The translations under genes and the position numbers were made by a program. From contig NC_003280.10 of NCBI RefSeq assembly GCF_000002985.6, positions 9,482,501-9,546,500 on the forward strand: a DNA stretch of 64,000 bases. Direction: 5' to 3'. Below, piece after piece: positions 1-64,000 of this stretch; within the stretch, counting starts at the first letter, position 1, and each line of letters begins with the position of its first letter. Origin of the DNA: Caenorhabditis elegans. Lineage: Eukaryota; Nematoda; Chromadorea; Rhabditida; Rhabditidae. The notes under the pieces are model-generated. The model was not told the DNA's origin and searched no databases. It saw only the letters and a list, made by a program, of their open reading frames with translations.

Positions 1-1086
1 GATTTTTGTTCTCAAGCCCTCACTACACGAAAACCGAACAGAACAAAGAGAACGTCAAAAATCAGTGAAGATATCTGCACCTCTGCAACCTGATCGTTCT
101 TGTGGTGGCTGCATCCAATTTTACTTGAAACACGAAACTATCACGTCATATCATGTTTATCACTAGTTAAATTTGCGAGGGAAAGATAACAAAAAAAATT
201 GAGGAAAAAACTCGAAGGTGAAAAAAGAGTTCAAAAAGTCACGTTTTTTTTCTGGAAGTTGGTGGTCCGTGAGTGTGATCCATGACGGATTGGATTGGTT
301 TCAGAGAAGAATGATACAAAGAACGGAGTTTGTGTTAGGCTCTTAATTTTTCAGTTTCAGAGTTATCATTCTTGACATCATTGAAATTTTGTAAATGAGA
401 TTATAACGAGGTCAAAGTTGTCAATGATGTCTACGAAATGCGCTCAATTTTTATCATCAAAATGAGGAAATATTAGGCAATTTTCAATTTAACAGGTCTA
501 GTACATGTCTTCATTGTGTCATCTTTATTAGTAAAACCTAGGAAGACTATTTAGTGTATAATAAAAAAAACAGGAATTTGCTTCATGTATTTTAGCACGC
601 AAAAACAGTATTTTGGTACCTTCAAGAGCGGACCTTTTTTTTAGAATTTTAGCCTCCAGGTTTTTTTGATAATTGGCTGAAACATTGGTCTCTGAAACTT
701 CAGATTTTCAATATGCTGGCAAAAATAAATCCACCAAAACACTTTATTACAATTGTTTAAATTTTGAAAGTCAGGTTTAGCTTCTGTCCAGTTTTTCGCC
801 TCTAGAGGATTTGATAGTATCTTTTTTCAAGTTTAGTCACTCAACCTTTTCTTGAAACATTTAAATTTTCCAACTTTGTGTTACCAAATCATAATGTCCA
901 CTCCTTTCTTGTCCCTTCCAATTCTTCCTTCCTCCCACACACTCTTTATGAAATAAAGATGATAATGAATGAGTTGAATAAAAAGATTATGTTATCAGGC
1001 ACACACATCAGACCAACTTTCAAAATGGGGAACCCCTGTCCGGAAATGATGAAGATTTTGGAAAAAAACAGAAACAATTGTTGTTA
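1..1086. other. Left edge, no gene recognised
   Basis: This is AT-rich sequence with many short A and T runs. The only long open frame starts at 878 on plus, is 71 codons long, and has neither a splice context nor a recognisable protein. An AATAAA on the minus strand near 741 could serve a minus-strand gene ending around 1087. I see nothing else. Confidence 0.5.
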
Positions 1087-1196
1087 TCAATGACATGCGG
1101 CCGTCGACAACAACCAACGGAGCACCAAAAGATCAAGTGCATTTGCTGCTATTTCCTGGATCTGTGCCAAGTTATCGAGAGCAGAAGATTCCGATC
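1087..1196 (-). CDS. Candidate 3' exon of the left minus-strand gene
   Basis: On the minus strand a good acceptor (CTATTTTTAG) is followed by an open frame, read from phase 1, encoding about 36 residues. It begins SESSALDNLAQIQEIAANAL, looks helical, uses common worm codons and ends in a stop at 1087-1089. It stands out as a GC bump in AT-rich surroundings. The preceding candidate exon (1963-2123) ends in phase 0, while this frame needs phase 1. The two therefore join in this frame only if another exon lies between them or if exon 4203-4433 joins here directly. Read from phase 0, the frame stops after 15 codons. The plus strand is also open here. This is an inferred exon with no known domain. 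Confidence 0.25.
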
Positions 1197-1962
1197 CTAA
1201 AAATAGAAATTTAGGGTGTTTTTGTGGATTTTTTGATTTTCAAAGAACTGTTTTTGTTGTTTTTTATTTTCAATTCGGGGTTATTCAGACAGTGTTTGCT
1301 GTGTGTTTGTCCTGTCAGAATGGGAATTTCATATTTTTCTTCTTGTGCTTCTATTTTCACAAATTAGAATATAAAGTATAAAATACAAACACAGTATGCC
1401 CATGTAGTATAGTATTTTGTGCCAAACTTCCATTTGTTTGAATACTTAGAGCACACTTTTTCTCTCTAACCACACTGATACTATCAGTACATTGCACTGA
1501 CCGACAGCAAGCGCAAAAAATGACAAAAAGTCGGCAGTGTTGCAAAATTTGGAAAAAGACAAAAGACTAAGAGCAAAAAGAAGAACAATGGAGTTTCCTC
1601 TTGCTGTCGGTACAGGAAAGGAAGATGAGAACTATTAATTTTGCAATGAAAGTTTCGCAATTTTATGTTTTTTTCATTGTAAATATATTTCTTTATTTGT
1701 CGTGTTCTCTTTTTCTTTAATCAGGATGAAACGAGCGTTTTGCAGTGTCAGCAGGTGATGCCGAACTAATTTTCTATCTGAATGTGAACTTTAGATATTT
1801 GATTTCCGAGTTTCTCCGTTTGGAAAACCTAAAAATCTATTAAATATGCTTTAAAGAACAAGGTGTGGGTGAGGTCATTCGATACTTCAAAGATCGGGAA
1901 AAACTTTGAAACGTGAAGAGTTTTGTTTTTACTATGAATTCAATTTTGAAGGTGCGGCGTAC

Positions 1963-2123
1963 CTGCCTGGGGCCTGATGAATTTTTCCACGAACTCTGGG
2001 GTTTGAAGATTGTGCACAGCGTAGATTTACAGCTATCAATTAGCTTCATAATCGCGGTGTGCGTATTGTGCTCGAGTTTTTTGGAAATATGTCCATCGTC
2101 ACAATGATAATGCCCAGACCACC
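1963..2123 (-). CDS. Candidate internal exon of the left minus-strand gene
   Basis: On the minus strand, an AACACAG acceptor and a strong CAG/GTACGC donor bracket 161 nt. It is open in one phase only (phase 1 in, phase 0 out). The 53 whole codons start WSGHYHCDDGHISKKLEHNT and end SSGPRQ; codon use is good and the segment is rich in His and Cys. Phase 1 is exactly what the alternative donor at 4202 of the upstream gene supplies. I recognise no domain. Lack of transcript support is the main doubt. Confidence 0.35.
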
Positions 2124-4173
2124 CTGTGTTTGTTCCAGTTTATTGATGGGCAAATCGCAAACTAACTGGGTTGTTGAAAGGGAGATCAAATGTTGTTGTG
2201 TATATTTTTTAGATTAATAAAAATTCAAATACAATTTTTTAAAATTTTCTGAAAACGTTACTATTATAATGAAACTGTAAAAATACGACACATTTTTAAT
2301 AAATTTAATATTCTACTGCTGGCGAAACTCCTGGTAAAACAATTACAATCATCGTTTAGAAAACCCTTATCTAGAAAACTTGGGCTTCTGGTTCTATTTT
2401 TAAAATACACCCGAAATGTCATCTGATTCACCTGGCTCCTATCAAAAATCAGATTCCAAATGTGAGAATCATCACATCTTTGATTTATTTTCTGGTGACT
2501 AAACGCCCATCTTTCTTCCGGAGGTCAAAAAACCATAAGTGACCAAAAAAATAATCAAATTCCGTCGCCTCAAAATTTTTCCACGGTTTGTCTCTTCCTT
2601 TTGCGGGGGAGGTGGTGTTGGTTTCTTTGAAGAATGTGTATCAATGTGCTTTTTGGAAAAGAAAACATGTGAACGGTGTTCTTTTGTGAAATAAGGGAAA
2701 CAAGAATGATGTCATTTGTGGGTTTTTACTCCCGAAATATGTGTATACAAACAAGCATCTTCGCGCATCCTTCAATGCTCACGGTCAGTCACGTGAATTT
2801 TCAAATTAAACAACTTGAACAAATGGAAAACGGAAAACGAAAAACCAAAAGCAAGAAAAAATAAATAAAAATCTCATAAATCCACCCACTCTAGTACAAG
2901 AGAGAAGAATTCAGATGAGGTTCTCATTTTTCTGCAAAAGTTGAAGATGTTGGCGCGCGCGCAACACGCTTTCACACGAACGATTATTAATCATTTGTCG
3001 CCCCCGTCCTAGTGTACAGAAGGCTACGATGAAGATGAAGAAGTCGAGTGAGAAGAATGATAAAACAATTGATAGTGTGTTGTAGGCCTCTTTCGTCGAT
3101 TTAGAAAAAGCATGAGTGTTCAGTGAAGTTTCTGGTCTCGTTGATTCGTTTTTTGTTTCATTTCTAACATTGACTTTTGCTATTTTGCCCTTTTAGACAA
3201 AATAATTATCACTTCTTTCTTTCGTTTTTTTGTTGAAAGTTTACATAAAAGATAAAGCTACTCATTACTTAGGAATTTTCTCAAAACGCGAGCAAAGTTC
3301 AACTGATGAGAATAGCTTAAGGTTTCATGGCAAGCAGACTGGGTCTTCAGGCTTGCGTGCCTGCCTACAGCTTGTATTCTGAATTTCAGACAAACACCTG
3401 TGTTTGGTATCTGTACATGTAGCTTTCCGATTTTTTTTTGTTTTTGAGCATTTGTTAAAAATGACGATGACAACAAACACTACTTTGACAGCTGTCTTCA
3501 CAGGGGAAATGCTAGAATTATTGCAAGCTTAAGAAATTTCAAGCCAAAGTGAGGAATAATCGGTTTAGAGACCAGAGCAGTCCACGTGTCGGAAAATGCT
3601 TCAAAATGATACGCTGAAATTTGTTCTCTGAAATTTTCCAAAAGGTTTTGACAATAGCTGGGACACCAATTTCATAGCATAATCATGATCAACTGAGCAA
3701 TGCACAAATGCCATTGATCACTTTTTTTGCAAAAAAATGAATTGACAGGCTTCAACTTGATCACCAAAAATATTTGTGTTTCTCGCATGTTTTCTGTCTG
3801 CACAACTCTTCGCGTGAAAGAGTTTTATTTGAATGTTCGTCTAGGTCTGAAAAATGAAAACAGGAAAAACACTTTTCAGCAGAATCAATTTATTTTCAGA
3901 TACACAATCTAATTTACAGGCATTGTACAAGTAACAGTAATCGTAAGCGAAGCGAACCAACATAGTTGTTCAATTTGTTTTCAACAAAATGATAAAGCAC
4001 GTAGTTTGTGATTGATGAAATGCAGAAATGGTTGGGAAGTGGGAAAGGTGGGGGAAATCTTTGTCAGAAAAATTTTGGGTCGACCCGAAGCGAAAGAGAG
4101 AAGAGAAAAAACATTATAGCATTGTGAAGAGAAAGTGATTGAAAATGAAGTAAGAAAACGAGGGTAAAACTCT
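2124..4173. other. Intron or intergenic stretch
   Basis: No convincing coding exon was found. The stretch is AT-rich, with a GC-richer island near 2950-3070 (GCGCGCGC run) and GCCTGC-type dispersed motifs near 3330-3370. It would be a roughly 2 kb intron if the downstream candidate exon is real. A minus-strand AATAAA near 3890 gives the alternative of a gene ending at 4174. Confidence 0.4.
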
Positions 4174-5372
4174 TTAAATAGAGGTAGTCCATCTGCGCTC
4201 ACCACCTTCAATGACAGAAGTCAAGGAAATGACTGAAACTGTGCGGGCTCCGTCTTCCAGATCCTCATCGTTATCCTCATTATCAGTAGCGTCGAAGCTT
4301 TCCCAATTCTTTTCAATCGAGATGATCTTGAACATTGAGGAGACTTGATTTAATGGTTCCGTCACTGCTTTCTCTTTTTTTGCGGATAGACGACGAGCTG
4401 AGGCTGGTTCAGATGCGGTGCGAGCGGCGATGGCTGGAAAATTATATAGTTAAGAAAAAGTTTTTGAGTGAAGATAATATTTTTTCAAGTGATACAAAAA
4501 ATAATATGTTTCTTTAAAGTAGTTTGAAATATTTTAAGATAAAATAAAATTTGAAAAGTAAAAAAGGTTTCACTCACCATCTTGATCCTGTTTCCTTTTC
4601 GACTGGCGGATAACACTACGTCTGAGTGCTCCGAATCCATTATTTTGTGGCTGTGAGACTTTCTTGTTATCATTCTCATCAACGTCTTCCGAACTTCCAC
4701 GATTGCGGCTTGGCCACACAAACCATTTTGGTCCGTTTTGCACCTCAATCACTTTGAATCGGAAATCACGTTTTGGACGGACTGGCTTGAGCTCATTGTT
4801 GTTGTTGTTAAGGTTGTCAAATTGACAAGCAGAGGATGAAGAGGCAACTTCCATCATTTTTGGAAAGGTAGAGTAAGCAAAGGTGTACTGTAAGAATGTT
4901 AATATGAGTTGGGTGGATCTAGAGGTAAGGAAGTGTTAAGAAGAAATGTAAAAGAAAGCATAAAAGATAAAAAAGAAAACAATAATAATATGAAACTAAC
5001 AAGATTTAAACTCTTATATACAGATAGATATATACTGTCAAGTAGTGGAAGAACACAAAGTGCTTTGGGGTTGGCTCTTCTCTCTTTTGGAGGAGAACGA
5101 TTTGAGAAGAAAAAGAAAAACGGGGAGAAGTTGGGCGGAGCCAGCTGGGAGAGAAGTGATAGGTGCATGGAGATGGCACAGAGGATTAGACACACCGACA
5201 AAAATTTCAAAGTGAGACGAATGGGGCGGGCGCTTGGGCGCTCTGGCGCCGGGACGCCGTTTCTGCCGCATGTGACCTCCGGTTTGTTTGTCGCCATATC
5301 ATACACACACTTTCTAACAGGTGGGAAGTTTTGAAGTGGGAGGAGTTTGTCTAATGAAACAGTTTCTGGCAT
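4174..5372 (-). CDS. Unrecognised soluble protein, 2-3 exons or more
   Basis: The core is two exons, 4857-4578 and 4433-4174, joined by a GTGAGT donor and a TTTTCCAG acceptor in phase 1. They give 179 residues starting MMEVASSSS. Visible features are an Asn run, a motif FRFKVIEVQNGPKWFVWPSR near residues 32-51, a basic stretch (RRSVIRQSKRKQ) and an acidic run (DNEDNDEDLED). There is no signal peptide or membrane segment. The frame stays open upstream to an acceptor at 4887/4888. An exon at 5372-5319 (MPETVSLDKLLPLQNFPP) joins there in phase 0, though its donor GTTAGA is weak; that acceptor could instead be a trans-splice site. Downstream, the protein either stops at 4174 or uses the GTGAGC donor at 4202-4197 to reach exons near 2 and 1 kb. 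I do not recognise the family. It is probably nuclear or cytoplasmic, by inference from composition. Confidence 0.6.
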
Positions 5373-5672
5373 GGAGTTCACATGGTTGAGAATAGAGGTG
5401 AAAGACTAGATGATGTGAAGGGTTCTGATGACCATGAGATGACCGAGAAAACGATCAGAACGATCAGTTGAACCAACATATTTGTTCAAGTTCAAAATAA
5501 ACATCAACATATGACACGGGCTACAGAACGCAGTTGCATGATGCTCATTTTATTAGATTTTCGATTGTTTTTTCAAAGCTCGAATCTCAAAGATCTTAGA
5601 TATTTTGAAAGTTTAGATAATTATTTGAATGCCAAAAATATTTTCAAAAGTGTTTTAAAATTAATTTTCCAG

Positions 5673-5733
5673 CTCTGGTTGGCTCTAGTTTGCGCGGTCA
5701 TTGTATTCTACGGCACGACGCTGCCCTATAAAG
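5673..5733 (+). CDS. Exon-like island encoding a hydrophobic segment
   Basis: A TTTTCCAG acceptor and an AAAG/GTAGAT donor bracket 61 nt. It is open only in phase 0 and encodes LWLALVCAVIVFYGTTLPYK, a convincing transmembrane or signal-anchor helix. Base composition is clearly less AT-rich than the flanks. An in-frame ATG lies unspliced at 5511, but the intervening sequence looks intronic. The exon ends in phase 1, compatible with island 6345-6391 (phase 1 in, phase 2 out) and then 7756-7831 (phase 2 in). These may be exons of one plus-strand gene divergent from the 4.2-5.4 kb gene. The chain is inference only. Confidence 0.3.
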
Positions 5734-6344
5734 GTAGATCAGTAGATCAGATAAATTATTTTCAAGTAATAATGATGATTTCACACTTCATTCGTTGGAA
5801 TGTGTGGGGACCATTTTAGAAATGAAACTTTTTTTGTAAAAAATTCTAGAGAAGGGTATCGTATATGGTAGATCAAAGGGCAGTTTAGGACAAGATTCAA
5901 AAAAAAATACCCTGCGCTATTCAAGAAAAATTTCAGCTATACTCAGTTAGAATAATTTTTTTCAACTTTTTTCCTACGCGTCTTCATGTTTTCGAACTTA
6001 CAGATTATGTACCCACTTCCGATGTTTTCCATCGTTATTATTTTTGTAGCAAACTAATCATAATGCGACGTCACATGTTATCAATGTGCAGTAGATTGTC
6101 TGGAGCGGCCATTTATTTAAAATTAAGGCACTACAATCTTAAAATGGCAAAAAGATCAAAAGCGTAAGCGCAAATGAATCAGTCCTTGTCAGAAGCAGGC
6201 AGATGAAGCCCTATGATTTTTTTTTCAGAAAAAAATTTTCTAGTTGAATGCATAGAAAAGAGCATGAACCAAGCGCGTTGTCTACTGTACTTTGCCCGTA
6301 TCCCCAAACTATCGGATTTTAAAAGAATTTTTCAATTTTCTTCA

Positions 6345-6391
6345 GGCGTCTTCCCATGGACTCCCATGACTATTCATCTCAATCTATTCAC
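6345..6391 (+). CDS. Exon-like island
   Basis: A TTTTCTTCAG acceptor and a GTGAAC donor bracket a short segment that reads VFPWTPMTIHLNLFT in the phase supplied by the 5673-5733 island. A second frame is also open, so the phase is not proven. An additional island starting at 6004 after CTTACAG (reads DYVPTSDVFHRYYF) could sit between the two. I recognise no domain. Confidence 0.2.
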
Positions 6392-6654
6392 GTGAACTTC
6401 CTCCGTTAAAGTGAATGGATTTGAGCAGAAAAAGAGCATTTTTGCAGAAGAAAAAATGAATGCGCGTGGGGGGTGATGTGAATGAATTAATGGGTGTCTC
6501 TCTGAAGAAAGAGGGGGAGCCGCATAATAGAGAATGGACGAATGGAAGAAAAAATTGGAAGAAAACGGAAATGGGGGGGGGGGGCTTAGGCAAATGAAAG
6601 AAAAAAGGGGGTTCCTCTTAATTAAGCAAAACATTATGAGATCATGTTTTTGAA

Positions 6655-6690
6655 AGTGAAGAAAATGAAGAAAATGAAGAAAATGAAAAA
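6655..6690. repeat. GAAAAT microsatellite
   Basis: Four or so tandem GAAAATGAA-type units occur in intergenic or intronic DNA. A run of ten G residues lies just upstream at about 6573-6583. Confidence 0.7.
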
Positions 6691-7755
6691 CAAATATATC
6701 GAATAGCTGAGATGTGTTGAGTCAAATAAGGTCGAGTATCAGAGAATAAGTATCCAAAAATTGGATTAATTCACATTCAGCTGAGTTATGATGAATCAGA
6801 AATTATCCCTTTAGACAAATGAAAAATCTTGGACATTGAAACTTATAATTTGCGAGCCAAAACTCAAAGTGATTGAGTGGAACCACAAAGATCTATGCTT
6901 TGAGCTTGAATAATAGATAGAAATTTCATTCTATTCATGTTTTTTTTTCTGTGACGAAGAAAGATTAGAAAGATTAGATTTATGAGGCAAAACCAACCAA
7001 GCAGGTGTGATATTAACACTAGAGAAAATGAAAATACACACACATACGCACACACACATAAAAAATAATGAAAACAGGAATTCTCGCCAGCCTTTTTAAG
7101 TCGAGTTTTCACGCCTATTTTCCACGAATTCAAATTAAAAGTTGAACATTTGGTTTTTGAGGTTTTCGATATCGTACCACTTCATGTTCGACTCCATCCA
7201 TTTCGGTATCAAAAAGAAGATTAGAAATCAAACATTCTCTCTCACTCAGATCTACACATCGCCTTCATGTCCTAAACAACTTCTTCAACACCATCTACAA
7301 TTAAAAGTGATAGAGATTCGAATGATAAGAGGCACAGAGAACCGATATGGCCTAGCTAGATGTACCTAGAAATAGATCGTACCGAATTGCAGGGGAAGGG
7401 TATCTTGCTTTCAGCACGATCTATGAGAAAAGTAGATGTCTGAAATTGGAAATGTTCCTGGTTCTTTTTTCGATGGAATTAAGAAGAAAAACAAGAAGGG
7501 TTTAAGAGTAAACCTCTTCTAGAAAGAAAACAAATATAAGTACGTCTATGAAACAACGTGACTTTGCAATTTTAGAAAAGCTCTTGTGTAAAAATATGGC
7601 TCATGCAAAAAGTTAATTCTCCGCCAGTTTACGGGAGCTCAGTCAATGACATCAATTCTATCCAGGCGTAGTCATATTTCATACTTTTAGCTGGTCTTTC
7701 TGAAAGATCATATCTTATGTAAGAACACTTTTCCAACCATGTTCTCATTTTCCAG

Positions 7756-7831
7756 TTCCATGAGCCTTGGAACCAAGAAAATGTCGGATGCTGCGAATCA
7801 TACCGCTTACATTTTCGATTTCTTCCCGCAG
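7756..7831 (+). CDS. Exon-like island
   Basis: A CATTTTCCAG acceptor and a CAG/GTATGA donor bracket 76 nt of markedly higher GC content. In phase 2 it reads SMSLGTKKMSDAANHTAYIF followed by DFFPQ, with strongly preferred worm codons (GGA ACC AAG, TAC, TTC). Phase 0 is also open. It could be an internal exon, or a first coding exon starting at the ATG at 7760. No domain was recognised. Confidence 0.35.
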
Positions 7832-10800
7832 GTATGAGGCAGGCACCGCTGCCCTAAAGAGTGCCTGCCGACTATAGTGGCTATAAATTGCAAGTATTGG
7901 TTTCTTAGTAGTTGGAATGTTTTAGACTTCAAGGTTTGGTGACCAAAAAGTACTTTTTTCGGTGAAACGCAATGAAAAGCCACACAACAGCGAATGCAAA
8001 GTTCAGAAAAAGTGAGAAAGATAGGAATTCCAATTTCAATTCCATTTCCTTCTCATCAACGACTTTTCACACCCTTTGCGTGCCGGGGCTCTTAAATGGA
8101 AATGAGCAGAAAATTTCCTCTTCCCACTCTTCATTCACAGATGACGTTATTTTAGTATCTTAGAATAGAACCGAAGTATCTTAAACCGGTGTGTGAGAGT
8201 GTCCCGGAATTATTTTTGTATCTATATTTAGACACAACAATATCATCTTTAAAGAGAGTCAGAAGATGTTTCAAGGAAAGGTATACTACGATAAAACAAG
8301 ATATTCGGTGGGAGAGAGAGGTATGATGTGACTTTTGAAAAACACAACTACAAGATAAAAGAAAGATCACATATCAGACAACTAAGGTGCACGAGTTCTA
8401 GGTGAGACTTTTTAAAAGAAGTAGGGAATTTAAAAAATTCGAATTTTTTCGATTTCCAAGACAAACGTATAGAACAGATATAAAATTATGAGGAATCGAG
8501 AATAATAATGCGAATAAATTGATATACGAAACATTTCTTGCTGCATCTCTCTCTCACAGCGGCCTCAACGCGGTCTGTGGCGGGTTGTTTTGCGGAAAGG
8601 ACGACGCGGAACGTTCTTGTCTAGAGACAATAGGTTATGAAGAGACGCAGGTCACCTACGTTCGAAAGGACCACGCAGTGGTGGATGTAGTGATGAGTGA
8701 GAGATGAATAATGGTAATGAGACGCAGAGATTACTGCCCACCTGGTGGGGTCTTTAAAGAGCACTTTTATGAGTGAATAGTGGGAAGAGTAGAAGGGACA
8801 GACAAAGAGTAGTCGTAAATAGGGCAACCCACTATTGATGTGCATCTATCGATAAATGTTTGTGTCAACAATAGCAATGTAATCTTTATAGGTCAACCAG
8901 TTAATGATACACCAAACTAGATTGATTGTTGGTCGGTTGTTCGCTCCCTGAATATGGGGATTATTATCTGAACTGATTCTAAGTAAATTGATTTTCCAAA
9001 AAAGAAATGACGCTACAAGTTGGACAACGTTCACAACGAATGAGCAACAATTGTCCGGAAATGAGTCACGACTCAATGAATCAGAATTACGCGCAAAAAA
9101 AAAATAAAGAAACCACAATTGCTTGACTCCAAAAACCCTGAGCACAAAAGTATTCAACTTTTGTTCTATGTACCTAGATTTTCTAAAACACTCTGGTTAG
9201 TGGTATATTGCATTTCCTGTTCATCGACCAACTCTCACTCAACACAAATATGGTCTCCTACATGTCTGAAGACATGACGTGGCACCCCACAACTGACTAC
9301 CGTACTCACACACACACACAACTCGATCAACAATATTTCCTTTAATAGCCGCACCCGGGACATGATACTTCGAGTAAATAAGAACTTTGAGTTTTCAGAA
9401 AGTTAGGTGAGAACTGGGAAATTGATTACTGTAGTACTTTGAATTCCTATCTCTAAAACAGCTGGAAAACTCTTCTGACCGTATGATTTGCATATGTTGC
9501 ATTCTATTTCAGGATTGGAATAATTTTATAATAATCATTGAAAGTTGCGTCAATTTTTGACGCCATTCAATTTGAATTCTCAACATGTGATGAAGACCAA
9601 TAACTAGAAAACATGAAACGAAAATTTTTTATATTTATTTTTATAAAGTCGTCACACAATGGAATCTACGTCAAAAAAAAGAAGCAGGCGACGGAATGCG
9701 TATTTCTAGAGATGTTGTCTGTTAGTTAGATATTAGACAGAGAACACATAGTATGAATAAATGAAAAAAAAGCTAAATAGAAATGATAATTGAGTAATTT
9801 TCTTCATATTATATTTGGAGATAACAATTAAAATATGATTTTTTGGACTGATAAAATCAGAAAGCTCATATTCAGAAAAATGACTATTTTCAGAATTAAA
9901 GCAGGTTGTAATTCAAGAACGTCTGGTTTTTCTCTAAGATCAAAAAAGTGCAGACCATAGAAATATCGCTATCGAATTTCAATTCGCGAGACGAGATGGG
10001 GGTGGAGGGGGTGCCCTTTTCCTAGTTTTATTCTAATTTTCAACGAATCTAGTTTTTGTTCCAAAAAAATAAATCAGTTGATTAGAGCATACCGGAGATC
10101 TCAATTTTTCAACAAAAAATATAGATAAATGGCAAATTCGAAAAGTTTCTAACTAAAGCTACCATAAGAGCTCACTTTTGAAGTTGGCGGTTTTGTGATT
10201 ATAAGGATATATACTAACAAAATTCGAGTAATGTGAAAACTCTGTCGACATCAAGAACGCCATTTAAATTTTCAGATTACTCTAATCCAGACGTCATAAA
10301 AAATTTGAAGCGATGTCTCTCATAATTTTATTTTCAAAAAATGAATGTTCGATGACTAAATCCTGACAAAAACACCACCTACACACTCAGACAATAAAAT
10401 CTGACAATTTTTTAAGGATTTGTATTTAGTTTTGGCATTTTGTGTTGGTGCATTTAATCCTTAATCAGCTATGAGACGGAACTAAGACTTGTTTTTTGGA
10501 AAATAGGGATAATGATTTGAGAAATGAATTTGAAAGCTTTGAATTTTGGAAATAAATAGATATAAATTGAAGAAAATTGATTGCAGAATGTTATTTGAAC
10601 GTTTTTTATTCCTAATTTATATGTCTAGAAATTTCGTTAGGCACTCGAACGAACAGAAGGTTCAAAACTATATCAATAGCAAGCCTGTTTTTTTTTTTTT
10701 AATTCCGAAAACTCAATCAACCAAAAAGTTTGTAGATCAAAAACTATTTCGATTAACTTTACACATATACACTGCCAAGCACCTATCCCATATTTTCTCT

Positions 10801-13800
10801 CTTTCATCAAACGAGAAAACCCTGTAAATGCCTGGTACATGTGAACCGCCATCATAAGAATGTTTCTAAAACCTCTAGGTCCATCATACTGTATCTCATA
10901 TTATCTATCGAAAAAGTGTGAAAAAAAAAAGAAAAGTCGAGTGCGCGGTGTACCCAAATAATTCCTTTCTATGGCGTGTCTAGATCAAGTTGGATGGACT
11001 GTATGAATCGAGTTGGGACAGAGAAAACGACAAAAAAGTTTTTGCAAAAAAGGAAAATACTGTCGTCATTTTTCAACTTCAGGTGTCTCTCAACTGGTGA
11101 ATTCAAAGTGCCAAATCCGTATTTTGGTCTATCTCCCCATCACAGTTGAGAGATAAAACATGGAGAAGGGGGTTTTATTGGAAAATTGACATCACTATTA
11201 TGTATGTCGGAAGGAAGACGTCCAAATCAGGAGATGGTCGTGACGTGGCTAGAATAGAGATTCTAGAAAAGAAAATCGTAGTTGAAAATGAAGAAATTCC
11301 ATGTTTCACTGATCTAGTGTTTGAGGGCAAATATCTATTCTTGTTCACGTGCCTACCTCGTGACTGCCTACCTGCAGCCTACTTCTGCATATTTAATGTG
11401 AAATCAGGTATGTGGTATTTATACAGTGTAGATTCATGCTGCACTGATTTAAATAAAATTGTTAAAATTCAAGAAAGATTGGAAACAAATTAAGGTTTAA
11501 CTTGGTAGTAGATAGAAGGTAGGAGTACATTTTTTGTGTCGAAAACATATTAGAAGTTAAAATTTGTAGAATTGAACAATTATAAAATGGCTTAAAATAA
11601 CGGTTGTCTAACTGAAATGCACAAAAACCATTTAAATTTCCAAAAACTATGTATTTCAAATTTTTGAGGATCAGATTTTGAGAAAATTCATAATGTCATT
11701 ATTAATTCAAGAGCAAAAATTGGAAAAAGAAAATCAACTGTGCCATTTTTTGTTTTCCTATTTTATAGCCCGCATTTATTCTGGAAATTCAAACTTTTAA
11801 CTTTGCCTTCATTCTCAGTCACCTGTTACAGTTTCCCGATTTCTAAAAATATGACGAGTAGCGATTACTAATAGTCAGTCGATTTCAAAACATTTTACTC
11901 AAAATATGGTTTCAACGCCACTGAATTGAAATTCAAAAACATCTTTGACTGTAAACATAAATTGTCGTTGACAAGTTCAAAAAGTGTGATAATCTTTGAA
12001 CAATGAAAGACGGGAAACCCCCCGGACTATTTTTGGGTTTTTTTCGAATAACATAGAACAGGAAAAATATCACGTGGTTTTTGTAGACAAGTTATTAAAT
12101 AGCCTGATAATGATAGTTAAATGAATTTCAAATATCACTAGACTACTTCCGGCCAAACTATTGTTGTCTGTAAAAATATTTTTTCATATCCTCAGGGTAC
12201 TGTAGCTACCGTATCTCATAATTTTAACTACAAAGTACCCCAGACTTAACCTCTAACCTTTGTTCTTACTATTAGCACAAATGCAAATACAAATATACAA
12301 ACTATTCTCAAAAATTACAACAATCATAAAATAGTAAACAAAGTTTCAAACTTTTGTCAAACAACTTCCCAAATGTGCAAAAAAAAAGAGTGTTGCAAAA
12401 ATATCTAAAACGGTATCGTTGCTCGTGCTGAACTCGAGTCGCGCGCGGAAACCTGCACGTAACCTAACCCAGAAATGAGCACACGCTGCTCCTCGTTGTG
12501 TTGCTCCTTCACAAACAATACGGCACTGATGTGAAGAAGAATAGGAACAGAGTTCGAAGGTTGTGCAAATTATACGTACATTCGGGGAAAAAAGAAACCG
12601 GATTTAAAAGTAGTAATAGTAGTAAAATATACTATTTCATACAAATCAAAAGAATAATGGTGGCTATTGTCTTTGGAAATCAAGAGTTGGGGTTAGTTGA
12701 ATTTACTTTTCTGGAGGGAGAATAATTTTTCTAGTTTTTTTTTTTCAATTTTAAGTTCTACACAGTTATGCCAGAGTTAATTAAAATAGTTTTCAAAACT
12801 TCTCAAAAATGATGGCAACTTTTGACATGTTGCTCCAATTGGAAAAACTCGCAAACGTCATGAAAAAATGCTTAACTGATCAAATTTTATCTTTCAAAAT
12901 TAAAATTCATCCAATGAATCACCAATTTCAAAAATCACATCTCAAGCGTGTCAAAAACCTTTCCAATCAATCACCGTTCTCCTGACTCACTAGTGATTTT
13001 TTCATATTATTTTCGAGAAATTTTTCCTTTGCAATGAGTCTATATACTATGCAATGAATATTCTCATTTGTTTTTTTAAATGATAAATGAGAAATATACA
13101 TTTGGTTTTTGTTTCGTTTTTTTATTTACTGTGTGCGTTTTTGTTTGGGAGTTGGTAACGGGGAATAAGAAAAATATTGAGAAGTGTGATACTGAGAAAA
13201 ATTTGGGAGACAAGTGCAACTATACGAATAAGGAAATTGCAATATATAATGCGAAGAGATTCTGAGATTTGTATAGTTTTTTCTCAGCAGAAGGGGGAAC
13301 TAGAGAGACCTGGGGAATTCGAGACAGTTTTCAAACTAATTGGTAGAAAATTTAGACAAATTAAAAACTCAATGGTTTTCTAGGAAAATTTCAAAACGGA
13401 CCATGTCATTTTTAATGAACACCCAAATGTTTTATGTAATTTCAGTTTAGGCGCATTTTTCAGAATATCTCGCAATAAAAAACAAAAAAACAACTGGAAA
13501 AGGGTGGCAAATAGAAGATGTGTCCAGAAATTTATATAGTGCCCGTCCGTCCGTCTGATGGACGGCACGAAGAACAAGAAAGAAAGAGAAAATTGGAAGA
13601 AGAAGAAACGGAAAACAAAAGAGTACCCACAAAGCTGTATAAATGGGAAGACCAGGGTCAACTAGATGCCATTGTTTTTAGACAATTTTTGGAAATTCTG
13701 GGAAGCGGGGTGACGCCCGAGTTGAGAATTCAAAAAGATCTCCAAGAATACGGATTGAATTTCAGAAAACATTGATGTTTTCTGAATTTCATAGCGACAA

Positions 13801-14359
13801 AATGTTATTGGTACGTTTAAGCGATATTTTCAATTCGCGGCTGGAGGCACGTAGGTAAGCTTTTATGTACCTCAGTGCCTTTGAGTTCTCGTTCTTTGAT
13901 ACTAGAGCATGACCACAATAGTTATTTTTTGGTTTTTATAGTTTTCCCTATATTTATATAGGATATTTATATGAGCTTTCCCCAGACATTTTTTTGTTAT
14001 TTGACCTTATTCTACTTATTTGCTGAGCTATAAAATATAACTTTTTAAGATCAAATTTTTATCGAAAATTCGAAATTTTATCTCCTTTTTTCGGCACCTC
14101 TCTTTTGTTGGTTCGTCTCACACAACACACACAAGTTATTAACAAACTGGTTTCCCTTTTCCGACCTTTTTTCTTACCACGGTTTATCGTTTGTATGTCC
14201 AATATGGACGACAATGTGAGTCATTTTTTGAAAAATTGAAAATTAAAAAAATGGGTTTTTTGTTCAAAAGTTTGTGTGTTTTGTTTTTTATGATTAAAAG
14301 TTCAGCTGGGTGGACAATGAAAATATCAAGTTACGAGAATATCGAATATCATTAAGCAG
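7832..14359. other. Gene-poor stretch of about 6.5 kb
   Basis: No gene could be supported. Possible features are a GC-rich segment at 8540-8710 (open on plus after a CTCTCTCACAG acceptor), a CA-rich run near 9310-9325, a GC-rich promoter-like patch at 12420-12500, and copies of a GCCTACCTGC-type dispersed motif near 11350-11380 and 13850-13885. The open frame at 13518-13775 is A/G-rich and lacks recognisable features. Confidence 0.4.
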
Positions 14360-14451
14360 ATGATGATGACGTACTTGATTTATACAATGGTCCTCGTGGA
14401 TCTTCACGTGGTGCAGCGATGCACATTCTTGTCGTGCCAAATTATCAATAG
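14360..14451 (+). CDS. Candidate terminal exon
   Basis: After an acceptor-like TTAAGCAG, phase 1 reads DDDVLDLYNGPRGSSRGAAM then HILVVPNYQ and a stop at 14449-14451, with good worm codon use (GGT CCT CGT GGA TCT). The minus strand also has open frames here, so coding is not certain. An upstream ATG at 14193 with a GTGAGT donor (MSNMDDN) ends in phase 0 and does not fit this frame. The exon may belong to the plus-strand islands at 5.7-7.8 kb through exons I could not identify. Confidence 0.3.
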
Positions 14452-14775
14452 ATCAGCTAGGGTTGCTAGATAATTTTTAATAAGACATCTCTAAAAAGGA
14501 ATCAGCGAAATATTTTTTACCCTTTAATCGTTCACAAAAACAAATACACAGAAGTAACTCTACTGTATTCTCACTGTAAAGGGTATACTCGGAGCATCCT
14601 AGTCTAGCGTCTATTTACAACAAAAACTACGGTACCCATTTTTTTAGATTTAAAACCACCAAACAACAAGTAGAACTCTGACCACTCAGGTCCATCTAGG
14701 TACGCAATTCCAGTGTTATTCTGTTATTTTCTTTAAACTCGACCACCTATTTCCTATTCTTTTCCTTGTTAAGTT

Positions 14776-14820
<45 letters not shown>

Positions 14821-17800
14821 AGAAAACATAACAAAAATCCAGTGGGGGCTGAAGGGCTCCAACTCATCTCACCAGCCGATCTCTATCTACGCACAACACA
14901 ACACAAACTAATTTCGTTTTCCAGTACTGCCTCTGTTTCTGGTACTGCTTCTTCTTTTTTTCATTACGAATTCATCTCTGCCCCGGAGACGGAAGCAGAG
15001 AAGCCACATAAATTGGTACTAATACAATGGGTATTGCGAAATAGATTGAAAGGGACACTCTGTCTTTTTTTGCAAATAAAAGAGCACTGGCTATTTGGGA
15101 AGACAAGTGGGAAGAGGATCTGAGGGCTAATCGTGTCAAATTGACATTTCAATTGGTTTTCGCAAAAATTGAAAAGGTTTGCAGGAATTTTCAGATGACG
15201 TTCAAGAGGTTTGGTTCAATTTCGGAAAATAGGGAAGCTCCGAGTTCAAAAAACTTGGAGAACAGTTACAGAGAAAAAAGAATTAGAAACAAATGGAACA
15301 GACTAGGAAGAAAACCAAAAAGTTAACAGAAAACGACAAAACAAGTTCTCATTAGATATACTAACAGATTCTGACAATTTCTGCTGTTCCTTGTAAAAAA
15401 TTGGACCGAATCAGATACGGAAACAACAGGAAAAATAGAACAACTAACAATATAACAGAAAACATTTTGACTCATCGAAAATACAAACAAATAGTACGAA
15501 CTTTTTTTTCGAAAAACTGAAAACGGAAAGTTCAGATTGTTGATTGAAAATCTGCAAAAATGTTTACTCGAATTGCAAAATCACGTGGAAATCCAGAAAT
15601 CCGATAAACATTTTATTTCGGGAATTCGAAATAAAATCAAATGAGAATCCGACAACAGTAGAGTTAAAAATGGACCAGAGAACAGAAAATAAATTGAAAT
15701 AATGAAGAAAATTTAATATTCTGAAAAAAAATGTTATTTCAGCGAAACTTGTTGTGGTGTTCTGAAAACAAAGAACCAGGAATTATATATGTCGGAAAAA
15801 GAATATGAAAAATTTGAAAAAAAAAGAATAAGAAACATTTGAAAAATAATCCTTTCAGGCATGTAAAAGTAGGTTGTATTAGAATGGGAGTTACGCCTTG
15901 TAGGCATGCAGGTAGGCATTGATGTACTTGTGCGCCTTAGAATTCCCTTTGTGGATTTTACAGATTCTTCTGTCCTAATAATATAATAAGATATGAGCTG
16001 TCCACAGGAATTTTTTGAATTTAAAAAATTTGATATGAAGTATACAAATTCTGTGATGCGCCAAAAGATGAAATGCTCAAAATTGTAAATTTTCCCCAAA
16101 AGCTCTGCTTGAATCTATAAATATCTTGCACAACATTGCTAAACTCTTCGAACCGAGAAACGTCACAAAAACAATGACGTCATTAGTGACGGACATCTCC
16201 CGCCAAATAATGACATTAATGGCAGGGGTTACAAAGAAGCACAGCAGATTCTCGAAAAATTCTGCAACTTTTGGTGTGGACGTAACACGACCAAAAACTC
16301 ATTTGTGTTGAAACCGTCTGTTCTCCGGTGGTAGTTTCACGGAAAACTGATAAAAGTTTTGCAAATTTATGCTGATAACTTTCTTATCATTTTTAGCCCG
16401 TTTTCCGGAAAACTGACGAAATGTTCCAGAAGTTTAGAGGGAACAATTTCATTTAAGATGAGAATGAAAAAACACTAAAAGCTCAAGGGAAAAGTGTGTA
16501 GGATGTAATGAGTTCTTGGTGAGGAGCAGTTCTTGGTAAGAAAAGAAGACGAAGAAGGGAAATTAAGTCTGGAGCACAATGAGCACAATAAGATGAAACT
16601 ACATGAACCTGAACTTTTGGGAAAACATTAGTTCTACATTGTGGTAGGGGAAAAAGCGAAACAAAAAAATTTAAAATTTCAAAAGGTATTTTATGAACTG
16701 AAGCTCGATTGTTTCTTGTGCATAAAAATACAGTTTCGGAAAACTCCCTCTTACGACAATCATTTTCCGTTACATAATTTCAGATACATATATCTTTAAA
16801 ATGTACTGATTTAACTTTTTTAAAAAATAATTTCGATAAACAGATAAATGAATGAACAGATAAATAAAAAAACCAAAACAGTATGTAATCTTAAAATAGC
16901 CCAAATAGCCAACTTCCTTATTTTCTTAACCTCTGTACTATTTTAGTTTATTTTCCCGCACCCCAATTTTTACTATAAAATCTCCACTATAAACAAGTTG
17001 TTTTTGGAATAAGTGTCTGTGTACACAACCAGTCTAGAAAGGAATTCATATAAAAATATTTACGAAAAACACGGAACTTTTTGAGCTGCCCGAACATGAA
17101 TATTCAAGAAAGTTTTTTTTTTCGGAGTCACAAGGCGAGAAAATATGAAAAATTAATAATTATTTAGGAGAGTGGGAGAGGGCAAAGAATAATCAGGATT
17201 TGGAAAAAAGAGCATGTTATATTATGAATGGGAAGCGGCTAGGTGGAAAAATATTATAAAACTTTGCAGAAACATATTCTGGCTTGAAAAAGTTAATGAG
17301 GTACCTTACCTACGGGTACTGTAGAAAACGGTTTACCCCTGAAATTGTATTCTGCTGAAGCTTTGTGACCGAGCACTTTCTAAAAAGGTACCTAACTAGG
17401 TACGAGTACGTTACAAATAAGAACACAAACCAAAATTTTGCAAGATATACACTCAAACTGTATATTTTTGTCCTTGTCTCGCGCTTCTCTCACTTTCCCA
17501 AACTTTTTTCGCCGATCTCTCATCCCAAGCCAATATATAAATGAGTCAATATTGACCGAAAAGCCTCTTTTGCGAGAAAATCTTTCACCGGAAAAGGGAA
17601 CACGTTGACGTTTTTTTTTCTTTCTTGCATGCCGTGCAAATTCGCGTGTGTCCATGTGCGTCAGATATTGGCAACACATATATGTCCCGTTTTTCTGATG
17701 GTGCAGTGTTTGTGCGTGAGGAAGACGAAACGTAGCGGAAAGAATGTATGAGTCAGGAATGTTTGGGAAAACTTGGAACTTTTATTGGGCAAAAAAATAT

Positions 17801-20256
17801 ATAAATCGAAAATTGCTTTCAAGTATGGAAAATTGGCACTGCAAGGGATGGAAATTGTCAAAAGTTACAAAAATTTTATTTGAGAGCAAAAGTCTAAAAT
17901 CAAAAAAAAAACAAACTTAGATCTTCCAATTTAGTACTGAAATAACCCATTATAATTTATATTTTTCAATATTATTCTACCTTTTTTAGCTCTGGTTAAA
18001 CTTGAAGCTGTGACGTTTAAAATTAATTTGTAATTTTTTAAAAAGTTATGAGAAAACAATTGTATTGGTTTTTCCCCTTTTTTACAACTTAAACTTAAAT
18101 ACAATGAGTACAATATGTTGTATAATTTTTTTATCACCATAAATATACATATTAAATACATGTTGATGAGAGTAAAAGATATTTGAAGTAAGTTTTTTAA
18201 AATTTAGTTTTGGTCTACCCTTTCACAGATGGTGAATTATCTATCCGGAATTGCTGACAAAAATCAAGACTATCAATCTTTGTTGTGGATTTATCAAAAC
18301 TGAAATATATCACTAGCTGAGGAAAAAATCTGTTAAGCAGATAATCTGTCTAGATTTTTATTAGTATTCTTTTCAAAAAATATCTGTTTTATTACAGCCA
18401 CATTCCCAATATTAATATTTACATATTTCTATCTTTGAACTCTTCCAGAACCACCTAACCCGGCATTTCTTCCCAACCAACGCAAACAACGTCTTATCAA
18501 AACTTTCTCATGACCTCTAACCGATATCACCATATGTTCTAATGATCACAACACTTTCAGCATTTTCAGCCAAATTGCAACAATATGCTTAACGTTCTGG
18601 CGCCGACGTTCTTATCAAACCGCTGGCGTCAAACGCATAATGACAATCACATGTGTGCGGTAAGAGTCTAACGGTCAGAATAAGTTCAAATGAAACGGGA
18701 AAACTCCCTTTTGTGCTTATGTCATATGCTGAAACATAAGCATGGTCATAAAAAATACGAAGTCTCACAAAAAAAAACGATGAAAAGACTAAAGTTGAGT
18801 CACATATTTTACAAACAATCCAAGCAAGAGAAAAGAAGACAAGAACAGGTGTTATGCGTGTGTATTTGTTTGCAGAAAGGGTTCGGCTAAAGTGCATACG
18901 TCGAATGACGTTTAATCGGGGTTTTTGATAGGATTACAGAGGGGAATCCTGAAATTATCCTCTATTGAAGAGCATACCTATCATTACTATTGTGTTTTAT
19001 ACTGAAACTTGAATTTACTTTACCTGCTAAACTGTCTACGTATTTAACTTTTGAAAAAATGTATAGCAATTTACTAGATAATATTTTATGAGATAACCAA
19101 GAATATATGTTTAAAAATATATTTGTAGGATTTTGAAATTTTTGGGCAATCCTGTCACAACTCAGATCCTTTTGCGTAGCCCTTTTTGCACGCGAGAAAT
19201 AGCATAGTGAGATCATTAATACATTTTCAGATTTACATGTGTCTTTTGGCTAATTAACTTTCAGGTTCTCATATGATTAGCACTTTATTCATTTTCGTCG
19301 CTAATTCGTTGTTCGTGATACAATAATTTTTCCGAAATTTGAAAAGACCTTGAAATGTAAATTATTTTCGAGAATTTATGTCTTGTGAAATGCTAACACA
19401 CTTTTATGAAATTTCGCTGCTTTTGCCATGGAACTCAAACAAGTTACCATCACGTCAATCAACATTTATTTTCGAATTCCAGACATTTCTGGTTATGATC
19501 TCTGTTCAGCCCTTTCCTTGTTTTTATGTCGTTTTAATTGTCTCGAATTTCAGTGTCAAACCAGTCCAAACTAAGTCAAACCGCTTGTTCTTATCAGCTG
19601 CTCGAAACCAAATTTCTCCCACATGATCGTCTGTCAGCAGGGATCCCCTGTGTCCCACGGGGTTCAGACGTTGTTCTTTTTTCTTTTTTTCAATTACACT
19701 GATAAAAAGAAGATAAGCGAGCAATTTTTTGCGTGTTTGCTTGCCATTCACTCCGGTTCCTTCTAAATGTTTGTTACGTTTCAATGGTGTAGTCGTAAAG
19801 GTCATGCGGTGGTGGTGATCGGGCACATAACAACAAAGTGACAAGGAAATGTTGAACTTTTTAGTGGGAAACTGAGCTGGTAACTCGGATGAGGCAGAAG
19901 TGGACATTTTGGAAAAAGGAAGATACTCAAAAACTGCGGAATTAAAATGTTTTAAAGTAAAACCGGAGAGCATATAGCAAGATTTTTAATCTGAAATATT
20001 TTATTTTTAAAAAGTGACATTCTGAAATACTCCCAACTCGATATTGAAAATTTCAAATTTGAAACAATTCAGGAAACTCTAATTTGGAAAAACTAGCTAG
20101 ATTTCAAGGTCACCCAGAAATTGTATGCCCTACTTTAACCGACCAATTCAATTAAGTGTCATACATAAATTCAAATGTTTTACAATTTATTCAAAATATA
20201 CAATATGTTCATTAGAAGTTTTGTACATCAACTCTATTTCCAACAACAGGATCTCT
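14452..20256. other. Gene-poor stretch of about 5.8 kb
   Basis: No supported gene. It contains the TC microsatellite at 14777-14818, a GCCTGC-type dispersed motif near 15890-15930, a TGACGTCA (CRE-like) palindrome near 16174-16181, and a GTACC-rich palindromic patch at 17285-17405. A minus-strand open frame at 19524-19973 includes MSTSASSELPAQF after a possible acceptor, but nothing further supports it. The right end is the 3' flank of the first guanylyl cyclase. Confidence 0.45.
14777..14818. repeat. TC microsatellite
   Basis: About 21 uninterrupted TC dinucleotides directly precede CAG, so the run also forms a strong polypyrimidine/acceptor look-alike. No exon could be supported immediately downstream. 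Confidence 0.9.
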
Positions 20257-23200
20257 TCAAATTTTCAAAGTATCCATCTTATACTGCCTGTAGAGAGGGT
20301 CATTGTTGTTATTATGATTACTTGAAGGCCGTGAACCATGTGAGCTTACGGATCTTGCTTCTGGAGTATCTGGAGCACGAACTGTAAACCTTTCTTGTGT
20401 AACAGGAGGAGTAGATCTGTTACTGATGCTTGGTTCAATATCACCAGATCTTCCGAGTACCCAGAACGTTTCCATGACTCCTTTCCCCTTTATAATTACT
20501 TCTCCTCGCGAGTTTGTTTCGTATTGGTGTGGAAAATGCTTCATAAGAAGCAAATGAGCATCACTGGTTAAATGAATAAGTGATGGTTTTCCATTACTCT
20601 CCATTCTTGATGCAGTATTCACAGTATCTCCAAAAAGGCAATAACGAGGCATTGATAAACCGACAACTCCGGCAACACAGGGTCCTAAAATAAAATACAT
20701 TTGATTCTAAAATTGGTTTATGTATATTCAATAGCCTTTAAATTAAATAAAAAAGTGCGGATTACGACTTGACATACCACTGTTCACCCCAATTCGTAGT
20801 TCAACACGCTCTCTTGGTAAATGGGGTATTTTGAAGTTCTTGCAATAATCCATAAACTTGAGTGACATATCGACAATTTGTCTGAAATGTAATATGAACA
20901 AAAATATAAAAACATTTTGTAATCTAACTTTATATGATTGAAACCATTTCTTGTCGGAAGCCCTGATACACAAAGATATCCATCACCGATTGATTCCACT
21001 TTATATACGCCATGTTCTTCTATTATTGTATCAAAATTGCTGTACAAGTCGTTTAATAAATTGACTACTTGAAACGGTGTGCATTTTGAAGCAAGAATTG
21101 TGAATTTGACAACATCGGAAAAAAATACTGTAACTGAATCAAATCCTTCTGGTTCCACAGTTTGTCCAGCTTTTAGTCTTTCAGCCACTTGTTTTGGGAG
21201 CATTCTACTTAATAGAAGATCTGCCTTTTTCTTCTCCAACGTCAATTCTTTAGTTCTCTCCTCTACTTCAACTTCTAGAGTTGAGGTATATTCTTCCAGC
21301 ATGTTGAAAACGTGATCCATAAGATTGGACTTCGTTCTGAAAATAAATACAGTTAAATAGGAAGTTCTACTTTTTATAAAAAGAATTTGACAAACTTTGG
21401 CATGAGATCTCTCAGCTGTTCACAGATATTTTCTGCAGTTGGCCGATCTTCTGGAGCCTCTGCCCAACAGTCTTTAACCAGAGCAATTAAAGTTGGATTC
21501 ACGTCAGGAACATCGGTAATGATGTCGGGACGAATTGGGAATGATCCACCTTTCTTGACTCTGTATATTATCTCTAAAAACATCAAGGATATGAAAATCT
21601 TAACAGTTGATCTACTCACCATCGTATCCTTCTTTTCTTTCTTTGAGATCCCATGCTTCTTTTCTAGTTAGAATCTCCGAAGCAATGATTGCAAATGAAA
21701 ATACATCAGCAGATGGATCCATCTGACTGACTGTAAGAGATCCACGGAGAACTTCCGGAGCAGCCCAAAGTAATCGACGTTTAGTTGGTGTTATCTCTTC
21801 AAGGAGTTGATCAAAACCAAATTCCGCTAACTTCACTTGCCAACTGTCATTTACGAGACATGTTGCCGACCGAAGATTTCCATGTAGTCGTAGAAAACTT
21901 TTATGGAGATATGACATACCCTGCAACTTAAATTTCAAACCAGGCTAAAATGAAATGACCTACCTCTGCTACATCCTTGATTATGCAATACATGAAAAAG
22001 AAGTCCATTGAAAAATTACCTTTGTATAGAATATCTAGGAGTGATCCACGGGAGCACAGTTTTGTTACAGAGATAAATTGGGAGCTGTCTATAGATAATC
22101 CAATAAATTTGTTCAAATTCTCATGATCCAACTTTCTCAGTTTTACGAATTTATCCATATCCGCCTTATTCAAGTTCATATATTGAAATTTCATTGTCAA
22201 AACCATATCCTTCTCGAACATCTTCACTTCATAATTCTCACAAAATTCACTTCCAGTTGAAACTTTGCTTTCTCCAGTGATTGTCGAAGGAGCAGATTGT
22301 AAAGATCTTTTACTCGTTCCTTTACTTTTTCTCTCCAACTCTCTAAGTTTAACAAATGGTATCTGCCATTCCGAATTGATTCGAGCCTGTTCCTCTCTTC
22401 GATTTTTGATCATAAACAAAAAGCAGATCAAGTTTGTGGTAATCATTATTAGAAAGACTCCGGCTCCTACGAAAATGAGAATACCATACTGTTCCCAAAA
22501 TGGAAGTGGGCAAGAGTTTCCCAGAAATCCACAAATAGGGGTCGCCAGTGGTCTGATGCCTCCCCAAAAGTGCCATACTGCACTGCTCTCATTGCTGTAC
22601 GCGAGGGATATTGTCTGTAAATAAAAAACAATAAGAAAAATAATGGCTCAAAAATTAAAATTTAATGGTCTACTCAAAGAAATGTTCGACTAAAAAATTA
22701 TCAAAAAATTGCGCCGTAGTTAAGTTTTCAAGAACTCGCAAAAAACACAATTTTCCTAAACGGAATATTGTTTTTCAATTTTTAGAGCTTTAGGCATTCA
22801 ATCCATGCTTTGGAAATTTCCTAATTTTCGATATTCTTTCACTAAAACGTGGCAACGAACAACTAAACAGACAAAATATGATTCTAAAATTTACAGCTAC
22901 CGTAGTTCCGTCGGCAAACGATAAGTTCATAAGAGAAGTTTGCTCATATTGCTCATCTAATCCATAAAGTTGGTATAATGGCATTCTGGATAAATTTTGA
23001 TTGATCGCCACCAATCCGGTCATTCCTAAAAGATTAGTTAGATTTTTCATCCGGCTTAACTATTATTACCATTAAACGAGGTGACAAATTGAGGAATTAA
23101 CTTTGACATATCATCATAAACTGCTGAGTCAGTTGAATTAACACGTGTCAGCGCAATTCCGTATAAGTATACAACATCAAACAGATGACGAGCATAAGCT

Positions 23201-24781
23201 CCCATTCCAGTTGCTGTTGAACTGACGCAGTCAACGGTAGAACAGTTTAGTGGAGGAAGTTTTACTACATTCAGAATGTTTCTCTGCATATAGTCAAGGT
23301 ATGCTTTGTCGGATACTTCACTGTTAAGATCGATCTGAAACAAAACACAAATTTAGCAATTCTCAAGTCATACAAACCACAAGCACATTAGTGGCTCCTC
23401 GTTTAGCCACGTTTTCCAAGCCGTCAGTGACGTTCGAAAATGATTCCCACACTGGAGTTAAGCCAGATAGTTTGACTGAAACAATTCATGAATTTTGTTA
23501 TTTTTTTGAACTTCTGGAGAGCTATAACTCTACTCACAAGTTGTTTTTCCAACAAATGTTTGAACCCCAAATCCAATACTTCTCATTGAGATCAGCACAT
23601 GAACATATTCATCGGTGTCGAGGCCAAGCTGAGAGATTTTTATCATGTAGTCTCGTTTCTCAGATCCCAACTGAGCACACCATAATATAACTTAAAAGTA
23701 AGAATTATTTATTTGTTCAGATGAACAATTTCACTTACTTCTAGCTCTGGTCTTAACGCTGGATATGACTGCGTTTGTTGTCACATTATCACTGGCATCA
23801 ATTTCAGCTTTAAGAACTATTTGAATTGAATACGTTGAAGGATCATTGAATGTAGTTTCGACGTCGTTCATAACTCCTCCACAATGATTGACTTCACTTT
23901 TATAATATAACAGTGCAACTTTGTCCCATTTGTAGAGTTCTAGTAATTTTGAAGCGGCATATCCTAGTCTGAAACTCATAAATTTTGAAACATTTTCAGA
24001 ACATTTTCCACCCACGTTTGTGATGTGGGCAATACTGTTATTAGATATGGGAATCTAGTCATGTCAGACAAGTCAGCCTGACTAACAAATCCCCATCCAA
24101 GCACTGGCTTCTTATAAAGTGTTGCTAATGTGGCCATGGTTCGAATAGCTTCTGAGCACGGGGGCCCGATTATCACATCGACTTCCAAGTTTTTCAGAAA
24201 GTTTATTCCTGTTCGAACGGTACTGGCAAGATCACACTCTGTGTATTCTACGTAATACCTGGAAGCACATAGATTGTAAGTCTGTATTTTTGTCATTCTC
24301 AAAGTTTTTCAGTACACTCAGCCTCACACAACCGTATTTAAATAATTTTGGCAAAAGTAAGATAAACATTTGGCGCCAAAAAGTGAGTGTGACAAGTTGG
24401 AAAATCCAGAAATTGAAATGTAACATTTTTCAAATAATTGTTTTATTTCAATTTAATCAAATTGAATTATTGAGAAAACTTACTCAAAATCGAAATTAGT
24501 AACATATCCAGCTTGTTTCAAACGTTCAATTGCCAGTGGTACAGCACCACCACAAACATTCCATCCAATTGAAGCACTTTGAGTTTTCTGAGCAGCAGCT
24601 ATACCAACTTTGAGCTAAATTAAAATTAAAATTAAAATTTTGGGAATAATTTGGAATGGTTGGTTATTTGGAAGTATACCTTTGGACGAGTTGTGCCTGT
24701 GGAAACGGGTATATTTTGAAGTGAAACAAGTGAAAACAGATGAAAAAACAACGGAATAAGAAGTTGAAAAACATTTTTCAT
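20257..24781 (-). CDS. Receptor guanylyl cyclase (gcy-2 or gcy-3)
   Basis: Multi-exon transmembrane guanylyl cyclase that makes cGMP from GTP at the sensory-neuron membrane. The start at 24781 gives a hydrophobic signal peptide ([18 protein letters not shown]). Exons from about 24677 to 22510 encode the ANF-receptor-like extracellular region (for example [12 protein letters not shown]). The membrane helix lies near 22430-22490. A kinase-homology domain follows (22420-21387) in which the catalytic loop reads [11 protein letters not shown] and the DFG position reads EFG, so it is a pseudokinase. A coiled linker (near 21240-21320) leads to the cyclase domain with FFSDVVKFT (metal-binding Asp), ESIGDGYLC and [17 protein letters not shown]. 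All exons look open. The C-terminal tail is Ser/Pro rich. It is first of three tandem paralogues and the most diverged. The family member is clear; which of gcy-2 and gcy-3 it is cannot be settled here. Confidence 0.92.
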
Positions 24782-24908
24782 GTTTTTTCAAACAAAGATC
24801 AGAATTTCAGAATTATATTTTATCGGGAAAAGTGAAGTTTAGATCAAAGTGGGCGAATTTTTAATAAAAATTTCAAAAGTGAAACCTTAAAAATTTCCCT
24901 GAAAACAC

Positions 24909-24914
24909 GGCTTC
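24909..24914 (-). promoter_or_regulatory. Candidate ASE motif (CHE-1 site)
   Basis: GAAGCC on the minus strand lies about 130 bp upstream of the ATG at 24781. GAAGCC/GAAACC is the core of the ASE motif bound by the zinc-finger selector CHE-1. The same core sits at a similar distance upstream of both neighbouring paralogues. A six-base match alone is weak; the shared position is the argument. Confidence 0.5.
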
Positions 24915-25103
24915 TAGTTGAGATGACGCGAATTGTTTGTTTTTTCTGTTCAATTTAATGTCCTCGTGATAAGTTGAATCATGTTATCAGTCTTTATTTT
25001 TTATTTCCAAATGTTAAATTAATCAGAAAACAATGGCAGCCCTACGTCAGTTAATCCAACTGTCTAGATCTGAATAGAGTTCGGAAATTATACAATTTAG
25101 TTT

Positions 25104-28100
25104 CTAATTCGCTACTTTCAATGTGTCCATTTTAAATTTTCGATGATCCTGCAGTGGATCATACACACTCGGAGGACGTGATCCATGAGAGCTCACTGAT
25201 CGAATCTCTGGTTTTGGTGCTGGCGGTGTAATCCATCTTTCATTTGCTACTGTTGACGGTTTACAAATACTTCTTAGTTCAGTTGGTTCAGCTATATCAT
25301 CAATTCTTCCGTGCACCCAAAATGTTTCCATAACTCCTTTTCCTTTTATTATTACTTCTCCGCGGGAACTCGTGTCGTAATGGTTAGGGTAGTGAGTCAG
25401 AAGAAGTAAATGAGCATCACTTGTTAAATGAATAAGTGATGGTTTTCCATTACTTTCCATTCTTGATGCAGTATTCACAGTATCTCCGAAAAGGCAATAA
25501 CGAGGCATTGATAAACCGACAACTCCGGCAACACAGGGTCCTAAAATTATTTATTTCACTATTGTTTGTATGAATTTCAAACTGATTCATTATTCAGAAC
25601 CCACCACTGTTCACTCCAATCCTCAGCTCAACATTTTCCCGTGGCAAATGAGGAATTTTAAAACTTCTGCAGTATTCCATGAATTTTAGCGACATGTCCA
25701 CAATTTGTCTGAAAATACTAAATTTAAAAATAGTACATGACATTTTCTTACTTGATGTGTGCATATCCATTTCTTGTTGGTAACCCTGATACACAGAGAT
25801 ATCCATCACCGATTGATTCTACTTTATATACGCCATGTTGCTCAATTATTGTATCAAAATTGCTGTACAAGTCGTTTAATAAATTCACAGTTTGGAATGG
25901 CGAGCATTTTGAAGCAAGAATTGTGAATTTTACAACATCGGAAAAGAATACTGTCACTGAATCAAAGCCTTCTGGCTCCACAGTTTGCCCAGCTTTTAAT
26001 CGTTCAGCCACTTGCTTTGGGAGCATTCGGCTTAATAAAATATCTGCTTTTTTCTTTTCTAAAGTTAACTCTTTCGTTCGTTCTTCTATTTCCTCTTCCA
26101 ACGTTGAAGTGTATTCTTCCAACATATTGAAAACATGGTCCATGAGGTTTGTTTTTTGTCTTAATTTCAATTATTTCAAAAATTAAAATGATTTAAAAGT
26201 ATAAAGTACTTTGACACTAATCCTTTCATTTGTGAGCAAATGTTTTCTGCAGTTGGTCTATCTTCTGGAACTTCTGCCCAACAGTCTTTCACTAAAGCAA
26301 TCAGTGCTGGATTTACATCATGGATGTCTGTGATAATTTCCGGACGTATTCTTAACTTTATATACTATTTCTGAAAACGTAGATCTGTCGAGGCATCTTA
26401 TCAACAAAAAAAACTCCCACCTTCACAATCTTCTTTTCTGTCCAAAATGTCCCATGCTTCTTTCTTTGTCAAAATCTCTGATGCTATTATAGCAAATGAA
26501 TATATATCAGCAGAAGGTTCCATTTGACTAACACTGAGAGAACCTCTCAATACTTCTGGAGCAACCCATAACAGTCGTTTCTTTGGAGGAGTTTGCTCTT
26601 CAACAAGATTGTCCATTCCATATTCCGCCAGTTTCACTTGCCAACTGTCATTAACAAGACACGTGGCTGATCGGAGATTCCCGTGAAGACGTAGGAATGT
26701 TTTATGAAGATATTCCAGACCCTGCAAAAACAAACGTCTTTAAACCTAAAATTGAATAAATCGAAAATCAAACCTTTGCCACATCTCTGATAATACAAAA
26801 CATGAAAAAATAATCCATTGAAAAATTGCCTCTCGATAAAATATCTTGAAGTGACCCTCTTGAACATAATTTTGTTACAGCAATGAAATGGGCGCTATCA
26901 ATTGATAAACCAATAAATCTGTTAATATTTTCATGATCCAGTTTCCTCATTTTTACAAATCGTTCCTTGTCTGCTTTTGTCAAATGGGTGTACTGATATT
27001 TAGCAGTTAATACCATTTCTTTCTCATACATCATCATCGTATAGTTCTCACAAAAATCACTGACAGTTGTCACTCCACTGTGTCCAGTTGAAATTGATGG
27101 AGCTGATTGAAGGGACCGCCGACTTGTTGCATTGCTTCGAATTTGCTTTTCAGATTCCATCAGGTTCACAAATGGAACTTGCCATTCCGCATTTGTTCTG
27201 GCTTGTTCTGCATGTTTCGCACTTATCACACATAGGCAACCAATAATCATTATAATCACCATCAATACAATTACAGATATTGACACAATAGCTAGAATCA
27301 TGTATTGTTCCCAAAACGAAATAGGGCAAAATTTTCCAAGGAAACCACAAATCGGAATATCTAATGGCCTCGAGTTTCCATAAAAATACCAAACTGCTCC
27401 TCCCTCTTCTTTGTAGGAAAGTGTGACATTCTGAAATGGTAAAGGATTTTTATTATAGGGTTGAAAAAGAAAAAAAAACGTCGATGATACCATTATAGGA
27501 TCAATATATGTAAATTCGGCGAGGGCGACTTGTTCATAGTCCGAGTTAAGGCCATATAGTTGAAAAATTGGCATTCGGGTTAAGTTTGGTGAGATCACAA
27601 CTTTTCCGGTCATTCCTCAAGTTTCACGATTAACATCGACGAAACTGTTACAAAGCTCAATACCTTGAAATGAAGTAACAAACTGAGGTACAATAACATC
27701 CACATCATCATATACCGCTGGATCTGTTGAATTTGTATTTGTTAGCGCAACTCCATATAGGTACACGACGTCAAATAGTTGACGAGCATAACCTCCCATT
27801 ATCTAAAAAAATCCTTTTAAGATTTTATGAATGTTTTTTTTTAACACATACAGTGGTATTGGCAGTCATGCATTCAACAGTGGAGCAATTCATAGGTGGT
27901 GACTGCACCGCCTTCATTATATTTTTCTGCAGGTAGTCCAAATATTTTTTATCAGCAACTTCACTGTTTACATCAAGCTGAATTGTTGTTAAATATGAAA
28001 AATCTTACACGATTTTTGAGAATTCTTACCACAAACATTCTAGTGGCTGCTTGTTTTACCATTTTTTCAAAGTCATCTGTCCCTTCTGTAAATGATTCCC

Positions 28101-29595
28101 AAATAGGCGTCAATCCTGATTGACTAACTGAAAATTCAATTGTTTTTACATTAAATCTAGTACTAGACAAAACTAACAAGTCGGTTTCCCAAGTGAAGTT
28201 TGCGCTCCAAATGCAATATTTCTCATTGATAGCATAATGTGAACATATTCATCCCCTATCATATCATGTGTTGCTATTTTAATTAGATAATCTCGTTTTT
28301 CAATAGCTGTTTGTGTACACCAAAAAATAACTGTAAAACGGAATTCAGGCTTAATATCTTCGTAAATTCTCACTTCTTGCTCTTGACTTGACGGATTGGA
28401 AAACAATATCAGTTGTTTCATTATCATTCAAATAAATTTCAGCTTTGATCACTATGTTTACATTTGGTGTACTTGGATTATTAAAAGTTGCTTCAACATC
28501 ATTCATAACTCCAGAACAATATTTTATGTCACTATAATAGTATAACATTGCAACTCGACCCCAGTTATATACTGTCAGCATCTTTGAAGCAGCATAGCCC
28601 AGCCTAAAAGTATAAAGACATTTTTATATAATATTTGGTAATTTTCCTATATCTGAAGCACTCACAAGTTTTTTTAAAATGTGTTTCTAAAAAAATTAAT
28701 ACTTTTTTTTTGTGTTTTGGCGGTTGCATAAAATCCGGAACTATAAATTTCACTTCCTGAATCCTATCAAAACTCACATCAACGAGTTGGGAATTACAGT
28801 GGTCAAATAGGGAAATCGTATGACATCAGACAAATCCGTGTCACTCACAAATCCCCATCCAAGGACTGGCTTCTTATAGTTCTCGGCTAGAAATGACATG
28901 ACTCGGAGAGCCTGTGCGCATGGTGGTCCAATTATCACATCGACTTTGTGAGTTTTGATGAACTCTATTCCGGCACGAACGACGCTGCCTTGATCGCATT
29001 CTGTGTAGTCTACTATAAATCTGAAAGTAAAAGTATGAAACACCTTTTAGGAAAATTAGGAGGCAATCAGAAAATGATAAGACATTCCGAGATTCAATTT
29101 TTAGTTTAAAAAAAAGGGAACACTAAAAAATCGGAGAAAATTTTGCCTCTACAGTTTCCTTAAAGACCACTATAGTTGATAAAAGAAAAATATTAATTCC
29201 GTGAAACACTCACTCAAAGTCAAAATCTTTTACATATCCAAATTCTCTTAATCTTTCAATTGCCATTGGAACTGCTCCACCACACACTGACCATCCGATT
29301 GATGAAGTTTGAGTACGTTGGGCAGCAGCAATTCCAATTTTTATCTGAAAATCATTTGAAAATGCAGTTCTATTTTAATCTTACAATTTCGAAATCTAAA
29401 ACTATTCAATCACAAACAAGTTTCTACTGTGTGTTTTGATTAAAATTGTTTTAAACCATTGCTTACAGTAAAAGTTTAAAAAATTACCGTTCTTTTTGTT
29501 TTTGGAGCGACTGTGGTGTCTGGCAAATTTTGTGCAAATGTTGAGTGGAATGTAGAATGTATTAAAATAACGAATTTTAAAATCGAACTGACCAT
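25104..29595 (-). pseudogene. Receptor guanylyl cyclase with frameshift (gcy-2 or gcy-3)
   Basis: Same architecture as its neighbours: signal peptide from the ATG at 29595 (MVSSILKFVILIHSTFHSTF), extracellular ligand-binding-like region (29510-27400), membrane helix (about 27230-27300), pseudokinase domain ([14 protein letters not shown] for DFG), coiled linker, and cyclase domain with [18 protein letters not shown] and [11 protein letters not shown] intact. However, between 26350 and 26351 it lacks 17 nt that its near-identical right neighbour has at 31211-31227. The frame shifts and a TGA follows 14 codons after the lesion exon begins to diverge, before the coiled linker and cyclase. Neither the alternative donor nor the alternative acceptor nearby restores an open frame. 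One acceptor (CTTGAG near 27613) is also non-consensus. Downstream exons remain conserved, so the lesion is recent, strain-specific or a sequence error. If real, this copy cannot make cGMP. Confidence 0.8.
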
Positions 29596-29698
29596 TTTGA
29601 ATTAATGATTCCGCGAAATGGCAGAAAGGAAAACAGGTGTGTTTTGATAATTTTTATGTCGCGAATTTTTTGAGAAAAAAAGACAATAACTAAAAAGT

Positions 29699-29704
29699 GG
29701 CTTC
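29699..29704 (-). promoter_or_regulatory. Candidate ASE motif (CHE-1 site)
   Basis: GAAGCC on minus, 104-109 bp upstream of the ATG at 29595. It lies in a block GAAGCCACTTTTTAGT that is identical upstream of the next paralogue, a strong sign of a conserved or recently copied control site. Confidence 0.6.
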
Positions 29705-29989
29705 ACTTTTCTTAAAAATGTGCGTATTTTTCCAAATCCTTTTTGTTTTTTGAGTCCACGTTAGATAATCTTCAGTTATTTTACAAAATATATTTGCATA
29801 CTTTCGGTGTCTGAATATCCGATTGGAGCACTATTAAAGTTAGCTGAAAAAGTTCATGTAGACCTAACACAAAATGGTTTTTTTTTCAAATAAGATTGCA
29901 ATTAAACTTCTAATGAAATTAATCTGGGAAATGTGACTATTTTCTGTGATATGCTGAGAAGTTTATTATAATATTCATACAAAATATTT

Positions 29990-32900
29990 TCAATTCGCTA
30001 CTTTCAATGTATCCATTTTAAATTTCTGATGTCCCTGTAATGGATCATATACACTCGAAGGACGTGATCCATGAGAGCTTGATGGATTTGGAATCCATCT
30101 ATCGTTGGTTACTGGTGGTGTTGACCGATTACTAATGCTTCTTAACTCGGTTGGTTCCATTTCACCAAATCTGCCGTGCACCCAAAATGTTTCCATAACT
30201 CCTTTTCCTTTTATAATTACTTCTCCTCGGGAACTCGTTTCGTATTGATTTGGATAATGAGTGGTTAGAAGAGAATGAGCATCGTTTGTTAGATGTATAA
30301 GGGATGGTTTTCCATTACTCTCCATTCTTGATGCAGTGTTCACAGTATCTCCAAAGAGGCAATAACGAGGCATTGATAAACCGACAACTCCGGCAACACA
30401 GGGTCCTAAAGCTTTTTTTCTATTTTTGTATGAATTTGAAAATGATTCATTATTCAGAACCTACCACTGTTCACTCCAATCCTCAGCTCAACATTTTCCC
30501 GTGGCAAATGAGGAATATTAAAACTTTTGCAGTATTCCATGAATTTCAGCGACATGTCCACAATCTGTCTAAAAGTATTTAATTTAAAAATAGTACATGA
30601 CATTTTCTTACTTGATGTGTGCATATCCATTTCTTGTTGGTAACCCTGATACACAAAGATATCCATCACCGATTGATTCTACTTTATATACGCCATGTTG
30701 CTCAATTATTGTATCAAAATTGCTGTACAAGTCGTTTAATAAATTCACAGTTTGGAATGGGGAGCATTTTGAAGCAAGAATTGTGAATTTTACAACATCG
30801 GAAAAGAATACTGTCACTGAATCAAATCCTTCTGGTTCCACAGTTTGCCCAGCTTTCAGTCTTTCAGCCACTTGTTTTGGGAGCATTCGGCTTAATAAAA
30901 TATCTGCTTTTTTCTTTTCTAAAGTTAACTCTTTCGTTCGTTCTTCTATTTCCTCTTCCAACGTTGAAGTGTATTCTTCCAACATATTGAAAACATGGTC
31001 CATGAGGTTTGTTTTTTGTCTTAATTTCAATTATTTCAAAAATTAAAATGATTTAAAAGTATAAAGTACTTTGACACTAATCCTTTCATTTGTGAGCAAA
31101 TGTTTTCCGCCGTGGGCCTATCCTCTGGAACTTCTGCCCAACAGTCTTTCACTAAAGCAATCAGTGCTGGATTTACATCATGGATGTCTGTGATAATTTC
31201 TGGACGTATTGGAAACAGTCCACCCTTCTTAACATTATATACTATTTCTGAAAACCTAGATCTGTCGAGGCATCTTATCAATAAAACTCCTACCTTCACA
31301 ATCTTCTTTTCTGTCCAAAATGTCCCATGCTTCTTTCTTTGTCAAAATCTCTGATGCTATTATAGCAAATGAATATATATCAGCAGAAGGTTCCATTTGA
31401 CTAACACTGAGAGAACCTCTCAATACTTCTGGAGCAACCCATAACAGTCGTTTCTTTGGAGGAGTTTGCTCTTCAACAAGATTGTCCATTCCATATTCCG
31501 CCAGTTTCACTTGCCAACTGTCATTAACAAGACACGTGGCTGATCGGAGATTCCCGTGAAGACGTAGGAATGTTTTATGAAGATATTCCAGACCCTGCAA
31601 AAACAAACGTCTTTAAACCTAAAATTGAATAAATCGAAAATCAAACCTTTGCCACATCTCTGATAATACAAAACATGAAAAAATAATCCATTGAAAAATT
31701 GCCTCTCGATAAAATATCTTGAAGTGACCCTCTTGAACATAATTTTGTTACAGAAATGAAATGAGCACTATCAATTGATAAACCAATAAATCTGTTAATA
31801 TTTTCATGATCCAGTTTCCTCATTTTTACAAATCGTTCCTTGTCTGCTTTTGTCAAATGGGTGTACTGATATTTAGCAGTTAATACCATTTCTTTCTCAT
31901 ACATCATCATCGTATAGTTCTCACAAAAGTCGCTGACAGTTGTTACTCCACTGTGCCCAGTTGATATGGATGGAGCTGATTGAAGAGATCTCCGACTTGC
32001 CCCTTTACCACGAACTTGTTTCTCTGACTCAATTAGCTTTGCAAATGGAACTTGCCATTCTGCATTTATTCTTGCTCGTTCCGCACGTTTACCGCTTATC
32101 ACACAGAGGCAGCCAATTATCATGATGAGCACCATCAAAACAATTACAGCTATTGCCACAAAAATCAAAATTTTATATTGTTCCCAAAACGAAACAGGGC
32201 ATGATTTTCCAAGGAAGCCACAAATTGGAATATCTAATGGCCTTGAGTGTCCATAATAAGACCAGACAGCGCCTCCCTCGTCTTTGTAGAAGAGTGTGAC
32301 ATTCTGAAAATTAAAAGTTATCACTGCAGGGATAGAGAACAAGAAAGAAGCCTACGGGTACCATCACAGAATTGGTATAAGTGAAGTCAACAAGGGCGAC
32401 TTGGTCATAGTCCGAGTTAAGTCCATATAGTTGAAAAATTGGCATCCGGGTTAAGTTTGGTGAAATCACAACATGCCCTGTCATTCCTGAAACCTTTCAA
32501 TAAATTTAAAATGAAGAAAAAAACGTGGGAAATAGTTTATCCGAGAATACCTTGAAAAGAAGTAACAAACTGATGAACTAACACATCCACGTCACCATAA
32601 ACTGCAGGATCTGTTGAATTTGTGTGTGTTAACGCAATTCCATACAGATAAACAACGTCAAATAAATGACGAGCATAACCTCCCATTATCTGGAAATAGT
32701 CATTTTAAGATTTTATGAATACTTTCTATAAACGCATACAGTGGTATTAGCAGTCATGCATTCAACAGTTGAGCAATTCATAGGTGGTGACTGAACTGCT
32801 TTTATGATATTTTTTTGCATGTATTCCAAATATTTTTTATCAGCAACTTCACTGTTTACATCAAGCTGAAATATTTTTTAAATATGAAAAATCTTAAACG

Positions 32901-34436
32901 ATTCATGTTTATTCTCACCACAAACATTCTAGTCGCCGCTTGTTTAGCCATTTTTTCGAAGCCATCTGTGCCTTCTGTGAATGATTCCCAAATAGGTGTC
33001 AATCCTGATTGACTGACTGAAATTAAAGTCTTAATCACAGTAAATCTTATGGCAAGTCAAACTAACAAGTTGGTTTTCCAAGCGACGTTTGTGTTCCAAA
33101 TGCAACATTTCTCATTGATAGCATAATGTGAACATATTCATCCCCTATCATATCATGTGTTGCTATTTTAATTAAATAATCTCGCTTTTCCACTGATGTT
33201 TGTGTGCACCAAAGGATTACTGTAAGAATGATAATAAGGAGAGCCACGATAGAAAATCTAACTTCTGGCTCTTGACTTTACAGTTTGGAAAACATTATCT
33301 GTTGTTTCATTATCATTCAAATAAATTTCAGCTTTGATCACTATGTTTACATTTGGTGTACTTGGATCATTAAATGTTGCCTCTATATCATTCATAACTC
33401 CAGAACAATATTTAACGTCACTGAAATAATACAACAATGCAACTCGATTCCAATGGAATGTTGTCAGCATTTTTGAAGCAGCATAACCAAGCCTTAAATA
33501 AATTTATTCCAGTTCTTGAATCTTTTCAACACTCACATCAATGAGTTGGGTATGACAGTTGTCAAGTGCGGAAATCGTATGACATCAGACAAATCCGTGT
33601 CACTCACAAATCCCCATCCAAGAACTGGCTTCTTATAGTTCTCGGCTAGAAATGACATAAGCCGGAGAGCCTGTGCGCATGGTGGTCCGATTATTACATC
33701 GACCTTATGTGTTTTGATAAATTCCATTCCGGCACGTACGACACTGCCCAGATCACATTCTGTGTAGTCTACTATGTATCTGGAAATAATAAGAGATAAA
33801 CATTTCATAAAAATCGTATCATTAGAACAAAACAAAACTTGATACGCTGTGATCCACGCCACAAGCAAAGAACGTATATAAAAACTCGAATTCAAAAAAT
33901 GAACAAAACATTCATCCAGAGTGATCTCCAGATTAGTGTGTTCATTTTATTTCGTAGATCGGAACAAAGGATTCCGCTGTTAGAGTTTGTAGTTTTTCTC
34001 AAAATAGATCTATTCTTCAAAGCACAAAATAACACTTTTGGTGATTTTAAGCATTAAACTTACTCAAAATCAAAATCTTTAACAAATCCCATCTCTTTCA
34101 ATCTTTCAATAGCCAACGGCACAGCTCCACCACACACTGACCATCCGATTGATGACGTTTGAATTCGTTGAGCAGCGGCAATTCCGATTTTTATCTTAAA
34201 ACCTTACTATTTTTTTTAATTCGAGTGTTTATTTCAAAATCATTTATATCAAAATTAATTTTAAAAATGGGTTGATTTGATATTGTTCCAAGAAATTTTT
34301 TTAACCACCAAATTCAAGAAGGAACTGCTAAAATTACCGTTCTCTTTGTTCTCGGTGCAACTGTAGTGTCCGGCAGATTTTGTACAAATATCGAGGGGAA
34401 TATATTAAAAAGTAGCAATATAGTGAATATTTGCAT
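29990..34436 (-). CDS. gcy-1: Receptor guanylyl cyclase GCY-1
   Basis: Intact transmembrane guanylyl cyclase, the paralogue next to the sideroflexin gene. The ATG at 34436 opens a signal peptide (MQIFTILLLFNIFPSIFV). Extracellular ANF-receptor-like exons run 34350-32350 ([30 protein letters not shown]). The membrane helix is near 32090-32180. The pseudokinase domain (31930-31085) has [11 protein letters not shown] in place of the HRD loop and AEYG in place of DFG; unlike the middle copy it keeps VKKGGLFPIRPEIITDI in frame. The cyclase domain carries [21 protein letters not shown] and [16 protein letters not shown]. Family members in this cluster are known from the literature to be expressed in the salt-sensing ASE-right neuron. 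The symbol comes from order: I recall this gene as AH6.1, adjacent to the sideroflexin AH6.2. Confidence 0.92.
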
Positions 34437-35121
34437 CGAAAAGATAATTTCAAAACAATAATCCTATGCAATGACAGAAATCAGAAAATATGTGTTTTGA
34501 AAATTCTAGATTTTCGGTCGTATTTTTTTAAGAAATTTCCCAATAAAATACACTAAAAAGTGGCTTCGTTTTTCTTGATAATGTGTGTAGTTTTTCAATT
34601 TTCACTTTGTTTTGAGTGCCCACGTAAGATGAGCTTCAGTTATCAAACAATGTGAAGATCAAAGTATCAATGTGGAACACTATTTTTGGGATTTTATCAT
34701 GATGTTTCCAAATTAGAAGCCGCAAAAAGTCTGCAAGTTAGTTAAAATATTTTGTAGTCGTTGGGGGTATTGAGAGTACGTGAAAATAAGTAAAAATTGG
34801 AAAACTTCATTATAATATGACTTTAAAATTTTTTGAATGTTTGTAAAAAGGCAACGGCAGAAGTGTGCTCACCAATTTTTCAAATCTAACTATAAGAATT
34901 CATGGGAAGCTCAATTTTATCATGTGTCAGACAAAGAATTGTGTTGGGTTGTCAAGTTGTTTGCCAACAAGATCTTTTGAAAGACGCATATTGCTTTTTA
35001 ATTCTTCATTATGAAATTATTGTGTTAATTATAAATATGAACTGTGAATAGTTTCTCAAAGCGTATGCAAACATCAATTTTTATTCTTTTTGGAAGTGAT
35101 TCAATGAAATTTGTGATCTTC
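34437..35121. other. 5' flank of gcy-1, 3' flank of sideroflexin
   Basis: No coding sequence. It holds the candidate ASE motif at 34562-34567 and otherwise AT-rich promoter-type sequence. Both neighbours are on the minus strand. Confidence 0.6.
34562..34567 (-). promoter_or_regulatory. Candidate ASE motif (CHE-1 site)
   Basis: GAAGCC on minus, 126-131 bp upstream of the gcy-1 ATG, inside GAAGCCACTTTTTAGT shared with the middle paralogue. CHE-1 binding at such sites is established for ASE-expressed genes; use here is inferred. Confidence 0.6.
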
Positions 35122-36376
35122 TCAAAGTCCCTTGTTGTAGTACACAATTTTTGGAGGATTCGGACGTGACATGATTTCTTTTTGCACACTTGACTCCAGC
35201 TTCTCAACTTCCACGCTACTTTTCTGAGGGAACAAGGCACAGCACAGTGGAGTGGTGAAATAGAGTCCGATGCCGGCAATCAAAGTCTGGATTGGAATCT
35301 CCGAGTATTTTTGCATCCAAGGGCGTGTACGGTAGTATGCGGTACGAGTGATGCGGTTCATGATGATCGGTGTCATTACTGGAAATGGTAATTTGAGAAT
35401 TATTTATTGGGCAATTAATTAAGAGCTAAGCTGAACCAAATACCTACCCATATATGGCATTGCCATTGCAATTCTACTCAAAGTAACCTGGGCAATTGAC
35501 AATGCAGCCATTTTCTGAGATTTGCCGACAAGTTGATCATTTTCGTCTTTCAATTCCATTCCTTCACTGGCTTCGCTGAAAATCAAATCATATCTCAGAT
35601 AGTTCCCAATTCACTTACTTGCTTCTCATCATTGGAATATTGATTGCATTTGCCAATGCGATTGCAGCAAATGGTACTAGACGAGCAGCAAGACCGTGAC
35701 TATTCTAGAAATTATAGGTAAAACATTTTATAATTTCCCCTGTAACATACTTTGACCATTTTATTAAGTCCAAGTGCTACAGTCATCGCTCCACTGGTTG
35801 CACAGCAATAAGACACGAAGAGACGTTCGTTGGTAGCTTTACTATTTCCACTTCTATTCGTATAGTTGACAACTGCGTTAAAGGATTGATTGAACCAGTG
35901 TGAGAATACTACACCAGGCAATGTACGGTAGAGACCAAGAAGCATTCCAGTGGTAACCATGTTCCCCGGCATCTGAAAATAGATTTATGTTCCTTTAAGT
36001 TCTGTGCTCCTAATTTTTCAAACGAACCTGTGCACTCATTCTCCCCAAAAAGAACATTTTCTCACCGGTATCCGGATGATACGTGGAATCGTATAACGTT
36101 TTTGCTTTCCACAGTTCATCAACAGTTAACGTTGGACTTATTACACCCGTTTTATAATTTGTCACAATCTCTTTACACTTTTCCTGTTGGATTCGTGACG
36201 AAAATAGAGTGAGAGGATTAGTAGACGAGAAAAAGTGCTTTGCACGACCTGGAATTCAACAAGTTTTACCAAATCTCAACTGAAAAAAGCAAACACATAC
36301 CCGCATAAGTTCCCTGATCCCATTTGGGTTTCGATATATCCGGAAGAACTGTTTGATTCACGACCAGATTATTCAT
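35122..36376 (-). CDS. Sideroflexin (mitochondrial serine carrier family)
   Basis: Multi-exon gene for a protein of about 330 residues, the usual sideroflexin length. Sideroflexins are multi-pass inner-membrane proteins; human SFXN1 imports serine into mitochondria for one-carbon metabolism. The start at 36376 gives [20 protein letters not shown], and the first exon (36301-36376) ends in phase 1. The family hallmark [11 protein letters not shown] lies near residue 85, followed by [17 protein letters not shown] and the conserved block [19 protein letters not shown]. Several hydrophobic segments follow. The C-terminus reads [12 protein letters not shown], as in the family. It is divergent from the lysine-rich gene, with about 270 bp between the two ATGs. 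I recall this as AH6.2 (sfxn-1.1); the exact symbol is uncertain, so it is left blank. Confidence 0.93.
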
Positions 36377-36646
36377 TTTTGAAAAAAAAAGGTAAAGTTG
36401 AAATGATTTGTTTTTTCACCAAATCGTGAAAAATTTGTTTTATTGAAAAATATTATAAATTTTTCACACGTTCTTTCTCAAATTAATTTTAACAAAACGT
36501 TGAAATTTTTTTTGCAAGCGTGACACTGTAACCTCTTGCATAATAAAAAACATCATATTGAATATTGATCGAACGAATCAGTATTTAAAATCTACGAGCA
36601 AAAGGAAATTATCAATCGTTGGTTTGTCTAGTGAAGATAATCGAAA
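36377..36646. promoter_or_regulatory. Bidirectional promoter region
   Basis: This 270-bp gap separates the divergent starts of the sideroflexin and the lysine-rich gene. It is AT-rich, and no specific site is recognised. Confidence 0.4.
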
Positions 36647-37663
36647 ATGGATTATATTCAAATGCTCTTCACAGCTTCGATTCTTTCCCTTGGATACCTC
36701 GTTTTTGTGAGTTTTAAGAAGTTTATTATGCAGGCGTCAATATTGATGAGAACTTTCGTCATATCTTACGCGCATAGGTCTCGTCACGATAACACCGAGA
36801 TACTGTAACTCGTTTCGGTTTTGGATAGCTTGCCTTCAAAAACTTTACAGTGACTCGGTGCTCGAGTTACGAGACCCGTGTGCGTAAAATATTTTGGAAC
36901 GAGACATTTTGAAAGTTTGGCTAACTTGATTTTTTTCAGATTTGCGGCAAAAAAAAGAAACCGAAGCCAACCGCTTCTACTGAATCGGTTTCACCACTCA
37001 ACGAACCTAAACCTCCACCGCAATCTGCTGTGCCTCAGAAGCCTGCTGCACCTGCGGCAGAAGAAAAGGCTCCAGTGGATCCGAAGGATCCAAAAAGTAA
37101 AGATGTGGATGAGGCGAAGGTATTTTAAAGAATATTTCAATAACCCTAACTATTTTTTTTCAGAAACCAGATCCAGCGAATTCAAAGAAGTCCAACAAAT
37201 CGAAGAAACCAGAGAAGGGCTCGAAGAAGTCTAAAAAATCGGAGAAGTCAAAGAAGAAGAAGACGGAGGAGAAGGTTATGAGTGAGGACAAACCTGAAAG
37301 ACCGGATAAATTGACGGAGGAGGAAAAGCCGGATGCAAAGGAAAAGAAAGAAATTGAAAAAGAGAAAACCAAGGAAAAGGAGAAAACTAAGGAAAAAGAG
37401 AAGACTCAGGAGAAGGAAAAATCGAAGGATGAGACGGTTCCAAAGCAGCATGCACCATCTTTGAAACGTCAAGAAGGAGATAAGGTTGGTGACACGATAA
37501 AAATGAATAACTTAACTGCATTAATTTTCAGAACCCAGAGATAACGAATCCAATCGTGACTCCGGAAACTGACGAGTTCCCAACAATTGACGAAGACGCG
37601 GAGAAGACGAAAAAGACGGAGAAAAAGGATGTGAAGACCGAAGGAACATTGAAGAAAAATTAG
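36647..37663 (+). CDS. Lysine-rich protein with N-terminal hydrophobic anchor
   Basis: Four exons (36647-36706, 36940-37119, 37164-37484, 37532-37663), every intron in phase 0, give 230 residues. The first exon alone encodes a hydrophobic signal or anchor (MDYIQMLFTASILSLGYLVF). The rest is low complexity: a Pro/Ala-rich part (PPPQSAVPQKPAAPAAEE), then Lys/Ser-rich stretches (SKKSKKSEKSKKKK) and tandem EKEKTK units near residues 140-160, ending TLKKN. It is probably an anchored protein with a disordered, highly basic tail. I recall it as AH6.3 and know of no function. Phase-0 introns between low-complexity modules suggest growth by repeat expansion. The first intron carries an inverted-repeat element (36762-36891). 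It is convergent with the sra gene, the two stops being 131 bp apart. Confidence 0.88.
36762..36891. mobile_element. Short terminal-inverted-repeat element in intron 1
   Basis: The ends TATCTTACGCGCATAGGTCT and, inverted, TATTTTACGCACACGGGTCT pair over about 23 bp with few mismatches. The inside carries GAGTTACGAGAC / GTCTCGTC-type repeats. A related copy lies at 44281-44369, and similarity between the two continues about 45 bp outside one end (ATGAGAACTTTCGTC). This suggests a non-autonomous DNA element of a dispersed family. Confidence 0.6.
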
Positions 37664-37794
37664 ATTAAGAGCTCCTTGTGCTTTAGAAAAAAATGAAGAT
37701 TGAATATTTGTCACTTTTATTTCATGTTTGTGGATCCTTTGATTCCCCATTAAAAAAGTCAAATACAAAAAACTGTATTTAAGATGTAAGGTGG

Positions 37795-39170
37795 TCAAGT
37801 GATTTTCCACGCCGAAGTAATCTGGTTGTAATGTTCCGTTTGAGATTGATTAGCACTAGTGATGTCCTGAATTTTCTTTGTTCTGGACAATTTTGTCGCA
37901 CGAATCCGGAAAATCAGAATAAGAGGAAATAGAAGAGCGTTATATTGAACTGTCTGAAAATTTCGAGATGATTTCTATAATTTATAGTAATTCTCCACTC
38001 ACATAAACCCAAGTAATTAATTTATAAAATGTAGTAAGCAATATATTGCTCATGTTGCATCGAAGTATAAGAACTCCTGATGAGTACACGAGCATTGTTA
38101 CAAATTGAGCCATGCATACTACGCAAATAGTGTGAGTTGAATAAATTGCTTCACGCTTCTTGAATCTTTCGCGGACCTTATACCGAATGCTACAAACTAA
38201 TCTGGTTGATTTAGTAATTTATTTGAAAAATTTTGGCTTACCTATACTCCAATCTTTTGTTATAAAACATCACGGCTGCTGACGAAATTAAATTTACAAA
38301 GGTCAAAATCAATGCAATAAATAGAAATGTGTTGGCTCGTTGAGCACTATGTTGAGCCGGGACAAAACATGAAAGTACTACTCCTTCAAGAGGATCGTCA
38401 CTGATTATAATTTGATACGTGGCAATACTCATTATGAGCACAAAAGTTGAGATGATTATACCAACTAATCGACTTATTTTTGCTGTGTAGTTCCTGTATA
38501 AGGTAGCAAATGCTCTATAATAAAATGCGATATATAATTTTAAAATATTCTCGTTAAAACGCCTACCTCTCAATTAAAATTCCAGTCTGTGAGTAAATCA
38601 TTCCACTAATTCCAACGTATAGAACTTCCGTGTATAGAAGGCAATCCTTCTCAGTTATCAGCCATTCACATGTTTCATCAAGCAAAAATATTCCTTTGTA
38701 AGCCATGCCCAGCTGTAATAGAACGTTTTTATATTTTATAATTTTATAAATGTTCATTGGTCTCTTGGTTTTCAAAATCAGTTGAGACTCCCTCAAAAAA
38801 ACCACTTTACCAACATGCATGTTTCAAGAAATCTAGATTTTTTTTTGTAATTTCAAAGTAGGTTTAACCAGAAGCGAATGTTCAAATTAACTTCATCGAA
38901 GATACTATCAAAAACTTCAACAAAAAAACATCAACTCACTGATATAATTGCATACATAAATTGGTGTATGTTTGCATAGACAAAGTTAAAAACTAGGATA
39001 ATTTTAGTTGATGTCTGAAATGTGGACTTTGTAAATATCCACTTTACAGCTATAACTGATAGAATGAAAGTAGAAATTATAGACAATTGAGAGCAAAACA
39101 CTGCGAAACGGAAATTCCAACTAGACGCATGATCTATTTGAGCTGCAGATGCGCTGGTTATGTTGGACAT
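37795..39170 (-). CDS. sra-1: Serpentine receptor class A (sra-1)
   Basis: Seven-transmembrane chemoreceptor-type GPCR of the SRA family. The start at 39170 reads MSNITSASAAQIDHASSWNF. Helices follow in order: TM1 (FCSQLSIISTFILSVIAV), TM2 (KIILVFNFVYANIHQFMYA), then YVGISGMIYSQTGILIER, the family's TM3 signature, followed by TM4 and the loop SDDPLEGVVLSCF, matching WDDPL of the other members. The exons are split by more and longer introns than in the 44-64 kb members, and the C-terminus lacks the shared HIxQMK tail, ending TSAWKIT. It is therefore the most diverged copy here. The symbol is by order (AH6.4). Family members act in chemosensory neurons; ligand unknown. Confidence 0.85.
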
Positions 39171-40412
39171 TTTCTGGAAATATTTTTTATCAGTATTATT
39201 TCTAACAAATAAAAAAATTAGAAAAATAAATCCAGCATTCACATTTTTGTAGGTAAATATTGTTATTTTTGATTCAGGAGAACTGAGTAACCTTTTCAGA
39301 CAGACTAATAGTTATAGGAAAAGAGTGTTGATAGTCTACCTTCTCACGTTCATTCGGTGAAAATGTTCAATCTAAACTGGGCATATTAAAAAAAAAAGAA
39401 AATTTCAAAAAATATATAGTCCAAAACAGAAAAGAACATAAAACAAAACACCAAAAAAATAAAATAATGAAAAAGCACACGACATAGATCTTAAACGAAA
39501 ATTGAGTCAAAAAGGAAATTGAGAAAATTGCAGGGTCTGATAATCTTATCGTCTGAACGGCTGGAGGTTGGTCATTGGACGGGATGAAATAATATGAATG
39601 AATAACGTCAATCATTTGATATCCATAGAAACGATCAGAAAATTGCGTTTGTTCTGATCATAACTCAGACAAACGCTTAGTCGTCTAATTAGATTTAAAC
39701 CAAATATAATAGGGACATAATTCATATTTGTTTAGAAATGCCATATTGGATTATATTTGCTCCATATTTTATTATAAAATCCATATTGGATTAGATTTGT
39801 CCATGTTAGATTAGATTTGTTCCGTATTAGATTAGACATCCATATTTAATTAGATTTGTTACATATTGGATTAGATTTCAACCATTTTCATTAGATTTGT
39901 TCCATATTGGATTAGATTTCAACCATTTTCATTAGATTTGTTCCATATTGGATTAGATTTCAACCATATTTGATTGGAAAATCCATATTGGATTAGAATA
40001 GGAAGCGTATTAATTATGTCCCCATTATTTGGTTTAATTCTAATTAGACAACTAAGCGTTTGTCTGAGAAGTACGATTCTCAGGAGACTTATAATGAAAT
40101 CAAGAGCTTAGATATGTTTATTCAGAATGATTTTTGGTATGTCTAATGTTGTTCAAGTTTTCGAGTAATACAAATTGCCACGAATCTCTCTTTACTTTGT
40201 TTATAGTTGTTCTAAGTAGATTTGGAAGATGAATCACATTTTTAAACAATTCACCGAGGTGCATTACATCACTTTTGCGTTTTTCAGGAGAAGTGAAAAC
40301 AAAAACCAAACGCCAAAATCAAAATACATGAAATTTAATGGTATATTTTCCGATTTTACTTCTCTTTTATTTACTTATGAATTACATATCCAATTCATCA
40401 ATAATAGTTGCG
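39171..40412. other. Intergenic with inverted-repeat element
   Basis: This is the divergent interval between the sra-1-like gene and the small secreted-protein gene. It contains the repeat element at 39664-40068 and otherwise AT-rich sequence with short spurious frames. Confidence 0.5.
39664..40068. mobile_element. Terminal-inverted-repeat element with internal tandem repeats
   Basis: The outer about 60 bp are near-perfect inverted repeats beginning CTCAGACAAACGCTTAG at the left and ending CTAAGCGTTTGTCTGAG at the right. They include an AATTAGA...TTAAACCAAAT...GGGGACATAATT-type stretch in both arms. Between them (about 39738-40000) lie roughly ten degenerate tandem copies of a 20-24 bp unit with the core CATATTGGATTAGATTT. 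No open frame for a transposase exists, so it is non-autonomous. A clear target duplication was not found. Confidence 0.8.
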
Positions 40413-41023
40413 ATGATCACAATTCCGTTTTTTGTTTCTTTTCTACTATTTACGTACTGTAAGGCAACAGATATCTCAGCTGAAACATAGATTGAATTTC
40501 ATTTTCATGTGATTCGGTACTATATTATTCACGGAACACCGGACGATAGGAAGTTGCTGGTTTCAAGTTTCCCTAGTAGGTGTTAAAAATTTATGCCCTC
40601 TACCGTTTTTTTTTGGGAAAATATTTTTTGAAATATTTTGATGGATTGGTAATTGTGATTTTAAGATTTGGCTGGAACGTGGTCAGAAATATTTGAAAAA
40701 GGAAACTATGTTATCACAACTGCACGATACAGTGAAGATAAGAAGTCCGTTTATGCAAATGTGGATTTCATGTTACCTGACAATACGATCAGACAGTCCA
40801 CAATTGTCCATTTGAAACCTGAGCCAAGAAGCAAAGATGAATGGACAATCGACGTAATTGGTGAGAATCTTGAAAAATTAATCTTATTTTATTTTTATTT
40901 TTTTTTAAATTAATCTTCTTTTTTTTAGCTGCAGATGAACTACATCGAAACATTAGACAGATTGTGAATAGAAAATTCCAAAATGATGTAGACTGTACCT
41001 GGTGGGGCTGTATTGATGGATGA
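40413..41023 (+). CDS. Small secreted lipocalin-like protein
   Basis: Three exons, 40413-40458, 40666-40860 and 40929-41023, join in phase 1 and phase 1 to give exactly 111 residues and a stop. The donors are GTAAGG and GTGAGA; the acceptors are TTTTAAG and TTTTTTAG. Exon 1 is a clean signal peptide (MITIPFFVSFLLFTY). The mature part opens LAGTWSEIFEKGNYVITTAR, which resembles the G-x-W first strand of lipocalins, and then continues with beta-rich alternation (SVYANVDFML, STIVHLKP, EWTIDVI). The last exon ends CTWWGC. It is short for a full lipocalin (about 150-180 residues), so it is either a reduced form or an unrelated secreted protein. It lies between sra-1 and mex-6. I recall no named gene here. 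Confidence 0.65.
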
Positions 41024-41680
41024 TTCTTTGTTTTTTTTTCTCACAAAGAATGAAGTAATAATTTACATTATTTTTCTCTCGAAATTTCAACTTAAAAAAA
41101 AACGAAAGGTTTATTTACAAGTATTGATTTTTCAGGTTTTATTTTGCCAATTTGAAAAGTTCATAAATACAGTAATTACAGTTGCGAAATTTTTCAAGGC
41201 GCATAGGATGAAAACTTCGTAGTGTCTCTCTACGAATACCGTAGTCACTTGGTTAATCTATATTTGTCTTTGTCGAGGCGCGGCGGCGCAATTTATCTTG
41301 CTTTTTTCCTTCAAAGGAACAATTTTCATTCGTTCTGTTTATTTTAAATTATTTTTCTCAGCGTTTCACATTTTTATCCTTTCAAAGTATGCCGGGCAGT
41401 TCGTAATTCTGCCTGAAAACTCAAGAAATGTCGTATATTTGTTTTTCGTCGGTTTCCAGTTCATTTTTCGAATTTTTTTTCGTTTTGAAAAGGACATCAA
41501 TACTCTTGTACATTAATTAGTCACCATTTTGAAAACCTCGAAAATGCTCAGCTACAAGAGCAAATTTTCTGCAGTTTTTAAATATTCGAAATGTTCTTCC
41601 TCCATGAAACAATGTGTTTTTTACTCCGTTTCTCTAGTTTCTCTCGACTATTCCTCAACAGTGAATTTTTAAGACAGAAA
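41024..41680. promoter_or_regulatory. 5' flank of mex-6
   Basis: No coding sequence was found. The stretch contains pyrimidine-rich sequence and, near 41275-41290, a GC-rich GGCGCGGCGGCGC patch. It is the presumed promoter and 5' untranslated region of the CCCH gene. Confidence 0.4.
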
Positions 41681-43375
41681 ATGACAGCAACATCCAATAG
41701 TGCGCCGTTGGCCGGTGGATCATTGTCTTCTTCAGCAACGGCACAGCCACCACAACCACCTCCAGGACATCAACAGCAGCATCCACTTCCTCAAATCTAC
41801 GATTCGCAGGTTTTTAACCGTGAAACTTATTATTTATTTTTCAAAATAAATTACAGATGCAATACTACTACGGATCTTCCATGCCCAATCAGCCAATTCC
41901 AACGTACACGGCACAAAACGGAGCACCTCAACAGTTCGGCACACCACCGTACTATCAAGATGCAAACGGACAATTTGGACAGGTTCCCGCTCAACAGCAA
42001 ATGATGACTGCTGGTCATCCATACTTTTATATGGCCCAGCCGCAGCAAGGAGGACAGCACGTTGCACAATCTGGACAACCGCAGATATTTTATTATCAGC
42101 AACCATTGGGTCAAATGGCTCAACAAGCTGCTCCAATGTACTTCCATCCAATGCAAGCTGCTTCTACTCCTATGCTTTCTGAACAAATGAGTATGATGCC
42201 ACAAATCCAGTCGACTAATCCTCAACAGTCTGAACAACTGAGAAAATCGGGTGCTCAAATAAGCACCACGCGTACAGTTCCGTTGACTTCGTCGACTCCG
42301 CTCCCAACAAGTCGCGAATACGAGACTGTCCAACGCGATCGAAACAGGAATAGCCAATCAAGATATCAATGGTAAAATTAGATTTGTTTAATAAGCGTTT
42401 TATTAATCATTCTTGATTTTCCAGTCCTATTGAACATGACGATCTTCCCATCGATGAGATCTCGAAGATCACCATCGACAATCACAACGACGATACCATG
42501 AGTGCTGAGAAGGAAAATCGTTTCAATAAGGTTGCTCTTTTTTCCCTTCAAGAATTACATGATTTTTTTCAGAATCGTGTTGAGAAATTGGGTCGCCGTG
42601 GGTTCGCCAAACCAGAAGTTGACAGCCAACTGCCACACAACTTTAAGACTCGTCTTTGCATGACGCACGCAGCTGGAATTAATCCTTGTGCATTGGGTGC
42701 TCGGTGCAAGTTTGCTCATGGGCTCAAAGAGCTCAGAGCTTCTGATATTGTGAGTTTAATTCCATTTTATCTCATAGAATTCAAAATGTCGTTTTCAGCC
42801 GACTCGTTATCCGAACAATAAATACAAAACTAAATTGTGCAAGAATTTTGCGCGTGGAGGATCTGGAGTTTGCCCATATGGGCTTCGATGCGAGTTTGTT
42901 CACCCATCGGATACGGAATTCCAGAATATTCCTCCATATGTACGTTTCCATTCGATTAAGCATTTTTAACAAATATTTATTATTTTTCAGCAACGTAAGA
43001 TGGTCGAGGAACACGATTCTATTCCGGAAGATTACGTTGTAGCTAGATATCAGCCACGATTCATGCATACCAGTGGAAAGGCTACGACTCCAACGAAGGT
43101 CACCCTCAAGCAACGAAATGTGGCTGGGTAAATAAATATATTTCAAATGACTGTTCTTCAATACCTTCATTTTCAGTTCCATGATGTGCCTCTCCAATAC
43201 TGGACGCGATTTAGAGGCAGGAGGTGATTTCAACCATCCGGAAATCAATGAAAACGATTTACCACCACACTTGAGACGGATTCGCAGAGGCAATCCACCT
43301 GTAACCAGAAGTCGTCCATCTTTCAGTACGAAATGGACATCAGTGGAGAACCTCGGTCTGCGAGGACACTATTAG
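41681..43375 (+). CDS. mex-6: MEX-6, tandem CCCH zinc-finger RNA-binding protein
   Basis: Seven exons (41681-41809, 41857-42371, 42425-42530, 42573-42749, 42799-42939, 42991-43127, 43177-43375) give 467 residues, which matches MEX-6 as I know it. The N-terminal half is Gln/Pro/Met-rich and low complexity (MTATSNSAPLAGGS, QPPQPPPGHQQQ). The Ser/Thr segment TSSTPLPTSREYET precedes two TIS11-type fingers near residues 276-301 (LCMTHAAGINPC...CKFAHG) and 320-347 (LCKNFARGGSGVC...CEFVHP), one per exon. MEX-5 and MEX-6 are partly redundant polarity factors of the one-cell embryo: they bind U-rich RNA and set up the anterior soma/germline difference, and are phosphorylated in the polarity pathway (PAR-1, MBK-2, PLK-1). 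These roles come from the literature; the fingers and length are seen here. Confidence 0.95.
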
Positions 43376-43844
43376 GGCGTACTTTACCACTCCAGATTGC
43401 TCACTCGTGTATCATTTCTGTACAAAAGCCATTTCTTCTCAAATTCCAAAAATCCATCCATAGACTTACGCTCTGACCTCTATCACACAAATCTCTAATC
43501 AAAAGACTTCTAAAAATACTTTACTAATTTAAAAGTAATCCGGTCTCAGCTTTTTTTCAAAATTTTTATCAGCTTTCATGTGATTTTACCCCTTTTTCCC
43601 TTCATCATAGTTTATCCTTATCATCATTTTTTATCAAGTTCCTCCAATTGCCCGTTCAACATTCCTGGTCCCAAAATAGCTAGTCACTGCTAATCTAATA
43701 TAGAATGTTGACAGCAGTCCCTTTACCCTCAAATATGTCAGCCAGCTTTTTAGCTGTTCAGCCGACAATATATAGTTTATTTTTTTCTTTCCCCATTTTT
43801 GATTTACCCACTGAGAGTCCTTCCGTAGAGATTGTGCAAACTCC

Positions 43845-43850
43845 AATAAA
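43845..43850 (+). terminator. Candidate polyadenylation signal of mex-6
   Basis: AATAAA lies 470 nt after the stop at 43375, defining a 3' untranslated region of about 490 nt rich in T. A long regulated 3' UTR would be expected for a maternal germline transcript; the site itself is a simple consensus match. Confidence 0.45.
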
Positions 43851-44280
43851 TTGTGCAAAGTATGAATGACTTGAATGTTTTCAGCAACCTATAATAATGA
43901 GGCCTCTGTCGCTAATAAGACTTCAAAAAACAACAAAAGGATAAGCTTCCATTCTACTACACCGGCTAAAGTGAAAACTGTCTCGTGGTGAGACCCATTC
44001 CAAAAATACCCTGCGCCTTTACGCACGAATTTCAGAACATTGAAATTGCAATAAAAATCTAGACTTGTTTTTTGTTAGAATATATGGAAATCAGTTAGCA
44101 GGTAGACAATTGGACAGAACCTAATAACCCCGCTTTAACGTCCACATACTTGATTTTTCAGGTTTTTTTTTGTAGATTAGAATTTCCATAGATTATTACT
44201 TCTCAAAGTTTTGTTTTCGTATAATTTTCGAGTCTTTTTCTGAAACATTTGTTTATTATGAAAATGTATTTCTTTCACCA

Positions 44281-44369
44281 TATCTTACGGGTATGAGTCT
44301 CGTCACGCGGACAACGAATTACTGTAGCTCGTGTCGATTCCTCGTGACGAGACATTTGCGAGTAAGATA
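44281..44369. mobile_element. Short inverted-repeat element
   Basis: The ends TATCTTACgggTATGaGTCTCGTCACG and, inverted, TATCTTACTCGCAAATGTCT pair into a long hairpin. It is related to the copy at 36762-36891 and lies in the 5' flank of the first receptor of the main sra cluster. Confidence 0.6.
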
Positions 44370-44530
44370 CGACGAAAGTTCTCATGCTCAAATTGAAGTC
44401 TACATAATATTAATAACAAATTCACTTTCTCCCAATCTAGGCAGTTTGAAGAAATTAAGTTAATTTTTATAGTTCTATTCTGAATCCATAATTTGATCTC
44501 AAATCGGAGATTCAGTTTAAAAATTCCAGA

Positions 44531-45590
44531 ATGTCCAATTCAAGCTGTGCCAATGAAGATATTATTATAAGATTTGAAAGTCTTAATCAGAAAATATTGC
44601 ATTCCGTCTATCTTCTGGTTATTATTCTTACATTTATCACAACATTCTTCGCTGTTAAAATTATTTTTACTCGATCATTTTTTGAAATATCCACCAAAAT
44701 CCTTCTTGTCCAAAATTTATTCTACACCAATTTATATCAATTTTTCTACGGAATTGAAGCAGTCCGAATGTTATACAAAAGCTTTTAAATGATTAATGAT
44801 CCCTGCAATTTTATGGAATCTGAGATTGAATGTGCATTTTATTATAAAATAATTTTAATGGGTTCAAGTGGAATAGTTTATGGGCAAACCGGCTTACTCA
44901 TTGAAAGACTATGCGCTACATTCTCGAAAAATTATAAAACAAAACAAAATGCAATTAAATGTTCTGTTATTTCTGTATTAATTTTGGTATGTAGTTCTTC
45001 AACAGGAAGACTGATTGTATGGGATGATCCCCTTGATAAATATTGTATTGCATGTTATATACCACCTAAAGAAAGTTATCACAGATCAAATAATTATTTC
45101 ATAATGTGTGCTGTCCTTTCATTTATCAATTTTGAAATACAACAAACGATGCGAATTTCAGTAAGTTTCGCAATTGAAATAAAAATCATGCTTTGACTTT
45201 AGAACTCGTTTCAAAGTTGGTGCTCGTTTTCAAAAGCAAGAACTGATAGAATCAACAAAAGCCATTTGTTTCTTAACGATGTCTCAATTCCTGGCGGTTT
45301 TTCTAAATTCATTTGGACTTCTCGTTTTCATATTTTTCAAGGAAAGTATTTCTTATCGGATTTACTCTTTGTTGGTTGTTTGGCTTTATGTTAGTTCAAC
45401 AAAATTAACAATACAACTTTCAAAGTGAATATTTCAGGCGTTTCCAGTTGTAGCATTCATTTTTCCGGTTATATTAGTTCATCGGATTCGTAGAAGTCGG
45501 TCTAAGCGAGCTTTGAAAATCAAAGAGATGAAGAATGAGAAACAGACACAGGATGATCATATGAAACAGATGAAGAATATGTGGATTTAA
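44531..45590 (+). pseudogene. sra-2: Serpentine receptor class A, broken copy (sra-2 position)
   Basis: This is a close copy of the next gene (46280-47362), in the same strand and exon layout. It starts MSNSSCANEDIIIRFESLNQ. Two lesions separate it from its twin. At about 44786-44788 the codons KSFF become KSF-stop (TAA) before INDPCNFM. Near 45131 a 20-nt deletion between short T runs removes part of TM5 and shifts the frame (FINF then EIQQT). Exons 2 and 3 (from 45202) remain nearly identical to the twin, including the HMKQMKNMWI tail. As read, the full receptor cannot be made. The symbol is positional only (AH6.6); I cannot exclude an alternative gene model. Confidence 0.75.
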
Positions 45591-46279
45591 CGAATTGTTT
45601 AAAAAATTTGGATTCCACTTAATTTTCAATTACAAACGTAGCTGAAAAAAACCACTGTATGACTTTAATGGTTTCTTAGATTGAGTTAGATAAGAAGGAA
45701 TAGAAAAATGTTATATCTCTACTATTTCCTACTAATAAAAGTGATTTTGTTTTCTTTGTTAGTATATTTATTTTTGAAAAGAGCAATTAATATACACCAC
45801 AACGGGGCAGCTGCAACACATCATTTTTCGTGGATCATCTCAAAACGCCTCTGCTTCTTCAAATACGTGTTTCAGAACATTGTGAAGTTTCAATAAATAT
45901 TCCTTTTGTTTTTGGCACCATCATTAATTAGATGTTTACTATTTTTAAACAGACAATCGTTCGTAGACACTTGTTTTTTTGTCAGAATGGGAGAAGAGGG
46001 AAATAAAAATCAGTAATCAGTTTGAAAACACAACCTAATAAACCTACTTTAACGTCACAATAGTTGATTTTTCAGAATATATAAGGTCAATCACGTGTTT
46101 TTGTATATGAATATTTTCAAACAAAACAAGCTTCATACTTTATGGAACTGTGTTCCCGCGCAAGGATGTACCCATGACTGCTTTCTTATAGTTTTTATCT
46201 GAATCTGAATAAAAAAAAAAAAAAAAATTTTTGTTTTTCTTTTTTTTTAAATAGAAACTCCAATTTTAAAAATTCCAGA

Positions 46280-47362
46280 ATGTCTAATTCAAGTTGTGCC
46301 GATGAAGATCTTATTATAAGATTTGATAGTCTCAATCAAAAAGCAGCTCAGTTTGTCTATCTTTTGGCTATTATTCTTACATTTATTACAACATACTTTG
46401 CCGTGAAAATACTTTTCACTCAATCATTTTTCGAAATATCTACCAAAATCCTGTTGGTCCAAAACTTATTCTACGCTAATCTGTATCAATTTTTCCATGG
46501 AATCGAAGCCGTCCGTATGCTATACAAAAGCTTTTTTATGATTAATGATCCCTGCAATTTTATGGAACCTGAAATTGAATGTGTGTTTTATTACAAAATA
46601 ATTTTAATGGGTTCAAGTGGAATGGTCTACGGACAAACTGGTTTACTCATCGAAAGACTTTGTGCTACTTTTTCGAAAGATTACAAGAAAAAACAAAGTG
46701 CAATTAAATGTGCTGTTATTTCAATACTTGTTCTGATATGTAGTTCTTCAACAGGAAGACTGATTGTATGGGATGATCCCATTGATAAATATAATTTTGC
46801 ATGCTATATTCCACCAAAAGAAAGTTATATTAGGGCAAATCATTATTTTACAATGTGTGCTGTCCTGTCGACTATTAACTTTTGTATTTCTACATTTATT
46901 TTGAAATACAATAAACGATGCGAGTACCAGTCAGTTTTGTTGGAATTGAAGTAGCAATGATAATAAAATTTCAGAACTCGTTTCAAAGTTGGTGCTCGTT
47001 TTCAAAAGCAAGAACTGATAGAATCAACAAAAGCCATTTGTTTCTTAACGGTTTCTCAATTTGTGGCAGTTTTTCTTAATTCATTCGGAATGATTGTTCT
47101 CGTATATATACAGGAAAGTATTTCTCATCGAATATTCAATTTGTTGGTTGTATGGCTTTATGTCAGTTCTACAAACTCAACAATAAAACTATAAGAATTA
47201 GTATTTCAGGCGTTTCCTATTGTTGTTTTGATGTTTCCTGTTATATTAGTTCATCAAATTCGTAGCAGTCGATGGCGCAGAGCTTTAAAAATTAAAGTTA
47301 TAAAGAATGAGAAGCAGACGCAGGATGATCATATGAAGCATATGAAGAATATGTGGATTTAA
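46280..47362 (+). CDS. sra-3: Serpentine receptor class A (sra-3 position)
   Basis: Three exons (46280-46929, 46975-47161, 47210-47362) encode 329 residues. The N-terminus is MSNSSCADEDLIIRF with an N-glycosylation site at residue 3. TM1 is VYLLAIILTFITTYFAVKI; then KILLVQNLFYANLYQFFHGI, MGSSGMVYGQTGLLIERLCATF (TM3 and cytoplasmic end), TM4, the loop WDDPIDKYNFACY, and TM5. Exon 2 adds TM6 after the conserved RFQKQELIESTKAICFL. Exon 3 adds TM7 and a tail TQDDHMKHMKNMW. The donor of intron 1 is GTCAGT, less usual. It is the intact partner of the broken copy just upstream. As a family these receptors are expressed in chemosensory neurons; ligand unknown. The symbol is by order. Confidence 0.88.
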
Positions 47363-48016
47363 CAATTTTTATTCTGTTTGTAAATTATATTTTGTTTCCA
47401 TCCTGAACACTCCTTCTGGTTTCACATCGGATTCAAAAGTTAATTTATTTATTCAAAATGTGTTTTTATTTGAGTTGATGTTGTATCCGTAGATTTTCAA
47501 TTTTAAGTTCGTTTTGACTGAAACATATTTTACTGGAATTTATTCATTTTAATATATGTCATGCTTTTTGCTTCTGAATAGGGAACCTATAAAGGCAATC
47601 ATATTACTTTTGTTTTCGCTTTCAAAATTGAATTTCCCAATTTTCACTGACATAATTAACAACCAAAAAACCTGTCTGAAGAAAATCGTGTTTTCCTTTT
47701 ATGGCAAGCGTGTAAAATTGAATCTAACAAAGAGCCGGAAGAAAATTGAAAAGTTTGATCAACTTAGACGTCACGTGGTTTGGTATAAAGACTATTTTCA
47801 ATTCGAGGTGTTCTTATAAGAATATATTGAAAACAACGTTTGTTTTGTCATGTTATGCTGATTGATTCGAAAAATATATTTTGCTTTGAAACTAAATTGA
47901 GCTCAAACTTATTATAATAAAAATGAATTGAAAATAAAAACTTTCCCTATTTTCCCTAACACTTTCATAAATCCCATTAAATACTTATATTGTAAATTTT
48001 TTTTTAGAAATCAACA
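47363..48016. other. Intergenic between sra genes
   Basis: AT-rich 3' and 5' flank. An 87-codon frame at 47556-47819 has no splice signals or family similarity and is judged chance. Confidence 0.5.
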
Positions 48017-48753
48017 ATGTCGTATGTAAAGTGTGCTCCAGAAGAAATCATAGAAAGATTCGAAAGTATACATCAAAAATCATCTCAAATTGTCTATCTT
48101 GCAGCAATAATTTCCACATTTATTACGACATATTTTGCTATAAAAGTTATCTTTACCCAATCTTTTTTCGAAATGTCCACAAAGATTCTATTAGTTCAAA
48201 ACTTATTTTACACGAATTTATATCAATTGTTCTACGGATTTGAAGCAATTGGAATGTTGTACAGAAGCTTCTTTCTCACAAATGAGCCTTGCCGTCGTCA
48301 ACACACATTCTGCATCGGACCGAAAACTGTTGGCAGTCTTATCAGCAAGAAAATCGATAAATTTCAGAGTCCGTTTCAAAGTTCGAGCTCGATTCCAAAA
48401 GCAACAGCTGATCGAGTCAACTGAAGCCATTTGTTATTTAACACTTTCCCAGTTTTTGGCAGTCTTTGTAAATTCATCGGGTCTTGTGATAATGTCCTTT
48501 ATCTGGGACAGTATGTCTATTCAATTATTCTACGCTTTGATCGTTTGGCTCTATGTCAGTTTTTCTGCTATTTCACTATTTTCAATATAAAATTTTGCAG
48601 GCGTTCCCTGTTGTTGCATTGATGTTCCCCGTACTTTTGATTTATCAAATTCGAAAAAGTCGATCGCGGAGAGCTCTGAAGATTAAAGAAATTAAGAATG
48701 AGAAACAGACACAAGATGATCATATTAAGCAGATGACTGACATGTGGACTTAA
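48017..48753 (+). pseudogene. sra-4: Serpentine receptor class A lacking TM3-TM5 (sra-4 position)
   Basis: The N-terminal part (MSYVKCAPEEIIERFESIHQ through TM2 and FFLTNEPC) and the last two exons (48368-48554 of 187 nt and 48601-48753 of 153 nt, normal sizes) are well conserved. The middle is gone: only about 76 nt of unrelated sequence separates NEPC from the exon 2 acceptor, where intact members have about 380 nt encoding TM3 to TM5. Reading straight through shifts the frame (SPFQSSSS), and no donor in the remnant restores phase 2. The missing part includes the GMVYGQTGLLIER and WDDPL motifs. It is almost certainly non-functional as a receptor. The symbol is positional. Confidence 0.78.
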
Positions 48754-49810
48754 GTTCGCCAGAAAAATAAGCTTTTATGCAGTTTTATGTGAAAGTGATT
48801 AATTGTTTCTATTTTATCACTGTTGAAAAATAAAAACTTAAAAATGTAAAAAAATCTGCATATTTTTTAAACTACTTACAGTGTTGCAATACTGATATTT
48901 CCGCTTTTTAAGCAAATTCTAAATACCATTCACCAGTTAAAAAGTGCCGAAAACACATATCTCCAAAACATAAAAAATGAATAAATTATTTATGTTCAGG
49001 TATGGTGCATGAAAAAAATTAACAAGTCATATAAGACGGAGTCGAGCTTCAAGTTTTGGAAAAATACATAATACGAGCTGATCAAGAAGAAACAATATTT
49101 CTGGTTTAATGTGAAAACACTTCACTTCCTTTTAATTTCATATGCCAAATTTATTTGCATCTCTATTTTATAAATGTTACTGGAAAACATAAAACAGCCA
49201 TGATTGTTTTCAAAAAAGGATAACAACTTCAAACCCGCCAACAATGGTGATCTCTGATTTCGAAATTAGCTCAAAACGTCAGAAAATTGTTCTGGTTTGG
49301 AAAAATGTTCTACATGAAACCCTCATTAGTATTTTTTTCACAGTCTGAAAGAGATTTTTTTCAAAATGTCTAGAACCTTCTTTGTGATTGAACCTGATAA
49401 GTACATATTCAAAGCAGTGTTTTTGAAAATTCATATGATTTTTTAATGTAAATCTTTCATAAGTGATCATATTCTCAGCAAGCTATTGAAGCGCCTAGTA
49501 AAAGTAGCTTATTCATATCGACAATATATTTAAATCCTTTTGATACAAAAAACCATTTTTCACCATTTGAATAATGTAAAAATCCCTCAAGTTTAAGAAT
49601 TTCAAGATTTTAACCTGCAACGTGATCATTTGGGTTCAGTCAACTGAAAATAATTTCAAAATACGTTTTTTTTTCATATTTTCTTATTATTTTCATTTTC
49701 TGAACTTGTATTGTTTGAAACTATCAATGTCATTTCAAGTATTAATTTTTTTTAAATATCTCCTAAAGAACTTTTCTTATCACTTTTGTATTTTTCAGTT
49801 TCAAGATTTC
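48754..49810. other. Intergenic, 5' flank of the next receptor
   Basis: No gene seen. AT-rich, with several runs of T. A frame open upstream of the next ATG (from 49622) is interrupted by an acceptor-like TTTTTCAG just before the start and is taken as leader or intron. Confidence 0.5.
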
Positions 49811-51289
49811 ATGGCTACCATAGCTTGTGCATCAATCATAGAACAGCAAAGGTTGCGTAGTTCAAATTTTGTAATTGCTCAATACATTGATCTTCTTTGT
49901 ATTGTTATCACTTTTGTGACCACCTATCCAGCAATTCAATTGGTTTTGAACAAGTCATTATTCCAATGGTCCACGAAAATGCTCATTCTAGAAAGTTTAT
50001 TCTTTGCAAATTTGTATCAAATTTTTTATGGAATAGAAGCAATTACCATATTGTACAAACATCATTTCATGACAAGCGATTTCTGCAACATAATGCAGAC
50101 AGAATCCAATTGTGCACCTTATTTAAAAGTTATTCTAGGTACAACAGGCGGTATGATTTTTGCGCAAACTGGATTAATGATTGAAAGAACTTGTGCAACA
50201 TTTCTTGCAAGTTATAGAAAACGGAAAAGTGAAATTATTGGGTTTTCAATTACAATTATTGTGTTTTTCTGTAGTTCCATTACTGGAAAGCTTTTTATAT
50301 GGGATGACCCCTTGGATGGGATGGTTCTTGGATGCTTCATTCTTCCCAAAAATAGCTATAAACGGTACAACACTTATTTTACTGTCTGTACAGTTTTACC
50401 CTTATTCAATTTGGGAATATCCATTCTTCTGAAAATTTATAACACGAAACTGGAATATTCGTAAGTTTAATTTTTTTTATTATATTAGCATTGAGCATGT
50501 TCCCTATTTTCAGAAGCCGCTTTGAAGTGAGCGCTCGTTTCCAAAAACGTGAAGTCATTGATTCCACTGGAACAGTTTGCTTTCTAGCATTTTCTTTATT
50601 TATTTTATTGTTTATCTATTCTGTTGGAGTAGGGGCATTGAGACATTTGTTACACGAAAATATAATTTCACAAGAAGACTTCAATTTGTGTGTTGTTTGG
50701 CTTTATGTAAGTTTTTTAAAATCCCGTGTCACTTTTACATATTCAGTCGGTCAAATAAATCACGAAAAATTTCTCAGCTTTTCCTCAAATATTTCAAAAG
50801 TTCTCCGGCCGTTATATAGAAATTTTAGGGTTTCTCGTAATTTTCCAACATATAAAGAAACATTCCACAAGTTACTTTATCTGTTGAATTTCTTCACAAA
50901 TCCAGTTTTTAAACAGAGTGTTTGAGTCGGCTTTAATTCATGAACTTTCCTATAAAAGATGTGCGCACATAACTCGTCATTGTGTGAGCAAAAATGTTGG
51001 CAAAGTTCTAGTTATAGGCTGAACCAAAAAAGTACATCGAGTTTCTGTAGGCTGTAGAGGTCGCACTCTTGCCAGTAGTGAGCGGATCGTACGCCGAAAT
51101 CTGGTTCACTTTTCAATTAAAAAAAAATACTTTCAGACAATTCCATTCATTGCAATGCTACTTCCATTACTCTTAATATATCGTATCCGCCGAACTCGTT
51201 CAAACAGAATTGAGATGTTAATTGAATTTACAAAACAAAAGCAATCTCAGGAGAACCATATTAGCCAGATGAAGAACATGTGGAGTTAA
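49811..51289 (+). CDS. sra-5: Serpentine receptor class A (sra-5 position)
   Basis: Three exons (49811-50460, 50514-50706, 51137-51289) give 331 residues. It starts MATIACASIIEQQRLRSSNF; I chose this ATG because the first exon then has the family's 650 nt and a splice-like TTTTTCAG precedes it. Seven helices are visible, with KMLILESLFFANLYQIFYGI, TTGGMIFAQTGLMIERTCATF, and the loop WDDPLDGMVLGCF. Exon 2 holds RFEVSARFQKREVIDSTGTVCF (two codons longer than in the other members). Exon 3 ends SQENHISQMKNMWS. Intron 2 is unusually long at 430 bp. The 3' end is followed within 200 bp by the tail of a retrotransposon. Symbol by order; confidence is higher for the family. Confidence 0.88.
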
Positions 51290-51708
51290 CAAGTTTAAAA
51301 AAATTTCATTGGAACTTGAAGATCATGTTTTCTGTATAACTGTCCATTTTTTAAAGCGAGTTTGCAATTTCTTGGAACAGCAATTCGATCTAAAGAACAG
51401 CGTACCATAACGCAGTTATTGTGGTGTTGATGAATTTTTAATAAATTTTTTTAAAATAAATCCTGATTTCTCATCTTTTTAATTTAATTTAATTTATTTA
51501 CGCTCGCGAGGAGACGTGGAAAAAGTTGAAGAAAAAAGAAAAATGTACACATACAATAGATCATAAATACAATACACTGAATAAGAGGGATAGAAACAAG
51601 AAGAATAAATAGGAACGAAAGTTTGTTAACAGGACAGTTAGGTCAGGAGGGAGGAAATAATGTTATGTGGGTAGTTCATGTTGCAATCATCAGTTGTCAG
51701 ACATCTCG

Positions 51709-54469
51709 TTATTCAAGATCTGATATATGTTTTAGAAACTTGGGGTTACTCAGCGTACGGTTTACAATAAAATGCTTTCTAGTTTTAGTTTTACATCTGC
51801 TCCATGAGACTTTCTTTTTGGAACGAGTTCGTGTGTTTTCAGAATATGTAAAAAATTGAGGTACGTTGAGATCTAGTTTACCATTAATCATCTTCATAAT
51901 AGTTTTTCTGTCATAGATTTGGCGCCGCGTTTGTAGTGTTGTGAGCTCAAAAAGTTCATTGCGTTCGGATGCAGATTTATACTCCGGGTCAGTTGGCGAG
52001 ATGTATTTGCCTTGTGTTCTACTGTATAATCGTCTAGTAAATGCGTTTTGAACTGACTCAATGGCTCTTGTTTCAGAGTTTTTAATTGGGCTAGTAATTA
52101 CCGTTCCATACTCAAGAAGAGGTCTAACAAAAGTTTTGTAAAGCAAGGTCATCAATCTTGGGTTTCTACTGTTATACATATTAAATATTTGACTAAGTTG
52201 ATATTTGGATGCATTTATGGCTTTTTTCCAGTGCTCCGTGAATTTTAGATTTGGAGCGATGAGAAAATCTAAATCTCTTGCAACATCTTCTTTTCTGATC
52301 GTTTGCCCGTTTATCGAGTACGAAAAGTCCTTTTTGTTGGTACCTAGTGTCATGTGTACCGTTTTACTGTTGTTCAGGTCAAGTTTTGACAATTTAGACC
52401 ACTCACTAACCAAGTTAATTGCCAGTTGCAATTTATTCTCGTTTTCCTTTTTTGGAGTCTTAACATATAATTTTGTGTCATCCGCAAATTGCTGACATTG
52501 CACATTCTCAGGTAGTATTGATGATATTTCATTCACGAACATTCCGAAAAGTACAGGCGAGAGAACTGCCCCCTGAGGCACTCCGCAGATGGCCTGCTTT
52601 ACACTGGAGAGGGTATTTCCTATTTTTACTCTAAATGTTCTATTTGCTAGGAATTGCTTAAACCAAATTAGAAGGTTCTTATTCAGGCCTATTTTTACTA
52701 ATTTTTCTAAGAGAAGATCATGAGCTATTCTATCGAATGCTTTGGAGTAATCCAAATAAATAATATCTACTTGAGCACCTTCGTCAATACTTTGAGTCCA
52801 ATAGTTAAGGCTATCTAGCAGATTGGTAATTGTTGATTTATTTCTGCGGAACCCGTGTTGGGTTGGGCTCCAAAAATTTTCATTCTTAAGAAATTCTTCT
52901 AATTTTCTAAGTAAGCATCGTTGGTCGAAAGTCTACAGACTCCTTTGGTTTGGGAACTTTGGATAAGGGTATGACCACAGACTGTGTCCATGATCTCGGG
53001 ACTACTCCCTGCATCATGCTGAGATTACATATTTGGGCTAGGGCGCTGCTTATAAACGGAGCAATTAATTTGATAAATGTGAACGGAATGTTGTCGGGGG
53101 TTAATGAACAGGAGTTTTTACTACTCATCAGACCTTTGTATATTTCGTGATCTGTGACCCAAGGAATCTCTTGTTTCGACTCATAATTTGCGGGTAACTG
53201 GAATGGGGAGTTTTGCTTATTGATGTAATGGGATTCAAACGCATCTGCGAGATAATTAGATTTAGCGTCATCCGTTGCGATGGTAGTACCGGATGAATCA
53301 GTTAAAGTTGGAACTGTCATTTTCCTGGGTTTCATTATTGATTTAGCGTGCTTAGTGAATGCACTATTACCTTTAGATTCTAACCGTTTCATTTCTGAGT
53401 TGCTAAGGAATTTGCGGAGTTTTTTCCTATGTTTTCTTGACAGTTTAATGTAGTCTAAGTAATCAGATGTATTTCTAGTGTTTCTGGCCTGTTCAAACGC
53501 TATATTAACAGTTTTTTGAAATGCTAAAAGGTAAGGTGGAAGGGACCTTGCATTTATCGGCACTATTACTTTCGGTATTGAGATGTTGAGGGCATTATCT
53601 ATATGATTCAGTAGGTTTTCATAAGAGTCGTTAATAGAGAAGCTCGAATTGAATACGGTGTCCCAGTTTATATTATCAAAGTATTTTGAGCATTGAATGA
53701 AATCAGCATGCTTGAAGTCGTAAATTTCTTGATTCGGGACTACTTTGGTTTGCAACAAGTCAAGAGAAAATTCAATTCTGTTGTGGTCGCTACTACCGAT
53801 TGGTGTCGTCACATAGACATTTTCAATTTTAATATTGGAAAGTACTAAATCTAAAACCTTCGTTTTCCTTGTTGGGCTTACCACATGGTTTTTGAGGCAG
53901 TTATTTTTACAGAAGTCAACAAATAATGTTCCTAGGCGTGTATCGGATTTGGGGTTGTCTTGACTCCAATTTATATCTCCGGCATTAAAGTCACCTACGA
54001 TTATAGAATTACCGCTATTATTGATCAGATCTTCTATTTTACTAATAAATACGTATGGTATTTTTATATGAACATGTTGGTGGTCTATAAACATTTATCA
54101 CTCGCAACGGTTCTACATCTACATTTAAGTCAACGGCAAGTATTTCATATGAATGAGGATCTGACTCTAAGCAATAATTTCTGATAAAACTTTTGTGTTC
54201 ACAACAGTACAAATGCCGCCACCTCTATGACCGTCTTTCCTATCTGTTCGGTATACATTATAATTCTTATTAGCACCTATTACTATGGAACTTGGTATTT
54301 TATTTGTCAACCATGTTTCTTGTAAACATATTACGCTATATTGCTCGGTTAGCGTAATTACTTGAATTTCGGAGCGGTTGGCAACTGATGATCTTACATT
54401 AGAAGCTAAAAACGATAATTTTAAATTAGGTGGTACAGAGCAAGCTATTACATTTCCTAGACTGGGCAA
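51709..54469 (-). pseudogene. Retrotransposon ORF2: endonuclease and reverse transcriptase, frameshifted
   Basis: Endonuclease motifs occur in order: ICLQETWL (near 54310-54335), YRTDRKDGHRGGGI, IIVGDFNAGDINW (near 53970-54000), TRKTKVLDLVLSN and SSDHNRIEF. After a long linker come SVDFRPTMLT, HGFRRNKSTITNLLDSLNYW, YLDYSKAFDRIAHD (RT motif A), GVPQGAVLSPVLFGMFVNEI, and FADDTKLY (catalytic Asp pair, motif C). The C-terminal part ends with SWSRCKTKTRKHFIVNRTLS. Frames break near 54170, near 54065 and near 52905. The catalytic residues are still legible, so decay is fairly recent. Copying of an RNA template at a nicked target is the family's known mechanism. Confidence 0.9.
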
Positions 54470-54471
54470 AC

Positions 54472-54756
54472 CTAGTTTTTTGAAGTAGAAACAGAGGGGG
54501 AGGCATCTAACATATTGACATCAGTGCTAATGGCTGTGAGGGATCGATTATTTTTACGGAGCTCATACAATTCTTTAAGTTCAGTGGGTGATAGCGATTT
54601 TCTAATAAATACGGGAGGGAGACTACCAGTGTTAAATGATCTTAGAGATTTAGACTTTGACAAAATATCGCGTTGGGTATAAGAATTGGGAAAAATTACT
54701 TTGATCAGGCGAGGTTTCTTATCCATTCGAGGTTTTCCGAGTCTGTAGATTGCCAT
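54472..54756 (-). pseudogene. Retrotransposon ORF1 C-terminal remnant
   Basis: The frame reads MAIYRLGKPRMDKKPRLIKV IFPNSYTQRDILSKSKSLRSF, the pattern found at the end of ORF1 proteins of CR1/Jockey-type elements (RLGK...RPIKV...L...SY...LRNAKNLR), which bind the element RNA. Upstream, in another frame, is a Lys/Glu-rich coiled-coil-like stretch. The N-terminal part of ORF1 is missing or unrecognisable, so the copy is 5' truncated. Confidence 0.65.
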
Positions 54757-55228
54757 AGGATCTTGTTTTTTTCTTTTTTTCTTTTTTCTTTTCTCATGCT
54801 GGATAACTCTTCCGCTTTTTTTTTCAAATTAGAAATATGTTTTTTGGAACTTTCAGTCAAGAAAACTGCAACCTAAAATAATTTTAAAAATCTATTGACC
54901 ATTATTTCAAATAGTATCTTTAGCTGCTCTAAAAATATAATTTTCAATTAATTATTGATAATAAAAAAATAATTCAAGAACCTTAAAATTTGAAACTATT
55001 TCAGAATGCTTCACTTGAAAAACCTTTTTTTCTCAAAATAAAAAGCTCATTTTTTAGTTTCCATTTTGATTTTATTTTTGTATTTTCAGCTGATCAACAA
55101 CTTTTCTTACTGGATTTCAATTTTTCCATATTACGTAATCAATTTACGAATTGTGGGAAATCCGAGCGAATTCGGCTTCTGACGAACTGAAAATTTATAA
55201 TTTTTATTTTTTTAGTTTTTTTCCCAAA

Positions 55229-56522
55229 ATGGAAAACCTAACTTGCGCTTCGTCTGTTGAGCAGGATCGTTTTGCCAGCTTGAACTTTATAATTTCTCAA
55301 TCGGTTGATCTAATAACATCATTTTTCACATATATGTTATCGATAATTGCTATCAAAATGGTTTTGAAACAATCAATATTCGAAACTTCAACTAAAATAC
55401 TATTATTTTTAAATATCTTCTACGCGAATCTTTATCAAATTGTATATAGTATCGACGTAGTGGTCATTCTTTACAAGCACTTTTTCATGCAGGAGGAAGT
55501 GTGTAGTTTATTGATATTAGAATCAAGTTGTGCTCCATTTTTGGAGACATTAATTGGTACTTCAAGTGGTATGATGTATTGTCAAACTGGATTATTGATT
55601 GAAAGATTCTGTGCTACATTTTTAAAAACCTATAATGGTAAGAAAACCATTTTTGTTGGAAGTTTTATTGCAATAGTTGTAATGATCTCTACCACATCAA
55701 CTGGGAAACTTGTAATTTGGGATGACCCATTAGACGATGCAGTTCTGGCGTGTTTTATATTTCCAAAGAAGAGTAAAGCAAGATCTACCATACACTTTTA
55801 CATAAGTACTGTTGTTTCGTTGTTTAATTTGGCAGCTTCTGTAGCATTGAACAAATACAACAAAACGTTGGAATATCAGTAATTTTTACTTATTTTGGCA
55901 TTTAAAAGTTTAGTACCATTTCCTGTTAATTTGAACACTTTTACTAAACACTTGTACTGAATAGCAGGGCTGTGCAGCTGTCGGTTTTTGGCAAGCGACG
56001 ATTTTTTCTAACAGCGGTACAGCCCTGCCAAACAGTCATCTCAAATTTCGAAAAATGTATAACCTTTATAAAAATTAAAAAATAATATAGCATTATTAAG
56101 TTTAATTCTCTCAAACTGAATATTTTTCCAGAGTTCGGTTCAAAATCTGCGCCCGATTTCATAAACGTCAAGTCATAGAGTCAACGGAGACAATTTGCTT
56201 TCTAAATTTCACTCAATTTGTATTCATGTTTATTTATTCATCTGGTAATTCTACATTGAAATCAATTCGTGATTACATCCAACCAGAGACATACAATTTT
56301 TGGGTCGTCTGGTGTTATGTACGTTATTACCGTTCATTATAATGCTCCTAGGAAATCTTAAGTTTTTAGACTGTCCCATTTATCGCATTAACATTTCCAC
56401 TACTTTTGATCTACAAAGTGAAGTCAACGCGTGGCATTCGAGCTCAGAAGATTGTACAGATTTCGAATACTAAGCAGACGCAAGATGAGCACATAAATCA
56501 GATGAAAGTTATGTGGGAATGA
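55229..56522 (+). CDS. sra-6: Serpentine receptor class A (sra-6 position)
   Basis: Three exons (55229-55878, 56132-56318, 56370-56522) give 329 residues. The start MENLTCASSVEQDRFASLNF follows a TTTTTTTAG-type acceptor and makes the first exon 650 nt. Visible are KILLFLNIFYANLYQIVYSI (TM2), TSSGMMYCQTGLLIERFCATF (TM3), WDDPLDDAVLACF, then RFKICARFHKRQVIESTETICF in exon 2 and a TQDEHINQMKVMWE tail. If the order-based name is right, it is sra-6, known for expression in ASH and PVQ neurons. Its 5' flank is dominated by the retrotransposon, leaving only about 350 bp of unique upstream sequence before the element. Intron 1 (253 bp) contains a hairpin built on GCAGGGCTGT near 55965-56030. Confidence 0.88.
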
Positions 56523-56820
56523 AATTTTTGATCTTGTTCGCAGTGTTCCAAAAAAAACCAAGTCATTTGATAAAACTCATTTTATTTGATTTTGAAAACG
56601 TCTTATAGTCATGTCTATCATGAATGTGTTATCTTTAAAAAAAACAGCGTGAGAAAAATATCAGAATGTGATCGCGAGGAGATTCCGGAGGATGGCTAGA
56701 AATGGAGCCCCACGTGAAAATTGTATCTGCGATTTTCTTACCGTTCATTTTAGATTATTGTATTTAACAGTTGATAGTCTATACTTTTATTTTGTCACAT
56801 TTATCTAAATACATGTTTAA

Positions 56821-58323
56821 TTAATTCCAAACATTTTTCATTTGTTTGATATGGTCCTCTTGTGTCTGCTTTGTACTTGTAAACTGTTTGATTATCATTA
56901 TTCGATTTGTATTAGAATATCGAATTCTATAGATCAGAAGAATTGGAAAGGATGCAGCAATGAATGGGATTGTCTGAAATTTGTTAGTTAAATTGTTTGA
57001 ATATATTGTGATATTAATGTATAACAACTCCAGTTTCAAAAAAAACTTACATAAACCCAAACGACCCAGAAATAATACTGCTCATAGCCAATAATTTCCC
57101 TGATAGTTCCAAGGAGGAACACACCGAATGAATAGATAAACATAAAGATGAATTGGAAAAACGTCAAAAAGCAGATTGTACTAGTTGAGTCAATTACTTC
57201 TCGTTTCCGAAATCTTGGACCTACGACGAATGGGGTTCTGAAATTGGCAAACATTTACCATTTTGAATCACTCATTACAGAATTTCTAATACTTTTTCAA
57301 ATCAAAAATCACAATTGAAGCTTCACCCTTTTTAAAACTTTTACTGCAATAGATGATGTTTGAAAAAATACTACACTGCCTGGAAATTTCCACTGTGATT
57401 ACAAGTACGAGTGGCAAAACAAAAGCTATAGTGAAATCCTAAGAGAGCCCTGGTTTTCCTATAAATGAATTACCTCGAAACAAGATTGAGTACTCTAGAA
57501 TAAGGTTTTAGTCTCCAAGAAGTACATACGATACTGTTAAGCAAAAATTATTTCTGAACTTTTTAGTTTCGCCTCCGAGAAAATTTCGTGCAGCTTTTTT
57601 TTCGAACATTCGAAACTGATGAATCAGAGACTGACTCACAAATGTTCAGCAGACCATGAAAGTTCAAACTTACGAATATTCTAGTTTTTCATTATGTCTT
57701 CGAATCAGAAGAGAAATGACCAAATTGAACAAGGAAATAAAAGTGCAAATACTGAAGAACATAGTGGATCTGTCGCGGCTTTTACTTGGCCATGAAGTAC
57801 ATGCAAGTTGATATTCAGACAATGGATCATCCCAAATAATTATTCGAGCAGTGCTTCCACTTAATAGCAATACAATAATAGAAGTGATGATGCCAGTTGC
57901 TAAGCTTTTCCTTTTCTCGTATTTCTTTATGAAAGTAGCACATGCTCGCTCAAAAAGCAAACCAGTTTGTCCATATACCATTCCACTTAAACCAGCAATA
58001 AACATTTCAAGATATAGCTGACAATTCGTTTCCGGTCTTAGTGGAATACACTTATCGTTAAGCTTGAAAAATGCAATGTTCAGTCGTTCAACAATAGTGA
58101 TGCCGAGAAATATTTGATGGATGTTTGCGGAGAATAGGTTTTGATAGAGTAGAATTTTAGTAGACAATTGAAAGATGCACTTCTTTTGTATGACTTTCAA
58201 CGCGAAAAATGTGAAGAATAACGTTGTAATTATTAGAACAAAATAAATTAATTGAGAAATTTTAAAATTCAAACTTTCAAGTCGAGCAATTTCAAGGTGA
58301 GAAGCACATTTTTGAGACGACAT
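56821..58323 (-). CDS. sra-7: Serpentine receptor class A (sra-7 position)
   Basis: The minus-strand receptor starts at 58323, MSSQKCASHLEIARLESLNF. The first exon is 650 nt (57674-58323), the second ends near 57240, and the last encodes TVPFIAASFP-type TM7 and TQEDHIKQMKNVWN. Helices carry KILLYQNLFSANIHQIFLGI, GLSGMVYGQTGLLFERACATF, and WDDPLSEYQLACTSW. Exon 2 begins TPFVVGPRFRKREVIDSTST, shared with the next two members, which form a subgroup. Intron 1 is long, about 430 bp. It is separated from the convergent upstream receptor's stop by about 300 bp. Symbol by order. Confidence 0.88.
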
Positions 58324-59159
58324 GATCTAGATGACTCTAGACTTTATTGTGAGAAAGAAATGAAACTGAAAACGTGCAGTGGGAGATTCTATCAAGAGAA
58401 TTCACTGAACCAGATACTCTAATATATCAACAGATCTAGGAAAATATTTTTTCAGAAGTGAGAAAAAATAATATAAAGGAAAGTACTATGTCTGATTATG
58501 AAAAAAAACGTTTTTATTTTGGAAACTGACGAAAAACTTCTGACCACGTATGGGTGTTTTTTCAGTGCAATGATTAAGACAAACGTCATTGAAAAGAAAT
58601 GTTCAAAAAAATTTTTTAAGAAAAGTGTTTCAAAAATTTTATTCGGATCTTTTACAAATTCATTACATGTGTTATTTAAACGTCTTTGAATATCTTGAAA
58701 TTTTTCTCTCGGATGAAATATTCGAACTGAACAATTTCCATGTGTCCAGGTTTGGAATTTATGTCATTTTTGGCGGTCTGTGCATATTTCCCGTATGTTC
58801 TGTCCGGCCAGTCCGTCGAGATTTCCTCACAAAAGAATCGAACACAGTTTTTCGATTCCTGTGTTTGACACTGTTTTCTATTTTTTTTGCAACATTGCTA
58901 CTAAAAGTTTATTTTTTGAAATGTTTGAGCATTGAGCATCTGCATATTTAGTCAGCACTTCCGGTACATTAGATTATCTGGGAAAGTTAGCAAAACAAGA
59001 ATTTCAAGAGACATTTTCTGTGATTTGTGATTTTTGGTCATTTTCAGTTCCTGGTGTGAAAGATTTTAAATAAACACCCTCGCACAAAATCGATCAGTGA
59101 TCACTTGAACTTTTCAAAATTTTATTTTAAAAATATAAACATTAATTTTGCATTCGTAG
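58324..59159. other. 5' flank of the 58.3 kb receptor
   Basis: No gene is supported. A GC-richer patch at 58740-58870 contains a 35-codon frame starting at 58761 (MSFLAVCAYFPYVLSGQSVE) after an acceptor-like TGTCCAG; it is too short to call. The rest is AT-rich. Confidence 0.4.
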
Positions 59160-60385
59160 TCATTTCCAAGCGTTTTTCATTTGTTGAATATGTTCCTCTA
59201 TAGTTTGCTTGGTGTTTGTAAATTTTTTAATGATGAGTACGCGGTTGGCATACGATGACCGAATCCGATAGAAAATTAGAATTGGAAAAGATGCAGCAAT
59301 GTACGGAGGAGTCTGAAAAACTGATATTGATGTAAAAACAAAAATTATTCAAACTGACATAAAGCCAAACTGCAACTAAGTAGTAATTCTCATATGAGAT
59401 AATTTCTCGAATAGATTTTATGATAAAAAATCCTAACGAATATACCAAGAAAAATATGAATTGAACAAAAGTAAGGAAGCAGATTGTACTAGTTGAATCG
59501 ATTACTTCACGTTTACGGAATCTTGGGCCAACGACAAATGGAGTTCTGAAATGTGGAGTTTACAAGAGCTTTTCTGTGAGTTTTCCGGGTAAGCACAGAA
59601 ATTCATGCCTGCGGGGGTTTTCTTTTGTGCCTCTCTGAAATTCGCGGGGAACTCTTTTCTGCAATTGTCGGTTAAACTTCCAAAAGGGAATTTCAACAGC
59701 ATTCCCCTCTAATAAAATTTGAAACAAAAACTTACGAGTATTCAAATTTCTTATTGTACTTCCATATCAGAATAGAAGTTACTAAATTGAATAAAGCTAG
59801 TAGAGTACAAATACTTTGAAAATAAGATGATCTATCGACACTATCACTTGGGAATGAAATACAAGTGAGTTGATAACCATCCAAAGGATCATCCCAGATA
59901 ATTAATCTCGAGGTTATGAAGCTCAAACACAATACCGATACAGATATAGCGAGCCCCGTACGAACGCTCTTTTTTTCCTCATAGTTCTTTATGAAAGTTG
60001 CACAAGCTCGTTCCAAAAGTAATCCTGTCTGTCCGTATACCATTCCAGCAACTCCAGAAACAAATACTTCCAAATATAATCGACATTCGAATTCTGTCTT
60101 CAAGGGAATGCAGGGTTGATTCGTTTCAAAAAGCGATATGTGTAATCTTCGAATTGTTTCGATTGCGTAGAGAACTTGATGTAAATTTGCAGAAAAAAAG
60201 TTTTGAATTAATAAGAACTTTGTCGAAAGTTCAAATATCGACTTTTTCTGGACGACTTTAATAGCATAGTAGGTAAAAATGAAAGTAATGAATACGGGAA
60301 TCAAAACTATTATTTGATTGATTCGGAAGTTCAAACTAATCAACCGATCAATTTCAAGTTTTGAAGCACACTTCGTCAAGGACAT
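59160..60385 (-). CDS. sra-8: Serpentine receptor class A (sra-8 position)
   Basis: The start at 60385 gives MSLTKCASKLEIDRLISLNF; the first exon is 59736-60385 (650 nt). TM1 VLIPVFITFIFTYYAIKV, then KFLLIQNFFSANLHQVLYAI, GVAGMVYGQTGLLLERACATF, and WDDPLDGYQLTCIS. Exon 2 (near 59548-59355) starts TPFVVGPRFRKREVIDSTST and encodes TM6. Exon 3 ends IQQMKNAWK with the stop at 59160-59162. All exons are open, so it appears functional. It is closest to the receptors at 57-58 and 62-64 kb. Symbol by order. Confidence 0.88.
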
Positions 60386-61456
60386 TCTTTAAAAGTAAAA
60401 AGAACCAAGATATCAGAGGAACTGAAGTTTATGTCTATAACTGAAAGAAGACGTGTCTACTCAGTAGTGAATTCATTCGATCATACAATTTTGATCAACA
60501 CAACAAGTAGACTACAAAAATGTTGATATCAAAAAATCATAAGGATGAGTAAGCGTAAAAAGACATTTTGAACTTTAAAAATGTTACCGAAATGTATATG
60601 TATTGTGAATAATTAGACAGTTATAATGAGACCTCTGTTACGTGACTCTGTTACGTTGACTTGAAGAAAAATTCAACTTGAACAGAAAGTCAAAATATAC
60701 GTTTTTGTTCTATTGTTACTATAGAACACAAATCCCAAGAAAATTTAGAAAATGGAAATTTTTTGTCATATAACTAGAAAACTACAATTGTTGTCTTTCT
60801 TAGTAAACATTTTTTTCCGATTTGTATTTGATTTAAATGTACTCTCCGAAGAAACTAGTTTAGATGAGTTATTGTGGTAGAAATAATTATTGGCGGAAGT
60901 AGAGTAAAAAGTTCTGTTTAAATAATGAATGCAGATTTTTGAAGTTTCTCATGTACACATTCGAAACTTTTGAAGATGAGCAAAGTAAATTTTAGAATAA
61001 AAAATGCATGGCTGTTGTGATTATTACGAAAGGAAATGTATTCCGTCTATATCGTATAATAATTAAATGCTATTTTTTCTTTTATTCAAAACGCTTGGTT
61101 ATCCCTGTGTTTCAAATAAATAAATAACTTTCATTGGATGAATCGGTCTCATTCGGACAAAAATAAATATCGACAATGTATCTATAGACTAGATTCATTA
61201 AGAATCCCGAACTTCCGAATTGCAAAGTTTATACATTTCCCAGTTTAGCTAATATATCAATCAGACGAAATATTATCAGAAATGCCGTGGGATTTTTGTG
61301 TCTAATCCAATTTCATTTTTTTTTCTCAGAGATCTGTATTTAGAATTGCAAAAAACTATTTCAAAATGATTGTAAAAATTTATTTTGTAGCCGAAGGAAG
61401 GTAACGAACAAGTATTTATTTTACTTTGTTGAACTTAAACAATATTACTATTTTTA
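60386..61456. other. Divergent intergenic region
   Basis: AT-rich interval between divergent receptors. No coding sequence is seen apart from a short ATG frame at 61366 (MIVKIYFVAEG) ending at a GTAACG donor, possibly linked to the orphan exon that follows but in the wrong phase. Confidence 0.4.
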
Positions 61457-61672
61457 GGTTTTGAAATATTTTCGATTGGAAATTGGTTTCAGCCTGAGCC
61501 TGAGCGACTGAACCACCAACCAAGACTGCAAGAACAACTTACAGTTACATATGATGATATGACACGAACGGTTGATTCCGCCGAGGAAATTAATTTAAAA
61601 CAATCACAGTACTGTATTCTTCTCATTCCCGGTGCTCAAGCGTTCCAGATTGAGAGTTGTTGTCTCTCTTGA
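61457..61672 (+). CDS. Orphan coding-like exon, probably a gene remnant
   Basis: After CTATTTTTAG the frame is open for about 71 codons: GFEIFSIGNWFQPEPERLNH, then QPRLQEQLTVTYDDMTRTVD, SAEEINLKQSQYCILLIPGA, QAFQ, with a stop at 61670-61672. Codon use is typical of worm genes, and the block is clearly less AT-rich than its flanks. It bears no similarity to SRA receptors, and I recognise no family. The nearest upstream mini-exon joins out of frame. It may be an exon of a small unannotated gene or a relic. A locus numbered between the flanking receptors (AH6.13) would fall here, but I cannot confirm it. Confidence 0.4.
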   Translation, partial: GFEIFSIGNWFQPEPERLNHQPRLQEQLTVTYDDMTRTVDSAEEINLKQSQYCILLIPGAQAFQIESCCLS

Positions 61673-62185
61673 CGACTTTGATTTTTTTCAATACACGCCC
61701 TCGGGATTTCCTTAATAATTCCACGGACATCTCATATAATGCTCAGTGCAGCCAATTGTTTTCTTACTTTCGACAAAAATTCACTGAGCATTTAATTTTT
61801 GAAGGGGACAAACCGAGCTTTTCTCAACTTCAAAATTGAAAATCATTGAATTCAAATGACCTGCAACTTTTTTTACTGTCTCAAAAAATGAAATGTCGGA
61901 AAAGAAAATCATTCGAATCAAATGCACCAGGAAAAATTAAGTTTTAGAAGTGTTTAAGGTACTTTTTCTATAATTATTTATTATAAAAGATATAGTCTTC
62001 CCTTGTCATGACATGTGGTTAATTCTATGAAAGTTTGATAGAATTATGATATTCACATAAAACAAGGTTGTGATGTCTGGTGTTTCACAGTCCGTTGACT
62101 TTTGATGCAATTCTTGGTAGACATCCTCCGACTATGTTTTAGATGTCATTTTCAAGTTTTGCAGTTTCTCGAAATATTAGAAGCC

Positions 62186-63708
62186 ATGTCTGCACCGAAC
62201 TGCGCACGAAAATATGATATTGCTCGTCTTTCCAGCTTGAATTTTCAAATTTCCCAATATGTTTATCTTAGCTTGATAAGCTTAACTTTTATATTTTCTT
62301 ATTTTGCTGTGAAAATTGTTCATCAAAAATCGATTTTCCAACTTTCCACTAAAATCTTATTATTTCACAATTTGGTTTCTGCGAATCTTCATCAACTTTT
62401 ATACTTATTTTCCGCACTCCGAAGGCTCAACCTGGCATATTTCTATATTGACGAACCATGTGTTCCTCTAATATCGGAAGCTGACTGTCTACCTTACCTC
62501 AAGGTTTTAGTAACTGGAATAAGTGGAATGATCTATGGCCAAACTGGTCTACTTTTGGAACGAGGTTGTGCAACTTTCATCAAAGATTATGATAAGAAGA
62601 CAAGCATGTTTGTTGGGATAGCAATATCAATTGCCATTTTGTTTTTGAGCTTGATCACTGGAAAAATTATAATTTGGGATGACCCACTTCAAGGATATCT
62701 TCTTTCGTGTGTTTCCTATCCAAGTCAAAGTGTTGAAAGATCAAGACTATTTGCAAGTATTTATACATTTATATCTTCATTCAATTTGGTTTTCTCAGTT
62801 TTGTTAAGAAGATATAACAAAAAACTGGAATATTCGTAAGCTTTCTAAGTTGTTTGAAAAGTTTACTGTTCGTCAATTTCTGGAATTTTAGTTAAGAAAG
62901 TCAGATGGCAAATCATGATGCCTTCATAAAATGAGTAAATAAACCTGATTAGTTTACTATTTTGTTCAAACTTCAATTTTGGAACGTATTGCGCTTAAAG
63001 GTACTGAAAACTAGTATGCACGAAAAACTTCTTACTGTCTACTAGATATCTTTAATTGCCTGAAACGCGGCAATATTTAGTGCAATTCAACTTCCAGACG
63101 TTTGACTCTTTGTAATTTACTTTTGCGTAATATCTGATCTCTGAAATTTCTGAATAGTATTTTTCTGATTAGCTTGTTTTTCTTCTCATTGTTTCCACTA
63201 CATTTGCTTCCAAACTTGGAAAACAAATTTTTGAATAAATCTAGAATATTCTAATCTGGTTTTTGATGTTTTAAAGTTCCATTAATGTTTTTTGAGCGTA
63301 AGAAATGTTTCAATTTTCCAGAACACCCTTTGTTGTTGGCCCGAGATTTCGGAAAAGAGAAGTGATTGACTCCACAAGTACAATATGCTTTTTGACATTT
63401 GTTCAATTCATATTCATGTTCATTTATTCATTCGGAATATTCACACTGAAAACTATTCGAAGCATGCTTACTTACAGACAGTACTATTTCATTGTTGTCT
63501 GGTTCTATGTAAGCACTTGAAATTTATTTTAAAAAGCTGAAAATTTTATTTCCAGACAATTCCATTCATTGCTGCGCTGTTTCCAATTCTACTAGTTTAC
63601 AGGATTCGTTCTTCACATGTTAGCCGAGTAACGATTATTAAAACATTTACAAAAACCAAGCAAACACAAGAAGAACACATTAAGCAATTGAAAAACGTTT
63701 GGAATTGA
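62186..63708 (+). CDS. sra-9: Serpentine receptor class A (sra-9 position)
   Basis: Three exons (62186-62835, 63322-63508, 63556-63708) give 329 residues. The start MSAPNCARKYDIARLSSLNF is preferred over the in-frame ATG at 62102 because a TTTTGCAG acceptor lies between them and the first exon then has 650 nt. Motifs are KILLFHNLVSANLHQLLYLF, GISGMIYGQTGLLLERGCATF, WDDPLQGYLLSCVS, exon 2 TPFVVGPRFRKREVIDSTST, exon 3 TIPFIAALFPILLVYRIR, and tail TQEEHIKQLKNVWN. Intron 1 is the longest of the cluster at 486 bp. Intact. The name by order is sra-9, reported in ASK neurons. Confidence 0.88.
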
Positions 63709-63937
63709 ACATAATGATTCCTATTTTATGAAATCTGAATTTTTGTAAATATGTGTATATTTTTTTGGAATAAATAATTGTCATTAGGAAAAAAATCGAG
63801 TGATCTTCTTTTCCGAATTTTCATTTTAATTTCGAGATAGTAAGAAAAGTTGCAAGTCATTTGAATTCAACGATTTTCCTTAATATTTCTGAATTTATTC
63901 TTCAAATGTATAATGTTTGAATGTTCCTCGTTTAAGT

Positions 63938-64000
63938 TCACTTCCACATATTTTTCATTTGATTGATATGACTTTCTTGTGACTGTTTCTCTAGTGTACA
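63938..64000 (-). CDS. 3' end of a further sra receptor, cut by the window edge
   Basis: The minus strand reads TLEKQSQESHINQMKNMWK then a stop at 63938-63940. This is the shared SRA C-terminal tail (T-x-x-K-Q-x-Q-x-x-H-I-x-Q-M-K-x-x-W), so the receptor cluster continues to the right. It is convergent with the preceding gene, the two stops being about 230 bp apart. Confidence 0.8.
   Translation of the reverse strand, partial: CTLEKQSQESHINQMKNMWK

Follow-up and report, generated by a model that had tools for sequence, protein, structure and literature searches.

Three tandem receptor guanylyl cyclase genes

Three receptor guanylyl cyclase (rGC) genes lie in tandem on the minus strand of the window, the 64,000-nt stretch of Caenorhabditis elegans DNA analysed here, and are referred to as the left, middle and right genes according to their positions on the forward strand (Table 1). 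The exon model of the middle gene was obtained by comparison with the right gene, and every one of its 14 introns begins with GT and ends with AG; no stop interrupts the gene's own frame in exons 1-11, and the neighbour's frame stays open through exons 13-15. Where the middle and right genes have an intron between exons 7 and 8, the left gene has none (23070-23334, minus strand). We take the region to be R134/AH6 and the right, middle and left genes to be probably gcy-1, gcy-2 and gcy-3, respectively. A passage of one paper places gcy-1, gcy-2 and gcy-3 adjacent to one another (PMC12919926) and, since adjacency is all that it confirms, we infer that the middle gene is gcy-2.

Table 1. Coordinates of the genes and of the features of the middle gene, in positions of the window
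Feature	Position	Strand	Description
Left rGC gene	20257..24781	-	14 exons, open, 1138 aa
Middle rGC gene	25104..29595	-	15 exons by homology (exon model versus right gene)
Right rGC gene	29990..34436	-	15 exons, open, 1135 aa, with cyclase domain
Exons 13-15 of middle gene (linker and cyclase)	25104..26159	-	out of frame if normally spliced; old frame conserved
Homogenised mosaic stretch	25721..27055	-	versus right gene 30581-31928; identical runs of 462, 232 and 161 nt
Exon 12 of middle gene	26210..26370	-	161 nt versus 178 in both neighbours
First in-frame TGA past the deletion	26318..26320	-	ends the 787-residue frame, 620 exon nt before the last junction
Weak internal AG acceptor	26328..26329	-	score 0.5; first of 11; 1125 aa, 20 residues lost
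Deletion junction, frameshift	26350..26351	-	comparison with right gene 31211-31227
Intron 11 of middle gene	26371..26420	-	50 nt; normal donor scores 8.6, acceptor 7.8
Intron 8 of middle gene	27616..27663	-	48 nt; donor 1.6 and acceptor -2.1, each scoring lowest among 41 introns

A 17-nt deletion in exon 12 and the predicted product

The 17 nt found at 31211-31227 (plus-strand numbering) in the right gene, where the segment is preceded by ...GTATT and has TT at its end, are absent from the middle gene between 26350 and 26351. Apart from 17 gap columns, exon 12 is identical between the two genes at 154 of 161 positions, and a chance match is of no concern because the neighbouring exon 11 is identical at all 301 of 301. 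Exon 12 has its full length in the left gene too, hence it is the middle gene that lost bases and not the right gene that gained them. The VKKGG motif is kept in the left gene and at two paralogue loci at 10.30-10.32 Mb.

The frame of the middle gene reads EIVYKVKNTSGNYHRHP and then meets a TGA at 26320-26318, as codon 788. In Pfam searches, the predicted product of 787 residues matches ANF_receptor (PF01094, 9.1e-64, residues 57-434), and no match to Guanylate_cyc (PF00211) was found in it. Its kinase matches end early, at profile position 201 of 258 for PF07714 and 212 of 263 for PF00069, whereas those of the right gene extend to 257 and 260, respectively; the kinase homology domain of the predicted product is incomplete. 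The right gene has ligand-binding, kinase and cyclase domains all present, with a Guanylate_cyc match at 9.4e-69. The initial annotation had described a loss of exactly 17 nt with TT on both sides in an otherwise nearly identical exon, a frameshift removing the linker and the cyclase domain, and conserved cyclase exons downstream. All of these points are confirmed.

The premature stop falls in the twelfth of 15 exons, with 620 nt of exon still to come before the last exon junction, and nonsense-mediated decay (NMD) is therefore predicted. A cyclase-less membrane receptor, if it were made, could pair with GCY-1 or GCY-3 in cells that also express them, and dampen their activity. In its favour, the match to the extracellular domain is intact, GCY-1, GCY-2 and GCY-3 are all placed in ASI and PVT by a review table (PMC5225109), and NPR-B without its cyclase domain is described as dominant negative in rats in a passage of PMC4249455. 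Nevertheless such a functional truncation appears very improbable: with a stop as early as exon 12 (of 15 exons), the mRNA is expected to decay, and intron 8, discussed below, is itself weak. The constraint seen in exons 1-9 (dN/dS of 0.125 for the middle gene versus the right one) may be older than the lesion and is uninformative on a truncated form.

Possible splicing around the lesion

For scoring splice sites, a model was trained on 39 of the three genes' 41 introns, leaving out the two questioned introns of the middle gene. All 17 AG sites from 30 nt past the intron 11 donor through the end of exon 12 were examined as acceptors, and 11 of them, all within exon 12, restore a frame open to the natural end (26328, 26307, 26292, 26286, 26274, 26271, 26265, 26262, 26247, 26223 and 26217), with predicted products of 1125 down to 1088 aa. 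Their scores range from -6.5 to 3.0, all below that of the normal acceptor, and the highest are found at 26265 (3.0), 26307 (2.5) and 26328. The least costly rescue, at 26328, would drop its 20 residues from the kinase homology domain. The remaining 6 of the 17 acceptors, the normal one among them, leave the frame broken, and so do skipping of exon 12, retention of intron 11 and retention of intron 12, all of which were rejected as rescues. Retention of intron 11 leads to a stop after 776 residues, as does the CGACAG acceptor at 26385, which scores -6.6. The earlier conclusion that splicing does not rescue the frame is thus upheld at the sites on which it was based, such as the CGACAG acceptor, but is incomplete as a general statement, as 11 of the 17 acceptors restore the frame. 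When one- and two-intron paths were enumerated more broadly, with introns of at least 35 nt and two-intron paths restricted to sites scoring above -2, 482 open paths were obtained, and the best-scored 25 of these were inspected.

If the normal exon 11 donor were joined to one of the acceptors within exon 12, the lesion would be skipped and the frame restored, yielding a receptor of 1088-1125 residues with 20-57 missing, mostly from the kinase homology domain. Besides the 11 open sites themselves, this possibility can draw on a precedent, mouse GC-B2, in which 25 residues of the kinase homology domain are missing and which a passage of PMC4249455 describes as dominant negative; the form spliced at 26328 would resemble it. 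We consider such a rescue unlikely, however, with a normal acceptor of much higher score (7.8) lying upstream and with the 26328 site being identical in the intact right gene. Moreover, a score of at least 0.5 is reached by 23.6 % of all minus-strand AG sites between 34500 and 20200 (818 sites), and the frame-restoring acceptors, even the best of them, therefore look like background.

GC-B2, GC-B3 and NPR-B delta-KC are comparable to the forms considered here in that these receptor cyclases likewise lack part of the kinase homology domain or have no cyclase; in the passage of PMC4249455 they are splice forms or transgenes, whereas the middle gene carries a genomic deletion and its product is predicted. 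That N2 has turned one tandem cyclase into a dominant-negative or otherwise altered receptor, either truncated or spliced with at least 20 residues of the kinase homology domain missing, is decidedly unlikely. Were it so, the altered receptor would tune its intact neighbours in shared neurons, and salt or ASI/PVT signalling would set N2 apart from wild isolates.

Intron 8 as a possible second weak point

Besides its one certain frameshift, the middle gene may have another weak point in intron 8. Amongst the acceptor trinucleotides of the 41 introns, 26 are CAG, nine TAG, five AAG and one GAG, the sole GAG being that of intron 8. The score of this intron is, however, lowered by its exclusion from model training. 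If retained, it is open in frame until a TGA at 27619-27617, near its 3' end. One reading of this is an older pseudogene with two lesions, in which intron 8 is no longer spliced efficiently and the frame would end within the extracellular domain, ahead of the site of the 17-nt deletion. The lowest donor and acceptor scores and the unusual trinucleotide fit such a history; we nevertheless find it scarcely credible, in view of the intact GT/AG ends and frame of intron 8, the training of the site model on 39 introns without it, and a relaxation of constraint in the middle gene that is not significant (see below).

The sequence of intron 8 in the middle gene is unlike that of both neighbours. A 23-base piece of it, allowing up to 3 mismatches, was found once genome-wide, at itself. 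The coding-like translation of the intron, GIELCNSFVDVNRET followed by a stop, suggested that it might be a retained exon, a reading that was rejected because an intron or a frame break is present at that place in the left gene and in the two paralogue loci.

Gene conversion between the middle and right genes

The lesion is found within a stretch that has recently been homogenised between the middle and right genes as a mosaic (Table 1; right-gene coordinates taken from repeat spacing). The three long identical runs fall between 27055 and 26016 and include whole introns. Identity between the middle and right genes is 397/667 over introns 1-9 and 184/191 over introns 10-13. Differences within the stretch are mostly clustered, at 26894-26881, 26418-26341 (around the deletion), 26263-26248 and 26015-25967, with lone differences at 25901 and 25796. 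The island around the deletion comprises 5 substitutions and length differences of 4 nt and 17 nt within 78 bases of the middle gene, and is flanked by identical runs of 462 and 77 nt.

In a permutation test, none of 2000 shuffles reached the 462-nt run; however, the longest runs between the left and middle genes (59 nt) and between the left and right genes (54 nt) also exceed all of 1000 shuffles each, which indicates that the test is inflated by uneven constraint, and the intron identities are the safer evidence for conversion. A conversion spanning the deletion would have erased it or copied it to the right gene, and the deletion should hence postdate the last spanning conversion. The conversion setting, like the weak intron 8 and the in-frame acceptors within exon 12, had gone unmentioned in the initial annotation.

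An error of sequence or assembly in the reference at this place is another explanation, and a quite improbable one. The assembly analysed here, we presume, postdates the correction of the older N2 reference. In PMC2978686, 2038 likely errors are inferred in that older reference, 206 of them exonic; the authors' own N2 stock had the LSJ1 form at 19 of 24 resequenced LSJ1/N2 differences (9 of 12 SNPs and 10 of 12 indels), and 10 insertions, of 5-33 bp each, distinguished the sibling strain LSJ1 from the same reference. These figures, along with the near-identical right gene as a possible source of confusion, lend some weight to an error. Indels of 1-2 bp nevertheless account for 152 of the 206 exonic errors in the same source, whereas a clean loss of 17 nt with TT at both ends is what a biological deletion would look like. 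The middle gene also differs from the right one close by (at 26418, 26405, 26379, 26357 and 26341, and by 4 nt in a T-run), and the stretch is therefore not simply misplaced right-gene sequence.

Age of the lesion and constraint

Changes in the middle and right genes were polarised with the left gene, dropping 91 ambiguous sites and gapped codons. Over the whole gene, the middle gene has 66 synonymous and 49 replacement changes as compared to 69 and 44 in the right gene (Fisher p 0.59), and the share of the middle branch estimated to be unconstrained is 3.6 % (bootstrap 95 % interval -10 % to 16 %). For exons 13-15, downstream of the lesion, the counts are 16 and 11 versus 14 and 8 (Fisher p 0.78), and no excess of replacement changes over the right gene was seen there. 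In exon 13, all 6 changes derived in the middle gene are synonymous and none is a replacement, with a neutral probability of 9e-5; the 8 differences between the middle and right genes in this exon likewise include no replacement.

The lack of excess protein change in the downstream exons makes the lesion look young, although the evidence from exons 12-14 is weaker than these counts suggest because gene conversion copies constrained sequence. Judged by comparison of the gene copies, the lesion is young relative to the duplication. Of the three options left by the initial annotation, namely a very young lesion, a locus making a truncated receptor and a wrong assembly, the first is the one best supported by the exon 13-15 comparison, and an assembly error is less likely.

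A probable young loss-of-function allele

The odds are, in our view, about three to one that the middle gene represents a real and young loss-of-function allele of the 'flatliner' kind in N2, with transcripts prone to NMD. On this reading the gene, once a functional rGC, recently lost 17 bases of exon 12 in the ancestry of the sequenced strain, the small deletion probably having arisen between two TT dinucleotides. Normally spliced transcripts would then stop prematurely in the twelfth of 15 exons and would for the most part be degraded by NMD. The protein, if made at all, would comprise the ligand-binding domain, the membrane span and a cut kinase homology domain and would be incapable of cGMP synthesis, and other strains may carry intact alleles. 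Counted against the loss-of-function reading are the 11 of 17 acceptors that restore the frame, the 10 LSJ1 insertions of 5-33 bp (PMC2978686), among which this site might be, the gene conversion that weakens the evidence of youth, and literature passages that give GCY-2 expression and do not call the gene broken.

Flatliner alleles of N2 chemoreceptors, as described in a passage of PMC2576165, are single small defects of the reference strain (a stop, a frameshift or a small deletion) in sensory receptor genes that are otherwise intact, a pattern into which the middle gene, with one certain frameshift and a possible weak point in intron 8, may fit; they are described there for chemoreceptor families, whereas the middle gene is a receptor guanylyl cyclase. 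Similarly, expressed pseudogenes are reported to be enriched amongst C. elegans NMD substrates in a passage of PMC5765348, and the middle gene resembles them as a duplicate gene with a frameshift and a premature stop upstream of introns; the term 'gcy' is absent from the main text of that paper. Loss of an rGC in one species is also known from the human GC-D and GC-G pseudogenes (PMC1435932), where the passage concerned is silent on recent single-defect alleles and on a tandem cluster.

Literature passages naming gcy-2 make no mention of a lesion, and curators at WormBase or UniProt may already know of it. Expression of GCY-2 is given as ASI, AWA, RIA and PVT in the review table of PMC5225109. 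The sources disagree on this point, as passages of two others, PMC12919926 among them, report ASER-type expression. The deletion strain gcy-2(ok3721) is listed in passages of two studies. Provided that gcy-2 is the middle gene and that N2 truly carries the frameshift, strains of this type compare a deletion with an already disabled gene. The standard strain would in that case have one working cyclase fewer than the 27 rGCs counted for C. elegans in passages of reviews, and an intact allele from the wild, should there be one, would offer a natural way to test what the receptor senses.

Other features of the window

To the right of the cluster, an exon at 35751-35972 encodes sideroflexin (Pfam SFXNs). 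A Gln/Pro-rich frame occurs at 41824-42372 (plus strand), and we take it to resemble the start of mex-6. Among nine frames scanned, six Sra chemoreceptor frames are distributed over both strands between 46178 and 62836. Amid these sra genes, two overlapping frames at 51712-54094 (minus strand), which were scanned separately, match RVT_1 and Exo_endo_phos_2 (reverse transcriptase, endonuclease-reverse transcriptase) and probably constitute a non-LTR retrotransposon.
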